The translations under genes were made by a program, and so were the position numbers. From positions 1 to 64,000 of the forward strand of contig LNEI01000011.1 of NCBI GenBank assembly GCA_001464455.1: DNA of 64,000 nucleotides, written 5' to 3'. This document shows, piece by piece, positions 1 to 64,000 of this stretch (position 1 is the stretch's first letter; each line of letters opens with the position of its first letter). Under the pieces are notes generated by a model. The model saw only the letters and a list, made by a program, of their open reading frames with translations, was not told where the DNA came from and did not search any database. Source of the DNA: Acidobacteria bacterium Ga0077534. GTDB lineage: Bacteria > Acidobacteriota > Blastocatellia > Pyrinomonadales > Pyrinomonadaceae.

Positions 1-2543
1 AAACTGATCGTCCCCTGCGGAACCCCAGCCCCCGGCGGATTCGCCGCCACCGAACCAGTTATCGTAAACGTCTGCCCATACGTCGGTGCATTCTGCAAGG
101 TCTGAACGACCGTGGTCGTATCGGCCTTGTTGACCGTCAACTGGAAGGTCGCAGGCGTCTGAGCCCCGCAGTTGTCGGTCGCTCGAATCGTGATCGTATG
201 CGTACCAACTGGTCCGGCGTTCGAGATCGAGACGACCCCTGCGGCATTCACGGAAACGCTGCCCGTGAAAGTTCCCGTCGACTGTACCGCAATACTCGTA
301 ACCGAGCCATTATCGGTCGGCCCCGTCGTGGGATTTACCGCAATTCCTGATTGTCCAAAGACAACCGAAGGAGGGTTCGTGTAAGTGAGAACCGGGGGGC
401 TATTTGGCGTGACCGTCACGGTCAGGATCGCATTTGCCGTTAACCCGCCGCCGTCTGTTACCTGAAGGATGAATGATTCGGTACCAGCTCCACATGCCGC
501 AACCACATCCGCCGTGATCGTTCCATTTGTGTTGAGCAAATTCGAGATAGATATGCCGTTGTCGGTAGCCGCCGCTCCGCCATTGACCGTAACGGTCAAA
601 GCTGCGACAGGTGTCTCGAGATCACCGACCGTAGCGATGGTCGAATTCGAAGCTGGCAGACCCGCCTGCCGGGTTACTCCAACTGCGGCGTTTATGGTCG
701 GGGGCGTATTGGACGGGAACGAGAAACTAAGTATCCGCGTGCGCCAGTTGAATGAGCCCGTTGGAGATTGGTACTGGTTGATGTACCAGAATGTCGTATC
801 GTCCGCGGGATCAACCTGCATCGTTGTATAGTCGCCCCATCGGCTAGTTCCGCTCGTTTGCGAACCTGTACCTGCGAATGCGATCTGTTCGGCCTGGAGC
901 GTGTTAAGCGGGTCGGTCGATCTCCTGCCCGTCACTGCTATCGAGGGAAAGGTGGTCGAACTGGAAATGCTATACCCAAACAGGATATCCCCGTTTGCGT
1001 TCATCGCACCGGAACCCATCCATCGACTTTCCGTAGTACCTGGTGAAAATGTGCCGCTTTGGTAAACAAATGGTCGATTCGCGACGACGGCGTCGGCCGG
1101 ATTATTGAGCGGATTTCTGATCTCGAACCACTGAAGGGCAGCTCCTTTTCCGCCCGCTCCATCGGGGTCGACCGACTGCGTAACGATGAGGCTATCGACC
1201 CCGGCGCGGTTACGATATGCCAAACGATACATATGGCGGCTACCAAGCGTATCAAGTAAGTTAGCGGTGCCACTTTGGGGCACACAAGCGTTTCCATTGT
1301 CACCGCAAGTTGCGATAAGCGTGCCCAACGCAAATGGAACAAACGAGAAAGCCGCTCCGCCATAACCGTCCGTGAACGTAGAATTGGCAGGGGTGACAAA
1401 GTCAGGCTTTAGGCGAGACCAGCGCATCGTATACGGAGGTGCTAACGTGAACGCCCAGTTCCAGTCAAGGAACAACCCACCTCGCGTCGTATCCGTCGGC
1501 GGTGTTGAACCGTCAATGTCCGCGGGAAGCATGCTAAATCGAGTGGTACTGTTGAAACATATCTGCGGAGCGGATACTGCTCCGGCGATCATTGCGTTGC
1601 GATCATATGCACACGCCCTCGCTCCAGAGAAAGTTTCTCCATTGAGGAACATATTGTAGGAAATGTAGTAGGCATCATTCCAAATGCCGATTTTGCCGTA
1701 GTCGGGAAGTTGATTTCCGAAATTGTACTCATAAAGAGAATAAGTGCCAAGGGGATCGGCGGTCGTCGAGACAGCGACACACTGGGCGTTTTGCGAAAAC
1801 GAACCGTTAAACGCAAACTGGCTCAGCACCCAGCGATTGGCGATGCGATCATACTGAACGATCGGGTCACCTCGGTTGAAATCTCGGCATAGGCTGCCCG
1901 GGGGCAGTCCGCTCCAGATCTGATTACCTGCAAGGAAAGTCGGTGGGGGCAGAAGAGGATTTCCCGCCTTATCGAAGATCATCAAGTTGGTATTCACCCA
2001 TGCGATGATGTGGTTTGGCCCAACCGCGATCGTCGGGTCGGGCGGTGCCAGATTTACGGTATATCCCGCTATGCCGGTTCCCGGCCCTTCGAAACTCGCT
2101 CCCAGTGTTGCGGCGGATGGCGCCAGAGCTTCAGTTTGCAGAAACGTTTCAACTAACGGTCCCATGGCAACGCCGGGTTTCGCCTCGCGTTTGAGCTGCC
2201 TAATCGCCTCCATCGCGACCTCGTCCTTTCGCGTTTTGTCGTTCTCCGGCGGCACTCGGGGAATGTTTTTCTCTACGATAGAGACCAGCGTATCCGACAC
2301 AGCGAAGAATTCCGGCCTGATAACGATCGGCTTTTCATCCTGTTTTGCCTTTCTGGACGCGAGTATCGTCGATTTGACCTTCTTTAGCCGATCAAGCCGA
2401 CGTTTTTCCTCAGCTTTGCTGACCTTGGTCGCCTTGGTCATACTCGGGCCCTCGGCACGACTCTGACCGGGCACAGACATTGTGCCGAGACCGAAAATAA
2501 AGGACATTATCGCGGATGCAAGGATCAGGTTACGTGTTTTCAT
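1..2543 (-). CDS. Large secreted protein with bacterial Ig-like repeats (3' end cut by window)
   Basis: An open frame of about 847 codons runs from the ATG at 2541-2543 to the window edge without a stop. Residues 1-27 form a clear signal peptide (MKTRNLILASAI, then hydrophobic, ending near GQS). A lysine/arginine-rich linker follows, then a region with PPDPTIAVGPNHIIAWVN and WYINQYQSP that resembles secreted sialidase/propeller-type proteins. From about residue 615 the sequence becomes Ig/cadherin-like (SPPVLTYTNPPSVVFG, DNCGAQTPATFQLTV), and the last visible stretch (ADTTTVVQTLQNAPTYGQTF) is typical of a Big_3-type Ig-like repeat. Probable extracellular surface or matrix protein; ligand unknown. 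The + strand ORFs across it are shadows. Confidence 0.8.
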   Translation of the reverse strand, partial: MKTRNLILASAIMSFIFGLGTMSVPGQSRAEGPSMTKATKVSKAEEKRRLDRLKKVKSTILASRKAKQDEKPIVIRPEFFAVSDTLVSIVEKNIPRVPPENDKTRKDEVAMEAIRQLKREAKPGVAMGPLVETFLQTEALAPSAATLGASFEGPGTGIAGYTVNLAPPDPTIAVGPNHIIAWVNTNLMIFDKAGNPLLPPPTFLAGNQIWSGLPPGSLCRDFNRGDPIVQYDRIANRWVLSQFAFNGSFSQNAQCVAVSTTADPLGTYSLYEYNFGNQLPDYGKIGIWNDAYYISYNMFLNGETFSGARACAYDRNAMIAGAVSAPQICFNSTTRFSMLPADIDGSTPPTDTTRGGLFLDWNWAFTLAPPYTMRWSRLKPDFVTPANSTFTDGYGGAAFSFVPFALGTLIATCGDNGNACVPQSGTANLLDTLGSRHMYRLAYRNRAGVDSLIVTQSVDPDGAGGKGAALQWFEIRNPLNNPADAVVANRPFVYQSGTFSPGTTESRWMGSGAMNANGDILFGYSISSSTTFPSIAVTGRRSTDPLNTLQAEQIAFAGTGSQTSGTSRWGDYTTMQVDPADDTTFWYINQYQSPTGSFNWRTRILSFSFPSNTPPTINAAVGVTRQAGLPASNSTIATVGDLETPVAALTVTVNGGAAATDNGISISNLLNTNGTITADVVAACGAGTESFILQVTDGGGLTANAILTVTVTPNSPPVLTYTNPPSVVFGQSGIAVNPTTGPTDNGSVTSIAVQSTGTFTGSVSVNAAGVVSISNAGPVGTHTITIRATDNCGAQTPATFQLTVNKADTTTVVQTLQNAPTYGQTFTITGSVAANPPGAGVPQGTIS

Positions 2544-3013
2544 GGCTTTATGTTGAGCTAGTTGGTCTTTCGCTTGAGAAACCTCGGAACCGACGGCAGC
2601 GGGTATGAAAATACGAGGGCCCATCGTTTCGCGGAACAGTCTACTTTCTACTAATGTCGTTAGGTACGAGAGAAATATACTCGACAATCCGAATGGAAAC
2701 AAGCTGGTGAGCTAGATTGATCAATACGCTCGTGATCGTTCGTTCCGTACTCAAATCAAGTAGATGCTCCAATGGGTGGTGACCTGCGGCGCGAACAGGT
2801 TCAAGTACCGTCATAACGGCAGACCTTCGGCGTCGGCAAGTTCGGACGGTGAGGCAAACCTTTGGCGCGAGGCGGCAAGGTGATCTTTGATATGAACTAC
2901 CATTGCGGTGAGCGTTTTTAGGAGTAGTGCGACTTCATATCCAACGGGAAAAGGCCCCAGCTTTCGCAGAGGCCCTTTAAGGCTGCAGGAAACGTGAGGG
3001 TGGTCGCTCGCCC
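2544..3013. other. Gene-free spacer between clpX and the Ig-like protein gene
   Basis: About 470 bp with no convincing reading frame. It holds the clpX terminator at its right end and must contain the promoter of the leftward Ig-like gene. I see no repeat or RNA gene in the rest. Confidence 0.5.
2949..2978 (-). terminator. Rho-independent terminator after clpX
   Basis: Read on the minus strand, GGCCTCTGC and GCTGGGGCC pair around a GAAA tetraloop with one U-U mismatch. The stem is preceded by AAAG and followed by TTTT. It lies about 35 nt past the clpX stop. Confidence 0.85.
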
Positions 3014-4261
3014 TTAAGCGGCTTCCTCGGTTCGCGTTACCACTTCAAAAACTGGCACCTTCTTCTCGATCATTTCCTTGGTGATAACGATCTCTTTGAC
3101 TGAACGTTCGGTCGGGAGGTGGTACATTGACTCGAGAAGGATCTCTTCGAGTATCATCATCAGTCCGCGTGCTCCCACCTTACGTTTATGAGCTTCGCGG
3201 GCGACGGCGGCGAGGGCCGAATCAGTGAATTTCAGGGATATATTATCGAACTCAAACTTTCGCTGATATTGCTTTACCAGAGCATTCTTGGGCTTCGTCA
3301 AGATTGAGACAAGCGCGGCTTCGTCAAGTTCACTTAAGGTTCCTATTACCGGCAGCCGACCGACAAATTCAGGAATGAGCCCATACTTAATTAGATCCTG
3401 TGGCTCCATCTGGTGGACGAAATCATCCTGCCGCTGTTTCGTTGTTTTAACATCAGCCTGGAAACCGAGCGATTTATTGCGGAAGCGCTTCTCGATAACT
3501 TTTTCGAGGCCGATAAAAGCCCCTCCGCAAATGAACAGGATGTTTGTCGTGTCAAGCTGATGAAAATCCTGCTGAGGATGCTTGCGACCGCCGCCAGCGG
3601 TGGGGATGTTCGCAACGGTACCTTCGAGGATCTTTAGAAGTGCCTGCTGTACACCTTCACCCGACACGTCGCGGGTTATCGAAGGATTGTCATCCTTGCG
3701 GCAGATCTTGTCGATCTCATCGATGTAGATGATCCCAGTTTGAGCTTTTTCGATGTCACCACCCGCGGACTGGAGCAGACGATTAAGGATGTTCTCGACG
3801 TCCTCACCGACGTAGCCGGCTTCGGTAAGGCTCGTAGCGTCAACGATGCAAAATGGTACCGAAAGCACCCGAGCAAGCGTTTGCGCAAGTAAAGTTTTGC
3901 CGGTTCCGGTCGGCCCGATCAGCAGAATGTTAGATTTTTGAAGTTCGACGTCGCTGCGCCGTTTGGCCATTTCCAGTCGCTTATAATGCTGGTAGACCGC
4001 TACGGCGAGCCGCTTCTTAGGTTCATCCTGACCGATGACATACTCATCAAGATGGGCCTTGATCTCGTGGGGTTTCGGCAGGTTTGTCCGCGGCCCGGTC
4101 GTCGCCTGCTGTTCATCGTCGTTGATGATCTCGTTACAAATGTCTATGCATTCATTACAAACATAGACACCCGGGCCGGCGATCAATTTACGGACATCGT
4201 TCTGCGATTTGCCGCAGAATGAGCATGAGAGCAGTTCTTCGTGACGATAGAATTGGGCCAT
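3014..4261 (-). CDS. clpX: ATP-dependent Clp protease ATP-binding subunit ClpX
   Basis: AAA+ unfoldase that recognises, unfolds and threads substrates into ClpP in the cytoplasm. I chose the ATG giving [20 protein letters not shown] (415 aa, normal family length); an upstream ATG at 4318 would add 19 atypical residues. The N-terminal zinc-binding domain has Cys13, Cys16, Cys35 and Cys38. Walker A is GPTGTGKT (116-123) and Walker B IIYIDEID. The substrate loops GYVG and GGGRKHP are intact, as is the LGF loop that docks on ClpP, and the sensor region [11 protein letters not shown]. It is the last gene of a tig-clpP-clpX operon, 88 bp behind clpP, and ends at a strong terminator. Confidence 0.97.
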
Positions 4262-4266
4262 AAAGC

Positions 4267-4349
4267 AATTGATCTTTGATTTTCGATCTTGGTCTGAGAC
4301 CCTGTCGCGATCCATCAAAGATCGGGGTTCAAAGGTCAGAGATCAAATT
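4267..4349. repeat. Imperfect inverted repeat between clpP and clpX
   Basis: The spacer has TTGATCTTTGATTTTCGATC on the left and its approximate reverse complement on the right (TTTGATCTCTGACCTTTGAA read on the minus strand). It could form an intercistronic mRNA hairpin and modulate clpX relative to clpP. The pairing is imperfect, so function is uncertain. Confidence 0.4.
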
Positions 4350-4937
4350 CTATTTATCGCGATGTTCGATCACCTCGTCGATCAGACCATATTCCTTTGC
4401 CTGGATAGGCGTCAGAATGCGGTCTCGTTCAACGTCTCTTTCTACCTGGTCGAAACTCTGCCCGGTGTGACGAGCGATGATGGTCGAGGTCAGCGTTCTC
4501 ATACGAATTATCTCCTCAGCCATCAAACGAACGTCCGTCGCCTGCCCTGAGGCTCCGCCTGAAGGCTGGTGAATAAGAACGCGTGCATTCGGCAACGAAA
4601 AACGTTTACCTGCCGCACCGGCACAGAGCAGCAAAGCTCCCATCGATGCACATTGCCCGACACAGATCGTCGTAACATCATTTTTGATGAACTGCATCGT
4701 GTCATAGATAGCCATGCCAGCGGTGATGGAGCCGCCCGGGCTGTTTATGTATAGATTGATGTCGCGTTCCGGGTCCTCGGCTTCGAGGAAAAGGAGCTGG
4801 GCAACGATAAGATTGGCTATTTGGTCATCGATCGGAGTTCCGATGAAAATGATGCTGTCTTTGAGCAAACGCGAGTAAATATCGAATGCTCGTTCGCCCC
4901 GCGACGTTTGCTCGACAACCATTGGTACTAAAGCCAT
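4350..4937 (-). CDS. clpP: ATP-dependent Clp protease proteolytic subunit ClpP
   Basis: Serine peptidase that forms the two-ring proteolytic chamber used by ClpX. The protein is 195 aa, the usual size. The catalytic triad is visible: Ser98 in GQCASMGA, His123 in VLIHQP and an Asp near 172 in ERDRILTP. The oligomerisation/oxyanion region [19 protein letters not shown] is canonical. A good ribosome site (GAGAGG) lies just ahead of the ATG. It sits between tig (170 bp upstream) and clpX, the classic order, so the three are probably co-transcribed and the protease is made with its unfoldase. Confidence 0.97.
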
Positions 4938-5107
4938 ATAATTCCTCTCTAAAAAACAGAACTTTCCTCAGCTTCTACTTGAATTAAACGATGATAAGTT
5001 GTTGAAAATATGGCGATTGCCCATATCGGGAACCGATTTTACAACTTTTCAAGAAAAAATCAAGTCAAATAACCGGCCGTATTTTCTCAAATGCGGCGTG
5101 CCAACAA

Positions 5108-6532
5108 CTACTCGCTTTCCTTCGCAGCTTTTTTCTTGGCCGGCTCTTTTTTCTTCGCCGCTTTCTTCGGCTTTTCTTCTGTAGCAGGCCCGGCTTCTGG
5201 TTGGGCGAGGGATTCATCGACCCACTCACCGTCTGTGACTTTGACCTTCGCTACGACAGCTTCGATCGCTTCGCGGGTTTTTAGATTATTTCTGATGTCC
5301 TCGATCCCGCCGCCCTGTTTTGCGATGGATTCGCGAATTTCGTCCAGCGTCGAGCGGTAATAGTCCGCCATTTTCGTAAGTTCGTCCTCGACCTCAGAAT
5401 CTGCGACTTCGATCTTCTCGACCTCCGCCACCCGATCTAACAGCATTGCACCACGAACGTCTCGCTCAGCCTGCTGCTTCATGTTGCCATAGGCCATCTC
5501 GACAAATTGCGGATCGACATTTCGTAGGTCGACGCCTCGCTGCTGCATATCCTGGGCAAAGTTATTGAGCAGATTTCTTGCCTGATTCTCGATCAACACT
5601 CTTGGAACTTCGAAAGCATTGTTCTCGATCATTTTAGCAATGGCATTGTTGCGTAGCCGTGCATCTGCATCGGCTTCAGCCATTTTTTCCAGGTCGGCCT
5701 TAAGCCTATTCCTCAAGTCGCTAAGAGATTCGTAACCTTCGTCTAGGCTTTGTGCCCATTCGTCATTAAGCTCGGGCAGTTCCGTTTTGCCGACGGATTT
5801 GATCTTGGCCTTGTAATGAACCGTTTTCCCAGCGAGAGCTTCTGATGAAAATTCTTCGGGATAAACCACGGTGAATTCCTTTTCGCCATCTTCCTCGACG
5901 CCGATCAGGTTTTCAGTAAACGATTTTTCGATGTGCTCGCCACCTAGCTCGACTTCGAGATCGTTCGCGGTAATAGGCTCCGCATCAGGAGCGTCGTCAA
6001 AACGGCCCTCAATGTCAGCAATAACCGTGTCGCCGATCTCTGATTTTCGCCCCTCAACCGGTATGAGCGTCGCTTCACGCTGAAGCCGTTCAGCGATCAG
6101 ATCCTCTACCTCGCCGTCTATCACCGGTTTGACGCGGCGTGTCACCTCGATGTCGTCGTATTTCGGCGTCGGGATTTCCGGCATTACCTCGACGTGAACG
6201 TGCAACGCCAGCGGCACCGAACCATTGACCGAGACAGTCTCGGCATCGGGAAGATGAAGCTGCGGCTCGGTCAACGGATGAAGGTCGTGTTCCTGGATCG
6301 CCGCCGTGACTGCGTGCGGGACGATCTCCTGCAGGACCTCGCTCTTGATCTCTTCCTTGAACCGCATTCGAACGACATCGAGCGGCGCAAAACCCTTACG
6401 AAAACCCGGCACATTGGCCCGTTTCGCATACTTCTGACTAACCTTGCCATAAGCCGCCTTTACGGCCTCAGCATCGATCTGTAAATGTATCTCTTTTTGT
6501 GTCGGTGAAATTTCCTTTAATTCGCTTTTCAT
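5108..6532 (-). CDS. tig: Trigger factor, ribosome-associated chaperone
   Basis: Binds at the ribosome exit tunnel and shields nascent chains. The start at MKSELKEISPTQKEIHLQID gives 474 aa; an ATG 33 nt further upstream is in frame but adds a non-family tail. The ribosome-docking signature is at residues 43-50 as GFRKGFAP, with Phe where most family members have Lys (GFRKGKAP). The FKBP-like PPIase domain follows (IGDTVIADIEGRF, about 145-230), then the helical C-terminal arms. The end is a lysine/alanine-rich tail (KKAAKKKEPAKKKAAK) beyond the usual fold. First gene of the tig-clpP-clpX operon. Confidence 0.95.
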   Translation of the reverse strand: MKSELKEISPTQKEIHLQIDAEAVKAAYGKVSQKYAKRANVPGFRKGFAPLDVVRMRFKEEIKSEVLQEIVPHAVTAAIQEHDLHPLTEPQLHLPDAETVSVNGSVPLALHVHVEVMPEIPTPKYDDIEVTRRVKPVIDGEVEDLIAERLQREATLIPVEGRKSEIGDTVIADIEGRFDDAPDAEPITANDLEVELGGEHIEKSFTENLIGVEEDGEKEFTVVYPEEFSSEALAGKTVHYKAKIKSVGKTELPELNDEWAQSLDEGYESLSDLRNRLKADLEKMAEADADARLRNNAIAKMIENNAFEVPRVLIENQARNLLNNFAQDMQQRGVDLRNVDPQFVEMAYGNMKQQAERDVRGAMLLDRVAEVEKIEVADSEVEDELTKMADYYRSTLDEIRESIAKQGGGIEDIRNNLKTREAIEAVVAKVKVTDGEWVDESLAQPEAGPATEEKPKKAAKKKEPAKKKAAKESE

Positions 6533-6634
6533 GTACGAAGAAAAGAATAGCAAAGCGGGCGGCACTTGTCAGTCAGCCGCCCGCTCGTTTGAAAACTTTG
6601 ATACTGGAACTGTGTTTTTGAACTAAAGAAAGGG

Positions 6635-6718
6635 TGGTGCCGAGGGCGAGACTCGAACTCGCATGTCTTTCGACGCTAGTTCCTAAGACTAGTGCGTATA
6701 CCATTTCGCCACCTCGGC
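6635..6718 (-). tRNA. tRNA-Leu (anticodon UAG)
   Basis: The minus strand folds as a class II tRNA of 84 nt including an encoded CCA. The acceptor GCCGAGG pairs with CCTCGGC and the discriminator is A. The D arm is TGGCGAAATGGTATACGCA. The anticodon stem CTAGT/ACTAG encloses loop CTTAGGA, giving anticodon TAG. A long variable arm (CGTCGAAAGACAT) and T arm GCGAGTTCGAGTCTCGC follow. The long variable arm and TAG anticodon both indicate leucine. Confidence 0.96.
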
Positions 6719-6773
6719 ACGAAGTGAAATACTATTATAACCAGATGGAGCAGAAAGCTGAAAAAGGGGAAGA

Positions 6774-6851
6774 GTGAAAAAGTTAATAAGTAAGAAGGCC
6801 AAAACCCCGACGCACCTCGAAACTCCACTTTTTCACTTTCTAACTTTTCAC
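6774..6851. repeat. Inverted repeat downstream of small membrane protein gene
   Basis: Arms of about 24 nt at 6774-6797 and 6828-6851, both built on GTGAAAA-AGTTA, are near reverse complements. Lying between a leftward gene and the tRNA, the pair may act as a transcription terminator or be a decayed palindromic element. Confidence 0.5.
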
Positions 6852-6861
6852 CTTTCGACGC

Positions 6862-7125
6862 TTACTTATGCAAATACTTCTTATCGTACTCATCCCAAGA
6901 CATATTAATGTCGGGATTTGAGCCAAGTCCTTGATGCGGGTCGGAGCCTAAGGCCTTCTTTTCGGCGGCGAGGAACAGGCGGTAGCCGCCGTAGCCGACC
7001 GCTCCGAGCAGGCCGAGCCAGAAGACCCAAGAAAGGAGCGAGCCAACCCAGCCAAGAACCCAAAGCAGCAGCATTCCGACAAAAACGAGCCCGATAGCGG
7101 CGAGGATCAATTTGATAATGTTCAT
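6862..7125 (-). CDS. Small inner-membrane protein of unknown function
   Basis: 87 aa. An almost wholly hydrophobic N-terminal half (IIKLILAAIGLVFVGMLLLW, then GWVGSLLSWVFWLGLLG) should form two membrane spans. A polar C-terminal tail follows, ending NMSWDEYDKKYLHK. A good GGAGGT ribosome site lies about 10 nt before the ATG, which supports it as a real gene. No recognised domain; not assigned to a pathway. It stands alone between the tRNA and the divergent murE. Confidence 0.75.
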   Translation of the reverse strand: MNIIKLILAAIGLVFVGMLLLWVLGWVGSLLSWVFWLGLLGAVGYGGYRLFLAAEKKALGSDPHQGLGSNPDINMSWDEYDKKYLHK

Positions 7126-7320
7126 ATTCGGCCAACCTCCATTTTCTGTATTGTAATACGAATTCGCCGAAACGATGTTCGAGGAAAATATTGCGTTGTC
7201 GTATAATCGCTTTTTCGAACCAGCTCGCTTTGCGTCTTCTCAGCGTAATTTGCACTGAAAAAAGGACTTGAAAGGCAAAGGCCGCTAAGATCGCAAAGAG
7301 ATCGCGGACCAGGCATTAAT

Positions 7321-8811
7321 ATGGGAGTTATAACAACTCAAAAAGTCGCTCGAGAATTGAATGCTGAGCTTTTTGGCGACGGCTCGGCCGAGGTGACGGG
7401 CGTAACGCACGATTCGCGTCAGGCCGAGGGCGGTACGCTCTTTGTTGCGATCAAAGGTGCGACCGTCGACGGCCATCGCTTTGTCGATGATGTAATGCGC
7501 CGAGGTGCGGCCGGCATCGTCTCGGAATCGGCCCATGAACCAGGCTTTTCCGGAGAATGGCTGAAAGTTAGCAACGCCCGCGAGGCTCTAGCCAAGGCGG
7601 CCGCGGTGATAAACGACGATCCATCGCACCAACTCGACCTGGTCGGCATTACTGGAACAAACGGTAAAACGACAACGACATATCTCTGCTTCGCTCTAGC
7701 AGAAGCCGCCCGGCAAAAGGCTGCGATGCTGACGACCGTTGAATATCGGATCGGGGAACAAAGCGAAGAAGCCGTCCGAACAACGCCCGAGGCGTCGGAC
7801 ACCAACCGCTTTCTTCGGGAAGCAGTTAACCAGGGCTGCACGATGGCCGTGATGGAGGCATCATCGCAGGCGATCGACCTGCACCGCTGCGACTGGCTGC
7901 GTTTCAAAGTTGCGGTATTTACCAATCTCACACGCGACCATCTCGACTATCACGAAACGATGGAGAACTATTTCGACGCCAAAAAGAAACTCTTCGACGG
8001 ACGGCTAGGCGAAAAACCTGGCTCGTGCGTGGTAAATATCGATGACGAATGGGGCGCAAAACTATCGCAGGAACTGCGGTCGAACGGACTGCGCGTCGTC
8101 ACGTGCTCGCAGGACGCAGAAGCTGATCTTTCGGCCACTAATATTGAGGTTTCGTTGATCAAAGGAACGTCTTTCAACTTGAAAACGCCTGCCGGCGACG
8201 TTGTCGTCAGTTCCCCGCTCGTCGGCCGTCCACACGTTTATAACATGCTCTCCGCTACCGCTACCGCACTCGAACTTGGCTACGATCTGGACTCGATCAA
8301 ACAGGGGCTCGCAAAGTGCGTCGGGGCTCCGGGCAGGTTCGAACGAGTGCCTCACGAGGGTGATTTTGCTGTCGTCGTTGATTACGCTCACACCGACGAT
8401 GCCCTACTGAACACGCTAAAGACGGCTCGCGACCTGACCGAAGGCCGCATAATCACAGTCTTTGGCTGCGGCGGCGACCGAGATCGTACCAAACGCAAAC
8501 CAATGGGTGAGATCGCTGCCGAATACAGCGACCTCGTTATCATCACATCGGACAACCCTCGAAACGAGGATCCTCTAAAAATCATTGACGAGATCGAAGT
8601 CGGGGTGAAAGGAAAAGGGGTGGAATATTTCGCGATCTCAGACCGTCGCGAAGCAATATTCAAAGCTGTTTTGGCTGCTCAGAGCAATGACGTCGTCATC
8701 ATCGCCGGAAAGGGACATGAGACCTACCAGATCGTAAATGCGAATAAGTTTCACTTCGACGACCGCGAAGTCGCCCTCGAAGCGATCGAAAGACGCAGCG
8801 AAGTCGCCTAA
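7321..8811 (+). CDS. murE: UDP-MurNAc-L-Ala-D-Glu:meso-diaminopimelate ligase MurE
   Basis: Adds the third residue of the peptidoglycan stem peptide in the cytoplasm with ATP. The 496 aa are full length: N-terminal UDP-binding domain (THDSRQAEGGTLFVAIKG), central ATPase domain with P-loop GTNGKTTTT near residues 111-119 and the FTNLTRDHLDYH motif, then the C-terminal ligand domain. DNPR at about 409-412 is the known selector for meso-DAP rather than lysine, so the wall should be DAP type. It is outside any visible mur/fts cluster. The stop overlaps the convergent PilZ gene by 4 bp. The ribosome site is weak. Confidence 0.95.
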   Translation: MGVITTQKVARELNAELFGDGSAEVTGVTHDSRQAEGGTLFVAIKGATVDGHRFVDDVMRRGAAGIVSESAHEPGFSGEWLKVSNAREALAKAAAVINDDPSHQLDLVGITGTNGKTTTTYLCFALAEAARQKAAMLTTVEYRIGEQSEEAVRTTPEASDTNRFLREAVNQGCTMAVMEASSQAIDLHRCDWLRFKVAVFTNLTRDHLDYHETMENYFDAKKKLFDGRLGEKPGSCVVNIDDEWGAKLSQELRSNGLRVVTCSQDAEADLSATNIEVSLIKGTSFNLKTPAGDVVVSSPLVGRPHVYNMLSATATALELGYDLDSIKQGLAKCVGAPGRFERVPHEGDFAVVVDYAHTDDALLNTLKTARDLTEGRIITVFGCGGDRDRTKRKPMGEIAAEYSDLVIITSDNPRNEDPLKIIDEIEVGVKGKGVEYFAISDRREAIFKAVLAAQSNDVVIIAGKGHETYQIVNANKFHFDDREVALEAIERRSEVA

Positions 8812-9140
8812 GGATTTGATTCCTTGACCAATCTTCCGAGCACATCGCGTTGTGCCGCAGACAGCTGGTCAAATTTTAAGCCGAAACCAATATCGGGGAC
8901 ATGATTCGCCACGCGGCCAGCAAACTCGACCTTCATCCCATCCGCGAGCGGAATGAAGACCTTTACGCGTTCCCCGTCTTCCACGTCACCAGAGCAAAGG
9001 ACAAAACACCCATCCAAACTTACATCGCTAACCGAGCCGGGCAGACGCCCGGCATTCGCCTGCCATTCAACGTCCACCTCGATCTGGTAACGGCTCGACG
9101 CCCGCCGCTCGCCGCCGCTTCGCCTATCTTGTCCCGACAT
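8808..9140 (-). CDS. PilZ domain protein (putative c-di-GMP binding)
   Basis: 110 aa, a single PilZ domain. The two c-di-GMP-contacting motifs are present: an RxxxR box in GGERRASSRYQIE and DxSxxG as DVSLDGCF. The family binds c-di-GMP and changes a partner's activity, often in motility or exopolysaccharide control; the partner here is unknown. It follows the permease gene with a 4-bp gap and its own GAGGT-type ribosome site, so the two are likely co-transcribed. The gene tail overlaps the end of murE on the other strand. Confidence 0.85.
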   Translation of the reverse strand: MSGQDRRSGGERRASSRYQIEVDVEWQANAGRLPGSVSDVSLDGCFVLCSGDVEDGERVKVFIPLADGMKVEFAGRVANHVPDIGFGLKFDQLSAAQRDVLGRLVKESNP

Positions 9141-9144
9141 AAAA

Positions 9145-10614
9145 CTACTCTACCTCAGTAGAATTCTTCCCTCTTGAATTTAAGTAATAATAAACCGGCA
9201 ATCCCAAAAGTATGAGACCCATTCCGATAAACGATTGGGTTGGTGCCGTCATGATCGTGTTTAGCAAGAGCCACCCGGAAACGAGCAAAAAGACTACGGG
9301 CACAACCGGATAACCCCATGCTCGGTAGGGCCGAGGTGCGTCAGGATGCTTGCGGCGATAAATAAAGATCGACGAAGTTATCAACGCATAAAAGATCCAC
9401 GAGCCGAATACAACATAATCGGTCAAGGTATCAAACGAGCCAGATAGAGCAAGGATGCTCGCCCAAACGCCCTGAAAAAGAACTCCGTTGATAGGTACAG
9501 CATTGACGGAAACTTTCTCGAAAGTCTTGAACATCATTCCGTCTTGGGCCATTGCATACGGGATCCGCGATGCGCTGAGAATTGATGTGTGAAGCGTGCC
9601 AAGCGATGAGAGCATCAACCCAACCGAGAAGATCGCGACCGCTACGCCCGTAGCGAGACTCAGAGCGTCCCCGCCAAAGAACTTGCTTACCACGACCATC
9701 GCGACGGACGAATCTTTAGATACCGATGCGATCGCGTTAGGATCGAGAATGTAGAAGTAGGCAACGTGAACGGCGACGTACAGAACGATGATAAGTAACA
9801 CGCTTCCGATGATCGCAAGAGGAATATTTCTCGCAGGATCCTTGACCTCACCAGCGACGAAAGAGAGATTATCCCAACCGTCATAACCCCACAGAGCGGC
9901 TAGCATTGCCGCGCCAAAACCGGCAAGAAACGTATACTCCGCACTGCCGAATCGCACCGCGTCGGCCACGCCCTCGCACGCTCCCGACGTATTCATTAAC
10001 GAAAAATTGCCAAAGGATCCGCCGGTGGCGAAAAGAAAAGCTCCAAGGCCAACAAACAGAACAAGTGCGATCTTGACACCCGTAAGTATCGTCGCGATCT
10101 GACCGCTCATGCTTACGGAAAGGCAGTTTAGGGTGGTAAAGATAACGATAACCGCAACCGCGATGATCTGCAGCGTCGTCACTTCATAGTCAAAACCGAG
10201 GATATTTGTCGTCAGAAGCGTTTGTTTGAGCCCGCCGCTGAGATAGTCGTTCAGGGCGATCGCAAAAACGACCGCAACTCCGGCCTGCGAGCCGGTCCTC
10301 GCAATGAACATCTGCATCCAGCCGAACAAGAAGCTGGATAGCCGCCCGTAAGAATCTCGCAGAAAGACATACGGCCCGGCCGCTTCCGGCTTCATCGCCG
10401 TAAGTTCCGCGTAGGTCAGTGCCCCGGCAAGTGACAGCAGTCCTGCGGCGACCCAGGCAAGGATCACCCAGGTTGAATCGCCCACGTTGCATGTCATAAC
10501 ACGGGCCTTAAGAAAAACACCGGTGCCGATGACGTTGCCGATAATGACTGAAATCGCAGCGATCAGGCCAAGTCCGCGGATGAGCGTCTGACGTTCGCTT
10601 ATATCTTGGTTCAT
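9145..10614 (-). CDS. APC-superfamily amino acid permease
   Basis: 489 aa with about 12 hydrophobic spans. The N-terminal signature GNVIGTGVFL in TM1 is the substrate/Na+ site of amino acid-polyamine-organocation carriers. The TM6 region (FGAAMLAALWGYDGWDNLSF) matches the LAT-type branch, whose members exchange neutral amino acids. Substrate cannot be fixed from sequence. It is divergent from pabB with an 87-bp shared promoter region and precedes the PilZ gene. Confidence 0.88.
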   Translation of the reverse strand: MNQDISERQTLIRGLGLIAAISVIIGNVIGTGVFLKARVMTCNVGDSTWVILAWVAAGLLSLAGALTYAELTAMKPEAAGPYVFLRDSYGRLSSFLFGWMQMFIARTGSQAGVAVVFAIALNDYLSGGLKQTLLTTNILGFDYEVTTLQIIAVAVIVIFTTLNCLSVSMSGQIATILTGVKIALVLFVGLGAFLFATGGSFGNFSLMNTSGACEGVADAVRFGSAEYTFLAGFGAAMLAALWGYDGWDNLSFVAGEVKDPARNIPLAIIGSVLLIIVLYVAVHVAYFYILDPNAIASVSKDSSVAMVVVSKFFGGDALSLATGVAVAIFSVGLMLSSLGTLHTSILSASRIPYAMAQDGMMFKTFEKVSVNAVPINGVLFQGVWASILALSGSFDTLTDYVVFGSWIFYALITSSIFIYRRKHPDAPRPYRAWGYPVVPVVFLLVSGWLLLNTIMTAPTQSFIGMGLILLGLPVYYYLNSRGKNSTEVE

Positions 10615-10701
10615 AGGATTTACAACTTTTTGACTGGCAACATATTACGCGAATTCGTCCCTCAATGGAAACCCTACCGTCGTGGTAAAATCGCCACATA
10701 A

Positions 10702-11988
10702 ATGCATCCACTCTCGCTGACATCAGATGAACTCGTGCGTGGCCTGCTCGCGATGTCAGAAACCGAACACGTCACGATACTCGATAGCTGCGGAGCCCGG
10801 CATCTCGGCTCACATCTTCTGATCGCGGGCATCCGTCCGGTTCGGACGGTTAGATGGAATGAAAACGATCCGGCCAGGGCACTTCGTCTTTTTGATGACG
10901 AGCTCGCAGCCGGCCACGCGGCTATCTTTACGATCTCATATGATCTCGGTCGGAAAATGCTTGGACTCACGACGGGGCCGAGCGATGAGCCAGATATTTT
11001 TGTTTCGCTTTTTGATAAATTGATCGTTCATGACTACACCACCGCAAAAACCTTCATCTGCGGTAGTGGCGAGCGTTCCATTGACGTTGAGGAGCAATTG
11101 ATCGCTAATCGGAAGTCGCAGCAAATGGAAAGCATCGCCGCCGTTACGACGCTCACTTCGAACTTTACCCGCGACAACTACTGCACCACGATCGAAACAA
11201 TAAAAGATCTGATCCGCTCCGGCGAAACTTATCAAACCAATCTGACACAGCAGATTTCTGCCGTTCTTCCCGCCGACCTCTCGCCGCAAACGGTCTTCGA
11301 CCGCCTGCGGCGCGACCATCCCGCGCCGTTTGCAGCATTTATTCAGCGAGATGATACGACCGTAATTTCAGCCTCGCCTGAACGTTTTTTCCGGATCAAT
11401 GATCGCGCGATAACTACCTCGCCTATTAAAGGTACGCGTCCGCGTGGGAATACATCGGAAACCGACGCAGAACTGCGGCTCGAACTCTTGAACAGCCCGA
11501 AAGATCGTGCCGAAAACACGATGATCGTCGACCTTCTTCGCAACGACCTCGGCCGGGTCTGTGAATTCGGCAGCGTTGAGGTGGAAAAACTTTGCGAGAT
11601 CGAGGAGCACCCTTCTTTGTTCCACATGGTTTCGACCGTCAAGGGCCATCTGCGACCGAATGTAAAGATGTCCGACGTTCTCACGGCTTTGTTTCCCTGC
11701 GGTTCGATAACCGGAGCTCCGAAGATCAGCACGATGCGGATAATCGACCAGATCGAGCCAACGCCGCGCGGTCTCTCGATGGGAGCGATCGGCTACTCGG
11801 TGCCTGACGGATTCGGGATCGAACCCGTGACAGACCTGAGCGTTGCAATTCGCACGATGGTCATCAAAGATAGCCTCGCCACCTTCAACGTCGGAGGCGG
11901 TATCGTCATCGACAGTGATCCCGATAGCGAATACGAAGAAACCTTGACCAAAGCAACCGCCTTGCTCGCCGCGCTTGGCATGAAATAG
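10702..11988 (+). CDS. pabB: Aminodeoxychorismate synthase component I (PabB)
   Basis: Converts chorismate and ammonia to 4-amino-4-deoxychorismate for folate. 428 aa. The chorismate-binding domain fills the C-terminal two thirds: GETYQTNLTQQ, SASPERFF, NTMIVDLLRNDLGRV, FPCGSITGAPK and GGGIVIDSDP. The diagnostic PIKGT at residues 241-245 carries the Lys243 nucleophile typical of PabB; anthranilate synthase has PIAGT. No PabA or PabC lies next to it, so the amidotransferase must be elsewhere. A TAAAAT box 10 nt before the ATG and no ribosome site suggest a leaderless transcript. Confidence 0.93.
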   Translation: MHPLSLTSDELVRGLLAMSETEHVTILDSCGARHLGSHLLIAGIRPVRTVRWNENDPARALRLFDDELAAGHAAIFTISYDLGRKMLGLTTGPSDEPDIFVSLFDKLIVHDYTTAKTFICGSGERSIDVEEQLIANRKSQQMESIAAVTTLTSNFTRDNYCTTIETIKDLIRSGETYQTNLTQQISAVLPADLSPQTVFDRLRRDHPAPFAAFIQRDDTTVISASPERFFRINDRAITTSPIKGTRPRGNTSETDAELRLELLNSPKDRAENTMIVDLLRNDLGRVCEFGSVEVEKLCEIEEHPSLFHMVSTVKGHLRPNVKMSDVLTALFPCGSITGAPKISTMRIIDQIEPTPRGLSMGAIGYSVPDGFGIEPVTDLSVAIRTMVIKDSLATFNVGGGIVIDSDPDSEYEETLTKATALLAALGMK

Positions 11989-12064
11989 TTCTGCGGCTGC
12001 CGGAACAATCTCCTTGACGACGGTGTCTAACTCTCCAGATTCAAAAAACAAGGAGATAAAACCC

Positions 12065-12526
12065 GTGAACAGTCCAAGTATCAATGTAACGCCGCTCATC
12101 GACGTCCTTCTCGTATTGCTCATCATCTTCATGGTAATAACGCCGCTCAAACCAAGCAGTTTCAAGGCACGGGTTCCATCCGAGCCTACGGGCGAAGGCT
12201 CAACGAACCCCGAGTCTCTCGTCGTAGCCGTGGAAAAAGACAAGTCGCTCAGATTAAACCTCGAAACAGGCCTGGGAACGGTTGAGGACACGGCAAAGCT
12301 TGTCGATCGGCTGCGAGAGGTGTTTGCCGACCGCATAAAGAACGGATCCGTTTCCGCATCGTTCGCCGAAGACCCAAATCGCCCGTACAATGACCGCATC
12401 GAACGAACGGTCTTTATAAAGGCAGACAGATCGGCGGATTACGGTTCGGTTGCTCGGGTGGTCGACGCCGCAAAACTCGCCGGCGCTTACCCGATCAGTT
12501 TGCAGATCGATGATCTTGGTTCCTAG
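12065..12526 (+). CDS. exbD: ExbD/TolR-type proton-channel subunit
   Basis: Small energiser protein that with ExbB/TolQ couples proton flow to outer-membrane work. I prefer the GTG at 12065 (AAGGAG nine nt before it, 153 aa) over a TTG at 12014 that has no ribosome site. The single N-terminal span contains the proton-carrying Asp in SINVTPLIDVLLVLLIIFMV, and the periplasmic domain follows (ending ADYGSVARVVDAAKLAGAYPI). No ExbB or TonB is adjacent, so it is an orphan copy; it probably pairs with a complex encoded elsewhere. Confidence 0.88.
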   Translation: MNSPSINVTPLIDVLLVLLIIFMVITPLKPSSFKARVPSEPTGEGSTNPESLVVAVEKDKSLRLNLETGLGTVEDTAKLVDRLREVFADRIKNGSVSASFAEDPNRPYNDRIERTVFIKADRSADYGSVARVVDAAKLAGAYPISLQIDDLGS

Positions 12527-12622
12527 GGGCGGACGACAGACATTTGTGCTATGATTTTTCTGTCTGAAGGTCTCGCCTTCTGAGGTTCTGACGTTCGCTT
12601 TCTCCAGACATAGACCGGTTAG

Positions 12623-13441
12623 ATGGTGAATTACTACGACATCCTCAAAGTGTCACCAAAAGCCTCAGGGACTGAGATAAAATCAGCCTACCGCAGGCTC
12701 GCGCGCAAACTTCATCCGGACAAGAATCAGGGTTCAGAAGAAACTGCTCTTAAATTTGCCGCGATCGCCGAGGCATACGAGGTGCTCGGAAATCCGAAAG
12801 AACGGGTCAAATATGACCAACGGATGGCCGATTCTCGTTTTAACGGCAACGGCAATAGCGATTCATTCTTTACCTCGATGAACCCTCACGCCCGTCGTTG
12901 GCGTCAAATGGTTTACGAGAAACGCTACAACGACATTATCGATCGAATGATCGCCGAGGAACGGCAAGAGGCGATGGCCTTTCAAAAGGTCATCTACCCT
13001 CTCGTCGCCCTTCTCGTTTCGTGTGTACTTGCTCCGGCTCTTCGCCCGACAATATTTACCGAATCTTCTATTATCAGCATCATCATTGTCGTGTCGCTCT
13101 TTATTGTTGGAATAATCCATATTGTCGGCCGCGTTCGCGATGGGTTTGAGCGGTTTACGCAGCCGGATGACGACATTCACGAATCGATCCTCGACGACAA
13201 CGAACGCAAGCTAAAACCCTACTCTAGCCTCCAAACCGCCGGAATACTGATCGCAAGTGTTCTCATCTGCATAGGTATCGGACTCGTGATCGGTATAAAC
13301 TTCGATATAGGACAGACCGTTCTTGGCCGAATGAGCTCGCCGGCGTTTACACTCGCAAATCTTGAGTTCATCTTCTATCCACCGATCATTACATTTCTGG
13401 TCGATATGATGCATACCATCGCGTCAAAATTTGAGCAGTAA
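12623..13441 (+). CDS. Membrane-anchored J-domain protein
   Basis: 272 aa. Residues 1-70 are a J domain with the essential HPD in LHPDKNQG and the usual YYDILKVSPKAS start, so it should stimulate a DnaK-type Hsp70. There is no Gly/Phe stretch or zinc finger, so it is not DnaJ itself. After a short linker come about four hydrophobic segments (IYPLVALLVSCVLAPAL; IISIIIVVSLFIVGIIHIVG; AGILIASVLICIGIGLVIGI; one near the C terminus), placing the J domain on a membrane. A TGCTATGAT -10-like box lies about 70 nt upstream. Client unknown. Confidence 0.85.
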   Translation: MVNYYDILKVSPKASGTEIKSAYRRLARKLHPDKNQGSEETALKFAAIAEAYEVLGNPKERVKYDQRMADSRFNGNGNSDSFFTSMNPHARRWRQMVYEKRYNDIIDRMIAEERQEAMAFQKVIYPLVALLVSCVLAPALRPTIFTESSIISIIIVVSLFIVGIIHIVGRVRDGFERFTQPDDDIHESILDDNERKLKPYSSLQTAGILIASVLICIGIGLVIGINFDIGQTVLGRMSSPAFTLANLEFIFYPPIITFLVDMMHTIASKFEQ

Positions 13442-13447
13442 CCGGAT

Positions 13448-13476
13448 TTGACAAAACTGTTGCGTACCATTAGTAT
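13448..13476 (+). promoter_or_regulatory. Sigma70-type promoter of rpsT
   Basis: TTGACA at 13448-13453, a 17-bp spacer and TAGTAT at 13471-13476, about 32 bp before the rpsT ATG. Confidence 0.75.
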
Positions 13477-13508
13477 TTTGAGTTTGTCCTAGGACTTAAC
13501 TATTTAGT

Positions 13509-13772
13509 ATGGCGAATCATAAATCAGCAGAAAAACGCGTCAGACAGACGATCAAGAAAAACGAGATCAACCGAAGCAACCGCAGCAAGCTGCGAACTTC
13601 GATCAAAAAACTGCGAACAGCCGTCGCGAGCCACGACAAAACGGTCAGCACTGAGTTGCTTTTCCCGACCGTTTCGCTCATCGACAAGGCAGTAAATAAA
13701 GGCATCATCCACAAAAACACCGCCGCCAGATACAAGTCCCGTTTGACTAAACACGTCAACAAGATGGCGTAA
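13509..13772 (+). CDS. rpsT: 30S ribosomal protein S20
   Basis: 87 aa, strongly basic and helical, matching bS20 from end to end: MANHKSAEKRVRQTIKKNEI, RSNRSKLRTSIKKL, and the C-terminal IHKNTAARYKSRLTKHVNKM. It binds 16S rRNA early in small-subunit assembly. Monocistronic: it has its own promoter and a strong terminator 20 nt past the stop. Confidence 0.97.
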   Translation: MANHKSAEKRVRQTIKKNEINRSNRSKLRTSIKKLRTAVASHDKTVSTELLFPTVSLIDKAVNKGIIHKNTAARYKSRLTKHVNKMA

Positions 13773-13793
13773 TAAATAGTTTATTTTTGTTCG

Positions 13794-13821
13794 AAAGGTT
13801 GCCTCGTTTGGCAACCTTTTT
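13794..13821 (+). terminator. Rho-independent terminator of rpsT
   Basis: AAAGGTTGCC and GGCAACCTTT form a perfect stem around TCGTTT and run into a T stretch. Confidence 0.93.
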
Positions 13822-13846
13822 CTATTTGTACGGCGGCTCCGGCGAG

Positions 13847-13929
13847 TGCAAATGCCCGCACGTTTGCAAGGGCGAAACGCGAACATTTAAGCTATCGCCC
13901 TTGCTCATGCGCGGGCTTTTGCATTTTTT
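13847..13929 (+). promoter_or_regulatory. Two-tier hairpin with U-tract before the queuosine-precursor transporter gene
   Basis: The outer arm TGCAAATGCCCGC (13847-13859) pairs with GCGGGCTTTTGCA (13911-13923). Nested inside, GCAAGGGCG (13866-13874) pairs with CGCCCTTGC (13896-13904) around a 21-nt loop. Six Ts follow at 13924-13929 and a TGCTACAAT -10-like box comes next. It can be a back-up terminator for rpsT read-through or an attenuator of the following gene. Confidence 0.6.
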
Positions 13930-13946
13930 GCTACAATCCCATTTTC

Positions 13947-14660
13947 ATGGAATCGGTACGTCAGTATAAATATTTTGACTTTATAATGGCCGCATTCGTC
14001 ACGGTTTTGCTGTGTGCAAATCTGATCGGCGTTCATAAGGTCTCATCGGTCGATCTCCCGTTTTACGGGCCATATATCTTCGGCACCGGCGTTCTTTTCT
14101 TTCCACTGAGTTATCTGTTCGGCGATATTCTAACCGAAGTTTACGGCTACGCCCGGTCGCGCAAAGTCATCTGGGCAGGTTTCGGAGCCCTCATATTTGC
14201 TTCACTAATGGCACTCGCGGTTACGAACATTCCACCCGCGGCGACGATGAAGCCTGAGAATATAGAGGCCGTAAACCTGATCTTTGGACAAACCTGGCGG
14301 ATCGTTCTCGCGTCACTTACAGCATTTTGGCTTGGGGAGTTTGTCAATTCGTTCGTGCTTGCAAAGCTCAAGGTACTTACGAACGGCAGGTTTCTTTGGA
14401 TTCGCACGATCGGCTCGACCATCGCCGGCGAGGCCGTCGACAGTATGATCTTCTACCCGATCGCCTTTCTCGGAGCTCCGGGTTGGTCGACCGAGCAGGT
14501 GATAAGCGTCATGATAGGCAATTACATCATCAAGGTCCTTTGGGAAGTCCTCGCGACGCCTTTCACCTATAAGATCGTTGCCTTCCTCAAGCGTGCCGAA
14601 CACGAAGACTATTTTGACCGCAACACAAACTTTAATCCGTTCAGCCTTGAGGTAAGATAA
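13947..14660 (+). CDS. yhhQ: Queuosine precursor transporter (VUT/YhhQ family)
   Basis: 237 aa with about six membrane spans. Family landmarks are FPLSYLFGDILTEVYGY, the EFVNSFVLAKLKV segment and the GSTIAGEAVDSMIF motif. Members import preQ0/preQ1 or queuine for tRNA queuosine synthesis. A -10-like TACAAT ends nine nt before the ATG and there is no ribosome site, so translation may start on a near-leaderless mRNA. It is followed 7 bp later by a methyltransferase gene that may be co-transcribed. Confidence 0.88.
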   Translation: MESVRQYKYFDFIMAAFVTVLLCANLIGVHKVSSVDLPFYGPYIFGTGVLFFPLSYLFGDILTEVYGYARSRKVIWAGFGALIFASLMALAVTNIPPAATMKPENIEAVNLIFGQTWRIVLASLTAFWLGEFVNSFVLAKLKVLTNGRFLWIRTIGSTIAGEAVDSMIFYPIAFLGAPGWSTEQVISVMIGNYIIKVLWEVLATPFTYKIVAFLKRAEHEDYFDRNTNFNPFSLEVR

Positions 14661-14667
14661 GTTTATC

Positions 14668-15594
14668 TTGAGCATTGAACGGACAAGAACGGGAAACTTC
14701 AACATCGCTCGCGACCTGGTCGTCGAGATCGGCAAGAATCTTCTGATGGGGTCATCTGTATTTCGCCGCCTTCGTCTGCGGAAACCTCGTACGGCGGTCG
14801 GAAGCGATGTCGATGATTTTCTTACGAACAACGCATTCACGAGCCTTTCCCTTCTGCTGGAATACGGCGGCGAACCACGTGGGAAAAGCGTCTGCGAGAT
14901 CGGTGCCGGAGATTACTTAACGTCTGGGCTCGCGATACTCGGTGCCGGGGCTGCTCGATACGGCGTTATCGACCGTTTTCCGGGTGACTATTTTGGCGAG
15001 ACAGCAAAACGCTGGTACCGAGAGATCGAGTCGCGTTGGAGCCGGCATTGTCCGGACATCGAGTTGAATCAAGCGATCGCGTCCGGGGGTTTTCCGGAAA
15101 ACTGTTCCGAAATACTCGAACTCGTGGGCGAACCGCTCGAAACTGCAAAAGTAGCGAATCGTTATGATATCTTATGCTCGTTCCAGGTCGGCGAGCATGT
15201 GTCAGATATCGACGCATTTGCTGAAATCCATAATCGCGTGTTGAAGGATGATGGTTTCGGCCTTCACCGAGTCGATTTTGGCCCGCACGGAGCCTGGTTT
15301 GAATATGCAGATCCCGGCGTCTTCCTGCGTTTCTCCGACAAGGTCTGGAACAAAACGGGCTCAAATCGGGGCGTCCCGAACAGAAAGCGACATCACGAGT
15401 TTCTCGAAGCCTTCGAGCGGGCAGATCTGAATGTTGAAATACTGTTTCTGGACAATTTCGACCGAACAGCGATGGATCTGACAAAGCTGAACAGGAAGTT
15501 TCAAGAAATGCCGATCGACTCCGTTCTGACCGGTACCGCGATCTATCGATTGACGAAAAAAAGAAGCAGATTGCAAGCAGCAACTAAAAACTAA
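14668..15594 (+). CDS. Putative SAM-dependent methyltransferase
   Basis: 308 aa from a TTG start that follows the previous stop by 7 bp, with GAGGT in the end of the upstream gene as a plausible ribosome site. Class I methyltransferase motif I is visible as VCEIGAGDYLTSG near residue 76. A catalytic-domain motif IV-like LCSFQVGEHVSDI and the LKDDG post-IV loop also appear. Such sequences occur in nodulation/glycolipid and small-molecule methylases; the substrate cannot be read from here. A later ATG near residue 27 is an alternative start. Confidence 0.7.
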   Translation: MSIERTRTGNFNIARDLVVEIGKNLLMGSSVFRRLRLRKPRTAVGSDVDDFLTNNAFTSLSLLLEYGGEPRGKSVCEIGAGDYLTSGLAILGAGAARYGVIDRFPGDYFGETAKRWYREIESRWSRHCPDIELNQAIASGGFPENCSEILELVGEPLETAKVANRYDILCSFQVGEHVSDIDAFAEIHNRVLKDDGFGLHRVDFGPHGAWFEYADPGVFLRFSDKVWNKTGSNRGVPNRKRHHEFLEAFERADLNVEILFLDNFDRTAMDLTKLNRKFQEMPIDSVLTGTAIYRLTKKRSRLQAATKN

Positions 15595-15686
15595 TATCTG
15601 ACCGACTATTAACTGTTAGGTATGAATTACGTTAACTACTCACTAGGCAGTTCATCGTTGATAATTGCTTCGCATCTCAAAGCCAG

Positions 15687-18011
15687 ATGATAGACGATGT
15701 CATCCCAGTTACAACCGCGTTGGTCAATGTTCCGGACCGGCTCATCGCAAAAACGTCGGCCCCGCTTCGCCGAAAGCTTGCCGTTGCTCTGGCCGGCATC
15801 GCGGGCAAGTCCGATCCGGATCAGGTCACCGTCGAGGACCTGCTTCATTACTTCCCCGCCCGCTACGAAGACCGCTCGAATATGCTCTCGATCGACCTGA
15901 TCGAAGATGGAATGGAGGCCGCCGTCGAGATCGTTGTTAAGATCTCCGGTGGATACCGTGTCGGCAAGAACCGCAATCCACGCCAGCCGCCGCTTTTTCT
16001 GTTTGAGATAAGCGGCTCCGATGTTGCCCGCAAGCACCGCCCCATCGTCGTAAAATGGTTTGTCTCGGGCAAAGCCGCCGAACGCGTCGTCGCTTATTAT
16101 CAAGACCGTTTTCGCCAAGGCACACGCTTCGTTGCATATGGCAAATGGGAACGCGACGATCGACGAAACACCTTCGCGTTGATGGTCAATAAACCCGAAG
16201 AACTGGAAATATTGCCGGAACATAGCTTAAGTTTCGGAGTTCCAAGTTCCGAGTCCGCACCTGACCCAAAAACCGGAACTCGAAACTCGGAACTATCGTC
16301 CGATGACGAGCTCGCCGAAGACCGCGACCGCCCTGAGTTCGCCACCGTCCACAGCGGCCGCCGCGTGCCCATTTACCGTAAACTCGGCCCATTTCAAACG
16401 AAACGGCTGCGCGAGATCATTCACGCCGTACTCGAAAACCTTGACCGCGATTCCGTTGCCGAACAGTTGCCGGCGGACCTGCTCGAGAGGCAGAAACTTC
16501 TATCACGAGCTCAGGCGCTGAAGGAAATACACTTTCCACCCGAATCCGCCTCGATCGCTCAATACGAGATGTTTCGCAGCGAAGCCCAGCGGCGGCTTAT
16601 CTTTGACGAGTTCTTCTGGCTGGCGTTTTCAATGCGGTTACTAAGAGGCGAGCGGCAGAAAGAGGCTAAGGGAACCGTCATCGAGATCGCCGATGCAACG
16701 CGTCAAAGATTGAAGGCGATGCTGCCATTCTCGCTCACGGGCGCCCAAAAACGCGTGGTCGGCGAGATATTTGACGACCTAAAGTCCGACGCCCCAATGA
16801 ATCGCCTGATCCAGGGCGACGTCGGCAGTGGAAAGACTATCGTCGCGTTCCTCGCCGCTCTTGCGGTAATGGACAACGGCTATCAAACCGCCCTGATGGC
16901 CCCGACCGAGATCCTCGCCGAACAACACGTCCGCAACGCAAAACGCATGCTCGCACCGCTTGGTTGTCGCGTCGAACTGCTGATCGGCAGCACAAAAGCC
17001 GCGGAAAAGCGAAAGATCCACGCATCCCTTGCGGCGGGTGAGATCGATCTCGTTATCGGAACCCAAGCTATCATTCAGGATGCAGTGAAGTTCGACCGCC
17101 TCGGTCTCGCGATAATCGACGAACAGCACCGCTTCGGCGTAATGCAGCGTGCGCAGCTTCGTTCGCTCGGTTTTAATCCCGACATTCTCGTGATGACTGC
17201 GACTCCGATCCCACGGTCGCTCGCGATGACTGTTTACGGCGACCTCGATGTCTCGATCATCGATGAACTCCCGCCTGGCCGCACCCCTATCAAAACCGTT
17301 GTCGTAGGCGAAGACAAACGCCCCGGCGTCTACAAAGGCATCGAACGGGAACTCGAACTCGGCCGACAAGTCTACATCGTCTATCCGCTGATCGAGGAAT
17401 CGGAAAAACTTGATCTAAAAGCCGCTACAAAAATGTATGAAGACCTGAAAACTCAGGTCTTCCCCCACCGCACAATTGGCCTGCTCCACGGTCGTATGAA
17501 AACGCCGGAAAAAGAGGCGATCATGCAGGATTTTGTCGCGGGTCGTCTGCAAATACTCGTTTCTACAACCGTGATCGAGGTCGGCGTCGACGTACCCAAC
17601 GCGTCGTTGATGGTGATCGAACACGCTGAACGGTTTGGGCTGTCACAGCTTCATCAGCTCCGCGGGCGGGTCGGCCGCGGCAGCGAACAAAGCTTTTGTG
17701 TTCTGCTGACCGACTTTAAGAAAACCGCCGTCGCGAAGGAGCGACTCGGGATAATGGAATCTTCTTCGGACGGCTTTAAAATAGCCGAAAAAGATCTCGA
17801 ACTCCGCGGCCAGGGCGAGATCCTCGGCACCCGTCAATCCGGCATTCAGGAGTTCAAGCTCGGAAACATCGCCCGCGACCTCGAGATACTTATCGAAGCT
17901 AGAAAAGAAGCAGAATATTATCTCGATGAAAAACGCCTCTCTCCAGAAACGTCCGCCTTAGTCAGGATCGCACGTGCTGACCGGAGAGCACGGTTCGGAA
18001 ATATCGGATAA
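15687..18011 (+). CDS. recG: ATP-dependent DNA helicase RecG
   Basis: Branch-migrating helicase that regresses stalled forks and resolves Holliday junctions. 774 aa. The N-terminal wedge/OB region spans about residues 1-240. Motif I GDVGSGKT is near 378-385, motif II in LAIIDEQHRFG, motif III MTATPIPRSL, motif V VSTTVIEVGVDVPNA and motif VI HQLRGRVGRG. The end has the RecG-specific ELRGQGEILGTRQSG. Oddity: about residues 180-215 (SSESAPDPKTGTRNSELSSD) are a non-family, low-complexity insert encoded by a DNA palindrome at 16239-16293. Confidence 0.96.
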   Translation: MIDDVIPVTTALVNVPDRLIAKTSAPLRRKLAVALAGIAGKSDPDQVTVEDLLHYFPARYEDRSNMLSIDLIEDGMEAAVEIVVKISGGYRVGKNRNPRQPPLFLFEISGSDVARKHRPIVVKWFVSGKAAERVVAYYQDRFRQGTRFVAYGKWERDDRRNTFALMVNKPEELEILPEHSLSFGVPSSESAPDPKTGTRNSELSSDDELAEDRDRPEFATVHSGRRVPIYRKLGPFQTKRLREIIHAVLENLDRDSVAEQLPADLLERQKLLSRAQALKEIHFPPESASIAQYEMFRSEAQRRLIFDEFFWLAFSMRLLRGERQKEAKGTVIEIADATRQRLKAMLPFSLTGAQKRVVGEIFDDLKSDAPMNRLIQGDVGSGKTIVAFLAALAVMDNGYQTALMAPTEILAEQHVRNAKRMLAPLGCRVELLIGSTKAAEKRKIHASLAAGEIDLVIGTQAIIQDAVKFDRLGLAIIDEQHRFGVMQRAQLRSLGFNPDILVMTATPIPRSLAMTVYGDLDVSIIDELPPGRTPIKTVVVGEDKRPGVYKGIERELELGRQVYIVYPLIEESEKLDLKAATKMYEDLKTQVFPHRTIGLLHGRMKTPEKEAIMQDFVAGRLQILVSTTVIEVGVDVPNASLMVIEHAERFGLSQLHQLRGRVGRGSEQSFCVLLTDFKKTAVAKERLGIMESSSDGFKIAEKDLELRGQGEILGTRQSGIQEFKLGNIARDLEILIEARKEAEYYLDEKRLSPETSALVRIARADRRARFGNIG
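16239..16293. repeat. Palindromic element inserted in frame in recG
   Basis: GTTCCAAGTTCCGAGTCCG (16239-16257) is nearly the reverse complement of CGGAACTCGAAACTCGGAAC (16274-16293). It encodes the unconserved linker in the RecG wedge region. Confidence 0.75.
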
Positions 18012-18055
18012 ATTTCTTAGACTTAAAGTCAGTAAAGCTTGCAGGCTTCGCCAGG

Positions 18056-18134
18056 GTCGGTACCACCTGCGGTAACGGGTGAGGTCTTAGACGCGGCTCA
18101 GAAGTCCCCACCCGCTATCGCAGGTGGTACTGAC
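18056..18134. repeat. Inverted pair of REP hairpins between recG and rsmD
   Basis: A forward copy at 18056-18084 (GTCGGTACCACCTGCGGTAA...) and a reverse copy at 18106-18134 lie head to head. Each contains the CCACCTGC-loop-GCGGGTGG hairpin of the RAYT-linked family; the first is somewhat decayed (GGTAACGGGTGA). Confidence 0.85.
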
Positions 18135-18169
18135 AGAATTTCGCCCGCAACCGTGAGGAACCGACATCG

Positions 18170-18721
18170 ATGCGCATTATCTCAGGACTATACGGCGGCC
18201 GCCAGCTAAAAAGCCCTTCTGACAATAAAACGCGCCCGACCTCAGACCGACTTCGCGAGACTTTGTTCAACGTCCTCGCTCCGCGGATCGATGACGAAAC
18301 GCGCTTCCTGGACCTGTGTGCCGGAACCGGAGCGATCGGGATCGAGGCTTTGTCTCGCGGAGCGGCTTTCGTGACTTTCGTTGATAAGTCAAAAAAAGCC
18401 TGCGCTCTGATCGAGCAAAATCTTGATACTCTTGCGGTCCCCGAAGAAGCGACCGACGTTCTCGGCCTCGACGCCGAAAACTTCACCGGCCGCGAGCACC
18501 CAACGGGCTGGGACATCGCGTTCTTCGATCCACCTTATGATGCGGATTATTCGCTCGTGCTGCACGAATTCGGCTTCAATAAAACGCTGCTGAATGACGA
18601 CGGCCTGCTGGTCGTAGAACACCATACAAAAAAACACATCCCGGACGAGGTCGGGTCGCTTCGCCGTTGGCGGATATTGAAACAGGGCGAAACTTCGCTC
18701 AGTTTCTTTGAAAGAAACTGA
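18170..18721 (+). CDS. rsmD: 16S rRNA (guanine966-N2)-methyltransferase RsmD
   Basis: Methylates G966 of 16S rRNA during 30S assembly. 183 aa, usual size. The family start MRIISGLYGGRQLKSP and RPTSDRLRETLFNVL are typical. SAM motif I is FLDLCAGTGAIGIEALSRGA and the catalytic motif IV is FFDPPY. The stop overlaps the next ATG (ATGA), so the DMT exporter gene is translationally coupled. A REP pair ends 35 bp upstream. Confidence 0.95.
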   Translation: MRIISGLYGGRQLKSPSDNKTRPTSDRLRETLFNVLAPRIDDETRFLDLCAGTGAIGIEALSRGAAFVTFVDKSKKACALIEQNLDTLAVPEEATDVLGLDAENFTGREHPTGWDIAFFDPPYDADYSLVLHEFGFNKTLLNDDGLLVVEHHTKKHIPDEVGSLRRWRILKQGETSLSFFERN

Positions 18722-19686
18722 TGAAAAACGTCATCGTCTGGCTAATTCTCTGCCTCATCTGGGGCTCGACCTGGATATTTATCAAGGTCGGCCTCGAAGA
18801 TCTGCCGCCGATCGCGTTTGCGGCTTCGAGATTTATACTCTCGATCTCGATCCTGTTTCCGGTGCTGTGGTATCGAAAGATCGCTTTGCCGCGGACCGCT
18901 GCCGAATGGAAGCTGATCGCTCTGACGGGTTTCCTTCAGTTCTCGGTCAACTACAGCATGGTCTTCTGGAGCGAGGTTTATATCACCTCAGGATTAGCCG
19001 CCGTCCTGCAAGCAACGATCTCCGTTTTCGGCCTTCTGCTTGCTTGGATATTTCTACCGCACGAGCGGATCACAAAGCTAAAGATAACGGCGGTCGTGAT
19101 CGGCATTGCCGGTGTTGCGATCATTTTTGCCGATCAGCTCCGCGTGCAGAGTTTAATGGCATTCCTCGGCAGCGTCGCGATAGTGGTCGGAGCGTATGCG
19201 GCGGCCCAGGCCTCGATCCTCGTGAAAGCAAAAGCTGGCGATATTGAGCCGCCAGCGTTGCTGTTCGGACAAATGCTGTGCGGGCTTCCTCCGATTCTCA
19301 TCTATAGCCTAGTCGTTGAAGGAAATCCGTTGACGTTTAACTGGACGTGGAAGGCGATCGCGTGTGTTCTTTTTCTGTCGATCGCGGGAACTATTGCCGC
19401 ATTTTGGATGTACTACTGGCTGCTGAACCGAATTGAATCAACAAAAGCAATGATGATCTCGCTCGTCACGCCGCTGCTCGCCGTGGTCATTGGATGGGCG
19501 TTTCTGGGCGAAACGCTCCCGCCCCAGACAGGCATCGGCGGATTGCTGATCATATCTAGCGTGGCGTTGATCGCATTTCGACGACGGTCCGTACCACCTG
19601 CTGTAGTGGGTGGGGCATTTAACGTGAGGGACAAAACCCCGCCCGCTACCGCTGGCGGTACTGACTCAGTTTCGTCTCTGCGGTAA
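18721..19686 (+). CDS. EamA/DMT-superfamily transporter
   Basis: 321 aa with ten predicted spans in two EamA repeats (first LCLIWGSTWIFIKVGLEDLP; second near MLCGLPPILIYSLVV). The substrate is unknown; relatives export amino acids or metabolites. The real fold ends near LIISSVALIAFRRR. The last 30 or so residues (SVPPAVVGG... and TPPATAGGTD) are encoded by an inverted REP pair at 19587-19665, so the C terminus is repeat-derived. The stop falls 10 bp before aroC. Confidence 0.87.
   Translation: MKNVIVWLILCLIWGSTWIFIKVGLEDLPPIAFAASRFILSISILFPVLWYRKIALPRTAAEWKLIALTGFLQFSVNYSMVFWSEVYITSGLAAVLQATISVFGLLLAWIFLPHERITKLKITAVVIGIAGVAIIFADQLRVQSLMAFLGSVAIVVGAYAAAQASILVKAKAGDIEPPALLFGQMLCGLPPILIYSLVVEGNPLTFNWTWKAIACVLFLSIAGTIAAFWMYYWLLNRIESTKAMMISLVTPLLAVVIGWAFLGETLPPQTGIGGLLIISSVALIAFRRRSVPPAVVGGAFNVRDKTPPATAGGTDSVSSLR
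19587..19665. repeat. Inverted REP pair forming the 3' end of the DMT exporter gene
   Basis: The forward copy at 19587-19616 has stem CCACCTGC/GTGGGTGG with loop TGTA. The reverse copy is at 19637-19665. Both are read in frame, giving PPAVVGG and PPATAGG at the protein level. Confidence 0.85.
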
Positions 19687-19695
19687 GATGAAAAC

Positions 19696-20985
<1,290 letters not shown>

Positions 20986-20998
20986 GGATCAAGAGTGA

Positions 20999-21027
20999 GT
21001 CAGTACCACCTGCGGTAGCGGGTGGGG
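20999..21027 (+). repeat. REP hairpin, left flank of RAYT gene
   Basis: GTCAGTA then an 8-bp stem CCACCTGC/GCGGGTGG with GGTA loop. It starts 13 nt after the aroC stop. Confidence 0.9.
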
Positions 21028-21052
21028 CTCTCAAGATGGGAATTGAGAATTT

Positions 21053-21562
21053 ATGTGGAACGATGCGGACACACCCATTGCATACTTGATCACCTTCCGA
21101 TGTTATGGAACCTGGTTACACGGCGACGAACGGGGATCAATTGACCGTCACAACAACAAATTCGGATCACCAAAGCACCCTGCAACACCGCACTGGCAAC
21201 AAATAAGTGCAGATCGCCTGAAACAGCCCTCGGTCAAACTAGACATCATTCGAAGAACAGTCGTCGAGCGGGCGATTCGCAACGTTTGCGACAGGCGGGG
21301 CTGGCATCTGCATGCCACAAATGTGAGGACAAACCACGCTCATTCGGTAGTAGACAACCCCGGAAAACCATCGGGAATTATCCTGAATGCCTTTAAGGCG
21401 AATGCCACAAGGGAGATGCGGGAAGCCGGATGCTGGACCTCCGATCGCTCGCCTTGGGCTGATAAAGGAAGTCAGCGGCGTTTGTGGAACGAAACGCATC
21501 TTTTTAATGCAGTAGACTATGTTTTGAATGGACAGGGCGATGATCTACGTAAGTTTGAATAA
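21053..21562 (+). CDS. REP-associated tyrosine transposase (RAYT, Y1/IS200-like)
   Basis: 169 aa, apparently complete. The start PIAYLITFRCYGTWLHGDER is a hallmark of the RAYT subgroup of Y1 transposases. The HUH metal site is His95-Ala-His97 in VRTNHAHSVV, and the nucleophilic tyrosine is probably Tyr156 in NAVDYVLNGQGDD. SPWADKGSQRRLWNE also matches the subgroup. Known relatives nick and process single-stranded REP hairpins and are usually single-copy domesticated genes. The flanking inverted REPs fit this role. The second residue of the HUH (Ala) and the Ser after it differ from the commoner HVHVVV. Confidence 0.9.
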   Translation: MWNDADTPIAYLITFRCYGTWLHGDERGSIDRHNNKFGSPKHPATPHWQQISADRLKQPSVKLDIIRRTVVERAIRNVCDRRGWHLHATNVRTNHAHSVVDNPGKPSGIILNAFKANATREMREAGCWTSDRSPWADKGSQRRLWNETHLFNAVDYVLNGQGDDLRKFE

Positions 21563-21578
21563 TCCTCGCCTTGGAAAG

Positions 21579-21607
21579 CCCCGCCCGCTACCGCAGGTGG
21601 TACTGAC
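21579..21607 (-). repeat. REP hairpin, right flank of RAYT gene
   Basis: Exact family consensus in reverse orientation (CCCCGCCCGCTACCGCAGGT...GTACTGAC). Confidence 0.9.
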
Positions 21608-21627
21608 CCGGCCCGACGATCCGATCT

Positions 21628-21655
21628 CCCGCCCGCTGCGTCAGGTGGTACTGAC
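21628..21655 (-). repeat. REP copy overlapping the start of the archaemetzincin gene
   Basis: A second reverse copy 20 bp beyond the first, with a less perfect stem (CCACCTGA/GCGGGCGG). Its GTG at 21645 is in frame with the lipoprotein signal peptide. Confidence 0.8.
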
Positions 21656-22586
21656 CCGACTCGCAACGATCGCTCTTTTGGCGTTCGCTCTCCTCGCCTG
21701 CTCCAAACCAGCCGAAAAACCCGCATCCAATATGGCCGCCGCGCGTGAGGCGAAGAAGGAAAGGGCTGAGCTGCGCTCCAATATTAAGAAGATCGAGCCG
21801 TTTTTCAAACCGATGGGCAAGCCGCTGAGCAACGACTGGCTTGAAACGCACCACGAGCCGGGCCAAACCTTTGAGGAATATCTCGACGCCGATCCGGTGA
21901 AGCCGACTAAAGAACGGCAGAAGATCTACGTTTTGCCTTTGGGCAAATTTAACGCTAATCAGCAGAAGATCATCGACGTTACCGCAGAGTATTTAAAGGT
22001 ATTTTACGACCTACCCGTCGAGGAACTTACGGCCAAACCGCTCGTCGCGGTTCACCCGAATGTGAGACAGAATAAACTGACCAAAACCCGCCAGATCAAA
22101 ACCGGCCACATCTTGAACGACATTCTTAAGCCGCAGTTGCCGAACGATGCGGCGGCTTTGATAGCGTTTACGGTAGACGATCTTTATCCGAACGAGACCA
22201 TGAGTTATCTCTTCGGCCAGGCGAGCCTCGAGGAGCGCGTCGGCGTCTGGTCGCTCGCTCGGATGGACGACAATACGGACCAGCGGAATTTCCTGATCCG
22301 CACACTTAAGATCGCTGCTCACGAGACGGGCCACATGTTCTCGATGCGGCACTGCACAAAATACGAATGCCTGATGAGCGGCACCAATCATTTGCAGGAA
22401 ACCGACCGCCGCCCGATCGATGCGTGTCCGGAATGTACGGCTAAGATCTGCTGGCTTTCTGACGTCGATCAGGCGGAACGGTATAAAAAACTGGCGGATT
22501 TTTGCAGAAAGAACGGACTGGTGAAGGAAGCAGATGAGTTCGTGAAAAAAGCCGCCGCCGTAAATGCAGAAGCCCGCACGAAGTAA
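21645..22586 (+). CDS. Archaemetzincin-like zinc metalloprotease, lipoprotein
   Basis: 313 aa from the GTG at 21645, which gives a textbook lipoprotein signal (M-VLTRLATIALLAFALLAC, Cys19). The frame is open further back to an ATG at 21528, but that stretch is REP DNA. Zinc site: HETGHMFSMRHC at 226-237, then TKYECLM, then about 16 residues to CPEC. This is the archaemetzincin pattern HExxHxxGxxHCx4CxMx17CxxC, with Ser in place of the Gly. Likely a periplasmic membrane-tethered aminopeptidase-type enzyme. Both gene ends lie in repeats: the start in a REP, the stop in another palindrome. Confidence 0.85.
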   Translation: MVLTRLATIALLAFALLACSKPAEKPASNMAAAREAKKERAELRSNIKKIEPFFKPMGKPLSNDWLETHHEPGQTFEEYLDADPVKPTKERQKIYVLPLGKFNANQQKIIDVTAEYLKVFYDLPVEELTAKPLVAVHPNVRQNKLTKTRQIKTGHILNDILKPQLPNDAAALIAFTVDDLYPNETMSYLFGQASLEERVGVWSLARMDDNTDQRNFLIRTLKIAAHETGHMFSMRHCTKYECLMSGTNHLQETDRRPIDACPECTAKICWLSDVDQAERYKKLADFCRKNGLVKEADEFVKKAAAVNAEARTK

Positions 22587-22593
22587 GGGCTCT
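22564..22593 (+). repeat. Second palindrome family, forward copy at the archaemetzincin stop
   Basis: ATGCAGAAGCCCGCACGAAG followed by TAAGGGCTCT: GCCC/GGGC stem around a CGCACGAAGTAA-type loop. The TAA of this loop is the stop codon of the upstream gene. Confidence 0.8.
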
Positions 22594-22658
22594 GATTAGC
22601 ATTTCGCATCTGCGGTTAGAGCAGGACCGATCTTCCGGTGGGTTGCATGGTCGTAAAG

Positions 22659-22688
22659 AGAGTCCTTACTTCGTGCGGACCTCTGCAT
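22659..22688 (-). repeat. Second palindrome family, reverse copy
   Basis: Same loop (ACTTCGTGC) in inverse orientation 66 bp away; the stem is TCC/GGA where the partner has CCC/GGG, a compensatory change. Confidence 0.75.
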
Positions 22689-22762
22689 TCTGGGCCGTGC
22701 GCATTTGTTTCTGGCACGTCTCGGTTGTATATTCAAACCATCAATTTAAGGAGTACTAAAAT

Positions 22763-23188
22763 ATGAAAAGATCGTCTATCATTCTCTCCGCATTCATCAT
22801 TGCCATCTTCTCGGTCGTGTCTGCTTCGGCTCAAGATAAACCTGCCGAACCGGCGAAGCCGAAAGCTGAAGATACCAAGAAAGAAAGTCCGATCGCCGGC
22901 GTCAAATGGGATGTCGTCATCTCGGCTCCAGGTCAGGATTACGCTGGCGTTTTGAAGATCGAAAAGTCCGGCGACACCTACAAAGGCTCGGTTACGACCG
23001 AACTCGGCGAAGCACCGCTTGCCGGTATCAAGGTCGACGGCGATTCATTCACTTCGACCATCACCGTAAACGCACAGGGCCAGGTCATCGACGGAACGAT
23101 GTCGGGCAAAGTGAAGGACGGCAAAATTTCCGGTGAAATGAACCTTAGCGGCCTCGGCTCGATCCCGTTTACGGGCAAGAAGTCTTAG
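22763..23188 (+). CDS. Secreted protein of unknown function
   Basis: 141 aa with signal peptide (MKRSSIILSAFIIAIFSVVS, cleavage after ASAQ). A Lys/Pro/Glu-rich linker (about 22-45) is followed by a compact beta-rich domain of alternating hydrophobic residues (VVISAPGQDYAGVLKIEKSG, FTSTITVNAQGQVIDGTMSG). Paired G-x-I/V turns suggest a small lipocalin- or beta-sandwich-like fold. AAGGAG lies 9 nt before the ATG and a strong terminator follows. No family name assigned. Confidence 0.75.
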   Translation: MKRSSIILSAFIIAIFSVVSASAQDKPAEPAKPKAEDTKKESPIAGVKWDVVISAPGQDYAGVLKIEKSGDTYKGSVTTELGEAPLAGIKVDGDSFTSTITVNAQGQVIDGTMSGKVKDGKISGEMNLSGLGSIPFTGKKS

Positions 23189-23211
23189 TTTAGTTCTTTG
23201 GCCTTTCTATT

Positions 23212-23269
23212 ATCGCGGCTTCAGCCATATTGGGTATCAACGATACCTATTGGCTGTAGCCGCGATTTT
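23212..23269 (+). terminator. Long terminator hairpin
   Basis: ATCGCGGCT...AGCCGCGAT outer stem, CAGCCA/TGGCTG and GGGTATC/GATACC inner stems around AACG, then TTTTC. It lies 24 nt after the stop of the secreted protein. Confidence 0.8.
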
Positions 23270-23705
23270 CATTTTCGTGGTCTATCGTCATGACTTGTCA
23301 AAAAATCATGTTTCCCGACTTGACAAATCGTTGCATCTGTGGCACCCTCTTTAATGATTGCGACGAGTGGCGGCGTCGCACGCAGATGAAATAGAAGGTT
23401 TTATCGTACTGGATCTTTGAAAATCAGGAGGAAAGATCGAGAGTCGGGGGCTTGACGCGAGACTCATGAATTCAACTTTACCGGGAAAGTTGAACACTGA
23501 GATCGCAGAGAATTTCGACGCTTATAAGACAGTCTTGCAATTTTTTTTCATATTGCTTTCTTTGTCGGCTTTGGACTTCGGGTGAAAAGCGAGGTATTTC
23601 ACGCAAAGTCGCGGTATCGCAAAGAAGACGCAATGAAAAAATTCGGTTACCGCGAACGTGTCGCCCATGCTTCCTAGCGGGCTTGGGGAATATTTTGGGA
23701 CGCGA
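23270..23705. other. Gene-free spacer before purD
   Basis: About 435 bp between convergent genes. It has a promoter-like module at 23320-23348, a short hairpin CAACTTT/AAAGTTG near 23473, an AGGAGG stretch not followed by a good frame, and degenerate CGCAAAG repeats near 23600-23630. No protein gene I can support. Confidence 0.5.
23320..23348 (+). promoter_or_regulatory. Promoter-like module shared with 62743-62771
   Basis: TTGACA, a 17-bp spacer (AATCGTTGCATCTGTGG) and a poor -10 (CACCCT). The spacer is nearly identical to that of the promoter at 62.7 kb. Confidence 0.45.
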
Positions 23706-24868
23706 TCACGACTTGCCGATATCGCGGCGAAACTGCATTCCTTCAAACGTGATCTTTGCAGCAGCTACATACGCGGTGGCGAGTGCGGAATCGAGATCAG
23801 GTCCGGTTGCGGTCACGCCGAGCACGCGGCCCCCGGCGGTGACGAAGTCCTGGGACGCATCTGCCTTTGCCGTGCCGGCGTGAAAGACGTTAACGTTTGG
23901 TACGCACTCGGCGTCGGCAATACCGGAAATGGGGTCGCCCGTCTTTGGTTTAGCCGGATAGTTTTGGGACGCAAGTACGATGCACGCGGAACTTCCCTCT
24001 CGCCATCTGATCGCCGAAAAGGTTTGGGACGCATTCTCACCGCCCGCAAGCATCGCCTCGCAAATGTCGACGAGATCGGTCTCGAGCCGCACGAGGATCG
24101 CCTGAGTTTCAGGGTCACCGAAACGGACGTTGTACTCGAGAAGCTTCGGCCCGTCGGCCGTCATCATCAAGCCCAGGAAAAGTATCCCGCGAAAGCGAAA
24201 TCCTTCCTGAGAGCAGCCGCGAAGGCTGGGACGCACGATCGTCTCGACCACAGTTTCCAGATCCTGGGACGCAAGCAGCGCATCGTCAGTGATCGTACCC
24301 ATGCCGCCCGTATTCGGCCCCGTGTCGCCTTCACCGATGCGTTTGTGGTCGCGGGTCGCAGGCATCAGAGCAAAGTTCTCGCCATCGGCGAACATGAGCA
24401 GCGAAACCTCTTTGCCGAAAAGGCATTCTTCTAGAACGATCTTATCAGCGGCAACTGCCCCGACCAGAGATTCCATTTCGCGGATGGCATCAATAGCCTC
24501 GGCACGGTCTTTTGCCACGACTACGCCCTTACCGGCAGCCAGGCCGTCAGCTTTCACAACGACCGGGGTTGAAGTTTCACCAAAACTGCCGCTCTCAAGT
24601 TCGGCGATCGCTGCGCTCGTTGACGCCGCAGTGAAATATTTGGCAGTTGGGACGCCGTGGCGAAACATAAAATCTTTTGCAAAAGATTTACTAGCTTCAA
24701 GTTGGGACGCGTTTTTGCTCGGGCCGATGATCGCGAGTCCTCGGGCAGCAAATTCGTCGACGATCCCAAGAGCAAGCGAGGTCTCTCCGCCGACAAATGT
24801 CAGGTCGATCGATTCGTTTAGTGCGAATTCAACGAGGCCTGCAATATCGTCCGGTTTTATCGGGACGC
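23696..24868 (-). repeat. Reiterated octamer TGGGACGC across purD
   Basis: Exact copies on the + strand start at 23696, 23851, 23965, 24025, 24237, 24265, 24648 and 24703. A CGGGACGC variant is at 24861. All have one orientation. One copy is outside the coding region and the others fall in all three codon frames, so the signal is at DNA level. Confidence 0.85.
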
Positions 24869-24995
24869 ATTCGGCGATAGATGCGATACCGGCATTTCCG
24901 TTAGCGCAGTAGATCTTTGAAACTTTAGAGGAACGAGAAAAACACGTGCAGATCGCGTGTTCGCGTCCGCCTGAACCAACGACAAGAACTTTCAT
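23706..24995 (-). CDS. purD: Phosphoribosylamine-glycine ligase PurD (GAR synthetase)
   Basis: Second step of purine synthesis: 5-phosphoribosylamine, glycine and ATP to GAR. 429 aa, full length. The N-terminal MKVLVVGSGGREHAI, the ATP-grasp motifs (PVVVKADGLAAGKGVVVA), the family signature RFGDPETQ, and DHKRIGEGDTGPNTGGMGT are all present. It stands alone, not in a pur operon. Oddity: the gene carries seven exact copies of the octamer GCGTCCCA on its coding strand, most encoding Ala-Ser-Gln, with an eighth just past the stop. Confidence 0.96.
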   Translation of the reverse strand: MKVLVVGSGGREHAICTCFSRSSKVSKIYCANGNAGIASIAECVPIKPDDIAGLVEFALNESIDLTFVGGETSLALGIVDEFAARGLAIIGPSKNASQLEASKSFAKDFMFRHGVPTAKYFTAASTSAAIAELESGSFGETSTPVVVKADGLAAGKGVVVAKDRAEAIDAIREMESLVGAVAADKIVLEECLFGKEVSLLMFADGENFALMPATRDHKRIGEGDTGPNTGGMGTITDDALLASQDLETVVETIVRPSLRGCSQEGFRFRGILFLGLMMTADGPKLLEYNVRFGDPETQAILVRLETDLVDICEAMLAGGENASQTFSAIRWREGSSACIVLASQNYPAKPKTGDPISGIADAECVPNVNVFHAGTAKADASQDFVTAGGRVLGVTATGPDLDSALATAYVAAAKITFEGMQFRRDIGKS

Positions 24996-25167
24996 AACAT
25001 CTAAGCTATTGTACCGTTAGAACGACTGCTTGACACCCCAAACCGATAGTTGTAATGTCAGGAAGTCTGAGCAAATGACTAACGGAACCGTTCGGTCAGC
25101 CTCAAAACGAAGACGGTTTCAATAAAAATCCATGCCCGACTCGATATTATCATCGGAGCGTTTGGCC

Positions 25168-25560
25168 ATGACGCATCAAGATTTTGAGGAGATCCGCGAA
25201 ACCCCTCCAGTTCCGACTGATCCCGCTGCCGATTTTGAGGATCTTCCGATCCAATGTATCGACTGTGCCCAGGATTTCATCTGGACTGCGGGCGAGCAGG
25301 CATTCTTCCGCGACAAACAGCTTCAGAACCCTCCAAAGCGTTGTAAAGAGTGCAAGAAAGCTAAGAACCGGCGGCTGGAAGCCATAGAGATCGCCAAGAT
25401 CACCGGCAAACGGCAAAAGATCGAGGTGCGTGCAGAGTGTGCTCGCTGTTCGGTCGTTACAACGGTTCCTTTTTATCCTTGCCAGGGCCGGCCGGTCTAC
25501 TGTCGTGATTGTTTTTCCAGCATGGGAAGCGGTGCAGCGTCGGCGAATTCGATCAGCTGA
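25168..25560 (+). CDS. Small zinc-ribbon protein
   Basis: 130 aa from the ATG at 25168, which has GGAG about nine nt upstream; an in-frame ATG at 25132 lacks a ribosome site. Two Cys pairs (CIDC...CKEC) form a ribbon of the zf-trcl type around FIWTAGEQAFFRDK, with NPPKRCKECKKAKNRR after it. A second set (CARC...CRDCF) with following Ser-rich end resembles the CxxC-x17-CxxC family. Binding partner unknown; such proteins are common and uncharacterised. Confidence 0.78.
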   Translation: MTHQDFEEIRETPPVPTDPAADFEDLPIQCIDCAQDFIWTAGEQAFFRDKQLQNPPKRCKECKKAKNRRLEAIEIAKITGKRQKIEVRAECARCSVVTTVPFYPCQGRPVYCRDCFSSMGSGAASANSIS

Positions 25561-25663
25561 TCAAACCCGAATACAAAAATGGGTAGCGCGGATGTCGCCT
25601 TTAAAATAATAAAGGGACGACGTCTCCCACACCGTCGCCCCAGGGCCACCGAAGTGACCGGAT

Positions 25664-25681
25664 GTTCACCGGGAGGTGAAC
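25664..25681. repeat. Perfect short palindrome
   Basis: GTTCACC-GGGA-GGTGAAC: a 7-bp stem with a four-base loop in the spacer after the zinc-ribbon gene. It could be a hairpin or an operator. Confidence 0.5.
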
Positions 25682-25763
25682 ACGCTTAATTATCCACAGG
25701 TTTAGAGAGAAAGCAAGTCTAAATTGAAGGGGTGGGAAAATTATTTTTGCTAACTAGCTCTGT

Positions 25764-27044
25764 CTATTGGATGTTAATGGCTCCGACCAGCGAACTCATG
25801 GCCGAATCGCGGGTGGTTGCAAAAATACTGTACACGCCGGCAGGCGTATCATCATGCACCATTACAACAACACTTACGACCGAAATACCCGTACCAAAAT
25901 CTTGTTCGAGCAATGAATTTGGCCGAACGGTCAGGTAAGGCGAATTGAATTCGACAGCGATGTTTGCGGGATCTAGGTTTTTGCCGCCAAGCAAGATCGT
26001 CTGCTCACGGCCTTTACTAAGAGATATGGCTGAGTCCGAAAGCCGTCCGTTGACGCCGACGTAACTAAGGCCGAGCTCGGTGCGTACGGGAGCGATCTTT
26101 TGATTGATGAGCTTAGTTTCAGCAGATGTAAGTGAGTAAGTTCCTACCGTGCCGATCGAGGTCGGAAATTCATCCTGCCTCTGCCAAAACACGGAATAGG
26201 CACCTGCGGGAAGTCCTCCGAGGCGAAATGATCCGTCGGCCGCCGTTTCAACGAAGCCCGACACGCTTCCGGTAATGCTGTCTTCGGCCCAGATAGTGAT
26301 TCCTTTGGCCGTTTTTCCCGGTAAATTAACGAGCTTTCCGGCGAGTGCCGCACAGCATTCGTCGCTATCGTCAAGGGAACCGTAGAGTTCCCGGATCGAT
26401 GCAGTATCCGAAGCCGAAAGCCCCCGACCGCCTATGTCAGGTGTTCCGAAGGTACCGACCTTCGGCAACGACCCGGCCATTGTGGATCCGAGTACAGCGG
26501 AGTGCCGTAAGCCGAGAAGATGGCCGATCTCATGCGTCAGCGTGGCTTCGAGATCGAAAGTTCCAAACGTTCCATCAGATGAAAACTGCTGAAATGGGTT
26601 AAGAACGATATCGGCCTCGGTAATGAAATTTCGTTTGTTGTAAAAAACCCGAGTTTTCGCCGATTCGGCATGCGGATCACGCGAGAAAAGCAAAACGTTT
26701 TCCGGCGTCTGAGCGATCGTAATTATGCTAACGCCATCGCCGGCGACTCCTGACGGGCTGACGCTTCCCAGGTCGGTAATATCGATCTCTAACCGAATGT
26801 CGGCTGCCCGCTCCCAAGCTGCTGCGGCACGTTTTACCGCGCCGAGCACGTCGCTGTCGGTCTTAATATTCGGACCGGCCTGGATCAGCGATGTGGAAAT
26901 GGAGAGTTTTACGGTGTTTTCGCGCCAACGCAAACCTTGCGGTTCAGCCTTGCCCTGGGCCGGTATGATGGAGCTTGCAGACGCAAAAGTAGCCGCCGAT
27001 GCTGCCATCAGAACGCTCGCTACAATTTTGCGTATTATTCGCAT
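25764..27044 (-). CDS. Secreted matrixin-type zinc metalloprotease
   Basis: 426 aa with signal peptide (about 1-24). The catalytic domain spans roughly 35-225, with zinc motif HEIGHLLGLRH and a following Met-turn candidate (GSTMAG), as in M10 matrixins. Upstream, NFITEADIVLNP matches the family strand before the active-site helix. Downstream lies a carboxypeptidase-regulatory-like beta domain (ITGSVSGFVETAADGSFRLG, PAGAYSVFW), then an immunoglobulin-like C-terminal part (GGKNLDPANIAVEF, DDTPAGVYSIFATT). Last gene of a three-gene leftward operon with a small membrane protein and a polysaccharide export protein. Confidence 0.9.
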   Translation of the reverse strand: MRIIRKIVASVLMAASAATFASASSIIPAQGKAEPQGLRWRENTVKLSISTSLIQAGPNIKTDSDVLGAVKRAAAAWERAADIRLEIDITDLGSVSPSGVAGDGVSIITIAQTPENVLLFSRDPHAESAKTRVFYNKRNFITEADIVLNPFQQFSSDGTFGTFDLEATLTHEIGHLLGLRHSAVLGSTMAGSLPKVGTFGTPDIGGRGLSASDTASIRELYGSLDDSDECCAALAGKLVNLPGKTAKGITIWAEDSITGSVSGFVETAADGSFRLGGLPAGAYSVFWQRQDEFPTSIGTVGTYSLTSAETKLINQKIAPVRTELGLSYVGVNGRLSDSAISLSKGREQTILLGGKNLDPANIAVEFNSPYLTVRPNSLLEQDFGTGISVVSVVVMVHDDTPAGVYSIFATTRDSAMSSLVGAINIQ

Positions 27045-27053
27045 CGCCCCTAA

Positions 27054-27263
27054 CTATGTTTCATTTCTGGCATTATCATCGGTACGCCCTACGCTCTCGA
27101 GATCGGCAAAACCAACGACCAGAAGGAGAACAACGATCGAAAGTGTTGCCAAAACATAGAGGATCGAGATCTGCTCATAAGCGATCAGGCCGCCCACCAG
27201 AACCGCGACCCCGATCAACCATAACAATGCGGTCGTTCGACGACCAAGCTTTTTATTTGCCAT
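27054..27263 (-). CDS. Small two-span membrane protein
   Basis: 69 aa. Two hydrophobic segments (TALLWLIGVAVLVGGLIAY and ISILYVLATLSIVVLLLVVG) lie between a basic N terminus and a short acidic tail. AAGGAA lies about 14 nt before the ATG. It is 9 bp before the matrixin gene and 35 bp after the export gene, so it belongs to that operon. Function unknown. Confidence 0.75.
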   Translation of the reverse strand: MANKKLGRRTTALLWLIGVAVLVGGLIAYEQISILYVLATLSIVVLLLVVGFADLESVGRTDDNARNET

Positions 27264-27298
27264 TCTAAGTGTAGATTCCTTGACGAATGATGAATCGC

Positions 27299-28291
27299 CT
27301 ATTCGACTATTCTAAGCGGCGGCGATGTCCTGGCAGCATCTGCAGCCTGTTCATTAGCCATAACGGGCGGATACTTACGTTTTACCCCGCCCTTAGACGC
27401 TACTTCGATTATATCAAAAGGTTCCAAATTTTCATCATTTGTTTCACCCCTTTTGATCTTTTCCAGATCAGCCTCGATCGACTTTACCTCGATGCCGGAT
27501 CGGCGAAAGATAAATATCTTCGAACTATCCGCGTCTTTTGAGAGGCCACCCGCCGAAGATATCATTCGGCTGAGCGTCATTTTCTCTCTCGAATAGATCG
27601 GTCTCGGGTTGGCAACCGCCCCAATAATATAGACGGGCAATGCCTTAGCAATGGTTACAAGATCGCCGCTTAAAATTACCGGATCTGAACCCGGTTTCCC
27701 ACTGAGCAGATCAGTGATTTTGATGTTCGTCATTTGCGAGGCGTTGTCTTTAGGGCCTGTTTCCGGGCTATTTGCGGCTGCAGAAATGATCCGGGCCTTG
27801 CAGCTCGAATCTTTCGGTCGAAAGATCAATACTTCCCCGCTCGCCCCGTCGATCAGGCCACCCGCCATTACTATTAGCTCGCGGAGTCTGACTGCCCGGC
27901 GAATTTGAAAGCGAGTTGGAGTGCGAACCGCCCCTTCCAGTCTGGCTACGGCGCGGTTGGAGCGATCGAGGATCTTTACTACGACTTTAGGTTCGCGAAG
28001 GAACTTGCCCAGATGCCGGGAAATATCTGCAGCGATCTCGGCTTCGGACCTGCAAAGTGCGTAGATCGGTTCAGTGTAGCCTTCTGAAATGTCAAGATTG
28101 CCGTCCGGGTTCACGCCACCTCGCCAGTCATACTCAAATCCGCCTAAAACATCGACATCGACCAGATCGCCAAAATGAACCCGCTCTTCTTCGCTTAGAT
28201 CAGACGGCCGATCCGCCGCCTGAGCAAACCCACCCGGCGCACCCGCGAAAAGCGAAAAGAAAGCAAAAACAATGGCGGCGTAAAACTGCAC
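27299..28291 (-). CDS. Polysaccharide export protein (Wza-like, Poly_export/SLBB)
   Basis: 330 aa from a GTG start; signal peptide to about residue 24. The Poly_export domain has the usual start (VHFGDLVDVDVLGGFEYDWR, GGVNPDGNLDI) and the AEIAADISRHLGKFLREPKV helix. Two SLBB-like repeats follow (VARLEGAVRTPTRFQIRRAV; VYIIGAVANPRPIYS...LSRMISSAGGL). Family members form the outer-membrane channel for capsule or exopolysaccharide. There is no lipobox Cys at the cleavage site, and no Wzc kinase is adjacent. It heads the operon with the small membrane protein and matrixin. Confidence 0.88.
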   Translation of the reverse strand: MQFYAAIVFAFFSLFAGAPGGFAQAADRPSDLSEEERVHFGDLVDVDVLGGFEYDWRGGVNPDGNLDISEGYTEPIYALCRSEAEIAADISRHLGKFLREPKVVVKILDRSNRAVARLEGAVRTPTRFQIRRAVRLRELIVMAGGLIDGASGEVLIFRPKDSSCKARIISAAANSPETGPKDNASQMTNIKITDLLSGKPGSDPVILSGDLVTIAKALPVYIIGAVANPRPIYSREKMTLSRMISSAGGLSKDADSSKIFIFRRSGIEVKSIEADLEKIKRGETNDENLEPFDIIEVASKGGVKRKYPPVMANEQAADAARTSPPLRIVE

Positions 28292-28326
28292 GTTGAGGAT
28301 AGAATTCAGAAAAGATTAGAGGGTAG

Positions 28327-28530
28327 TCAATCTCGTGAGGTTGCCGGGCGTTTTCCCTTACGGCTAGGGCGCGACTCAACCGTAAACGGGACGGCGAAAC
28401 CCTTGAACTCCCAATTACACCCGTCGCACAGCAGGTTATATCGAAAAAATATCTTCGAGAATATCGACGTCGGGCGATATCCACGCCTGACCCGGCGGCT
28501 GTTACATTTTGGACATCGCTGCGATATCAT
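28327..28530 (-). CDS. Small zinc-ribbon protein
   Basis: 67 aa. CPKC near the N terminus (SQRCPKCNSRRVRRGYRP) and CDGC (YNLLCDGCNWEFKGF) form a four-Cys zinc ribbon. The C terminus is basic. The arginine-rich linker resembles small proteins often seen beside membrane genes in related genomes; function unknown. 35 bp after the preceding membrane-protein gene in the same direction. Confidence 0.75.
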   Translation of the reverse strand: MISQRCPKCNSRRVRRGYRPTSIFSKIFFRYNLLCDGCNWEFKGFAVPFTVESRPSRKGKRPATSRD

Positions 28531-28565
28531 GATCGCCCAATTGTATCAGCCGCTGTCGCCTTTAC

Positions 28566-29510
28566 TCAACCGGCGTTCTCACCTGCGGCCGATTCGAGTT
28601 GTTGGATCTGTGCATAAATGTGTTCCGCCGCCTGCTCGCGATAGTCAGTCACCTCATTGTCGCGAGCAAGATAGAACAGGGCATCTTTATAGAGGCTAAG
28701 CGCTTTTTTGGTGTCTCCCTTAAAGGCGGCGCGCTCCGCTCGTTCCACCCAGTCAGCGACCTTTATGGAAACTATTAGTTCAGTAAGTAGAGCCCTCGAC
28801 TCGATAAGGCTTTTCTCCTGCGGATAACTGTTTAGAGCTGTATCAACAACGCTCACTGCTTTGGCTGCCGCTTCGACACGGTCCGAAACAGCCGCTCGTT
28901 CATGAGCCTCGGCCCCGAGTGATCGAGCCTCGATCTCAGCCCATCTAAGCATGTGGAAACGGTGATAATCCGCCGCCGCTGAACGCCCGCGAAGCAGCGG
29001 TGCAAGCCGCGGCGAATTTGGGTTTACCGTCTTGAGCTCATTCTCGTTCAAGGCCAAATACTCGGCGCACATCTCGAAGACCTCGCGATGCGCAGCTGAA
29101 AACTTATTGAGCAAATTGGCAGCTTCCGCCTTTTGTGCGATCTGTTTCAGGATCGCCGAATTTACTTCTATCGAGAGTTTTCTCGCCGCCTTAGGATCGC
29201 TTATCTTCGCTCGTATATTAGCGGTGTGAACCTTGGTTTCGAGCGTTCTCTGATCCCGTATAAATCGGGCCCGGGCTCGGCGAAAGACCGCTTCACGAAG
29301 AACTACCGCTACGCAAAGTACAACGCAGGCGGCAATACCTGCTGTCACCCACGGAGTTTCCTCACCAGTATCGTGCAAAATTCCCCAAACGATGAAGAAA
29401 AACGCAGCCGCAATGGCCACTGACAGCACGTAATAGTTTGAAGCCGGCAGCCAAAACGGCCTGCCTCGATTGTTCATCTGTTTGCTTAGTATTTGCGGCA
29501 TTCTTGCCAA
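28566..29510 (-). CDS. Membrane protein with long helical cytoplasmic domain, unknown function
   Basis: 314 aa. Two spans (YYVLSVAIAAAFFFIVWGIL; WVTAGIAACVVLCVAVVLRE) are followed by about 220 residues of amphipathic helix. The last third (about 215-300) reads like tandem TPR-type helices: ADWVERAERAAFKGDTKKAL, SLYKDALFYLARD. The role may be scaffolding at the membrane. Leftward with the zinc-ribbon gene. Confidence 0.72.
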   Translation of the reverse strand: MARMPQILSKQMNNRGRPFWLPASNYYVLSVAIAAAFFFIVWGILHDTGEETPWVTAGIAACVVLCVAVVLREAVFRRARARFIRDQRTLETKVHTANIRAKISDPKAARKLSIEVNSAILKQIAQKAEAANLLNKFSAAHREVFEMCAEYLALNENELKTVNPNSPRLAPLLRGRSAAADYHRFHMLRWAEIEARSLGAEAHERAAVSDRVEAAAKAVSVVDTALNSYPQEKSLIESRALLTELIVSIKVADWVERAERAAFKGDTKKALSLYKDALFYLARDNEVTDYREQAAEHIYAQIQQLESAAGENAG

Positions 29511-29590
29511 CTTTGATAGTGAACTTTACTGATTCGACATGTCAATCATTGGTTGCTGAAAATCTGTGCTAGTCTGCTACAATACCCGAT

Positions 29591-29761
29591 GTGAGCCGGA
29601 AGAAGAGGGATAAAGAAAAGGCGGAACGCCCGGTATTTGATTCGATCAGAAAACCTACTGCTCCGCCCTCTCGAAAGATCGATTCGGACGCAAAAGCGGA
29701 AAAGCACCTGCCCTCGCTTCGAAAGATCAAACACAAGAAACCACCTGACACGGACGATTAG
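29591..29761 (+). CDS. Small basic protein (56 aa)
   Basis: A GTG start gives MSRKKRDKEKAERPVFDSIR, then PPSRKI and a Lys-rich end to TDD. The high K/R and P content suggests a disordered or nucleic-acid-associated peptide. A TGCTACAAT -10-like box ends seven nt before the GTG and there is no ribosome site, which supports a leaderless mRNA starting here. The next small gene begins five bp after its stop. Confidence 0.6.
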   Translation: MSRKKRDKEKAERPVFDSIRKPTAPPSRKIDSDAKAEKHLPSLRKIKHKKPPDTDD

Positions 29762-29766
29762 TTGCT

Positions 29767-29973
29767 ATGCAAAACCACGTCTGGGCGAGGCCCGAGATGC
29801 TCGTAACCTTCCGAGCGGAGATCATGCAAAGTGTTACTCGTGAAGATCGTACTTTTCGGATCGAAAAGGTTCTGCCAAATGGCCGCGTAAAGCTGCACGG
29901 AATTGAGGGTGAATTCCGCGAAACGGCGTTTGAGGCACTAAACTTCCTGCGTGAAAAAAGCCGCCGGTCTTAA
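29767..29973 (+). CDS. Small protein of unknown function (68 aa)
   Basis: 68 aa, mixed charge, with a predicted beta-rich core: EMLVTFRAEIMQSVTREDRT, FRIEKVLPNGRVKLHGIEG. The strand-turn pattern with V-x-L/F alternation resembles an OB- or SH3-like barrel, but no family can be named. It follows the 56-aa gene by five bp and its stop overlaps the convergent MBL gene by four bp. The two small genes look like one transcript. Confidence 0.6.
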   Translation: MQNHVWARPEMLVTFRAEIMQSVTREDRTFRIEKVLPNGRVKLHGIEGEFRETAFEALNFLREKSRRS

Positions 29974-30746
29974 AACTCGTAGACTCTGCCAACTTCGAGA
30001 GGCTCAACGTGATCAATGTTGAGACCCTCTAATTGCGAGAGGATCTTTTCACGATACATCGGTTTCAGATTTATTACGTAGATCGGAAGATCCCGACGAT
30101 CGAGCTTTTCCACCTCAGTCTTCAATCTGGCGGGTGTCAGGTGATCGGAAACCCTTGCAAGATCCACAAGTTCGTCAGGAAATGCACACTCGACGAAAAC
30201 TGCCTTCAGATCAGAACACTCGTTACAGGCTTTCCAAAAATCTACTGTTTCCGCGGTGTCCCCAGTGACAGCTATCGACACAGAGCCATCCGATAGCAAG
30301 AATCCATTCGCAGAAACGGGGTGGTTTACACCAATACTCTTTACCTTTAGATGCTTCACATTCAAGGTGCTTCCCCTCGAGAACTCGTGGTATTCGACCA
30401 CCTTGCCGTATTCGTTCGAAAGTTCGGAGAATCGCGGATAGATCGACCAGTTAAAAATGTCATTCTCGAGAATTCTAACCATTTCAGCCGTCGCATGAAT
30501 TCTCACGGGCTCTTTTAGCACGGCGAAAAGATCGTCTATGAAAAGGGGGAGACCCGCAATGTGATCCAAATGTGTGTGGGTCAACAGGATGTCGCGGATG
30601 CCATTTCGCTGAGCTTCAGTACAGGACATTGCGAGGCAACCTGCGTCGACGGCTACACAATCATCGATCACAATCGTCAACAAGTGCTGCCTGGCTGAAG
30701 CACGGCCATTTTCGTCGATCGAACTTGGAAGCAGTTGTACCTTCAT
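29970..30746 (-). CDS. MBL-fold hydrolase, class II cyclic-nucleotide phosphodiesterase-like
   Basis: 258 aa. The metallo-beta-lactamase motif THTHLDHIAGLPLFIDDLF is present. A second His lies in SIGVNHPVSANGF, an Asp in VTGDTAETVDFW, and a late His in RVSDHLTPARLK. The overall order (DDCVAVDAGCLA, then THTHLDH) is that of class II 3',5'-cAMP phosphodiesterases. Cyclic nucleotide as substrate is an inference. 37 bp downstream of the SDR gene in the same direction. Confidence 0.82.
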   Translation of the reverse strand: MKVQLLPSSIDENGRASARQHLLTIVIDDCVAVDAGCLAMSCTEAQRNGIRDILLTHTHLDHIAGLPLFIDDLFAVLKEPVRIHATAEMVRILENDIFNWSIYPRFSELSNEYGKVVEYHEFSRGSTLNVKHLKVKSIGVNHPVSANGFLLSDGSVSIAVTGDTAETVDFWKACNECSDLKAVFVECAFPDELVDLARVSDHLTPARLKTEVEKLDRRDLPIYVINLKPMYREKILSQLEGLNIDHVEPLEVGRVYEF

Positions 30747-30783
30747 CCCCTAATCTGCATACTCTAGCAACAGATGCGTCATA

Positions 30784-31545
30784 TCATCGAGCACATGTTT
30801 GAGCTCTACCGCCGTCGATTGCGTAAGTGGCTCCGGTTATCCACGAAGCTTTGTCAGAAGCCAGAAAATATATAAGTTCGGCGACCTCGCCCGGAGTTCC
30901 AACTCTACCGATCGGATGAGTTTCCTTCGAACGCTCAAGAAATGCGGCGTAAGCATCCTCATCCATCCCGCCGCGCTTGTGTATATTCGTCACAACTACT
31001 CCCGGATTTACAGCATTTACACGAACGCCCTTCGAAGCGACCTCCAAGGCCGCCGATCGAGTCATCTGGTCAAGGGCTGCTTTTGATACGCCATAAGCCA
31101 AGATATTCGGGAACGACCGAGTTCCCGCGACACTTGAAACATTGACAATATTACCCTTGCTTTCGATCAGGTGCGGCAAAAACTTTTGTATCAGGACAAA
31201 GACCGATCGCAGGTTGATATTAAACATCTTGTCCCACTCGTCGAGCGTGGTTGTTTCTATAGTTCCATTCCGGATTATCCCTGCTGAGTTAACAAGGACA
31301 TCGACCTGGCCATGATTGTGCATGGTCTCAGAAACAAGCCGCTCTATCTGAGAGATCTCCGTAATGTCAGCGAGATGCGGTTTGATCGAGCCCGACTTAG
31401 ACTTTACAGACTTACCGAGCGATGTCAGTTCTTTCTCATTACGGCCAACCGCAACGACGGTCGCCCCTTTGTTGGCAAAGAGAATAGCCGTCGCTTTTCC
31501 TATTCCGCTGCTAGCCCCCGTGACCACTACCACTTTACCTTGCAT
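30784..31545 (-). CDS. Short-chain dehydrogenase/reductase (FabG-like)
   Basis: 253 aa from the ATG giving MQGKVVVVTGASSGIGKATA; the frame is open 24 codons further but that tail is atypical. Cofactor motif TGASSGIG, structural NSAG in VLVNSAGIIRNG, catalytic Ser in NVSSVAGTRS and YxxxK in AYGVSKAALDQM are intact. The C-terminal ASWITGATYAIDGG is typical of classical SDRs. Substrate unknown; a role as 3-oxoacyl reductase is possible but not shown. Probably co-transcribed with the MBL hydrolase. Confidence 0.9.
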   Translation of the reverse strand: MQGKVVVVTGASSGIGKATAILFANKGATVVAVGRNEKELTSLGKSVKSKSGSIKPHLADITEISQIERLVSETMHNHGQVDVLVNSAGIIRNGTIETTTLDEWDKMFNINLRSVFVLIQKFLPHLIESKGNIVNVSSVAGTRSFPNILAYGVSKAALDQMTRSAALEVASKGVRVNAVNPGVVVTNIHKRGGMDEDAYAAFLERSKETHPIGRVGTPGEVAELIYFLASDKASWITGATYAIDGGRAQTCAR

Positions 31546-31619
31546 ATACTGTGTTGTCGTTAAATTTTTGTTAAGAATAGCAGTGACTTTTCGTCTAAAG
31601 CAACCCCGTGTCGGCATTC

Positions 31620-31650
31620 AAAAAAAGCGGCCGGATAAATCCGCCGCTTT
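31620..31650 (-). terminator. Rho-independent terminator
   Basis: On the minus strand AAAGCGG-CGGA pairs with TCCG-CCGCTTT with one bulge, followed by seven Ts. It lies 30 nt past the stop of the 71-aa gene. Confidence 0.85.
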
Positions 31651-31679
31651 AGCCTAAATAGATTTTATGATTACGGTGC

Positions 31680-31895
31680 CTAAGATTCGCTCGGTTGGCG
31701 ATTTGAGGCGAAGAGCAATTCAAGAGCAGCCTTTGTCTCGATCGTTTTTCTCTGCTTGATATCGGTAACCCACCCAGTCACATTTGAAACCATTTCGCGG
31801 GCCGCAGCCCTCGAACTGACTTTCTTCATTTTCTTGGGTTTGATCGTCGAAACCTCCGATCTCTTAACAACTTTTATCTTCGATTTATCGAACAT
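31680..31895 (-). CDS. Small basic protein of unknown function (71 aa)
   Basis: 71 aa with a Lys-rich first half (MFDKSKIKVVKRSEVSTIKP, KKMKKVSSRAA) and a helical second half (REMVSNVTGWVTDIKQRKTI). AAGGAGGGT lies five nt before the ATG, one of the best ribosome sites in the window, and a terminator follows, so this is a real monocistronic gene. No family recognised. The leader-like basic N terminus leaves open that it is a modified peptide or nucleic-acid-binding protein. Confidence 0.75.
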   Translation of the reverse strand: MFDKSKIKVVKRSEVSTIKPKKMKKVSSRAAAREMVSNVTGWVTDIKQRKTIETKAALELLFASNRQPSES

Positions 31896-31999
31896 TATTA
31901 CCCTCCTTGGTTAGGTATAGATCTCTGGTCATTTTGCATTCTGCAAAGATTTTGGAAAACGATTTGCGATTTGCAAACAATATGATTACGAAACATTCA

Positions 32000-32022
32000 T
32001 CGGGGTTGTTCCCGATTTTTTT
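32000..32022 (+). terminator. Terminator-like hairpin
   Basis: TCGGG-GTTGTT-CCCGA followed by seven Ts. No + strand gene ends nearby, so it may end an unrecognised short RNA or be an attenuator for the gene at 32115. Confidence 0.5.
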
Positions 32023-32114
32023 GTTAAGTTAAATTTAACAGTCACTTACAGGCGAATTGCGTTTCGAATCACGGACTGAGGGCGAGCGGTATGTAACTTG
32101 CCTTTAAGTATGGC

Positions 32115-32726
32115 ATGGCAATCGTCGATCTGCTAATCGTCTATCTGGCATGCGGCTCACCCTTCGCGGTATACGAAGCCACGACGCGAGAAATCGGCAC
32201 CCGCACTAGTCGCTCAGCCCGGGCGATGTTTGCACTCGCTTTTTGGCCTGTGTTGGCTTTTAACCTTATCAAAGGTCACACTTTACAGCTCTTTCATGGT
32301 CGGCAAAGCCCCAAAGATCTCAAGAATATAAGGCAATCTATAGAAGCAAGTCTCTTTCCGGACGGCGCGTCCGTCGGCATTTTTGAGTTTCGCGATGTTT
32401 TCCACCGCTTCGCCGGGTTGGATGAGGCTTCTCTCGAGAAACCTTCAACCGCCACTTTCGAAATTTTTAAGGTTGTTAACCACCCAAATGGAGCACTTGC
32501 CTCTCGCATACTCGGCCGGACCAACCTGAGAAAGATCGAAGCTCACAGGCTGCGTGCTCAACAAGATTTCGAGGATGTTCTTGAACGAAATATCCCATCT
32601 GATTTCGATGCTGACGTACGCGATGCTGTAGCTCGATTATCACCGACACTTCAAATCCCTGCAGCGCAAAAACCGTCTATCGCTCCGAGTTCACAGTCCC
32701 GGGATAAGCTCCAAGCCCACGTTTAA
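32115..32726 (+). CDS. Membrane-anchored protein of unknown function
   Basis: 203 aa. The first 55 residues have two hydrophobic stretches (IVDLLIVYLACGSPFAVYEA; ARAMFALAFWPVLAFNLI), the rest is soluble and mostly helical (NLRKIEAHRLRAQQDFEDVL), ending in a Ser/Gln-rich tail. 33 bp upstream of the sensor kinase gene in the same direction, so it may be an accessory of that signalling system; this is inference from position only. Confidence 0.65.
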   Translation: MAIVDLLIVYLACGSPFAVYEATTREIGTRTSRSARAMFALAFWPVLAFNLIKGHTLQLFHGRQSPKDLKNIRQSIEASLFPDGASVGIFEFRDVFHRFAGLDEASLEKPSTATFEIFKVVNHPNGALASRILGRTNLRKIEAHRLRAQQDFEDVLERNIPSDFDADVRDAVARLSPTLQIPAAQKPSIAPSSQSRDKLQAHV

Positions 32727-32759
32727 TGTTGCCGACACCTGACTTCGAGCTTAGAATCA

Positions 32760-34595
32760 ATGCGAATGCTGGTGATACTTCATCTCTTCGCTCTCTTCCT
32801 GCTCGTTGGGCTCGGGTTCTATGTTTTCGTTAACGACCCGCGAAAGCGGGCCAATCAAACGTTCGCGGCATTCATCGCGTTCCTCGCGATCTGGACCACT
32901 AAAGACCTCATTTTCTGGAATTTCTACCCAAGAAACTCGACCGCCGGTTGGTGGGCATCGGCAAGCTTCATTACCGCACTGCTCATGCAGTACGCAATGG
33001 TCGTATTTGCATGGGTCTTCCCGGAGGACGCGAGAACCCCTCGCCGCCGTGCCGCAGTACTTTTTGCCCCCGGCCTGATCTTCATTCCCGCGACACTTTT
33101 CGGACTTTTATGGCAGAAAGTAGGTTTCGATGAAGGGCGATTTGTTATCGAGCTCACGCCGCTCGCTTATGCTTTCGTCGGGTACGTCTACGTCGTGTTC
33201 TTTTTCGGCGCTATTGTTCTGTTTCAGAAATACCGCAGATACACAGGCACACAGCAAGGTCAACAGGTCGGGGCAATAATATGGGGACTCGCCATTACCG
33301 GTCTGCTAAAGACCCTCGCAAACATCGCACTTCCCTTTTTTGGCAACTACGATCTGCTCCCTTTGAGTGCGATCTTTGTGCTTCCGGGCGTGCTGATCTA
33401 CGCGTACGCCATTCTAAATTTCAAACTCTTCTCGCTGCAGACGGCCCTCAATCAGTTTCGGCTTTTCCCGATCACCTACAAGGTCGCGCTGACCATCGCA
33501 ACGGTCGCGATAGTCAGCTTTGTACTTTTTCAGATACCTATCGTCTGGTGGGCTTTTCGCAACGGCATGGACGAGGAGGCCTGGCGACGCTACCTCGTTT
33601 TTAGTGTGATCTCGGCCCTGGTCCCCAATTTGCTACTTTTGCTTCTCGTACTACGTACCGTCTCTCGCCCTTTGCAGAGGATCACGCTCGCGGCCGTCAA
33701 GGTCGCGAAGGGTGCATACGGAACCGAGGTCGATCTTCGAAAAAGTAATGACGAGATCGGGCTGCTGGCCAGTTCATTCAATGAGATGAGCCGAAAGATG
33801 GCTTCGGACATCGAAGAACTGCGTCGACTGAACAACCAGCTCATCCATGCAGAAAAGCTCGCTGCGATGGGTACGCTCGCTGCCGGAGTCGCCCACGAAG
33901 TAAACAATCCGCTTGCCTCGATCTCCTCGCTCGTCCAGATGATGCGTTCGCAGGAAGGGCATTCCCCTGAAACCCGCGAAAAGCTCAATATGATCTCCGA
34001 ACAGATCCAGCGAATAATTCAGGTCACTAAAGACATGACTAATTTTGCTCGATCGAGACCTGCAGCGAAAACTGACGTCGACGTCAACGCGGTGATAAAA
34101 ACCGCTCTCCGTCTCGCGAGCTTTGACAAGGCTTTTCAGGATCTGGACGTGGAAACAAAACTCGCAGAAGGGCTTCCAAGGGTTCACGCCGACGAGGACC
34201 AACTTCAACAGGTGTTTCTAAATCTTCTACTGAACGCAAAAGACGCCATGCAGGAAATGCAGAAGCCCGCACGAAGTAAGGGCTCCGTTGGCTCACGGGG
34301 CGATGAGGATTCCAGCATGCGCGTCGGGCTGGCCGAAAGATCGATCCTGATCTCCACCAGCCATACTGGCGATGCGGTGATCGTCCGCGTATCTGATACC
34401 GGCACAGGCATCGACGAAGCAGTGGTTGGCCAAATCTTTGACCCCTTTTACACCACGAAACCGGCCGGCAAGGGAACAGGTCTCGGCCTTGCTGTATGTT
34501 ACGGGATCGTTACAGCCCACGAAGGACGGATCGAGGTCACCGGCAACGCACCAAATGGCACGACCTTTACGGTTTCGCTGCCTGCCCGACACTAG
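32760..34595 (+). CDS. Sensor histidine kinase with multi-span N-terminal sensor
   Basis: 611 aa. Eight or so membrane spans fill residues 1-310 (7TM-type sensor region), followed by HAMP (about 320-370). The phospho-acceptor is His379 in GVAHEVNNPLASI. In the ATPase domain the N box is LLLNAKDAM, G1 DTGTGID, F box FDPFYTTKPAG and G2 GKGTGLGLAV. Oddity: between the N box and the next strand (about 500-525) lies an unconserved insert, KPARSKGSVGSRGDEDS, whose DNA is a copy of a palindromic repeat found at 22.6 kb. No response regulator is adjacent, so it is an orphan kinase. Confidence 0.92.
   Translation: MRMLVILHLFALFLLVGLGFYVFVNDPRKRANQTFAAFIAFLAIWTTKDLIFWNFYPRNSTAGWWASASFITALLMQYAMVVFAWVFPEDARTPRRRAAVLFAPGLIFIPATLFGLLWQKVGFDEGRFVIELTPLAYAFVGYVYVVFFFGAIVLFQKYRRYTGTQQGQQVGAIIWGLAITGLLKTLANIALPFFGNYDLLPLSAIFVLPGVLIYAYAILNFKLFSLQTALNQFRLFPITYKVALTIATVAIVSFVLFQIPIVWWAFRNGMDEEAWRRYLVFSVISALVPNLLLLLLVLRTVSRPLQRITLAAVKVAKGAYGTEVDLRKSNDEIGLLASSFNEMSRKMASDIEELRRLNNQLIHAEKLAAMGTLAAGVAHEVNNPLASISSLVQMMRSQEGHSPETREKLNMISEQIQRIIQVTKDMTNFARSRPAAKTDVDVNAVIKTALRLASFDKAFQDLDVETKLAEGLPRVHADEDQLQQVFLNLLLNAKDAMQEMQKPARSKGSVGSRGDEDSSMRVGLAERSILISTSHTGDAVIVRVSDTGTGIDEAVVGQIFDPFYTTKPAGKGTGLGLAVCYGIVTAHEGRIEVTGNAPNGTTFTVSLPARH
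34257..34286 (+). repeat. Second palindrome family copy, in frame in the sensor kinase
   Basis: Nearly identical for 30 bp to the copy at 22564-22593 (AGAAGCCCGCACGAAGTAAG core) but read in a different codon frame (QKPARSKGS). Confidence 0.85.
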
Positions 34596-34699
34596 ATCGA
34601 ACTCGAACGGTTTCGCCTTGCTCGAATTGACACCATCCTGAATCCGTAGCAACTTATCTATATCAGTTCTAACAAACTACATCAGAGAGGTTTATCTAG

Positions 34700-36031
34700 A
34701 TGAGGAGACTATTTTTGCTGCTTTTCGCAGCATTGGTTGTTGCCCTGCCTGTGTTTTCGCAGGCAAAGGCGACGGCGTATATTAATGCCCGGATCATTCC
34801 GATAGTCGGGGCTCCGATCGAGCAAGGGATCCTGCTGATACAAAACGGCAAGATCACAGCGGTCGGCGATGCTCGGACCGTCCGGCTTTCGTCGGACGTT
34901 ACCATCGTCGATATGGCCGGCAAAACGATAATGCCTGGTATCGTAGACACTCACAGCCACATCGGCGGGCCAGCTGGAGCAGATTCGACCGCTCCGATAC
35001 AGCCGGACATTCGTATTCTGGACAGTGTTAATGTCCATGCCGCGAACATCCAAAGGGCTCAGGCCGGCGGCGTCACGACAGTAAATGTCATGCCAGGTTC
35101 CGGACATTTGGACAGCGGACAGACCTTGTATTTGAAGCTCCGCGACGACGCGATCAAGATCGACGATCTGCTTATCTACGACAAAGATGGCAAATACATG
35201 GGCGGCATCAAATTCGCGAACGGAACCAATCCGATCCGTCCCGGCGGCGGTGCTTTTCCTGGGACCCGAGCGAAATCCGCCGCTCTAGTTCGCGAGCAAT
35301 TTATCAAGGCCCAAGAATACCGCGACAGAGTCGCCAAAGCGGGCGGCGACAAAACCAAGCTTCCCCCGCGTGATCTCGCAATGGAAGCTCTGGTCGAGGT
35401 GCTCGACAAAAAGCGTATGGTGCACTTTCACACGCACCGTCACGACGACATCATGACGGCACTCCGGCTTCAGAAGGAGTTCGGCTTCCGCATCGTACTC
35501 CAGCACGTCAGCGAGGCGTGGAAAGTCGCGGACGAGATCGCAAAAGCAAATGTGCCATCCTCGATCATCATGATCGACTCGCCTGGCGGCAAGCTTGAAA
35601 CCATGGACGTCGACTATAAAAATGGTGTCGCTCTTGAAAAAGCGGGTGCTCTCGTCGGTTTTCATACCGATGACGGCATCACCGATTCACGTTGGTTCCT
35701 GCGTTCTGCAGGTGTCGCCGTCCGTGCAGGCATGAGTCGCGATAAGGCTCTTTATGGAATGACCATGGCGGGAGCGATCATGCTCGATATGCAGGATCGC
35801 GTTGGCTCGCTCGAAGCTGGAAAAGATGCCGATTTCGTTGTCCTTTCGGGCGATCCGCTATCGATTTACACTCGTGTTGAGCAGACATTCGTCGAGGGTA
35901 AGAAAGTTTTTGACCGCGCTATTTCGAAGGATTATATCTTCGCCGTAGGCGGCAAGGGTTCCACCGACGAAGGCGATACAAACGCACATGGTATCCACTG
36001 CTTTGACGGCGACTTTGGAGGTGGAAACTAA
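34700..36031 (+). CDS. Secreted amidohydrolase (imidazolonepropionase-like)
   Basis: 443 aa with signal peptide (about 1-20). The amidohydrolase metal site HxH is intact in MPGIVDTHSHIGG. Further ligands are likely in HFHTHRHDD and QHVSEAW, and the catalytic Asp region is FHTDDGITD. The C-terminal strand module (GSLEAGKDADFVVLSGDPLS) returns to the small beta domain, as in the family. GAGAGG precedes the ATG. Such periplasmic enzymes cleave cyclic amides or N-acyl/dipeptide bonds; substrate unknown. Its stop overlaps the ATG of a paralogue. Confidence 0.9.
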   Translation: MRRLFLLLFAALVVALPVFSQAKATAYINARIIPIVGAPIEQGILLIQNGKITAVGDARTVRLSSDVTIVDMAGKTIMPGIVDTHSHIGGPAGADSTAPIQPDIRILDSVNVHAANIQRAQAGGVTTVNVMPGSGHLDSGQTLYLKLRDDAIKIDDLLIYDKDGKYMGGIKFANGTNPIRPGGGAFPGTRAKSAALVREQFIKAQEYRDRVAKAGGDKTKLPPRDLAMEALVEVLDKKRMVHFHTHRHDDIMTALRLQKEFGFRIVLQHVSEAWKVADEIAKANVPSSIIMIDSPGGKLETMDVDYKNGVALEKAGALVGFHTDDGITDSRWFLRSAGVAVRAGMSRDKALYGMTMAGAIMLDMQDRVGSLEAGKDADFVVLSGDPLSIYTRVEQTFVEGKKVFDRAISKDYIFAVGGKGSTDEGDTNAHGIHCFDGDFGGGN

Positions 36032-37302
36032 TGAGAGTCAAATTTTTAGAAGCAAAGTCGCATATAAGCAACAAAAATATGAGCCAGTTTGATTTGCAAA
36101 GAAGTATTAGTACCCTAGCGGCCTTTCCTCTTTTCGTCTTTGCACTATTTCTCTTTGGCTCAACCGCAAATGCTCAGATCGCTGTCAAAGGCGAGACCGT
36201 GCACACGATGACCGGCGACCCGATCACAAACGGCGTGGTCCTCATCAAAGACGGCAAGATCGAGGCAGTCGGACCGGCCTCTTCGATCACGATCCCTTCG
36301 AACTATCGAGTCCTCTCGGCAAAAGTTGTTACACCTGGCCTGATCGACGCCCACACCGTTATCGGCCTTAATGGCTATCTTAACCAACCGCACGACCAGA
36401 TGGGGCTCGACGGTGGAGCTTCGTTTCAACCGGAACTGCGAGCGACTGATTCCTACAACGCACAAGAAAAGCTGATCGAGACCGTTCGTGAATACGGCGT
36501 AACAACGATCCATACCGGGCACCAACCCGGAGCTCTTGCTTCTGGTCAGACGATGATCGCCAAAACGGTCGGTAAAAATGTTGACGAAGCGACGATCGTA
36601 CCAACGGCGATGATCGCCGTCACGCTCGGAACTTCGGCAAATGCTACGGGGCGTTCACCCGGAACGCGAGCCAAGCAAGCCGCGATGCTTCGTGCAGAAT
36701 TGATAAAGGCTCAGGAAAATGAGGCGAAAGCCGAAAAGCCCAAGGACCTGAGATCACAGATCATGGGCCGCGTGATTCGCCGCGAGATACCTTTATTGAT
36801 CAATGCAGAAGCGGCTCAAGACATCATGACGGCTCTGCGGATAGCAAAAGAGTTCAACATTAAGATCGTACTGGACGGCGCGGCTGACGGACATTTATTG
36901 ATCAATGAGATCAAAGCCTCGGGCTTCCCTGTCATCGTTCACCCGACGATGGCGAGGCCCGGCGGTGACCGAGCCAATCTTTCGCTCGAAAACGCTTCGA
37001 AGCTGCGTGCTGCCGGTATTCCCGTCGCACTTCAGAGCGGTTACGAAGGCTATGTGCCCAAAACCCGTATCGTTCTCTTCGAGGCCGGTATGGCAGCGGC
37101 CAATGGCCTCGGTTTTCGAAACGCCCTGGCCTCTATCACTATCGACGCCGCCAAGATCCTCGGCATCGACAACCGCGTCGGCTCGCTCGCTGTCGGCAAA
37201 GATGCTGATCTGGCGATGTATGACGGCGACCCATTCGAATGGACCTCGCACTGCACCGGCGTGATCGTTAATGGCAAGGTCGTGAGCGAAGTCCTCAAGT
37301 AG
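36031..37302 (+). CDS. Secreted amidohydrolase paralogue with degenerate metal site
   Basis: 423 aa, starting at the ATG that overlaps the previous stop and has GGAGG nine nt upstream. The signal peptide is set back (hydrophobic about 29-46, cleavage after NAQ). The fold and ends match the preceding enzyme (GSLAVGKDADLAMYDGDPFE). However, the metal site HxH reads DAHTVIG, the HTHRHDD block reads LLINAEAAQD, and the catalytic Asp segment reads ALQSGYEG. It may be inactive and act as a partner of the first enzyme. Confidence 0.85.
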   Translation: MRVKFLEAKSHISNKNMSQFDLQRSISTLAAFPLFVFALFLFGSTANAQIAVKGETVHTMTGDPITNGVVLIKDGKIEAVGPASSITIPSNYRVLSAKVVTPGLIDAHTVIGLNGYLNQPHDQMGLDGGASFQPELRATDSYNAQEKLIETVREYGVTTIHTGHQPGALASGQTMIAKTVGKNVDEATIVPTAMIAVTLGTSANATGRSPGTRAKQAAMLRAELIKAQENEAKAEKPKDLRSQIMGRVIRREIPLLINAEAAQDIMTALRIAKEFNIKIVLDGAADGHLLINEIKASGFPVIVHPTMARPGGDRANLSLENASKLRAAGIPVALQSGYEGYVPKTRIVLFEAGMAAANGLGFRNALASITIDAAKILGIDNRVGSLAVGKDADLAMYDGDPFEWTSHCTGVIVNGKVVSEVLK

Positions 37303-37326
37303 CCGAATACCATTTGCCCGGGGAAA

Positions 37327-37377
37327 CACGCGAAAAGACTCGAAAGAAGATATCTCTCTTGCGGGTCTTTCGCGTTT
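37327..37377 (+). terminator. Terminator-like hairpin after the amidohydrolase pair
   Basis: CGCGAAA-AGACTC and GGGTCT-TTCGCG pair around a 19-nt loop, then TTTC. Confidence 0.6.
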
Positions 37378-37453
37378 CTGCGCTTCTATTTCTTTGGCAT
37401 ACTCCGTAAAAACCGTGCTAACCTGAATAAAATCTCTGCATCTAACCAACTTT

Positions 37454-39877
37454 ATGAATTACCGACGGTTAGCCCTTCTCCCCCCGATCCTCTTGGCTCT
37501 TTTTGCATCTTTCGTCAATGCTCAAGACCGGTGGACTCAGGTCAGATCGAAGAATTTCCTTCTGATCGGTAACGCCTCCGAAAAGGACATCAAAAAAGCA
37601 GGCACAAAGCTCGAGCAGTTTCGAGAGGCGTTTCGCCTGCTTTTCCCTAACACAAACCTAACATCCTCGGTGCCGACCAATGTCGTCGTCTTCAAGAATG
37701 ACTCGGCGTACAAGCCGTTCAAGCCAAAACGCGCAGATGGCAAGATCGACGAATGGATCGCCGGTTATTTTCAGCCTGGAGAAGATGTCAATTACATTAC
37801 CTTGGCGGCGGGCGGCGATGAGAGCAGCACTTTCGGAACTATCTTTCACGAATATGTTCACTTCATAATCGATGCAAATTTCGGCAAGACCGAGGTGCCG
37901 CAATGGTTCAACGAAGGCCTGGCGGAGTACTACCAGACATTCGAGATCGTTGACGACATAAAGGTCAAGCTAGGACTCGCTCAGGCGGGGCACCTGGAGT
38001 TGCTGAAACAAACCAAGTTGATGCCTCTGGAGCAGATGTTGAAAGTCTCCAACTATCAGCTTCATCAGTCCGGTGGCCATTCTCGAAGTATCTTCTACGC
38101 TCAGTCGTGGGCTCTCGTCCATTATTTGACCCAGGGCGGAAAAACGGCGGCACTTAACACTTATCTAAAGGCCGTCCTTAACGGAACCGACGAAAAAGAA
38201 GCTTTCGAAAGAGCGTTTCAGACGACGTACGCCAAGATGGAAGCGGATCTGAGGAAGTACGTTTCGAAGAGTTCGTATCAATATTACGAGGCTAGCTTCA
38301 AGCAAAAGCTCGACTTCACTTCATCCATGCAGGCTTCGCCGCTGCCGGAAAGCGAAGCAAACGCTTACCTCGGCGATCTGCTGTACCACAATAACCGTGC
38401 GGATGACGCCGAACCGTATTTGCGCAATGCCTTGAGGCTCGATCCGAACTCCAATCTCGCAAACACGGCGCTTGGGATGGTCAAGCTGAAGCAGCGAAAG
38501 TTCGGTGACGCCCGTGGTTTCCTCGAAAAGGCGATCGCCGGCGATCAACGCAATCATGCGGCCTATTACCAATACGCTCTTTTGCTAAGCCGTGAAGGCC
38601 AGGACGAATTTGGCTTTGCAAGCAAGTTTGATCCCGGATCCGCCGCGAAAATGCGCGATGCCCTCAACAAAGCGATCGCTATAAATCCTGCGTTCGCGGA
38701 AAGCTATGAACTTTTTGCCTTCGTTGCCCTGGTGACCGGCGAGGAATTTGAAACTGCCGAGAAGCATCTGCTCACCGCGATCCGTCTCCATCCCGGCAAT
38801 CAGCGATACTCCGTTCGGCTTGCTGAGGTCTATGCCCGGCAAAAGAAATTTGACGACGCCCTGCAGCTTGCTCAGAAGATAGCCGCGAACGCAGCCACAG
38901 ACGAATACCGCTCGCGAGCGAACTCTCTTTTGACACAGATCCAGCAACAGAAGCAGTTTGAAGCGCAGCTCAAGACGGAAAAGGAACGCTATGAAAAGTC
39001 TCTCGCCGAGTCAGGCGGGACGCCGAGGCTGGTAAAGAGGATCGAGGGCGTACCTCGGCCCTCAGAAGAAGAGATCGCCAAACTCGAGGAAGATGAACGC
39101 ATTCGGTCAATGAACGAGTCGCTGCGGCTACCCGCTCCGGGCGAAAAAAGGGCGTTAGGCCACATCGAGAAGATCGACTGCAAAAAGCGGCCCATAACAT
39201 TCGGCATAAGGACCGACGACGAGTCTTTCTCACTCACCGGGAAAGACTTCACGAGCCTATCCCTCGTCTCGATCGACCCGGCTGCAACGAATGCCGAACT
39301 AGGATGTGACGCGAACGTTTCGCGATTTCGAGCTCTCATCTCGTACAAAGAGTTGGTACCGCCCAAACTCGGCGTTCGCGGCGAGATCGTCGCGATCGAG
39401 TTTGTGCCATCGAATTTCCGAGTAATGACGGAGAAGGAAATGCGGGATGCGACTTTGGTTGTTTGGGATATGGAGGGCTCAAAGCCAAATGGAACACAGA
39501 TCCCTAGCGATGATCAGATTGAGGCTAGACGTCGAGAAGCGATCATTAAAGGTATAAGAGAGAATCTACGAAAGCCCGCTGACGGAGAAAAACGTGATAT
39601 TGGCTACCTTGAAAAGGTCGAGTGCAACGATAAAGCTGCATTCTTCCACTTTAGAACGCCTTCCCGAACGTTCAGACTTTTTAGCCCTGCGTCGAAACAG
39701 CCAAACATCGTTCTCTACACCCCCGATCTCGCCGGTGCCCAATTTGGGTGTGGAATGAAGCCGCTCGAGTTTCCTGCGGTGTTTGTCTACACGGTAAGTG
39801 CCGATGCAAAGGCCAAGACCGATGGCAGCCTCGTCTCGATAGAGATCGTTCCAAAGTCTTTTGTTCTTGAGCAATAA
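37454..39877 (+). CDS. Peptidase-MA-like protein with TPRs and duplicated C-terminal domain
   Basis: 807 aa, signal peptide to residue about 23. Residues 25-270 resemble the MA-clan DUF1570/peptidase MA group, with HEYVH (His132) and a downstream Glu in PQWFNEGLAEYYQ completing a gluzincin-type zinc site. Residues about 290-500 are TPR helices (AEPYLRNALRLDPNSNLANT). After a Glu/Lys coiled stretch come two copies of a beta domain, LGHIEKIDCKKRPITFGIR and IGYLEKVECNDKAAFFHFRT, each with conserved Cys pairs. Periplasmic. Expression is probably independent, as a hairpin precedes it. Confidence 0.85.
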   Translation: MNYRRLALLPPILLALFASFVNAQDRWTQVRSKNFLLIGNASEKDIKKAGTKLEQFREAFRLLFPNTNLTSSVPTNVVVFKNDSAYKPFKPKRADGKIDEWIAGYFQPGEDVNYITLAAGGDESSTFGTIFHEYVHFIIDANFGKTEVPQWFNEGLAEYYQTFEIVDDIKVKLGLAQAGHLELLKQTKLMPLEQMLKVSNYQLHQSGGHSRSIFYAQSWALVHYLTQGGKTAALNTYLKAVLNGTDEKEAFERAFQTTYAKMEADLRKYVSKSSYQYYEASFKQKLDFTSSMQASPLPESEANAYLGDLLYHNNRADDAEPYLRNALRLDPNSNLANTALGMVKLKQRKFGDARGFLEKAIAGDQRNHAAYYQYALLLSREGQDEFGFASKFDPGSAAKMRDALNKAIAINPAFAESYELFAFVALVTGEEFETAEKHLLTAIRLHPGNQRYSVRLAEVYARQKKFDDALQLAQKIAANAATDEYRSRANSLLTQIQQQKQFEAQLKTEKERYEKSLAESGGTPRLVKRIEGVPRPSEEEIAKLEEDERIRSMNESLRLPAPGEKRALGHIEKIDCKKRPITFGIRTDDESFSLTGKDFTSLSLVSIDPAATNAELGCDANVSRFRALISYKELVPPKLGVRGEIVAIEFVPSNFRVMTEKEMRDATLVVWDMEGSKPNGTQIPSDDQIEARRREAIIKGIRENLRKPADGEKRDIGYLEKVECNDKAAFFHFRTPSRTFRLFSPASKQPNIVLYTPDLAGAQFGCGMKPLEFPAVFVYTVSADAKAKTDGSLVSIEIVPKSFVLEQ

Positions 39878-39909
39878 AAAAGGCCGTGACGCAATGTGCT
39901 TCACGGCCT
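39875..39909 (-). terminator. Terminator of the minor-pilin operon
   Basis: On the minus strand GGCCGTG and CACGGCC enclose 13 nt and are followed by six Ts, 24 nt past the PilX-like stop. It may also end the convergent gene. Confidence 0.88.
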
Positions 39910-39932
39910 CTAGTTATTTGTAGCTCAACCAG

Positions 39933-42900
39933 CTAGTCGTTCGTTCTTAGGAATCCCGTCGTCTGAACGTACTGGAAGAAAGGCGTTCCTGGCGGAAGTC
40001 GTGCGGGGTCAAGGAACGTGCTGTCAAACACCCAGTTTCGGATCGGGGGATTGTAGACCTCGTTGCAGCACTTGAATGGTCCGGACGCATTCCTCGAATT
40101 GAACAGATTGATCAGCGACCCGGCGTAATCTAACCGCTGTCCGGTCCACGTTTCAAGAAATCGCTTGAAGTTATGCACACCGCCGTTCAGCCGCGGCGAA
40201 ATACCGCCCTGATTCGGAGTGCCCGAACGGCTCGCGATCGTATCGCCCGAGATCATTGCAAATCGCATCGTCGTTGTTTGAGCGACACGCGTGCTCTGAT
40301 CGTAAGGGGTAGTCGTCGTGCTCCTAAAGCTCTGACCATCATTCCAGGCATTCGACAGGATAGTCACACCGTCAGCGACGATGGATGCCGGGATATGGTT
40401 TGCCGTATCAAAGGGATAGAACTGATTGTAGGGCGTATTCCCCATTGACGGCGGAGCGTTCGCACTTGTGGCGTTGTAGTTTCCTTTAACGTAGACTCCG
40501 TTCTCTGAGGCAAACGTGAATCCGCGGGTCGATGATGGACTTGCCGCATTATAAACGCCCGGAAGGACAGTGCCGTTCGTTAATCTGACTCCTCTACGAA
40601 AGTACTTATGATCAGTTACCGCAGCAAAATCGGGAGGCCAGGTGTCCGAATACCGCGGAGCTTCGCAGTCGCTACCGGTCGAGCATCCAGTAAGTCTCAC
40701 CACAGCGGATGTGAAGTGATTGAACGTCGTATGCACCATAAACTTTCGTTCAAGATTTCCGTTTCTATTAGCGTCTTCGCCGAGCTGCATAGTCCCGTCG
40801 TTGCCGGGTGATCCGCCGTATATGTCTTCCATATCGAACTCGCCGTCAAAGTCGGTGTCACCGCGGCGATCTGAAACGTAGAGTACCCAGCCATTCTCTA
40901 TAGGCACGTCGGCCGACGTTAGACCGACCCCGCCCTTAGATATTGCAAACTTTGTATCAACAGGGAAAAGCCCGTCGTAATCGCCGCGTAGAAACCGACG
41001 CAGATTTGCAACATCGATATCGACCATGCTCATCATTCCATTGAGCGGCAACTGCGAAAGGTCGGAATAATAAGATGTGCTCCGGTCGTCGTAATATAAT
41101 CCCTCGCGTGCATCAAACATCTTGATCGGCACCGGCACAACCGCGACGGGGGTCGGACTTGCAACACCAGCGGGATTTACAATAGCCCGCTTCAAATGTG
41201 CGAGACTTTCCGTATAGACGTTATCGCGCGGCGTCGGCGAAGGCGATGCCATCACTCTTTCTTGGCTTGCTTCCCCGTTGAAATGGGTTCCGCAGGACGT
41301 TGCCGGAGCGGGTGATGGGGCAGGGGAAATTGCAACTCCGGTCGCATCCGTACAACCAAGTTCAGCATTCGCTGGTAAACCTATGTAACGAACTACTGCA
41401 TTAAAGCCATTGTCGGGGTTCGAGCCGACTGGAACTGCGGTCGTATACCGTAGCGGTGTCGGACTAGCTGAAGGTGTCGGGATAGGTTCGCCTGGTATAG
41501 TAAAACGCTGAAGTTTTATCACCGATCGATTGTCGACAAAATGAACTGTTGGCGCCTGAGCAGTGCTAGGGCCTATTGGTGACGGATCCGTCGCGGTTGA
41601 ATCAGGATAGATAGAATTTGATGGGTTTATGCCACCTGGTCGCCACCGAAGGTCAGTTATCTGAAATTTGACGGTCGAACCGTCCATTATCCTCGGGGCA
41701 ACCTCAGTAACGCCCATTGCGAGAAAATCTTCCGTTATATCATTTGTGACCACCGTGCCATCGCCAGGGTTTGTGCTCACGGTCTCGACCTTTATCCAGA
41801 CCTCTCTTCCAACAGATGTTCCGCCGGTAAAGAACCTCTCACCGTTTACCCGCGTCGTTCGATATGGGTCCGATAGAAAATCTGTCTGCGATGTCGTCTT
41901 TTTCATCGGCTTCGGCTGATAGCCTCGCACTCGATCTTGGAAAGCTACTGGCGTTGGGGCGACAGTAGGTTCTTGAGGCATTCCATCCGGTCGTCCATCG
42001 AGGCGCACGCCGCACTTTGAGTTAATGGTCGTTGCGATCGGGGTAACGCCTGTTCCAGATGCGCAGCCGGGCAGTTTTGCCTGTGAATCGGCGAGGCTGA
42101 TCCTGATGCCGGTCTTGTTAGCAAACCGCTCGCTGCGGAGAATGGAATTGTCCGTCGAACCCGCAGTCACAGGCGAAAGCGTCCCGCCGATGTTTGCGAG
42201 ATCACCGCCGGTGGGCGCCGCAACTTCCTTTCCGCGGCGGAGCATCTCGACCAGATCAGTGTTCGCTCCAACGTTGAGCGGGAGCTTAAGGGTCGGGGTG
42301 TTTGCCTGAAGGTTTCCGTCAAAGACTGAACTCTGGCTCAGGAAGCTTGTATTGATCCTGCTCGGCGGCAGATCGGGATTCGGGGTCTGAGCAGGTACAG
42401 GAACTGACGGCGGAAATTCGAAGATGTTATTTGAGTTTCCCTGGGTCGTATTCAAAACGCTTCCCATCGTGGGCAGCAGCTGAATAAAACTTCCCGATGC
42501 GTTTTTAATGAAGGTCTGGTTATTTGCGCTGTCAACCGTATCCCAGTTGCGCCAGGTTTGCGTGACGATCTGGTCGGCGGCGGTTACACGCGAGTCGAAA
42601 TATACACCTTCGGCTCCGGGTGAGATGAAAAAGTTACCATTCGAGTGGACGCGGCCCCCAAAACTGAAACGCGGTGGACGAAACAACTCAAGGTCATCAT
42701 TGTAAAAGATTCCGAACTGAAAGATCGGAATTCGATTGTTCAGCACATTGCGGGTCAACTGGACCTGCGCCCCGTTGTAACGATTTTCCGTTGCAGTCGT
42801 TCTAAGACGCCAATTGTCCTGAATTGCAACGAGACCCGTATATGGCCCCCCGGTAAGCGTCGTCGCACGGCTGGCAACACCGTTCTGGACAAGCTGGTCC

Positions 42901-43235
42901 AACTCTTGGTTGAAGATGTAGCCATTCATGCCTGAAACTGTGCCGTTGCGGACGTTGTTCAGGTCAGCGGATGTTGGGTTGAGCTTGACTTCAAAGACCT
43001 TGTTAAAATTCCGGGTCATCGTCTCGAGACTGCCTTGCGCCGCATAGAACGTACGGCCTTCGGCGGTCTCGTTACCGCTGGCTGCCGCTTCGGCAGATGA
43101 GCGAGACATCGCCAACGCGACGAATACACCTATCAGTGCAAGAATGAACAACGAAATGACTATTGCTGACCCTTTTTGATTCGGATCAGCGATCACTTCT
43201 TTAGAAACACTTTGATCAATTGCTTTGCCTTTCAT
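39933..43235 (-). CDS. Giant PilX-like minor pilin/tip protein
   Basis: 1100 aa. The N terminus is that of a PilX-type minor pilin: short leader to KG, then SAIVISLFILALIGVFVALA without Glu5, followed by FYAAQGSLETMTRNF. PilX proteins are usually under 250 aa, so about 850 residues are extra. They contain proline/threonine-rich linkers (IPTPSASPTPLRY, ASPSPTPRD) and a calcium-binding-like run (DTDFDGEFDMED, then EDANRNGNLE) similar in kind to PilY1/dockerin loops. It could merge pilin and tip-adhesin roles. Last gene of a four-gene operon starting at 45537. Confidence 0.82.
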   Translation of the reverse strand: MKGKAIDQSVSKEVIADPNQKGSAIVISLFILALIGVFVALAMSRSSAEAAASGNETAEGRTFYAAQGSLETMTRNFNKVFEVKLNPTSADLNNVRNGTVSGMNGYIFNQELDQLVQNGVASRATTLTGGPYTGLVAIQDNWRLRTTATENRYNGAQVQLTRNVLNNRIPIFQFGIFYNDDLELFRPPRFSFGGRVHSNGNFFISPGAEGVYFDSRVTAADQIVTQTWRNWDTVDSANNQTFIKNASGSFIQLLPTMGSVLNTTQGNSNNIFEFPPSVPVPAQTPNPDLPPSRINTSFLSQSSVFDGNLQANTPTLKLPLNVGANTDLVEMLRRGKEVAAPTGGDLANIGGTLSPVTAGSTDNSILRSERFANKTGIRISLADSQAKLPGCASGTGVTPIATTINSKCGVRLDGRPDGMPQEPTVAPTPVAFQDRVRGYQPKPMKKTTSQTDFLSDPYRTTRVNGERFFTGGTSVGREVWIKVETVSTNPGDGTVVTNDITEDFLAMGVTEVAPRIMDGSTVKFQITDLRWRPGGINPSNSIYPDSTATDPSPIGPSTAQAPTVHFVDNRSVIKLQRFTIPGEPIPTPSASPTPLRYTTAVPVGSNPDNGFNAVVRYIGLPANAELGCTDATGVAISPAPSPAPATSCGTHFNGEASQERVMASPSPTPRDNVYTESLAHLKRAIVNPAGVASPTPVAVVPVPIKMFDAREGLYYDDRSTSYYSDLSQLPLNGMMSMVDIDVANLRRFLRGDYDGLFPVDTKFAISKGGVGLTSADVPIENGWVLYVSDRRGDTDFDGEFDMEDIYGGSPGNDGTMQLGEDANRNGNLERKFMVHTTFNHFTSAVVRLTGCSTGSDCEAPRYSDTWPPDFAAVTDHKYFRRGVRLTNGTVLPGVYNAASPSSTRGFTFASENGVYVKGNYNATSANAPPSMGNTPYNQFYPFDTANHIPASIVADGVTILSNAWNDGQSFRSTTTTPYDQSTRVAQTTTMRFAMISGDTIASRSGTPNQGGISPRLNGGVHNFKRFLETWTGQRLDYAGSLINLFNSRNASGPFKCCNEVYNPPIRNWVFDSTFLDPARLPPGTPFFQYVQTTGFLRTND

Positions 43236-43255
43236 CTCGATTTTGCCCCTTCTAA

Positions 43256-44308
43256 CTAGCTTGCTTCGTAGCCTAAATTTCTTGTACTCACGGTCGTGGT
43301 CATCGACTCTTTGAATGGCTGGCCCATTGAGTTTTTCTCAGTCGATCTGACACTTACGGTAAATCTGATCTGCCTAACCGCCGTTAGGTTTAGCTGAACG
43401 TCGTCGGCATTACCAGCAACGCCGTCGGGCCCGGCGCTCGGGTTATCGGAAATAGTTCCGTTGTCCATCACATACTGGATCTGGAAATTCTCTACGCTGT
43501 AAACCAACGGTTCATCTACAAAAGCCGCTGTCGGCTGCACATTCACAAATTCTCTGCGCATCAGTGTTCCATCCGCAGTCACGTAATAGGTGACCATGCG
43601 AACACGATAAATGCTGGTTGCCGAGATAGTGTTTAGCACACCAGCGAGACCCGTTTGGTTAAAACCCACTGCGTCGCCATTCGCAAACTGTATCGTGTTA
43701 GCTCCGGATAAGCCGGTCGCTACGCCGAGTGTCGAACCGGTCTGTCCTGTCAAAATATAGAGATCGTTTATACGGCAAGACGCATTTCCTGACGTCGACG
43801 CCAGTTCAACCACGCCGCCAGAGCTGGTCGAACGGGTCGCGATCTGAAGCGGCTGAGAAAATCCAGAGCCGGCGTTGAACGTCTGATCCTTGAAAAGGAA
43901 CGTAACCTGATCGGTCCGTGTATTAGCCGTTTGATTAAATGTGTTTAGCGTTATGTTATTACCCGCGATCACGGGAGGAACTGTATCTCTCGTCGTGTCG
44001 GAGTCGACGGGAACACCGAGGGTCGTTGATATACGGTTGTCCGCGAGGATGACCGTGCTGGCGGCGGGATAGCCATAGCCTGCGTTGTAAGCGTCTCGGG
44101 ATATCAGATTTAGACTCATCCTCAGGTTCTTAGCAAGCTGCGTTTGCTCCGTTACCGTGCTGCGTCCTTGCTGAGCTGCCCGCAGCAGTCCCCATACCGT
44201 GGCCGAGATGATCAAGAAGATCGACATCGCGACCAATAACTCAAGCAGCGAAAACCCGCTTTCGTCGGGCTTCGTATTTGGTTGGTTTTTGATTGAGCTT
44301 GAATTCAT
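43256..44308 (-). CDS. PilW-type minor pilin
   Basis: 350 aa. The type IV prepilin site is clear: DESG^FSLLELLVAMSIFLIIS, with Glu5 and the hydrophobic helix. A short leader of about 17 polar residues precedes it. The C-terminal half is a beta-rich domain (VRQIRFTVSVRSTEKNSMGQ) as in PilW/ComGF-like minor pilins that prime pilus assembly. Gaps of 7 bp to PilV and 20 bp to PilX mark one operon. Confidence 0.87.
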   Translation of the reverse strand: MNSSSIKNQPNTKPDESGFSLLELLVAMSIFLIISATVWGLLRAAQQGRSTVTEQTQLAKNLRMSLNLISRDAYNAGYGYPAASTVILADNRISTTLGVPVDSDTTRDTVPPVIAGNNITLNTFNQTANTRTDQVTFLFKDQTFNAGSGFSQPLQIATRSTSSGGVVELASTSGNASCRINDLYILTGQTGSTLGVATGLSGANTIQFANGDAVGFNQTGLAGVLNTISATSIYRVRMVTYYVTADGTLMRREFVNVQPTAAFVDEPLVYSVENFQIQYVMDNGTISDNPSAGPDGVAGNADDVQLNLTAVRQIRFTVSVRSTEKNSMGQPFKESMTTTVSTRNLGYEAS

Positions 44309-44315
44309 AAAGCTT

Positions 44316-44870
44316 TTAGTTCACTACCGCGTAGTCGGTTAGAACGGTCCGTATCGTTTCGTCACGCTGGAGGCCGCCAATGTTGTATCGGACGGTCACC
44401 TCGACCGCTCTCATTCGCACCGGAAGCGTACCGGCCGGGCTGCAGATGACCGGCGAGGGTCGGTCGGGATCGCAGATATCAGTGATGATGATCCGACGCT
44501 GCATTTGAGATACAGTCGTTCCAGAATCGTCTGCGGTTCCGATCACCTGATCAGCTCCCGCGTCTACTCTTACGGGTTGAAATCCGGTCACGAAGATCCC
44601 TTGGTTTACGCCCGAAGCGGGGTCCGGATTGGATCCGACATTTCCAACCGCCGGCCACCCGAGACGAAGCGGGTCGGTTTCTTTGACAGACATTATCGAC
44701 TCCATCGTCGATGTCGCGATCTGCTTCGCCTGTACCTGCTGTTCATGGCCGTTGGCCTGAACGAGCGACCAGGAAACCGCGGCGAGCATTGCTAAAACAC
44801 CGATCATCAGGATCACCAAAGCGATCATGACGTCGATGTACGAAAATCCTTTTTCTGATGACAATTTCAT
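44316..44870 (-). CDS. PilV-type minor pilin with Asp at position 5
   Basis: 184 aa from the ATG giving MKLSSEKG^FSYIDVMIALVI; GAGGGAG lies seven nt upstream, while a longer in-frame start (44951) would overlap the upstream gene. The residue normally Glu5, needed for N-methylation and assembly pairing, is Asp. The rest (AKQIATSTMESIMSVKETDP) fits PilV/GspI. Third of the four pilin genes counted from the 3' end. Confidence 0.85.
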   Translation of the reverse strand: MKLSSEKGFSYIDVMIALVILMIGVLAMLAAVSWSLVQANGHEQQVQAKQIATSTMESIMSVKETDPLRLGWPAVGNVGSNPDPASGVNQGIFVTGFQPVRVDAGADQVIGTADDSGTTVSQMQRRIIITDICDPDRPSPVICSPAGTLPVRMRAVEVTVRYNIGGLQRDETIRTVLTDYAVVN

Positions 44871-44886
44871 TCGCGTCTCCCTCTCG

Positions 44887-45537
44887 CTATTGATTAGCCA
44901 CAAAGGTCGTTCCATTGTGCTTCCAGTAACGGATCGCTCCAGTTCCGCCAAAGATCGTAATTGCCCGTACTTCGTTTCTACTCCTGGGCGTTGTACTTCC
45001 CGGCGTTATCGGAGGCCAGCTATATATGTTTACGCTAATAGGCACCCCCACCGCGTTGGTTACCGAGCCGTCCGGGTTGAAGTGAGCTTTCCACACCGAA
45101 TGGCCTGATACGGTCGTGCCTCCGTCCTGATGCCCAACGCCATCGGTCGCGGCGGTAATGTCTGTGTAGTTCGGTGGATTCGGCTTAGAGATCGTGGCAG
45201 GGATAATGTCCATTCGAACATCCTTCGGTGCTTCAAGCTTGACGCGGCGGACAACGCGCCCGGTCGAGGTGATACCGTCGATCAGCAAAGCCTCGTTAGA
45301 GGTAAAGTCCAATTCAAATCGCATTGCCCTTCGACGCGTTAGAGCCATCTGGTTCGCCTCGCGAAGTAGATCTATTACCTGGATCGCCTGGTCCTCGGAT
45401 TTGTAAGCCTTCTTGTAATTAACAATGTACGGCAGCGATATTACCGACATCACGCCGATGACGCCGAGCACGACGAGGAGTTCCGTCATGGAAAACCCGG
45501 CAATTCGAACGCTCGCCTTATGAAGCCGATCTTTCAT
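44887..45537 (-). CDS. GspH/FimT-type pseudopilin
   Basis: 216 aa. The prepilin site is RIAG^FSMTELLVVLGVIGVMSV with Glu5 present, then LLREANQMALTRRRAMRFEL, which is the GspH/FimT core, and a C-terminal domain ending AITIFGGTGAIRYW. It is the first gene of the minor-pilin operon (GspH/FimT, PilV, PilW, PilX). No pilus motor or secretin gene lies in this window, so the machinery must be elsewhere. Confidence 0.87.
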   Translation of the reverse strand: MKDRLHKASVRIAGFSMTELLVVLGVIGVMSVISLPYIVNYKKAYKSEDQAIQVIDLLREANQMALTRRRAMRFELDFTSNEALLIDGITSTGRVVRRVKLEAPKDVRMDIIPATISKPNPPNYTDITAATDGVGHQDGGTTVSGHSVWKAHFNPDGSVTNAVGVPISVNIYSWPPITPGSTTPRSRNEVRAITIFGGTGAIRYWKHNGTTFVANQ

Positions 45538-45749
45538 ACTTGTTTTATATTTCTTGATTCCCGCGATATCCCTATTAGATATGGGGGCTGCTAATAAGGA
45601 AAAGACAGAATGCTAAACACATTCCAAAAGTATTTTACGTTGTTTAACGTTTTGGGTCAATAGATTTCGAATCTTTTATTTGCAGGCAAATTCGGGTAAA
45701 CTCAGGGCGTGCAAAATTAGTCATGCGGGATACATCAGACAAAAGCTAA

Positions 45750-46727
45750 ATGACTGATAAGAAAAGCGTTTCAAGCCCAGGATTCTCGGCTGACTGGCTG
45801 TTTGGCGGAGCCCTTTCGAGGATCGGCGATAGCCTCGACAGATTCACCGGGCGCCGTTGGACTCCCTCGAGCAGTCTCGCAACCAGCGAATTGATCGAGC
45901 GCGTCAAGAAACTACTGGATTCCGAGGCAAAGGATGTCGAGGGAAAAGGACGTGTCGTTCCCCATAATATCAAGCTAAAGGTCCAGTGGGATAAGTTTTC
46001 GACTGACGCAGAAGGTGCACTGGTAACTCTGGAAAACGAACTTTTAACAGCCGCCGCAGACCACATTAACGATTGTCTTTATTACACCTACGAACCGCTT
46101 AGAGTCGAGGTCAAACCCGACTATTTTACCGAAGGCGTCAAGCTATTCGTCAGCTTTGATCGTTTCATCGACGATGATCACGAGGCTCAGCTCAATGTGA
46201 CCATACCGTCGATAAATAAGGCAGACCTCGTTCCGACGCAAGAGCCTCCAAGCCGAGGCGGGTCGGTATTTATCGCGAGGTTCGAGCTCCGCGGTAATCG
46301 CCGTGATAAACGTTTCGAATTCCCCGGTCCCGGCCGTATTTCAGTCGGACGAACTTCCGCCAGCGACCTGGTCATTGACGACCCGAGCGTCTCGAAGATC
46401 CACGCGTCGGTTGTGATCGATGGCGAAGGCCGGCTGTCGGTCGCGGACACCGGTTCGACGAACGGAACTTTCATTAATGACGAACGTATTGCATACGGTA
46501 AGGCAGTTGCGATCGGGCGGGGAGATCGGGTCAAGTTTGGCAGCATTAGCGTTATCTTCGAGCAGATCGCCCAGGCAGAACCGGAGCAGCCGTCAAGCCG
46601 TCGTCTTTCGCAGGAGAATACTGTCAGGATCGACGATCTGTCCTTTACGAGCAAGCAGTCGTCTTCGGACGCGACCCCGCCTCCCGAAGACATTCTTACA
46701 GTCAACCCCGAACCAAAAAAGGGATAG
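45750..46727 (+). CDS. FhaA-like protein (DUF3662 plus FHA domain)
   Basis: 325 aa. Residues about 25-150 match the FhaA N-terminal domain (RFTGRRWTPSSSLATSELIE; VPHNIKLKVQWDKF). An FHA phosphothreonine-binding domain follows at about 195-275 with ISVGRTSASDLVIDD, SVSKIHASV and DTGSTNGTFIND. The tail is Ser/Pro-rich. In Actinobacteria FhaA links Ser/Thr kinases to peptidoglycan synthesis. It directly precedes a PBP gene (stop and ATG abut), so it heads a four-gene operon. No transmembrane segment is seen. Confidence 0.88.
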   Translation: MTDKKSVSSPGFSADWLFGGALSRIGDSLDRFTGRRWTPSSSLATSELIERVKKLLDSEAKDVEGKGRVVPHNIKLKVQWDKFSTDAEGALVTLENELLTAAADHINDCLYYTYEPLRVEVKPDYFTEGVKLFVSFDRFIDDDHEAQLNVTIPSINKADLVPTQEPPSRGGSVFIARFELRGNRRDKRFEFPGPGRISVGRTSASDLVIDDPSVSKIHASVVIDGEGRLSVADTGSTNGTFINDERIAYGKAVAIGRGDRVKFGSISVIFEQIAQAEPEQPSSRRLSQENTVRIDDLSFTSKQSSSDATPPPEDILTVNPEPKKG

Positions 46728-48620
46728 ATGACCACACTTTTATTCTATCTAATTGACGTAAGCAGCTGGCGGCCTGATCAGATATTTGGTGGGCAGGTTC
46801 TGGAGCGCACTCCGGCGGGACTAACGATCATCTTCATTGTTGCGGTCGGCGTCCTACTCGGGTTTCTCGCACTCACATTTTTCGATAATTTTCGTCGACA
46901 TCGCCTCGTTTTCGAGCAGGAACTTCCAAAAGAAGTGAAGCGCCGTCTCACGCAAACGCTGACGAACCGAAGCCTTCTGCTCTGGCAGACTGTTTTCATA
47001 TCGCTCGCTTTCACGGTTTTTGGGTTTCAGGTTTACTGGGTCTATTTCGCGGATGAAGCAAACGAGCAGTTTCAGGCCTTAAGTTATAAGGACCTTCGAA
47101 ATCGCCGAGCAAATGCTGCGACCCTCCGAGGCTGGATGCTTGATCGCTCCGGAAAACTTACAAATGCTCTCGCCTATTACAAGGTCAACAAAGACGGAGA
47201 GATAGTCCGAACATTTTCCCTCGAAAAGGAGATGGCACACCTTCTCGGCACGGAGCGCGGAACGCCGGGACTTGAGCGGACGCTTTATGAATCAAATGCC
47301 GACCCTATGCCAGAAGCATGGGAGATCCTGACAAAATACAAGAAGCCAGAACCCGAACAGAACGACGTCCGGGTCACGATCGACCGTGACCTGCAGGCAT
47401 ATCTTGCTCAGCGGCTTGGCGAGAAGAAGGGCGCGATCGTAGTCCTTAATCCCCAGACAGGCGACGTACTGGGCATCTATTCAAACCCCGCGTATAACCT
47501 TAGCGAAGCCGAGTCGCTTGGCGGTTACCTTAAACTAGAAAGTGATCAGGCAAACAAGCCACTTCTGAATCGTGCAACACGCGAGTTTTATATTCCTGGC
47601 TCCACATTCAAGACTTTCACCATGATCGCTGCGTTTCGTTCAGGAAAGCAGGATCTGACGCTTCCTGGACGTCCGGCACCTGATTGCTACACGCCATTCC
47701 GGGGTTCGCGGCCGATCTGCGACGCGGGCGGAAGCTGCAATGCTTGCAGCGACGCGATCCCCCTGATGCAGGCGTTTAAGGTTTCCAGTAATCAGTATTT
47801 CGCCCAGATGGCTAACCAGATCGGCAATGATCGAATGGGCGACACGGCATCGGCTCTCGGAATAATGCCGGTCGAAAACCCGGCGGACGCTCTCACTCGC
47901 GGATTCTTCCCCGAACTATGGAATACGCGAAATAAGAGGACGGCGAACGCTCTGGCACCTGCTCGATCAACGATCGTTACGGGTAAATCTCAAACGCTTT
48001 ACGACACAGGCGTGATCGGAATGGGTCAAGGAGGCGCCGGGCAAATGACGCCGCTCCAGATGGCACTAATCGCAGCCGCTCCGGCCAATCTCGAGGGCAA
48101 ACTAATGAAGCCAAAGATCGAAGCCGATCTCGCTCCGCAGGCTTTTGGACAGGTTTTGACGCGGGAACAGGCTCGGGTCGTTCGCGAAATAATGGGCACG
48201 GTCACCGAAGAGCCCGGCGGAACCGGCGGTGTCGTAAGGGCAAAACTCGCCGGAACCGGCATCACTACGGGCGGCAAGACAGGAACCGCGGACAAAGACG
48301 GAGTACAGGTGTACAACGCAGACGGAACCCGGAAAACGATCAAGAAAAAGCGTCGGGAGAATGGTGTTCTGGTCGATTACGACGAACCGGTAAGAATGAC
48401 TCGCTGGGACGGATGGTTCCTGGCTATCGCACCGCTCGATAATCCGCAACTCGCGATCGCGGTCGTGGTCGAGGATATCGGCGGCAGCGGCTATGGCGGA
48501 ACGACGGCTGCGCCGATCGCCGCTGATGTGATCTTAAAGGCAATGCAACTGGGACTACTCGGCGAAAAGTATAAACCGAAGGCACCAGCAGCACCCGCTC
48601 CACGTAAGAACCGAAGATGA
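46728..48620 (+). CDS. pbpA: Class B penicillin-binding protein (transpeptidase)
   Basis: 630 aa. Two N-terminal spans (IIFIVAVGVLLGFLALTFF; LLLWQTVFISLAFTVFGFQV), not the single one usual in PBP2/FtsI. The transpeptidase domain has S292-TFK (active Ser and Lys295), S353-S-N355 and K517-TGT. GAIVVLNPQTGDVLGIYSNP and GQGGAGQMTPLQMALIAAA are typical of the PbpA/PBP2 group. It should cross-link wall in partnership with the RodA encoded next, whose ATG overlaps its stop. Confidence 0.93.
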   Translation: MTTLLFYLIDVSSWRPDQIFGGQVLERTPAGLTIIFIVAVGVLLGFLALTFFDNFRRHRLVFEQELPKEVKRRLTQTLTNRSLLLWQTVFISLAFTVFGFQVYWVYFADEANEQFQALSYKDLRNRRANAATLRGWMLDRSGKLTNALAYYKVNKDGEIVRTFSLEKEMAHLLGTERGTPGLERTLYESNADPMPEAWEILTKYKKPEPEQNDVRVTIDRDLQAYLAQRLGEKKGAIVVLNPQTGDVLGIYSNPAYNLSEAESLGGYLKLESDQANKPLLNRATREFYIPGSTFKTFTMIAAFRSGKQDLTLPGRPAPDCYTPFRGSRPICDAGGSCNACSDAIPLMQAFKVSSNQYFAQMANQIGNDRMGDTASALGIMPVENPADALTRGFFPELWNTRNKRTANALAPARSTIVTGKSQTLYDTGVIGMGQGGAGQMTPLQMALIAAAPANLEGKLMKPKIEADLAPQAFGQVLTREQARVVREIMGTVTEEPGGTGGVVRAKLAGTGITTGGKTGTADKDGVQVYNADGTRKTIKKKRRENGVLVDYDEPVRMTRWDGWFLAIAPLDNPQLAIAVVVEDIGGSGYGGTTAAPIAADVILKAMQLGLLGEKYKPKAPAAPAPRKNRR

Positions 48621-50305
48621 AGAACCGCACATCATCACATTTCTTTATCCTCGCGCTCATCGTCCTTGTCGCGGCGATAGGGCATTATTCGATCTATTAC
48701 GGAGCTTTGATCCGCGGTTATGAAACTTCGACAATTACTGCAGGAAGAAACCTATTTTTGCTCTCGATCCTGGCTCTGCTTCCGATCTTTCTGAAGAAGT
48801 TCGTCAAGTACGACGGAAACTGGACGTTATACACATCGGCCATTTTGCTCTTTGCGATCGGCTTGACCGTTCAATATCGTCTTTTCAGCGACCCCGAATA
48901 CACTTCACGCCGGGACAAAGCAGAGGCTCGGCAAAATAAGATCAAGGTCTTGCAGCGGCATTACGTTCAGGAAAACTACTCTGCAGAGAAAAAGCAGATG
49001 ATGGGCCTGCCGGCAACGCCGCCTTCCCCCGTCGATCTTAATGCGGAGACACCAATCCCTGCGGGCGACTCCTACACCGAAGTCTATTTATCAGGCAAGA
49101 CCATCAATCCAATTCTCGGGATCATCGGTCTCATCGCAGCATTCATTTTTTTGCGGGATGATCGCATTTTAAAGCTGTTGCAGGCGAACGGCTTTCTCAT
49201 TGTTTTGCTGACTCTTGGGCCGCTTTTTGTTGCAGCAATATGGTCGCGGGCGGGTAAGTTCGGCGGAAACCTGACTCCATGGGAACTCGCTAAGATACCG
49301 TTTCTGATTGGCTTCGCGGCAGTGCTGGCTATCCTGTATAAGAATCTCGCGCGCACTTACTGGGGAATCCCGCGTGCGAAGGATGCTCTGCCGTTGATCT
49401 TCATGGCGGTACTTCCCTTCCTGCCGTTCTTTATCCTGAAGGATTTTGGCCAGATGATGGTTTTTAGTGCGGTCTACGCGACGCTTTATTTGATCGCCAT
49501 CCGACGGTTTCCTCAGCGATTTGTGCTCATCGGCAGTGTATTGTTGGTCGTCTCAGTTCTCGTAGTTGGTGCTCTGCCATCGAAGACCCAAGAAAAGATC
49601 CCGTTACTGCCGACACTTGCTTCCCCCGTCAAGACGATACTTCCGGATCGCATACAGCAGCGTTTTCACCTCTGGCTGGACGGCTTTAACCCGCCTTCGC
49701 CTGAAACAAGTTGGTGGAAGGATGATTACGACGCCTATTACAAAAAGCTGGTTGAGAAAGATCCGAATCTTCCGCAAATGCTCGCCGAAGACCCGAATCT
49801 GCAAAAGACGATCAACGTCGACGCGTGGTTTGACGTGCTGGCCTTCCAACCCGCACAGGCGACGTTTGGCCTGGCTTCAGGCGGAACGACCGGCCGCGGA
49901 CTCGGGCTCGGTTATCCTGAATTGATACCGGTCGCAGATTCCGATTATATATTCGCTGCTCTGGCAGAAGAACTTGGACTTTTCGGAGGTTTGTTGGTAA
50001 CCTTTGCCCTGATCGTTTTTGTCAGTGCGGGCGTGCGAACTGCCCGCGATTCGAGGGATATGTTCAGCCGGCTTTGCTCGATCGGCTTGGCCGCATTTAT
50101 CGGATTTCAAGCACTGGTAAACATCGGTGGCATCACGAGGGCTCTTCCTATGACCGGCATAACGCTGCCGTTTGTCAGCCACGGCGGGTTTAGCCTGATC
50201 ACGAGCTTTGCGATGCTCGGAATGTTGATGGCATTTTCGCATCGAGCCAGCGTCGATCGCCGCAACGACGAATTTCTGGCCCAAGGACAACCCATCGAAG
50301 CATAG
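48617..50305 (+). CDS. rodA: SEDS glycosyltransferase RodA/FtsW
   Basis: 562 aa, clearly longer than the usual 370-480. About ten spans. Conserved SEDS parts are LTPWELAKIPFLIGFAAVLA, FFILKDFGQMMVFSAVYATL, FIFAALAEELGLFGG and GITRALPMTGITLPFVSHGG. The extra length is in an extracytoplasmic insert at about 95-155 and in the large loop at about 340-430 (ETSWWKDDYDAYYKKLVEKD). It polymerises glycan from lipid II with its cognate class B PBP. RodA rather than FtsW is suggested by the neighbours, not proven. Confidence 0.92.
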   Translation: MKNRTSSHFFILALIVLVAAIGHYSIYYGALIRGYETSTITAGRNLFLLSILALLPIFLKKFVKYDGNWTLYTSAILLFAIGLTVQYRLFSDPEYTSRRDKAEARQNKIKVLQRHYVQENYSAEKKQMMGLPATPPSPVDLNAETPIPAGDSYTEVYLSGKTINPILGIIGLIAAFIFLRDDRILKLLQANGFLIVLLTLGPLFVAAIWSRAGKFGGNLTPWELAKIPFLIGFAAVLAILYKNLARTYWGIPRAKDALPLIFMAVLPFLPFFILKDFGQMMVFSAVYATLYLIAIRRFPQRFVLIGSVLLVVSVLVVGALPSKTQEKIPLLPTLASPVKTILPDRIQQRFHLWLDGFNPPSPETSWWKDDYDAYYKKLVEKDPNLPQMLAEDPNLQKTINVDAWFDVLAFQPAQATFGLASGGTTGRGLGLGYPELIPVADSDYIFAALAEELGLFGGLLVTFALIVFVSAGVRTARDSRDMFSRLCSIGLAAFIGFQALVNIGGITRALPMTGITLPFVSHGGFSLITSFAMLGMLMAFSHRASVDRRNDEFLAQGQPIEA

Positions 50306-50321
50306 TCGCCACAATCATCTG

Positions 50322-51929
50322 ATGGAAAGCAATTTCATGATAACTTCAGGATCGGTCAGCGACCGCGGCCTCAGTGAAAAGCGGCCGCAGAATGAAGATT
50401 CGATGCTCGAGATGCCGCAATGCGGGATCTTCGCAGTGGCGGACGGCGTCGGAGGAGCACAGGCGGGCGAGGTAGCCTCGCAAATGGCAGTCGAGATGCT
50501 GGCCGAGGCTTTTTCAAATAAGCGTCACGATCAGGACGCGGAAGCTGTGATGCGGCTCGCCATTTCTCAGGCGAATTCCGCCATTTACCAGATGGCGCAG
50601 GAGCTGCCGCAGCTTGCAAGCATGGCGACGACGGTGGTCGCACTTCATCTCAACGAAAATGTCGCTACGATAGGCCACGTGGGCGATTCGCGGCTCTACC
50701 GTGTCGATCGCGACGGAAATCTATTTGCCGACACCGAAGATCATTCGATGGTCGCGGACGAAGTTCGTGCCGGACGAATGACGGCTGAGCAGGCCGAAAA
50801 TCACCCGAGCAGAAACATCATCAACCGTGCTCTCGGAGCCGAACCCTCCGTTACGGTCGATCTCAAAACCATCCTTATCGAACCCGGAACCGCCTTCCTT
50901 CTGTGCTCAGACGGAATAACCCGGCATGTTAGCGACGCCGAAATAAAAGGCGTTCTGACCTTCGGCGGAGAACCCGCAGAGGTTTGCGATTATCTTAAAA
51001 ACCTTTGCTATGAGCGCGGAGCGGAGGACAATTTGACGGCAGTTGTCGTAAAGGTCGCATCCGATCGAAATCAGATCGTTCCCGATACCCTTCGAGTTTC
51101 CTTTGAAGATGAGGAATCTACCGTTGCATCCGCTCGGGTCACGGCGGAATATGCCAGCGAAGAGGACGACGACGACCTTCTTGAACTCGAAACAAGAGAG
51201 TTGGTCATGCCCGAATCAAGCGATCTGACCGAGTCGCAGGCCGCTGATACTCAGGAAATGGACTTCGAGCCCGAGAAGGTAGAGACGGAGTCGATCGAAA
51301 CTGTTGAAGAGGTCTCGGCCGTTCTTTCCGATGAACCAGCATTAGAGCCAACGCCAGCGAAACCTGACGACGACACGTTTTCGATGTTCGGGAATAAGGG
51401 CGAAGCGTCGCTTGACGAACAGGTTCCGTCGTCAAGTTCTAAGGTCCTAACGGCACTTGCGATGCTTGTACTTGGCAGCTTGATCGGACTTGGCGTTTAT
51501 CATTTCGCCCTCGCACCGCAGCCTGCTCCGCCCGCTCCGGACGAAAAACTGTCGGTGATGAAAACCGATGACATCGCATTCAGCTCCTTTGAGAAACTTC
51601 GCCGAACGGTCGACGCCGACCCGGCTGCCTATGTCAAGGAAGTTCCTCCGGCTGATGACGCCGAAGATTATTATCTGATCGGTCGAGCTTATCTGCTGAC
51701 GGGTGATTTCCCGAAAGCTCGGCAGGCGTTTATTGAGGCTCAGAAGCAGCTCGCGAAGGCAAATCCGACCAACCTTCGCATTCTGCAATCCGATATCGTA
51801 ACTGGTCTAATGATAACGAACGATACGACCCTGCAGCCGCGATTTAAGCAGGAACTGGAAACGACTGCTAACCTCGTGGCTAATTCTGCGAACACGAATT
51901 CAAATTCTAACACCAACGCTAACCGCTAG
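50322..51929 (+). CDS. PP2C-family Ser/Thr phosphatase (PstP-like), membrane anchored
   Basis: 535 aa; a second ATG at 50337 has a better ribosome site (GGAAAG) and gives the more usual N terminus MITSGSVSDRGLSEKRPQNE. PPM motifs: NEDSM, FAVADGVGGAQAGEVAS, TTVVALHLNENVATIGHVGD, SDGITRHV and RGAEDNLTAVVV. Residues about 255-380 are an acidic linker, then one span (VLTALAMLVLGSLIGLGVYH) and a C-terminal TPR-like domain ending in Asn/Ser repeats. Closing gene of the FHA-PBP-RodA operon; likely reverses Ser/Thr phosphorylation of wall proteins. Its end overlaps the convergent methylase by 11 bp. Confidence 0.92.
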   Translation: MESNFMITSGSVSDRGLSEKRPQNEDSMLEMPQCGIFAVADGVGGAQAGEVASQMAVEMLAEAFSNKRHDQDAEAVMRLAISQANSAIYQMAQELPQLASMATTVVALHLNENVATIGHVGDSRLYRVDRDGNLFADTEDHSMVADEVRAGRMTAEQAENHPSRNIINRALGAEPSVTVDLKTILIEPGTAFLLCSDGITRHVSDAEIKGVLTFGGEPAEVCDYLKNLCYERGAEDNLTAVVVKVASDRNQIVPDTLRVSFEDEESTVASARVTAEYASEEDDDDLLELETRELVMPESSDLTESQAADTQEMDFEPEKVETESIETVEEVSAVLSDEPALEPTPAKPDDDTFSMFGNKGEASLDEQVPSSSSKVLTALAMLVLGSLIGLGVYHFALAPQPAPPAPDEKLSVMKTDDIAFSSFEKLRRTVDADPAAYVKEVPPADDAEDYYLIGRAYLLTGDFPKARQAFIEAQKQLAKANPTNLRILQSDIVTGLMITNDTTLQPRFKQELETTANLVANSANTNSNSNTNANR

Positions 51930-52719
51930 CGTTTTGTCTTTTCGCCTCAAATAGTACTATCCCGGCCGAGACTGCCAGGTTAAGGCTCTCGACGCCATTC
52001 GCCATCGGGATGACGACGGTCTGATCGATGACGTTCAGTTCGTCGCCACTCAGGCCGTGCGCTTCGGAGCCAAAGACGACCATTCGCGGTTTCGTCCAGT
52101 CCACATCGCTATAATTGATCCGCCCGCTCACATCGAGAGCCACTGACGAATAGCCATTCGATGCCGTCCATCTCGCCGCATCATGCAGCGGCACCCCTTC
52201 GATGATCTTGACGCGGAACGCTGAGCCCATCGAAGCGCGTAATGCTTTGGGCGAATACGCATCCGTCGAATTGCCTGAAACGATAACTCCCGCAACACCG
52301 GCCGCCTCAGCGGTGCGCAGCAAAGCACCGAGGTTCGAGGGGTTGCTGATCTCGTTTAGAAATATGATCGGGCCGCTTGCCGGATCCGCGTGGCTCAGAT
52401 CGTCGAGCGACCAAGCCGGACGGCGAGCGGTGAAGATGATCCCCTGCGGCGTTTCCGTGTCGGCGATCGACGCAAAGATCTTCGTGGCGACCCGATGAAC
52501 CTCGATCTGCCTCTCTTCGATCAGCCCCATCAGCTCCGCATCTATGCGCTCTTCGTCGATAAAGCACTCAACGATCTCGATCGGCGACCGTAAAGCCTCG
52601 CCAGCCAGACGCTTGCCCTCGATAAAAATAAACTCACTTTCGCGCCCGTCACGGATCTTGCGAAGCTCTACCAAGCGTCTGTTGTCGCGGCTTCGAATTG
52701 GTTCAAAGTTATCCATCAA
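51919..52719 (-). CDS. TrmH/SpoU-family RNA 2'-O-methyltransferase
   Basis: 266 aa. The N-terminal substrate-binding domain (RRLVELRKIRDGRESEFIFI EG region) is followed by the SPOUT knot domain with its three motifs: NPSNLGALLRTAEAAGV, MVVFGSEAHGLS and IPMANGVESLNLAVSAGIVL. Close relatives methylate ribose in 23S rRNA (RlmB/TsnR type) or tRNA; the exact target cannot be assigned. Monocistronic, divergent from the acyl-CoA carboxylase gene. Confidence 0.92.
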   Translation of the reverse strand: MMDNFEPIRSRDNRRLVELRKIRDGRESEFIFIEGKRLAGEALRSPIEIVECFIDEERIDAELMGLIEERQIEVHRVATKIFASIADTETPQGIIFTARRPAWSLDDLSHADPASGPIIFLNEISNPSNLGALLRTAEAAGVAGVIVSGNSTDAYSPKALRASMGSAFRVKIIEGVPLHDAARWTASNGYSSVALDVSGRINYSDVDWTKPRMVVFGSEAHGLSGDELNVIDQTVVIPMANGVESLNLAVSAGIVLFEAKRQNASG

Positions 52720-52749
52720 TGAGACGATTTAATCATTATTTACGGCGTT

Positions 52750-52777
52750 TTGAAAACATAGACAAAATGGCTACACT
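52750..52777 (+). promoter_or_regulatory. Promoter of the acyl-CoA carboxylase gene, probably leaderless
   Basis: TTGAAA at 52750-52755, 16-bp spacer, TACACT at 52772-52777. The ATG is eight nt beyond, where transcription should start, and no ribosome site exists. Confidence 0.7.
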
Positions 52778-52785
52778 TATCCGAT

Positions 52786-54342
52786 ATGCAGCCCGAATCG
52801 AAAATATTGAGCAGGATCGAGCTTCTGCGAGAACGGTCCAAGGTCGCCGAAGAAGGCGGCGGGAAGGCTCGCCTCGACAAGCAGCGTTCTTCCGGAAAAA
52901 TGACCGCCCGCGAGCGCATCGATTTCTTCCTTGACGAGGGCAGTTTTGAGGAATTCGACAAGTTCGTCGTCCACCGCTCGACCGATTTCGGCCTTGAAAA
53001 TCAGAAGTTCCCCGGCGACGGGGTCGTCACCGGTCACGGGCTGGTCGATGGTCGTGAGGTATTTGTTTTCGCCCAGGATTTCACCGTTTTTGGCGGTTCG
53101 CTCTCTGAAACTCACGCCCAAAAGATCTGCAAGGTAATGGACATGGCGATGAAAACCGGAGCTCCGGTCATCGGCTTGAACGATTCCGGCGGGGCCCGTA
53201 TTCAGGAAGGCGTTGTTTCTCTAGGCGGTTACGCCGATATCTTCTTGCGCAATGTACTTTCGAGCGGCGTTGTGCCACAGATATCGTGCATCCTCGGCCC
53301 ATGTGCGGGCGGTGCGGTCTATTCGCCTGCTATCACCGACTTTAACGTGATGGTCAAGGACACTTCTTACATGTTCATCACCGGCCCCGACGTCATCAAA
53401 ACCGTCACGCACGAGGATGTGACTAAAGACGAACTCGGCGGCGCAATGACGCACAATGCTAAGTCCGGCGTCGCTCATTTTGCCGCCGACTCGGACGAAC
53501 ACGCGTTGCGCATCACACGCGAACTGCTATCTTTCGTTCCGTCTAACAACATGGAAAACCCGCCGTTTGTTGCCACAAACGACCCGAGCGACCGTGCGGA
53601 TGAGAAGCTGAATACGATCGTTCCGGAAGCCGCGACACAGCCGTATGATATTCGCGACATCATCCACAATGTCGTTGATGACGGTTATTTCTTCGAGGTT
53701 CAGGAGCATTACGCACCTAACATCGTCATCGGCTTCGCTCGTCTCGGCGGCTATTCGGTTGGCATCGTCGCAAATCAACCTGCATTTCTCGCAGGAGTTT
53801 TAGACATTGACGCATCGGTCAAAGCGGCCAGATTTGTTCGCTTTTGCGATTGCTTTAATATTCCGCTCATTACTTTCGAGGACGTTCCCGGTTTCTTGCC
53901 CGGCGTCAATCAGGAGCATCAGGGCATCATCCGCCACGGAGCGAAACTCCTCTACGCGTTCGCCGAGGCGACTGTCCCGAAGATCACCGTGATCACTCGA
54001 AAGGCATACGGCGGTGCATATTGCGTGATGGCCTCAAAGCACATTCGCACGGACATTAACTTCGCCTACCCGACCGCTGAGATCGCGGTAATGGGTTCTG
54101 AAGGAGCCGTCGGCGTGCTCTTCAAGAAGGAGATCGCCGAACGAGACGACGACTATCGCCTCGCGAAGGTCGCAGAGTTCAGCGAGAAGTTTGCAAACCC
54201 CTATATCGCCGCCGAGCGCGGTTACATAGACGAAGTGATCGAGCCCAGATTCACCAGACCGAAGCTGATCCGGGCCCTTTCCCTGCTGCAAAACAAACGC
54301 GACTCAAATCCGCCGAAGAAACACGGCAATATCCCGCTCTAG
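52786..54342 (+). CDS. pccB: Acyl-CoA carboxylase beta subunit (propionyl-CoA carboxylase-like)
   Basis: 518 aa carboxyltransferase. Both crotonase-like halves are present: [40 protein letters not shown] and [16 protein letters not shown] in the first; [55 protein letters not shown] and [14 protein letters not shown] in the second. The Asp in the DVPGF motif favours propionyl-CoA in characterised relatives. The biotin-bearing subunit is not nearby. Three bases separate its stop from alr. Confidence 0.92.
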
Positions 54343-54345
54343 TAG

Positions 54346-55494
54346 ATGGAAACGATCACCCTCCAACGGCCGACATGGGCCGAGATCAACCTCGACGATC
54401 TGGCGGCGAACTACCTTTCGGTCCGCCATTTTGTAGGCGAGGGCATCGAATGTATGGCCGTGATAAAGGCCGACGCTTACGGCCACGGCGCCGTCGAATG
54501 CGGCCGACGCCTAGAACAAGAAGGTGCCGAATGGCTGGCGGTGGCAACGGTCGAAGAAGGCGTCGAACTTAGAACTGCCGGTATATCGCCGCCGATCCTT
54601 GTCCTTGGCGGTTTTTGGCCCGGGCAAATCGGGATCGCGTTAGCGGAACGCCTGACTCCAGTCATCTTCACGATCGAACAAGCTGAAGCGATCGATGGCA
54701 TTGCCCGTTCGGGAGGTGAGGCAGTCAGCGTACACATTAAATTCGACACCGGCATGGGCCGTCTGGGCTTTCGGTACGACGAAGCACCCGAGATCGCCGC
54801 CCGGCTGTCTGAGTTCTCCGGAATTCGGATCGAGGGCCTGATGACCCATTTTGCTGCCGCCGACGATCTGGCATCTGACCTCACGGCGATCCAGATCAGC
54901 CGGTTTGAGGATATAAAAAGTGCATTCCGTGCGGCAGGCATCGAACCGCGGTACACCGATCTCGCAAATTCACCCGGTGCCGTCGCTCATCCGAACTCGC
55001 GTTCGAATCTCGTCCGGCTCGGCGGTGTTTTATATGGCCTCGGCGGAGACGTTTTGCCAAAGGGCATCGAAACGCCGCAACTGAAAGCGGTCATGTCGGT
55101 AAGGTCGCGGATCGCGACGATAAAGACTATTAAGGTGGGTCAATCAGTCGGTTACAGCCGAACCTTCACTGCCGAACGCGATACGGTGGTCGCAACCGTG
55201 CCCATCGGTTATCACGACGGTTTTCGTCGATCGCTCTCGAATGTTGGCAAGGTCATAGTTCGTGGACAATACACCGATGTGATCGGGAGAGTTTCGATGG
55301 ACTGGATAACGATCGACGTCACGGACGTTCCCGAGGCAACGGTCGGCGATCTGGTCACGGTGATAGGCCGCGACGGCTCGGCCGAAATAAAAGCAGAAGA
55401 CATCTCACGGGAATTAGGTACAATATCGTATGAAGTCACTTGCGGTATAAGCAGACGTGTTCCGAGACTCTTTTCTGGAAAAAATAGACTATGA
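54346..55494 (+). CDS. alr: Alanine racemase
   Basis: PLP enzyme making D-alanine for peptidoglycan. 382 aa. PLP lysine in MAVIKADAYGHGA (about residue 41); catalytic Tyr in SVGYSRTFTAE; substrate loop RVSMDWITIDVTD. IKFDTGMGRLGF and GYHDGFRR are also typical. It starts three bp after pccB and its stop overlaps the next ATG (ATGA), so pccB-alr-LURP-like genes look like one transcript. Confidence 0.95.
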   Translation: METITLQRPTWAEINLDDLAANYLSVRHFVGEGIECMAVIKADAYGHGAVECGRRLEQEGAEWLAVATVEEGVELRTAGISPPILVLGGFWPGQIGIALAERLTPVIFTIEQAEAIDGIARSGGEAVSVHIKFDTGMGRLGFRYDEAPEIAARLSEFSGIRIEGLMTHFAAADDLASDLTAIQISRFEDIKSAFRAAGIEPRYTDLANSPGAVAHPNSRSNLVRLGGVLYGLGGDVLPKGIETPQLKAVMSVRSRIATIKTIKVGQSVGYSRTFTAERDTVVATVPIGYHDGFRRSLSNVGKVIVRGQYTDVIGRVSMDWITIDVTDVPEATVGDLVTVIGRDGSAEIKAEDISRELGTISYEVTCGISRRVPRLFSGKNRL

Positions 55495-56078
55495 ACTATC
55501 CTCTACAGTTATCGTTCAAACTTCTCGCGATCGCCAGTCAGATATATATTCGCGACGCAAACGGCAATCTGCTCGGCTACGTAAAGCAAAAGCTCTTCAA
55601 GTTTAAGGAAGAGATCAACGTCTTTGCTGACGAAGCTCAGACGCAGCGGTTATTCGGCATCAAGGCCGATCGCGTGCTCGATTTTTCGGCTCAGTACAAC
55701 TTTACAAACGCTGCCGGTCAGCATCTCGGTTCGATCAAACGCCGCGGAATGCGCTCGATCTTTAAAGCAAACTACGAGGTCTATGACAGCAGCGGATCTC
55801 AGGTAATGCACATCCATGAAGAGAATGGCTGGATCAAGGTCGTCGATTCGCTCCTCGGCGAGATACCGCTCGTGGGCATGTTTACCGGATATTTCTTTAA
55901 CCCATCGTACATAGTCGAACGAATGGACAAAGCCCCGGTCGCCCGGCTTCAGAAGCAGCCGGCCTTTTTTGAAGGCATCTTCAACCTCGAACTGCTCGGC
56001 CCTGTCTCAGAAGAAGAACAAACACGCGTTTTGCTAAGTGTACTGATGATGACATTGCTCGAACGTTCACGCGGATAG
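55491..56078 (+). CDS. LURP-one-related/tubby-like domain protein
   Basis: 195 aa with no signal peptide. Beta-rich with a central hydrophobic helix, matching the LURP-one-related (scramblase/tubby-like) fold: YIRDANGNLLGYVKQKLFKF, EEINVFADEAQTQRLFGIKA, GSIKRRGMRSIFKANYEVYD and a final helix VLLSVLMMTLLERSR. Family members may bind membrane lipids; bacterial function is unknown. Translationally coupled to alr. Confidence 0.7.
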   Translation: MNYPLQLSFKLLAIASQIYIRDANGNLLGYVKQKLFKFKEEINVFADEAQTQRLFGIKADRVLDFSAQYNFTNAAGQHLGSIKRRGMRSIFKANYEVYDSSGSQVMHIHEENGWIKVVDSLLGEIPLVGMFTGYFFNPSYIVERMDKAPVARLQKQPAFFEGIFNLELLGPVSEEEQTRVLLSVLMMTLLERSRG

Positions 56079-56088
56079 AATTTACATA

Positions 56089-56970
56089 ATGCGGTTACGA
56101 GGCGGGGCTGAATTTACTTTAAAGGAACTCGCCATCGGCCTTTATAACAAGGTCGACGACGCTGCGGTGTTCAGCAATGCCGCGCAGGTCGCCTTCTACT
56201 TCTCGTTTGCCATTTTTCCGCTCCTTTATTTTCTGGTCAGTCTTTTTGGTATCGTCCTCGAATCGTCGCAGGGGCTGAGGGACGAACTCTTTTCCTACCT
56301 TCGGCAGGTAATGCCGCTCTCGGTATTTGACCTGGTAAAACGCACGATAGACGAGATCATCGAAAACAGCTCGGGCGGGAAGGTCACCATCGGCCTCGCG
56401 ATCACGCTGTGGTCAGCGTCCGCCGGTTTCGACGCGATCAGAAATGCTCTGAATACGATCTACGGCGTCAGGGAAACGCGCTTCTGGTTTCGCACAAAAG
56501 CGGAATCCCTCGTGCTTACTTTTGTGATCTCGATGCTCGCGGGCGTCGTTCTGGCAATGGTCTTCTACGGCTGGCAGCTCTTTAAGTCCCTTACGCTGAA
56601 GCTCGGCATTGAGAGCGATATGCCCGTCTTGCTGACTGCCGTGCAATGGGTGTCGATCTTTCTGGTAATGCTTCTGGTTTGCGAGGTCATTTATAATCTG
56701 CTGCCCAATTTCCCAAAATTCCGCTGGGAATGGATTACGCCCGGCTCGCTCGTCGCGATCCTGATGTGGGTGCTGCTTACCACGGGTTTTAGGACGTATC
56801 TGGGATACTTCAATACGTACGATCGTGCCTACGGCTCGCTTGGGACAATGATCATCCTGATGCTCTGGCTTTACCTTACAGCTTCGGCACTGATGATCGG
56901 CGGCGCGATCAACGCCGTACTCGACGAACTGTCAAAGCACAAAGAGGAGCCCGAGCCTCTATCAGAATAG
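56089..56970 (+). CDS. YihY/BrkB-family inner-membrane protein
   Basis: 293 aa, six spans. Family landmarks: NAAQVAFYFSFAIFPLLYFL near the N terminus, ITLWSASAGFDAIRNALNTI, the WEWITPGSLVAILMWVLLTT segment, then GYFNTYDRAYGSLGTMIILM and LMIGGAINAVLDE. Once annotated as RNase BN; role now considered unknown, possibly lipid transport. 10 bp after the LURP-like gene. Confidence 0.9.
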   Translation: MRLRGGAEFTLKELAIGLYNKVDDAAVFSNAAQVAFYFSFAIFPLLYFLVSLFGIVLESSQGLRDELFSYLRQVMPLSVFDLVKRTIDEIIENSSGGKVTIGLAITLWSASAGFDAIRNALNTIYGVRETRFWFRTKAESLVLTFVISMLAGVVLAMVFYGWQLFKSLTLKLGIESDMPVLLTAVQWVSIFLVMLLVCEVIYNLLPNFPKFRWEWITPGSLVAILMWVLLTTGFRTYLGYFNTYDRAYGSLGTMIILMLWLYLTASALMIGGAINAVLDELSKHKEEPEPLSE

Positions 56971-57015
56971 CTTGCGGCTTTCGGCTCATCTAACTCGCAG
57001 TGTTATATTTAGAGC

Positions 57016-58044
57016 ATGTCCATGATGCTCGCCGAGATCGCCGAACAACCCGCCGCCCTGGAACTAACGCTCGCCAATGAGCAGTCGAAGTACGCGGCCC
57101 TGGGCCGGTTCCTAAAGCAAAAAGATATTGATCTGGTGGTCATCGTTGCCCGCGGCAGTTCTGACAATGCGTCGCTCTTTGGCCGTTACCTGATCGAGGT
57201 GACGACCGGAATTCCGGTCTCGCTCTGTGCTCCGTCGGTCTACACGCTGTACGGCGCGAAGGTTAATCTCTCGCGAGCACTCGTCATCGGCGTTTCGCAG
57301 TCGGGCGAAGGCGACGACATCAACATTGTCCTCGAAAGTGCAAAGGCCTCGGGTGCGTACACACTCGCGATCACCAACGAAGCCGGCTCGACAATGGCAA
57401 AGATCGCCGACGAAGCCCTGCTCATCCATGCTGGACGCGAGCGTTCGGTCGCCGCGACGAAAACCTACACGGGCCAGATGCTGCATTTTTATATGCTGGC
57501 GAACGCTCTCGCCGAACACAGCCTCGCGATCGAAAAGATCCCCGATTTCACGGCAAAAGCTCTCGAGCTAAAGGACCAGATCACGCCCCTCGTCCAACGC
57601 TACGTTTTCATGGAAAACTGCGTCGTCGTCGGACGCGGGATGAACTACGGCAATTCGTACGAGCTCGCGCTCAAGCTGATGGAGACGTGCTACGTCGTCG
57701 CCGAGCGTTTCTCGTCGGCCGACTTTTTCCACGGCCCGCTCGCCATCGTCGAACGCCGCTTCCCCGTCGTCCTCTTCGGCCCGGCCGGCGTCACGCAGCA
57801 GAGCAGCATCGAGCTCCTCGACCGCCTCCACGAGCTAAATGCCGACTGCCTCGCCATCACCAATGACGTCGAGATCGCTAATCGTTCGCCCAAGAGCCTG
57901 ATGCTTCCGCCGGATATCGACGAGTTTTTAACGCCGATCCCGTTCATCGTACCGGCTCAGTTGTTCGCGGCACTGCTGTCTGAAGCAAAAGGTTTGGATC
58001 CGGATGCCCCGCGTTCGTTGTCGAAAGTAACGAAGACAATATAG
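57016..58044 (+). CDS. Double-SIS sugar isomerase/deaminase (NagB-II/GlmS-like)
   Basis: 342 aa, equal to the isomerase half of GlmS without the glutaminase domain. The first SIS domain has IVARGSSDNASLFGRY and IGVSQSGEGDDI; the second has VVGRGMNYGNSYELALKLME and FSSADFFHGPLAIVE. Stand-alone members act as glucosamine-6-phosphate deaminases (NagB-II/AgaS type), so amino-sugar recycling is likely. A TGTTATATT box ends six nt before the ATG and there is no ribosome site, which suggests a leaderless mRNA. A palindromic element follows. Confidence 0.88.
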   Translation: MSMMLAEIAEQPAALELTLANEQSKYAALGRFLKQKDIDLVVIVARGSSDNASLFGRYLIEVTTGIPVSLCAPSVYTLYGAKVNLSRALVIGVSQSGEGDDINIVLESAKASGAYTLAITNEAGSTMAKIADEALLIHAGRERSVAATKTYTGQMLHFYMLANALAEHSLAIEKIPDFTAKALELKDQITPLVQRYVFMENCVVVGRGMNYGNSYELALKLMETCYVVAERFSSADFFHGPLAIVERRFPVVLFGPAGVTQQSSIELLDRLHELNADCLAITNDVEIANRSPKSLMLPPDIDEFLTPIPFIVPAQLFAALLSEAKGLDPDAPRSLSKVTKTI

Positions 58045-58050
58045 AGCTTC

Positions 58051-58289
58051 GCGAATTCTTGTCGCCAACGGCGACGCACACTAAAGCCTAGGGTGCAGGC
58101 CGAGAGGCCGGAACCCTAGGTTCGGGCGGTGTTGGGCTCGCTCCCTGTAGGGGAGCCACATTTCAACGCGGAGCTGATCGTCCCCTACAGGGACGGGAAA
58201 ATCGTATCGCGAGTTCCTAGGGATCCGCTCCCGTTGGTCGCTGCTCCCTAGGCTTTAATGTCCGTCGCCGTTGGCGACAAGAGATTCGC
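58051..58289. repeat. Nested inverted-repeat element (MITE-like)
   Basis: Terminal arms of about 43 nt at 58051-58093 and 58246-58289 are almost perfect reverse complements (core TTGTCGCCAACGGCGACG; inner end TAAAGCCTAGGG). A second pair, TCCCTGTAGGGGA (58142-58154) and TCCCCTACAGGGA (58181-58193), is nested at the centre. No reading frame inside. Confidence 0.85.
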
Positions 58290-58301
58290 CCCGTTTCTCG
58301 C

Positions 58302-58307
58302 TATAAT
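58302..58307 (+). promoter_or_regulatory. Perfect TATAAT box 5 nt before a start codon
   Basis: TATAAT at 58302-58307 precedes the ATG at 58313. Transcription would begin at the start codon itself. No clear -35; the box lies just outside the palindromic element. Confidence 0.65.
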
Positions 58308-58312
58308 GCAAT

Positions 58313-59200
58313 ATGATTCGCGGTTCCGTAATATTCATATCCATTTTTATCTGCGTAAATCTGTGGCCAAATTCTGTTATGTCGCAAAACACGCCGTGTA
58401 GGTTTGATGAGGTGACGCTGGCGTTTGTGGGGACGGCGGTGGAGCAGGCGCGGTGTTTGTTGCGGCCGAATGCGATCGGCGGCGTGCTCGGGGCGGAGCT
58501 CAAGAAGCTTCCCGATCCGCTCGAGAAGCTGATCGGCGAGAAGGTCGGCATCTCTCGCACCGAGCTTCGCAAATTTCTGGTAAAGAATAAGCTCGACGAA
58601 ATGGCGCTCGGCGGTTCGCTCGACCTGCATCTCTCGCACGGCGTCAGGAGCGACGGAGTGGTCATGGTGGCGTCGTACTTTGTGATACACGACACCTCGA
58701 CGCCGTATCTGAAGGACGCCGAATTCCCCCGCAACATCGACACCGACCCGACGTGGCCCGGAAACAAACTCGACATCTGGCTAAAGAATCCGGTCGCACA
58801 CGTTTTTGTGAATAGATTAGGAGAATCGATCACGACAACACCCTTTGACGAGCCGGTGAAGAAGGGCTTCGGGACCAAGTTCGCGAGAGATGTCCTCAAA
58901 GACGACGCCAAAGGCACCCAGATCCACATCGAACTAGTCCAACCCCGCCGCCGCGACCCGTCGAATTCGAATCCAACCAACGACCGCATCGCCCCGCTGC
59001 CCGGCTTCTCGACCAAACAATACGAACGCCTTGCCCTTCTCTACGTCGTCGCCAGCGTCCGCCGCAGCACGTGGCTCATCCCCGCCTACCACTCCGCCAT
59101 CGACGCCGGCATAAAAGGCGCCCACGACGACCCGCAGAATCTCGAACTTGAACGATTCGCTGCGGAATTAAAAAAGCTAACAAAAATTATCGGAAAGTAA
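58313..59200 (+). CDS. Secreted protein, possibly N-acetylmuramoyl amidase-like
   Basis: 295 aa with signal peptide (hydrophobic 5-20, cleavage after MSQ). Core motifs MVASYFVIHDTSTPYLKD, HVFVNRLGES and, near the end, AYHSAIDAG...GAHDDPQNLEL. These His/Asp positions resemble the zinc ligands of amidase_2 enzymes (first His in VIHxTS, last His before Asp), but overall similarity is too weak to be sure. Probably periplasmic or extracellular. Ends two bp before the convergent FHA-kinase. Confidence 0.6.
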   Translation: MIRGSVIFISIFICVNLWPNSVMSQNTPCRFDEVTLAFVGTAVEQARCLLRPNAIGGVLGAELKKLPDPLEKLIGEKVGISRTELRKFLVKNKLDEMALGGSLDLHLSHGVRSDGVVMVASYFVIHDTSTPYLKDAEFPRNIDTDPTWPGNKLDIWLKNPVAHVFVNRLGESITTTPFDEPVKKGFGTKFARDVLKDDAKGTQIHIELVQPRRRDPSNSNPTNDRIAPLPGFSTKQYERLALLYVVASVRRSTWLIPAYHSAIDAGIKGAHDDPQNLELERFAAELKKLTKIIGK

Positions 59201-59202
59201 GA

Positions 59203-60507
59203 TCAGCCAGCCGCATTCAGCAGCGCTTCGCGCATGGCTCCGGCGGTGCGCCAGCGGCTTTCGATGGATTTGGAGAGGGCGGTTTCGATGACGGCGGCGA
59301 CGTGGACGGGGACGTCTGGGACTCGGGCACGGACCGGGATTATGGGCTTTTCGAATATGGCTTTGACCGTTTCGGCGATGCCGGCTTTCGGGCTGATGTC
59401 GAGGGCGTGGGCACCGGTCAGGAGGCTGTACGCGGTCATTCCGATCGCATAGATATCGGACGGCGGCTTTACATCCTTGAAGTCACGCACCTGTTCCGGC
59501 GGCATATATGCGATCGTGCCCGCCACGTCGCCGACCATCGTCACGCCGCTCATGCCGGTTTGCTTGAAGCTTTTTGAGAGGCCGAAATCCGTGAGTTTCG
59601 CGGTGCTCGACGGAAACTCGCCCATGACCAGGATGTTCTGCTCCTTGATGTCGCGGTGAACGAACCCGCGTGAATGCGCAAAATCGAGCGCCGCGAGCGT
59701 TTGGCTGATAACGCTGACCATTTCGCGATAGTCGAGCTTCCCGCCGCGATGCTTGGCGAGCCGGGCGGCGTCCATTCCGGCTATGAATTCGGTCACGAGA
59801 TAGACGAGCCCATTGTGCGTTCCGTGCTCGATGTAGCGAACGATGTTCTCGTGTTCGAGCGAAGCCGCGACCTCGATCTCACGCAAAAATCGCTTTAGCG
59901 ACTGCTCACTGACCGCGACTTCGGGCAAGAGTGTTTTGATCGCGACCGCTCTGCCGTCGGATTCGGCACGGGCGAGCATGACGCTGCCCATTCCCCCCTG
60001 CCCAATGATGCGGATCATCTGATAGTTAGGTATCGGCTGCGGATTTGCCTTCAGCTTTTCGCGGCATTCGTCACAGATGTAGCTTAGTTTCTGTTCGGTG
60101 TTCTCGGCCTCAAATTTTCCCGGCAAGCCGCATTTCAGACAGGCGATGGTTACGATCGACGGATGAGTTTCGCCCTGCATTCGGGCAGTGTCCTGAAACT
60201 CGTCCAGCCCGGTCGAGACCTCTACCTCGAGTATCGTTTCGCCGCCCTGTATACGGTCGCCGCTTTTAAGGTACGCGGTCTCGACCCGCATTCCGTTGAC
60301 GTACGTGCCGTTCGTCGAACTTAGATCACGCAGAAATGCCTGCGGCGGTGCGATCTCGAGAATGCAGTGGTGTCGGGAGAAATATCGGTCCTGCGGCAAA
60401 CAAAACTGCGAGTCTTCGCTCCGCCCGATCATGAACGTGTCGTGCTGATCGAACGTGAACACACGGCCCGTCTGCGGACCGGCTATGACATTGAGGGTAA
60501 CTCGCAT
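59203..60507 (-). CDS. FHA-zinc ribbon-Ser/Thr protein kinase
   Basis: 434 aa, cytoplasmic. The FHA domain comes first (about 5-100: FMIGRSEDSQFCLP, YFSRHHCILEI, STNGTYVNG). A Cys4 zinc ribbon follows at about 123-150 (CLKC...CDEC). The Hanks-type kinase domain spans about 160-430: glycine loop IGQGGMGSVMLA, VAIK lysine, catalytic loop H284-RDIKEQN with Asp286, DFGLS, and APE-like PPEQVRD. No transmembrane segment. It is the last of three leftward genes, all with zinc ribbons, and could phosphorylate targets read by the FHA protein at 45.7 kb. Confidence 0.93.
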   Translation of the reverse strand: MRVTLNVIAGPQTGRVFTFDQHDTFMIGRSEDSQFCLPQDRYFSRHHCILEIAPPQAFLRDLSSTNGTYVNGMRVETAYLKSGDRIQGGETILEVEVSTGLDEFQDTARMQGETHPSIVTIACLKCGLPGKFEAENTEQKLSYICDECREKLKANPQPIPNYQMIRIIGQGGMGSVMLARAESDGRAVAIKTLLPEVAVSEQSLKRFLREIEVAASLEHENIVRYIEHGTHNGLVYLVTEFIAGMDAARLAKHRGGKLDYREMVSVISQTLAALDFAHSRGFVHRDIKEQNILVMGEFPSSTAKLTDFGLSKSFKQTGMSGVTMVGDVAGTIAYMPPEQVRDFKDVKPPSDIYAIGMTAYSLLTGAHALDISPKAGIAETVKAIFEKPIIPVRARVPDVPVHVAAVIETALSKSIESRWRTAGAMREALLNAAG

Positions 60508-60523
60508 TTAGGGTCGAAAGGCC

Positions 60524-61051
60524 TTAGTTTAGGCTCCCGAGAAAGATCGCGGCACCATAAAGGACGACGATCAGGGCCATGATCACGATATAAACCGCTC
60601 CGGTGGCGATGCCGGCGATAGCCATTCCGCGTCCGCCGTTCTTTTCCGGGTCGCTCTTTATCTGCGACATCGAGATCCAGCCGGTGATCATTGCTGCCGG
60701 AGCGAGCAGGACGCCGATATAGCAGCACCAGCCGATCGTAATGCTCGAAATGCCAAGGCAGAGCGAAACTATCGCCAGCGTCTGATTTGGTGAGACCGTC
60801 ATCGGGTAGCCGCCGAACTGCTGCTGCGGGTTCATCTGCGGCTGCTGCCACTGCACGGGTGGTGCGGAGGGCGGATTTGCGGGCCAGCCGACCGGGTTTG
60901 TTCGACGCCCTTGCTCAAACATCACCGTCGGCGGCGAATCATCACCTGACCGCGACGGCCCGTCCACTGCGACGAGCAGTTCGCCGTCCTCAAGACAAAA
61001 ATTTAACGTCGGGTCGGTGTAGGTCTTTTGGCACCGCAGGCATTGTTTCAT
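60524..61051 (-). CDS. Zinc-ribbon protein with DUF4190-type membrane domain
   Basis: 175 aa. The N-terminal ribbon CLRCQKTYTDPTLNFCLEDG occupies residues 4-23. A Pro/Gln-rich linker (about 45-85) is followed by two spans (LAIVSLCLGISSITIGWCCY; GMAIAGIATGAVYIVIMALI) with GWISMSQIKSDPEKNGGRG between them, the DUF4190 pattern. 16 bp before the kinase gene and 11 bp after the next zinc-ribbon gene. Confidence 0.82.
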   Translation of the reverse strand: MKQCLRCQKTYTDPTLNFCLEDGELLVAVDGPSRSGDDSPPTVMFEQGRRTNPVGWPANPPSAPPVQWQQPQMNPQQQFGGYPMTVSPNQTLAIVSLCLGISSITIGWCCYIGVLLAPAAMITGWISMSQIKSDPEKNGGRGMAIAGIATGAVYIVIMALIVVLYGAAIFLGSLN

Positions 61052-61062
61052 AGGCCGGTCGT

Positions 61063-62043
61063 TTACTTTCTGATCTCGAGATTTTTGAACGCGACCTTGA
61101 CGCCGTCACCCGCGTAGAGGCCCGGAACACCGCCGGAATAGCCGTGCTGGTTCTTGATCGAGTTTACCATCGTTCCGTTGATATACAGCTCGACCTTGTC
61201 GTCCAGATCACGAACCTCGAGCGTGTTTTCCTCGGCCCCTTCCTTGATCGCGGTCGAGGTTGTCCAGGTGACGACGGTTTTTTCGTTCTGCGGCTCGTGC
61301 CGGACGACGCGGTATTTCTTTTTCTTGGTATCGATCAGGAACGCATAGCCCTGCTGCAGCGGCGTCGGGTTGCTGTGAAAAATTAGCCCGTAGCCCAAGC
61401 TGCCCGCCATGTTGTCGACATTTCGGAGCGTCACACGCGTGTCGGCTTTCTCGGTCTTGTGCTGCTCGGGGGCGACGAGAACGTAGTAAAAGCCCTTCTT
61501 CTTCGAGCTCATAACAAACTCGTCGTTAGAATTGAATTCCGTGTTGCCGTATGCCGAAAACTCCTTCACCCACGGTTCGAGATCGACCGTTTCGAGATCT
61601 GTACGGCTCGACGTCGGGCTGGTGGTCGTGGAGGAATTTGAAGTCGTCGTTGATGAGTTAGTTCCCTTGTTTGCCGGAGCGTTCTTTACGGTGTTCGACG
61701 AAAGATCAGTCTTGTTGTTGTCCGCATTCATCCCTATCAGAACGAGCGCTCCGAAACCGCCGCCGCACAACAGCACGATGCCGCCGAGAATGCCGACCAC
61801 CCAAAGCCATGTCTTCGAAGACTTTTTCGGCGGCTGCATCGAATATGCCTGCGGCGTGTTCCAACCCGGCTGCGAACCCTGCTGACTAGGCATCTGCGGC
61901 TGTGGCTGCGTCGCACGCGGCTCGTTTATCATCACCGTCGCGGGCGGCTGCTGCCCCATCTGAGACAGGACCGAGCCATCTTCGAGACAAAAATTTAGGT
62001 TATCGTCAACGTACGTTTTCTGGCATCTCGGACAGATTTTCAT
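61063..62043 (-). CDS. Zinc-ribbon membrane protein with extracytoplasmic lectin-like domain
   Basis: 326 aa. The N-terminal ribbon CPRCQKTYVDDNLNFCLEDG is nearly the same as that of the next gene. A Pro/Gln linker, one span (WLWVVGILGGIVLLCGGGFG, about 84-108) and a Ser/Thr/Asn-rich linker follow. The C-terminal domain (about 165-326) is a jelly-roll of the DUF1080/concanavalin type: GYGLIFHSNPTPLQQGYAFL, DLDDKVELYINGTMVNSIKN, GVKVAFKNLEIRK. It may sense glycan outside and signal inside. First gene of the operon ending in the FHA-kinase. Confidence 0.82.
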   Translation of the reverse strand: MKICPRCQKTYVDDNLNFCLEDGSVLSQMGQQPPATVMINEPRATQPQPQMPSQQGSQPGWNTPQAYSMQPPKKSSKTWLWVVGILGGIVLLCGGGFGALVLIGMNADNNKTDLSSNTVKNAPANKGTNSSTTTSNSSTTTSPTSSRTDLETVDLEPWVKEFSAYGNTEFNSNDEFVMSSKKKGFYYVLVAPEQHKTEKADTRVTLRNVDNMAGSLGYGLIFHSNPTPLQQGYAFLIDTKKKKYRVVRHEPQNEKTVVTWTTSTAIKEGAEENTLEVRDLDDKVELYINGTMVNSIKNQHGYSGGVPGLYAGDGVKVAFKNLEIRK

Positions 62044-62276
62044 TCGCTTTTCCCTGCTGTTATGTTTTTTTGGTTAAAGAACGCCCCTATTATACTTATT
62101 AATGCGATCAAACGCGACTTTTTCGGATGTGGATTCGTTTTTCCCGCTCAAACCCCAGCCAATTCATCTGATCGCCCCGCATTCGCGGCACCAATTAGAC
62201 ATACGTCAGAACAACGTCTTTGTTCCGCTCCGCTCCGTGCCTTCCGTGGTCGAACTCCTAAGAACCTGATGATATC

Positions 62277-62457
62277 AGCTCTGTCGGAGCGTCCTGTCTG
62301 TAGCCCGCAGCGTCCACGATTGCCCTTAGCTCCGTAGGAGCGTCTTGTCTGTAGCCCCCAGCGTCCACGATTATTCTCAGCTCCGTAGGAGCGTCCTGTC
62401 TGTAGTAACACGACATCAAAAATGATCTCAGCTCCGTAGGAGCGTCCTGCGATATAC
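62277..62457. repeat. 51-bp tandem repeat array with palindromic core
   Basis: Units start at 62277, 62328, 62379 and 62430, exactly 51 bp apart; the last is partial. Each begins with AGCTCCGTAGGAGCGTCCTG (first copy AGCTCTGTCGGAGC), whose GCTCC-GTA-GGAGC is a perfect palindrome. Units 1 and 2 also share CAGCGTCCACGATT. Confidence 0.92.
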
Positions 62458-62532
62458 AAACATGCCGCCGCTACAGAGCTGCTACAAAAACCCGACGCTC
62501 CAGACTTGAGGTAATGGGTTATTTTGATATTC

Positions 62533-62683
62533 TTCGCCGTGAAGCGGCGAAAGACATTAGCCAGATGCGGAGCTTCTGGTTGCCGGAACCCACGATCCTC
62601 GTGCGGTGAAGCCGCACCAGCCTTATCTTGCCGCACCTTCGACGCGGCGAGTTCATATCGCATCTGACCAGAAGCTTCGCATC
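62533..62683. repeat. Cluster of hairpins with shared TGAAG loop and flanking inverted repeat
   Basis: TTCGCCG-TGAAG-CGGCGAA (62533-62551) and GTGCGG-TGAAG-CCGCAC (62601-62617) share loop but not stem. GATGCGGAGCTTCTGG (62564-62579) and CCAGAAGCTTCGCATC (62668-62683) form a 15/16 inverted repeat around the second. Confidence 0.8.
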
Positions 62684-62742
62684 GAACTATTTTCTCTGGC
62701 CGCTCTGCTGCCTGATCTTTTCAAAATGATCTACTCCCAGAC

Positions 62743-62771
62743 TTGACAAGACGTTGCATCTATGCTACACT
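62743..62771 (+). promoter_or_regulatory. Strong sigma70-type promoter
   Basis: TTGACA at 62743-62748, exact 17-bp spacer, TGC-extended TACACT at 62766-62771. No protein gene begins within 500 bp, so it may drive a non-coding RNA or a long leader. Confidence 0.75.
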
Positions 62772-62872
62772 TCTTCAGTAATGCAAGTGCTTGATTTCTT
62801 TTCCCGCCTTTGTACGATGGCAACCAACCGTAAGCCGCCTATGGAAGGACCAGTTCCGAAAGCGTCAACCTC

Positions 62873-62995
62873 AAGTGGAACGGGACAAGGTATGTATTCT
62901 CACAAGTGGAACGATTTTTCGTCGCAACCCATATTATTTGCAACAGTTAACCGTTCCACTTTCAGCGCCCATGTGGAACGCTTGCAAGTGAGACG
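62873..62995 (+). repeat. Repeated GTGGAACG with one inverted partner
   Basis: AGTGGAACG occurs near 62874 and 62914 and TGTGGAACG near 62971, while the complement CGTTCCACTT occurs once near 62951. The copy at 62913 and this complement form a perfect 10-bp stem (AAGTGGAACG/CGTTCCACTT) around about 28 nt, and the other copies could compete for it. Confidence 0.5.
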
Positions 62996-63114
62996 ATGGA
63001 CAGCATGGCAGAGCGGGCTGGAGGGCCGCAATTAGAGCCGAAACAATGAACTTCTAATGATCTACGCGTATCAACATCTTTGCCGCCATCTCCGATCATA
63101 TATGGACAAAAGTC

Positions 63115-63143
63115 TTTGCAAAACGCCGATAAAAGGCTACACT
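63115..63143 (+). promoter_or_regulatory. Promoter of the secreted protein gene at 63290
   Basis: TTTGCA at 63115-63120, 17-bp spacer, GGC-TACACT at 63138-63143. It leaves a leader of about 140 nt before the ATG. Confidence 0.65.
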
Positions 63144-63289
63144 TTCAACAAGGTTGTCCGACATCCGCGATTGTTATTGTTTAATCCGGCAAGCAAGCTC
63201 AAAAACTCACGCCCGATTATCGTTTCACCCTCGGTTGCAGCGTCAACAAACCACCATTTCAACCGTAACTTACTGCCTCTGAGGGATCT

Positions 63290-64000
63290 ATGAAGCGTTC
63301 TGCCTTGCTCATCGTCATTACTGTTTTTTCCGTCGTCGTCGCCGTCACGTACCTCCAGTCGTCACTAGCCCAAAACCGGACCCTGATCGTCTCGCAACCC
63401 GAAGAAGGCGACAAGCAAATGGCAGAGGAGATAAAACGGCTTACCAACCGTTCGACCGATGGCCTGGTCTCGAAAGAGAACCCTGACGGCAGTGTCGATG
63501 TCGATCTGGCGGAAAGGTTTCAAAACGTCTCGATCGCCGCTCTTGACGAACAGGGGCGCACGGTTGTCGGCTGCGTCACCTCTCTAGATGAGGCAAATGA
63601 TTTCTTTGGACGTGACCTTGAGAGCGGGCGAACGCTCGGACCAAGATTTTCACCTTTAGACGAGGTCGAACAACAGGCGAAGGATCACGGAATGGGTGTA
63701 AATGAGTACAAATTCTATCTTGACCTCATTGAAAAAGCGGCGAGAGATCGTGCTAATTCCCCTAATGCAGCTACCATTACGATCATTAATAACGATGGTC
63801 CCGCCGAGGGATTTAACGATGCAACGGCAGTACCTCCGGTAGGCGGCAACAATGGCGCGACTTTGGGGCAACAGCGCCTGAATCTGTTCAATTTTGCCGC
63901 CGGCATATGGGGTGCGTTTCTCGACTCGAGTATTCCTATCCAAGTAAGATCGGAGTTTAATCCATTAACCTGTTCGCAGTTTTCGGGAACCTTGGGATCA
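63290..64000 (+). CDS. Secreted protein, N-terminal part (continues past window)
   Basis: 237 codons are visible and open at the window edge. GAGGG precedes the ATG at 63290. A signal peptide is clear: MKRSALLIVITVFSVVVAVT, with cleavage near SSLAQ. The mature start has a domain with VDVDLAERFQNVSIAALDEQ and VVGCVTSLDEAND. It ends in FNFAAGIWGAFLDSSIPIQV followed by FNPLTCSQFSGTLG, a stretch common at the N terminus of secreted putative peptidases and surface proteins with following lectin-like domains. The upstream leader and promoter suggest independent expression. Confidence 0.8.
   Translation, partial: MKRSALLIVITVFSVVVAVTYLQSSLAQNRTLIVSQPEEGDKQMAEEIKRLTNRSTDGLVSKENPDGSVDVDLAERFQNVSIAALDEQGRTVVGCVTSLDEANDFFGRDLESGRTLGPRFSPLDEVEQQAKDHGMGVNEYKFYLDLIEKAARDRANSPNAATITIINNDGPAEGFNDATAVPPVGGNNGATLGQQRLNLFNFAAGIWGAFLDSSIPIQVRSEFNPLTCSQFSGTLGS

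Follow-up and report, generated by a model that had tools for sequence, protein, structure and literature searches.

A Y1 transposase gene framed by inverted REP hairpins in an Acidobacteriota genome, and related REP dimers lying in frame within genes

The stretch of DNA analysed here (the window, 64,000 nt in full) carries, in this order, recG, rsmD, the gene of an EamA transporter, aroC, a RAYT gene and the gene of an M54 peptidase. Between positions 18056 and 21655, nine hairpins of one superfamily were found (0-5 mismatches in 27), four of them on the plus strand, starting at 18056, 19587, 20547 and 20999, and five on the minus strand, at 18108, 19639, 20641, 21581 and 21629. No further hairpin was detected in the rest of the 64 kb at up to 9 mismatches in 27, and ten shuffled consensuses used as a control gave 6 matches in total, all with 9 mismatches. 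All nine copies named in the original prediction are present, with positions within 2 nt. That prediction had also described further copies on each side of the RAYT gene; seven of these exist, but they are one-sided, six lying upstream and one downstream. The features are collected in Table 1.

Table 1. Features of the window, with positions counted from its first letter.
Feature	Position	Strand	Remarks
Y1/HUH tyrosine transposase gene (class 3 TnpAY1 / RAYT-like)	21053..21562	+	intact ORF, 169 aa, HAH, Y156, Y----Q
T-class REP, left bracket of RAYT gene	20999..21025	+	foot GTCAGTA
T-class REP, right bracket of RAYT gene	21581..21607	-	1 mismatch to left bracket, feet outward
Extra T-class REP, altered loop	21629..21655	-	4 mismatches; overlaps likely start region of M54 gene
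79-nt T-class REPIN, between recG and rsmD	18056..18134	.	two REPs, feet outward
79-nt T-class REPIN, 3' end of EamA gene	19587..19665	.	in frame; C-terminal SVPPAVVGG...PPATAGGTD
121-nt A-class REPIN, inside aroC	20547..20667	.	in frame; SEPPASAGG...PPAHAGGSD
Third-class REP	22567..22590	+	foot CAGAA; class framing RAYT on contig C27
Third-class REP	34260..34283	+	foot CAGAA

A complete RAYT-type gene with HAH and Tyr156 had been predicted between inverted hairpins, and this was borne out by the intact 169-aa ORF and by bracketing arms (20999-21032 and 21574-21607) that are 94% complementary. When folded as single-stranded DNA, the left arm leaves its foot GTCAGTA unpaired and forms an 8-bp stem, CCACCTGC/GCGGGTGG (z -2.85), and the REPIN between recG and rsmD folds end to end (z -5.88). 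Over 16 REP copies, 95.3% of stem cells pair, compared with 39-67% in slid controls, and the third stem pair varies on both sides (A-T, G-C and C-G). The nine hairpins could not be kept as a single class, as two classes (T and A) were found among them. The two copies in aroC (20547 and 20641), which had been taken for hairpins of the window RAYT, have the foot GTCAGAACC and the loop GTNA, and match instead the REPs on either side of a paralogous RAYT (contig C13). The aroC insert is missing from the aligned chorismate synthase chain, and the EamA gene of a relative (L131, 75% identical) is without the REP repeat at its 3' end. In other relatives (L120, L126, L128 and L133), the EamA-aroC spacer is filled by other inverted repeats, of the CCACAGATGAACACAGAT type. 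The REP downstream of the RAYT gene covers the probable translation start and the signal-peptide region of the M54 product, and a GTG within it may be the start codon.

The catalytic residues of the window RAYT are H95-A96-H97 and Y156, and Y156 forms the Y----Q signature together with Q161. In an alignment of the RAYT family (A4, 75 rows; four loci with a stop inside, L040, L071, L099 and L112, and two near-duplicates were left out), R92, N94 and H95 were invariant, and H97, Y156 and Q161 were each conserved at 90% or more. The Pfam Y1_Tnp score of the window protein is weak (18.4 bits vs a cut-off of 23); at a threshold of E 10, the domain was listed for 15 of 15 scanned family members, with a best E of 1.2e-10. 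An AlphaFold model of the protein (pLDDT 86.9) places Y156 within helix 147-160. Among the families listed by VIA-align 2, the model matched the IS200/IS605 transposase 2ec2 with Z 13.4 and TnpAREP 4er8 with Z 9.9 (3.0 A over 117 residues), and the predicted fold is thus nearer to IS200/IS605 transposases (Z 12-13) than to 4er8. A sequence search of the PDB with the RAYT alignment returned a single, unrelated match (E 0.72), and the Y1 transposases came from the fold search.

The genome (G000) comprises 32 contigs that total 4.20 Mb. With a covariance model trained on 16 copies, at least 118 REP copies were recovered at E up to 0.01, a lower bound because the model scored 150 of 2537 first-look candidates. 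A degenerate T pattern, which catches A copies too, was found at 136 places with up to 3 mismatches, against 1 in a reversed control. The T class reads GTCAGTACCACCTGCGGTAGCGGGTGG and the A class GTCAGAACCGCCTGCGTNAGCGGGCGG; a third class, CRGAAGCCCGCACG, was found at 68 places vs 1 in the control. There are three RAYT homologues, the other two being 53% and 46% identical to the window protein, and each has its own REP class: the paralogue on C13 is framed by A-class arms with the foot CAGA, to which class the aroC pair belongs, and that on C27 by third-class REP arms. A C27 arm alone folded no better than shuffles (z -0.57).

REP neighbours within 150 nt of each other formed 33 outward pairs, 0 inward pairs and 8 tandem pairs. 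A REPIN consists of two inverted REPs around a spacer, and all 33 of the 33 neighbours in opposite orientation had this arrangement with their feet outward. The 12 nt before the foot showed no sharp target site, except that C is scarce at -1: C precedes the GTC foot in just 3% of copies, and A, G and T each account for about a third. The search for a clean empty site between near-identical flanks gave none, and the ends of the REPIN and any target preference are therefore provisional. T-class REPs also recur every 66 nt in one orientation at three places (L181, C10:301332-301490; L198, C18:389654; L208, C31:324), where the ORFs that hold them read GSVPPAVAGG-xLGRT-type units. A T-class REP follows LDDGxxLxxGPA at a matching position in similar ORFs of L189, L190 and L202 (C16:157882, 159721, 163277; C19:158361), an arrangement that was probably copied by gene duplication.

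The crowding of hairpins around the window RAYT had been read as a centre of REP spread. The 118 copies fall into 77 units, and the cluster itself is real: five independent units lie in 3.6 kb, the densest group in G000, and 0 of 5000 uniform placements reached five. A density check with a covariance model had been proposed, and the at least 118 copies are indeed densest at the window RAYT, but neither of the other two RAYTs has such a cluster. Within 5 kb of the C13 gene, the model found its own two arms alone, and within 5 kb of the C27 gene it found no REP copies. The second densest cluster (8 copies, C19:956-3402, near a contig end) is on a contig that carries none of the three RAYTs, and lies within one M1-peptidase ORF of 1083 aa (L149, C19:1-4200, ORF 442-3690 minus) that contains four REP units of T and A class in frame. 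Across 69 loci of the RAYT family, the density of own-type REPs was 3.48 per kb within 500 nt of the RAYT (237 copies in 68.1 kb, of which up to 138 are the arms themselves) vs 0.03-0.06 per kb beyond (4 copies in 66.4 kb, 4 in 128.5 kb and 5 in 120.6 kb in successive zones). More than two own-type copies were present at 41 of the 69 loci. Extra REP copies directly beside a RAYT are common, and a long cluster as in the window is unusual. The idea that RAYTs in general are surrounded by a 3-kb centre of REP spread was rejected, since own-type copies drop beyond 500 nt in the 69 loci. The cluster may reflect chance or an insertion-tolerant aroC region, independent of the RAYT, an explanation that we place somewhat short of an even chance. 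The almost equally dense C19 cluster, the mixture of two REP classes in the window cluster and the scarcity of own-type copies beyond 500 nt all point that way, whereas the uniform placements argue against it, as does the crowding of REPs near RAYTs in Marinomonas REPtrons, as described in the available part of that report (PMC8266576).

A RAYT of the window family was detected in 69 of 119 genomes of the host family (E up to 1e-8). When the REP pattern was counted on both strands with up to 2 mismatches, the median was 25 copies in the 69 RAYT-positive genomes and 2 in the 50 RAYT-negative genomes (Mann-Whitney p 1e-6), and 10 or more copies occurred in 50/69 vs 15/50 genomes. In the remaining 19 of the 69 RAYT-positive genomes, fewer than 10 copies match the pattern, and some family REPs have other stems. 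Within the genus alone, the medians were 31.5 (34 RAYT-positive genomes) and 2 (7 RAYT-negative genomes), a difference that falls short of significance (p 0.09) owing to the 29, 93 and 138 copies in three RAYT-negative drafts of 81-87% completeness; among genus genomes at least 90% complete, the difference is significant (25 vs 4 genomes, p 9e-4). The expected tie of hairpin to RAYT was therefore seen in the medians, but 15 of the 50 RAYT-negative relatives keep 10 or more copies. A profile search of these 15 genomes revealed RAYT fragments in 2 and nothing in 13. Judged from these sequences, REPs can evidently outlive or lack a RAYT, though some RAYT-negative genomes are incomplete drafts.

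Such REP-rich genomes, with RAYT fragments or none, would also be expected if the repeats were fossils, that is, if the RAYT no longer acts, the copies persist by descent and gene conversion keeps their arms alike. The five 121-nt REPINs of G000, whose spacers look diverged and whose arms look alike by eye, are consistent with this explanation, as is the single TAG contained in the C13 RAYT (L002 1501-1995 = C13:54584-55078), the class of which, A, is still numerous. The window RAYT, however, is intact with all its catalytic residues, its two arms hardly differ from the genome consensus, and 43 copies match the degenerate T pattern without a mismatch. We therefore regard fossil repeats as possible but rather doubtful, and consider that the hairpin repeats are probably spread by the enzyme that they frame.

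A scan of named genomes returned, among the best 80 of 325 loci, Acidobacteriota titles, many of them from Pyrinomonadaceae or Blastocatellia, together with one Planctomycetota (Botrimarina) and two loci from one record with the bare title 'bacterium'. After 5 of the 80 loci with short flanks had been left out, framing inverted arms were found at 69 of the 75 loci that have 200 nt or more of flank on each side. The foot CNG[A/T]A was present at 68 of the 69 framed loci, compared with 7 in a reversed-sequence control, and CNGWA was the best of 64 xNyWz foot motifs (next 49, median 12). The fourth place of the foot is A (CNGAA) at 39/69 loci and T (CNGTA) at 29/69. This letter clusters on the RAYT tree, with 15 changes vs a shuffled mean of 21.4, and 2 of 300 shuffles were as low. 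Because the letter changes 15 times on the tree, the pairing of RAYT and foot letter, as read from the aligned loci, is loose and far from fixed. Residues 30 and 41 of the protein are a weak lead to the columns that may read the foot letter, relatedness not having been corrected for.

It is unlikely that the system is an ordinary IS200-like insertion sequence, in which the hairpins would be terminal inverted repeats and the dimers internal-deletion remnants (MITEs), with nothing domesticated. The RAYT unit does have outward-facing ends like those of the dimers, and the predicted fold is closer to IS200/IS605 transposases than to TnpAREP, as stated above. Nevertheless, three transposase genes stand against at least 118 repeats, and the divergence of the paralogues from the window protein indicates that they are not recent copies. 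A RAYT (62% identity) with T-class arms and an extra stretch of ~1.2 kb also lies between aroC and the M54 gene in a relative (G076), an arrangement that looks vertical. In six genus members (L119, L128, L130, L131, L134 and L142), aroC is followed by the M54 gene with no RAYT between them.

The original prediction did not include placement inside genes, and yet two of the window pairs, 19587-19665 and 20547-20667, lie in frame in coding sequence. Of 75 REP units in G000, 33 are located within an ORF of 300 aa or longer, no fewer than 20 codons from either end; the 75 units are those of the window and of 62 further sequence stretches, the two arms of the C13 RAYT being left out, and host ORFs were judged from stop to stop over ~900 nt on each side, some of them being partial. 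Of the 50 copies in these long-ORF units, 46 share one phase, and 29 of the 33 units are wholly in this main phase (p 1e-5 vs an even split), 4 being off phase or mixed. The main phase reads S-V/E-P-P-A-x-A-G-G on entry and P-P-A-x-A-G-G-T/S-D on exit, and REPs within genes would thus be translated as short linker peptides rich in Pro, Ala and Gly. In the T-class consensus, a second same-strand phase is stop-free too, yet it is hardly used. Dimer length is 1 mod 3 in 15/16 intragenic dimers vs 9/19 others (p 0.004), and the 121-nt dimers are all intragenic and in frame (5/5 vs 11/30 other dimers, p 0.013). The loop codon of A-class arms read in the S-E direction is TCA, TTA or TCG in 11/12 cases in long ORFs, whereas it is TAA or TGA in 25/34 A-class units outside long ORFs and stop-free in 9/34 (p 1e-4 vs intragenic). 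Where the ORF runs through the A-class arm in the opposite direction, in which the loop gives no stop, TAA or TGA still occurs in 8/12.

Relatives were sampled from listed places and not at random (16 stretches in G001, 4 in G026, 20 in G045, 16 in G057 and 4 in G061). In G045, 16/23 units lie in long ORFs with 20/24 copies in phase, and in G057, 5/19 units with 9/9 copies in phase. No sampled unit lay in a long ORF in G001, which represents another genus of the host family (0/17), in G026 (0/4) or in G061 of the same genus (0/6). At the level of sequence, the in-frame habit is apparent in G000, G045 and G057.

Hosts of intragenic REPs include AroC, LeuS, MutS2, and MetG-, PurH-, DnaE- and UvrA-type proteins. 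When host proteins are aligned to solved homologues, the insert interrupts the alignment of four: 2-282 / 321-428 in AroC, 7-279 / 317-440 in an aldehyde dehydrogenase, 53-249 / 289-772 for the first insert of MutS2, and 2-257 / 302-503 in an ABC exporter; the LeuS insert and the second MutS2 insert are in poorly aligned stretches. When 20 further host ORFs were scanned, Pfam domains were found in 16 and none in 4, the former including, besides the PurH-, DnaE-, UvrA- and MetG-type proteins, a phosphoglucomutase/mannomutase (PGM), a Mur ligase, a UDG-superfamily protein, an M1 peptidase, an Eco57I-type enzyme, an ABC exporter, A2M and others. Going by the best stretches printed, 12 of the 16 have the insert between Pfam domains or outside them; in the PGM host, it lies between domain I (ends 195) and domain II (starts 220). 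Four have it within a domain, namely the PurH, S58-peptidase and Eco57I-type hosts and the off-phase PAD host. Most of the inserts checked in G000 fall in loops or where domains join.

The AroC loop after VHDEI was compared at 30 loci of genus members, from 38 genomes with a match (L125 partly N), and measures 21-54 nt in 17 and 84-153 nt in 13. Among the long loops, REPs of the window superfamily occur in L118, L119, L120 and L126, and other palindromic sequences elsewhere, by eye. Both MutS2 loops used in G000 likewise carry other palindromic sequences in other species, by eye, in a comparison of 20 relatives out of 38 with a match. The first MutS2 site is short in G082, G063, G051 and G054; the span between flanking motifs is 30-32 residues in 4 of 21 rows vs 60 in G000. 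Because different species carry different palindromic sequences there, the AroC and MutS2 loops seem to tolerate repeated insertion. Other palindromes lie in frame in MutS2 loops (L231-L249) and AroC loops (L122, L127, L129 and L130) of the genus; one encodes SPPYEGGVAAASADGVVLS, and another SEPGAIATGF, like a REP class with the stem GGGAGC. It is very unlikely that selection for a function, either of the linker peptide or of an mRNA hairpin, maintains the in-gene copies beyond mere tolerance: the strong one-phase bias and the varied palindromes of the AroC and MutS2 loops would fit it, but the hosts are unrelated, no function common to them was seen, and the loops at these sites are short in many members of the genus.

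We consider it fairly likely that, taken as a whole, a class 3-like Y1 enzyme spreads REPIN dimers and that the in-gene copies are insertions filtered by selection. The enzyme would belong to the TnpAREP/RAYT type of single-tyrosine HUH endonucleases, its nearest group being class 3 TnpAY1. We infer its mode of action by homology with E. coli TnpAREP and IS200/IS605: it would bind the hairpin in single-stranded DNA, read the unpaired 5' foot, here CNG[A/T]A instead of GTAG, and cut and rejoin single-stranded DNA at both outward feet of a dimer, which is proposed therefore to spread as a non-autonomous element. One genome could hold several such enzymes, each with a different hairpin class. The most likely cause of the in-gene pattern would be random REP insertion followed by purifying selection, much as proposed for Rickettsia RPEs: copies that shift the frame, carry a stop or enter the fold core would be lost, and stop-free copies in tolerant loops would survive. 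More tentatively, some class 3 REPIN subfamilies might be mobile translatable linker cassettes, adapted to ORFs and diversifying protein loops, and protein-coding palindromes of the Rickettsia type might also be REPINs of Y1 transposases. This suggestion, which we hold to be improbable as yet, draws on the stop-free phase, the lengths of 1 mod 3, the asymmetric arms and the in-frame placement of all five 121-nt REPINs.

How palindromic repeats enter conserved genes has been a puzzle since the Rickettsia RPEs, for which the available accounts name no proven mobilising enzyme. Here a candidate enzyme can be named together with its hairpin classes, and a single genome supplies about thirty in-frame units, with a contrast case in the related genus, where 0/17 sampled units are in long ORFs. 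With a candidate transposase, the spread of protein-coding palindromes becomes testable. The REP foot, moreover, is not fixed across the family, and its letter partly follows the enzyme tree.

Classical RAYT/TnpAREP systems with GTAG REPs and REPINs are known from E. coli, Pseudomonas and Stenotrophomonas. The window system resembles them in the HUH-Y1 fold, the inverted REPs around the gene, the outward dimers, and the combination of few genes with many REPs. It differs from these class 2 systems, the foot of which is GT[AG]G, in its foot GTCAGTA and in its many intragenic copies. The proposed likeness to a REP/RAYT system stands as regards a cognate hairpin of many copies with a non-GTAG foot, but membership among classical GTAG RAYTs was rejected on the basis of that foot and of the NCBIfam REP_Tyr_transpos score (21.6 bits vs a cut-off of 80). 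Unlike IS200/IS605, the system lacks multiple near-identical transposase units, and G000 has three divergent genes; a plain insertion sequence was rejected because the paralogues are too divergent.

The system was best fitted by the little-studied 'class 3' TnpAY1 group (Quentin 2018, PMC6006769), an assignment made from the published description and not from direct comparison with published class 3 sequences. In the available text, class 3 is characterized by Y----Q, CnGA feet and, in Solibacter, ~600 hairpins with three genes, and occurs principally in Planctomycetes, Acidobacteria and Proteobacteria (PMC6006769). The window RAYT shares the Y----Q signature (H95, H97, Y156 and Q161) and the extended N-terminal conservation, the flanking hairpins are similarly numerous (at least 118) with several genes per genome, and the window family is found, among the best 80 of 325 loci, in Acidobacteriota and one Planctomycetota. 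As regards the foot, the window arms read CAGT (the T form), the C13 paralogue CAGA and the family CNG[A/T]A, compared with the CnGA described for class 3. Intragenic copies occur here, whereas the text available for class 3 has no mention of intragenic placement (PMC6006769).

TIRYT/TIRtrons of Acidobacteria also consist of tyrosine transposases with inverted repeats at both ends, but the accessible description sets them apart by long TIRs unrelated to GTAG repeats (PMC3733652). REPs inside genes have been described before, with uvrA, dnaE and tRNA synthetase genes among the hosts, and two Xanthomonas species carry different REPs at roughly one site of recB, in the parts of that report at hand (PMC3733652). 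RPEs inside genes are known from Rickettsia (PMC2229807, available in part), and RPE-4 and RPE-6, which are CGTC repeats, are said in the accessible text to lack a dedicated transposase (PMC3733652). Like RPEs and intragenic REPs, the repeats studied here are in-frame palindromes in conserved genes and form dimers; unlike RPEs, as far as these are described in the available text, they frame a candidate cognate gene, have a different foot and belong to the phylum Acidobacteriota. Among the matches listed in a literature search that covered mostly papers outside subscription, no report tied in-frame REPs to a class 3 transposase. The kind of repeat is thus already known, from intragenic REPs and Rickettsia RPEs, and what is new is a variant for which a candidate transposase has been identified.
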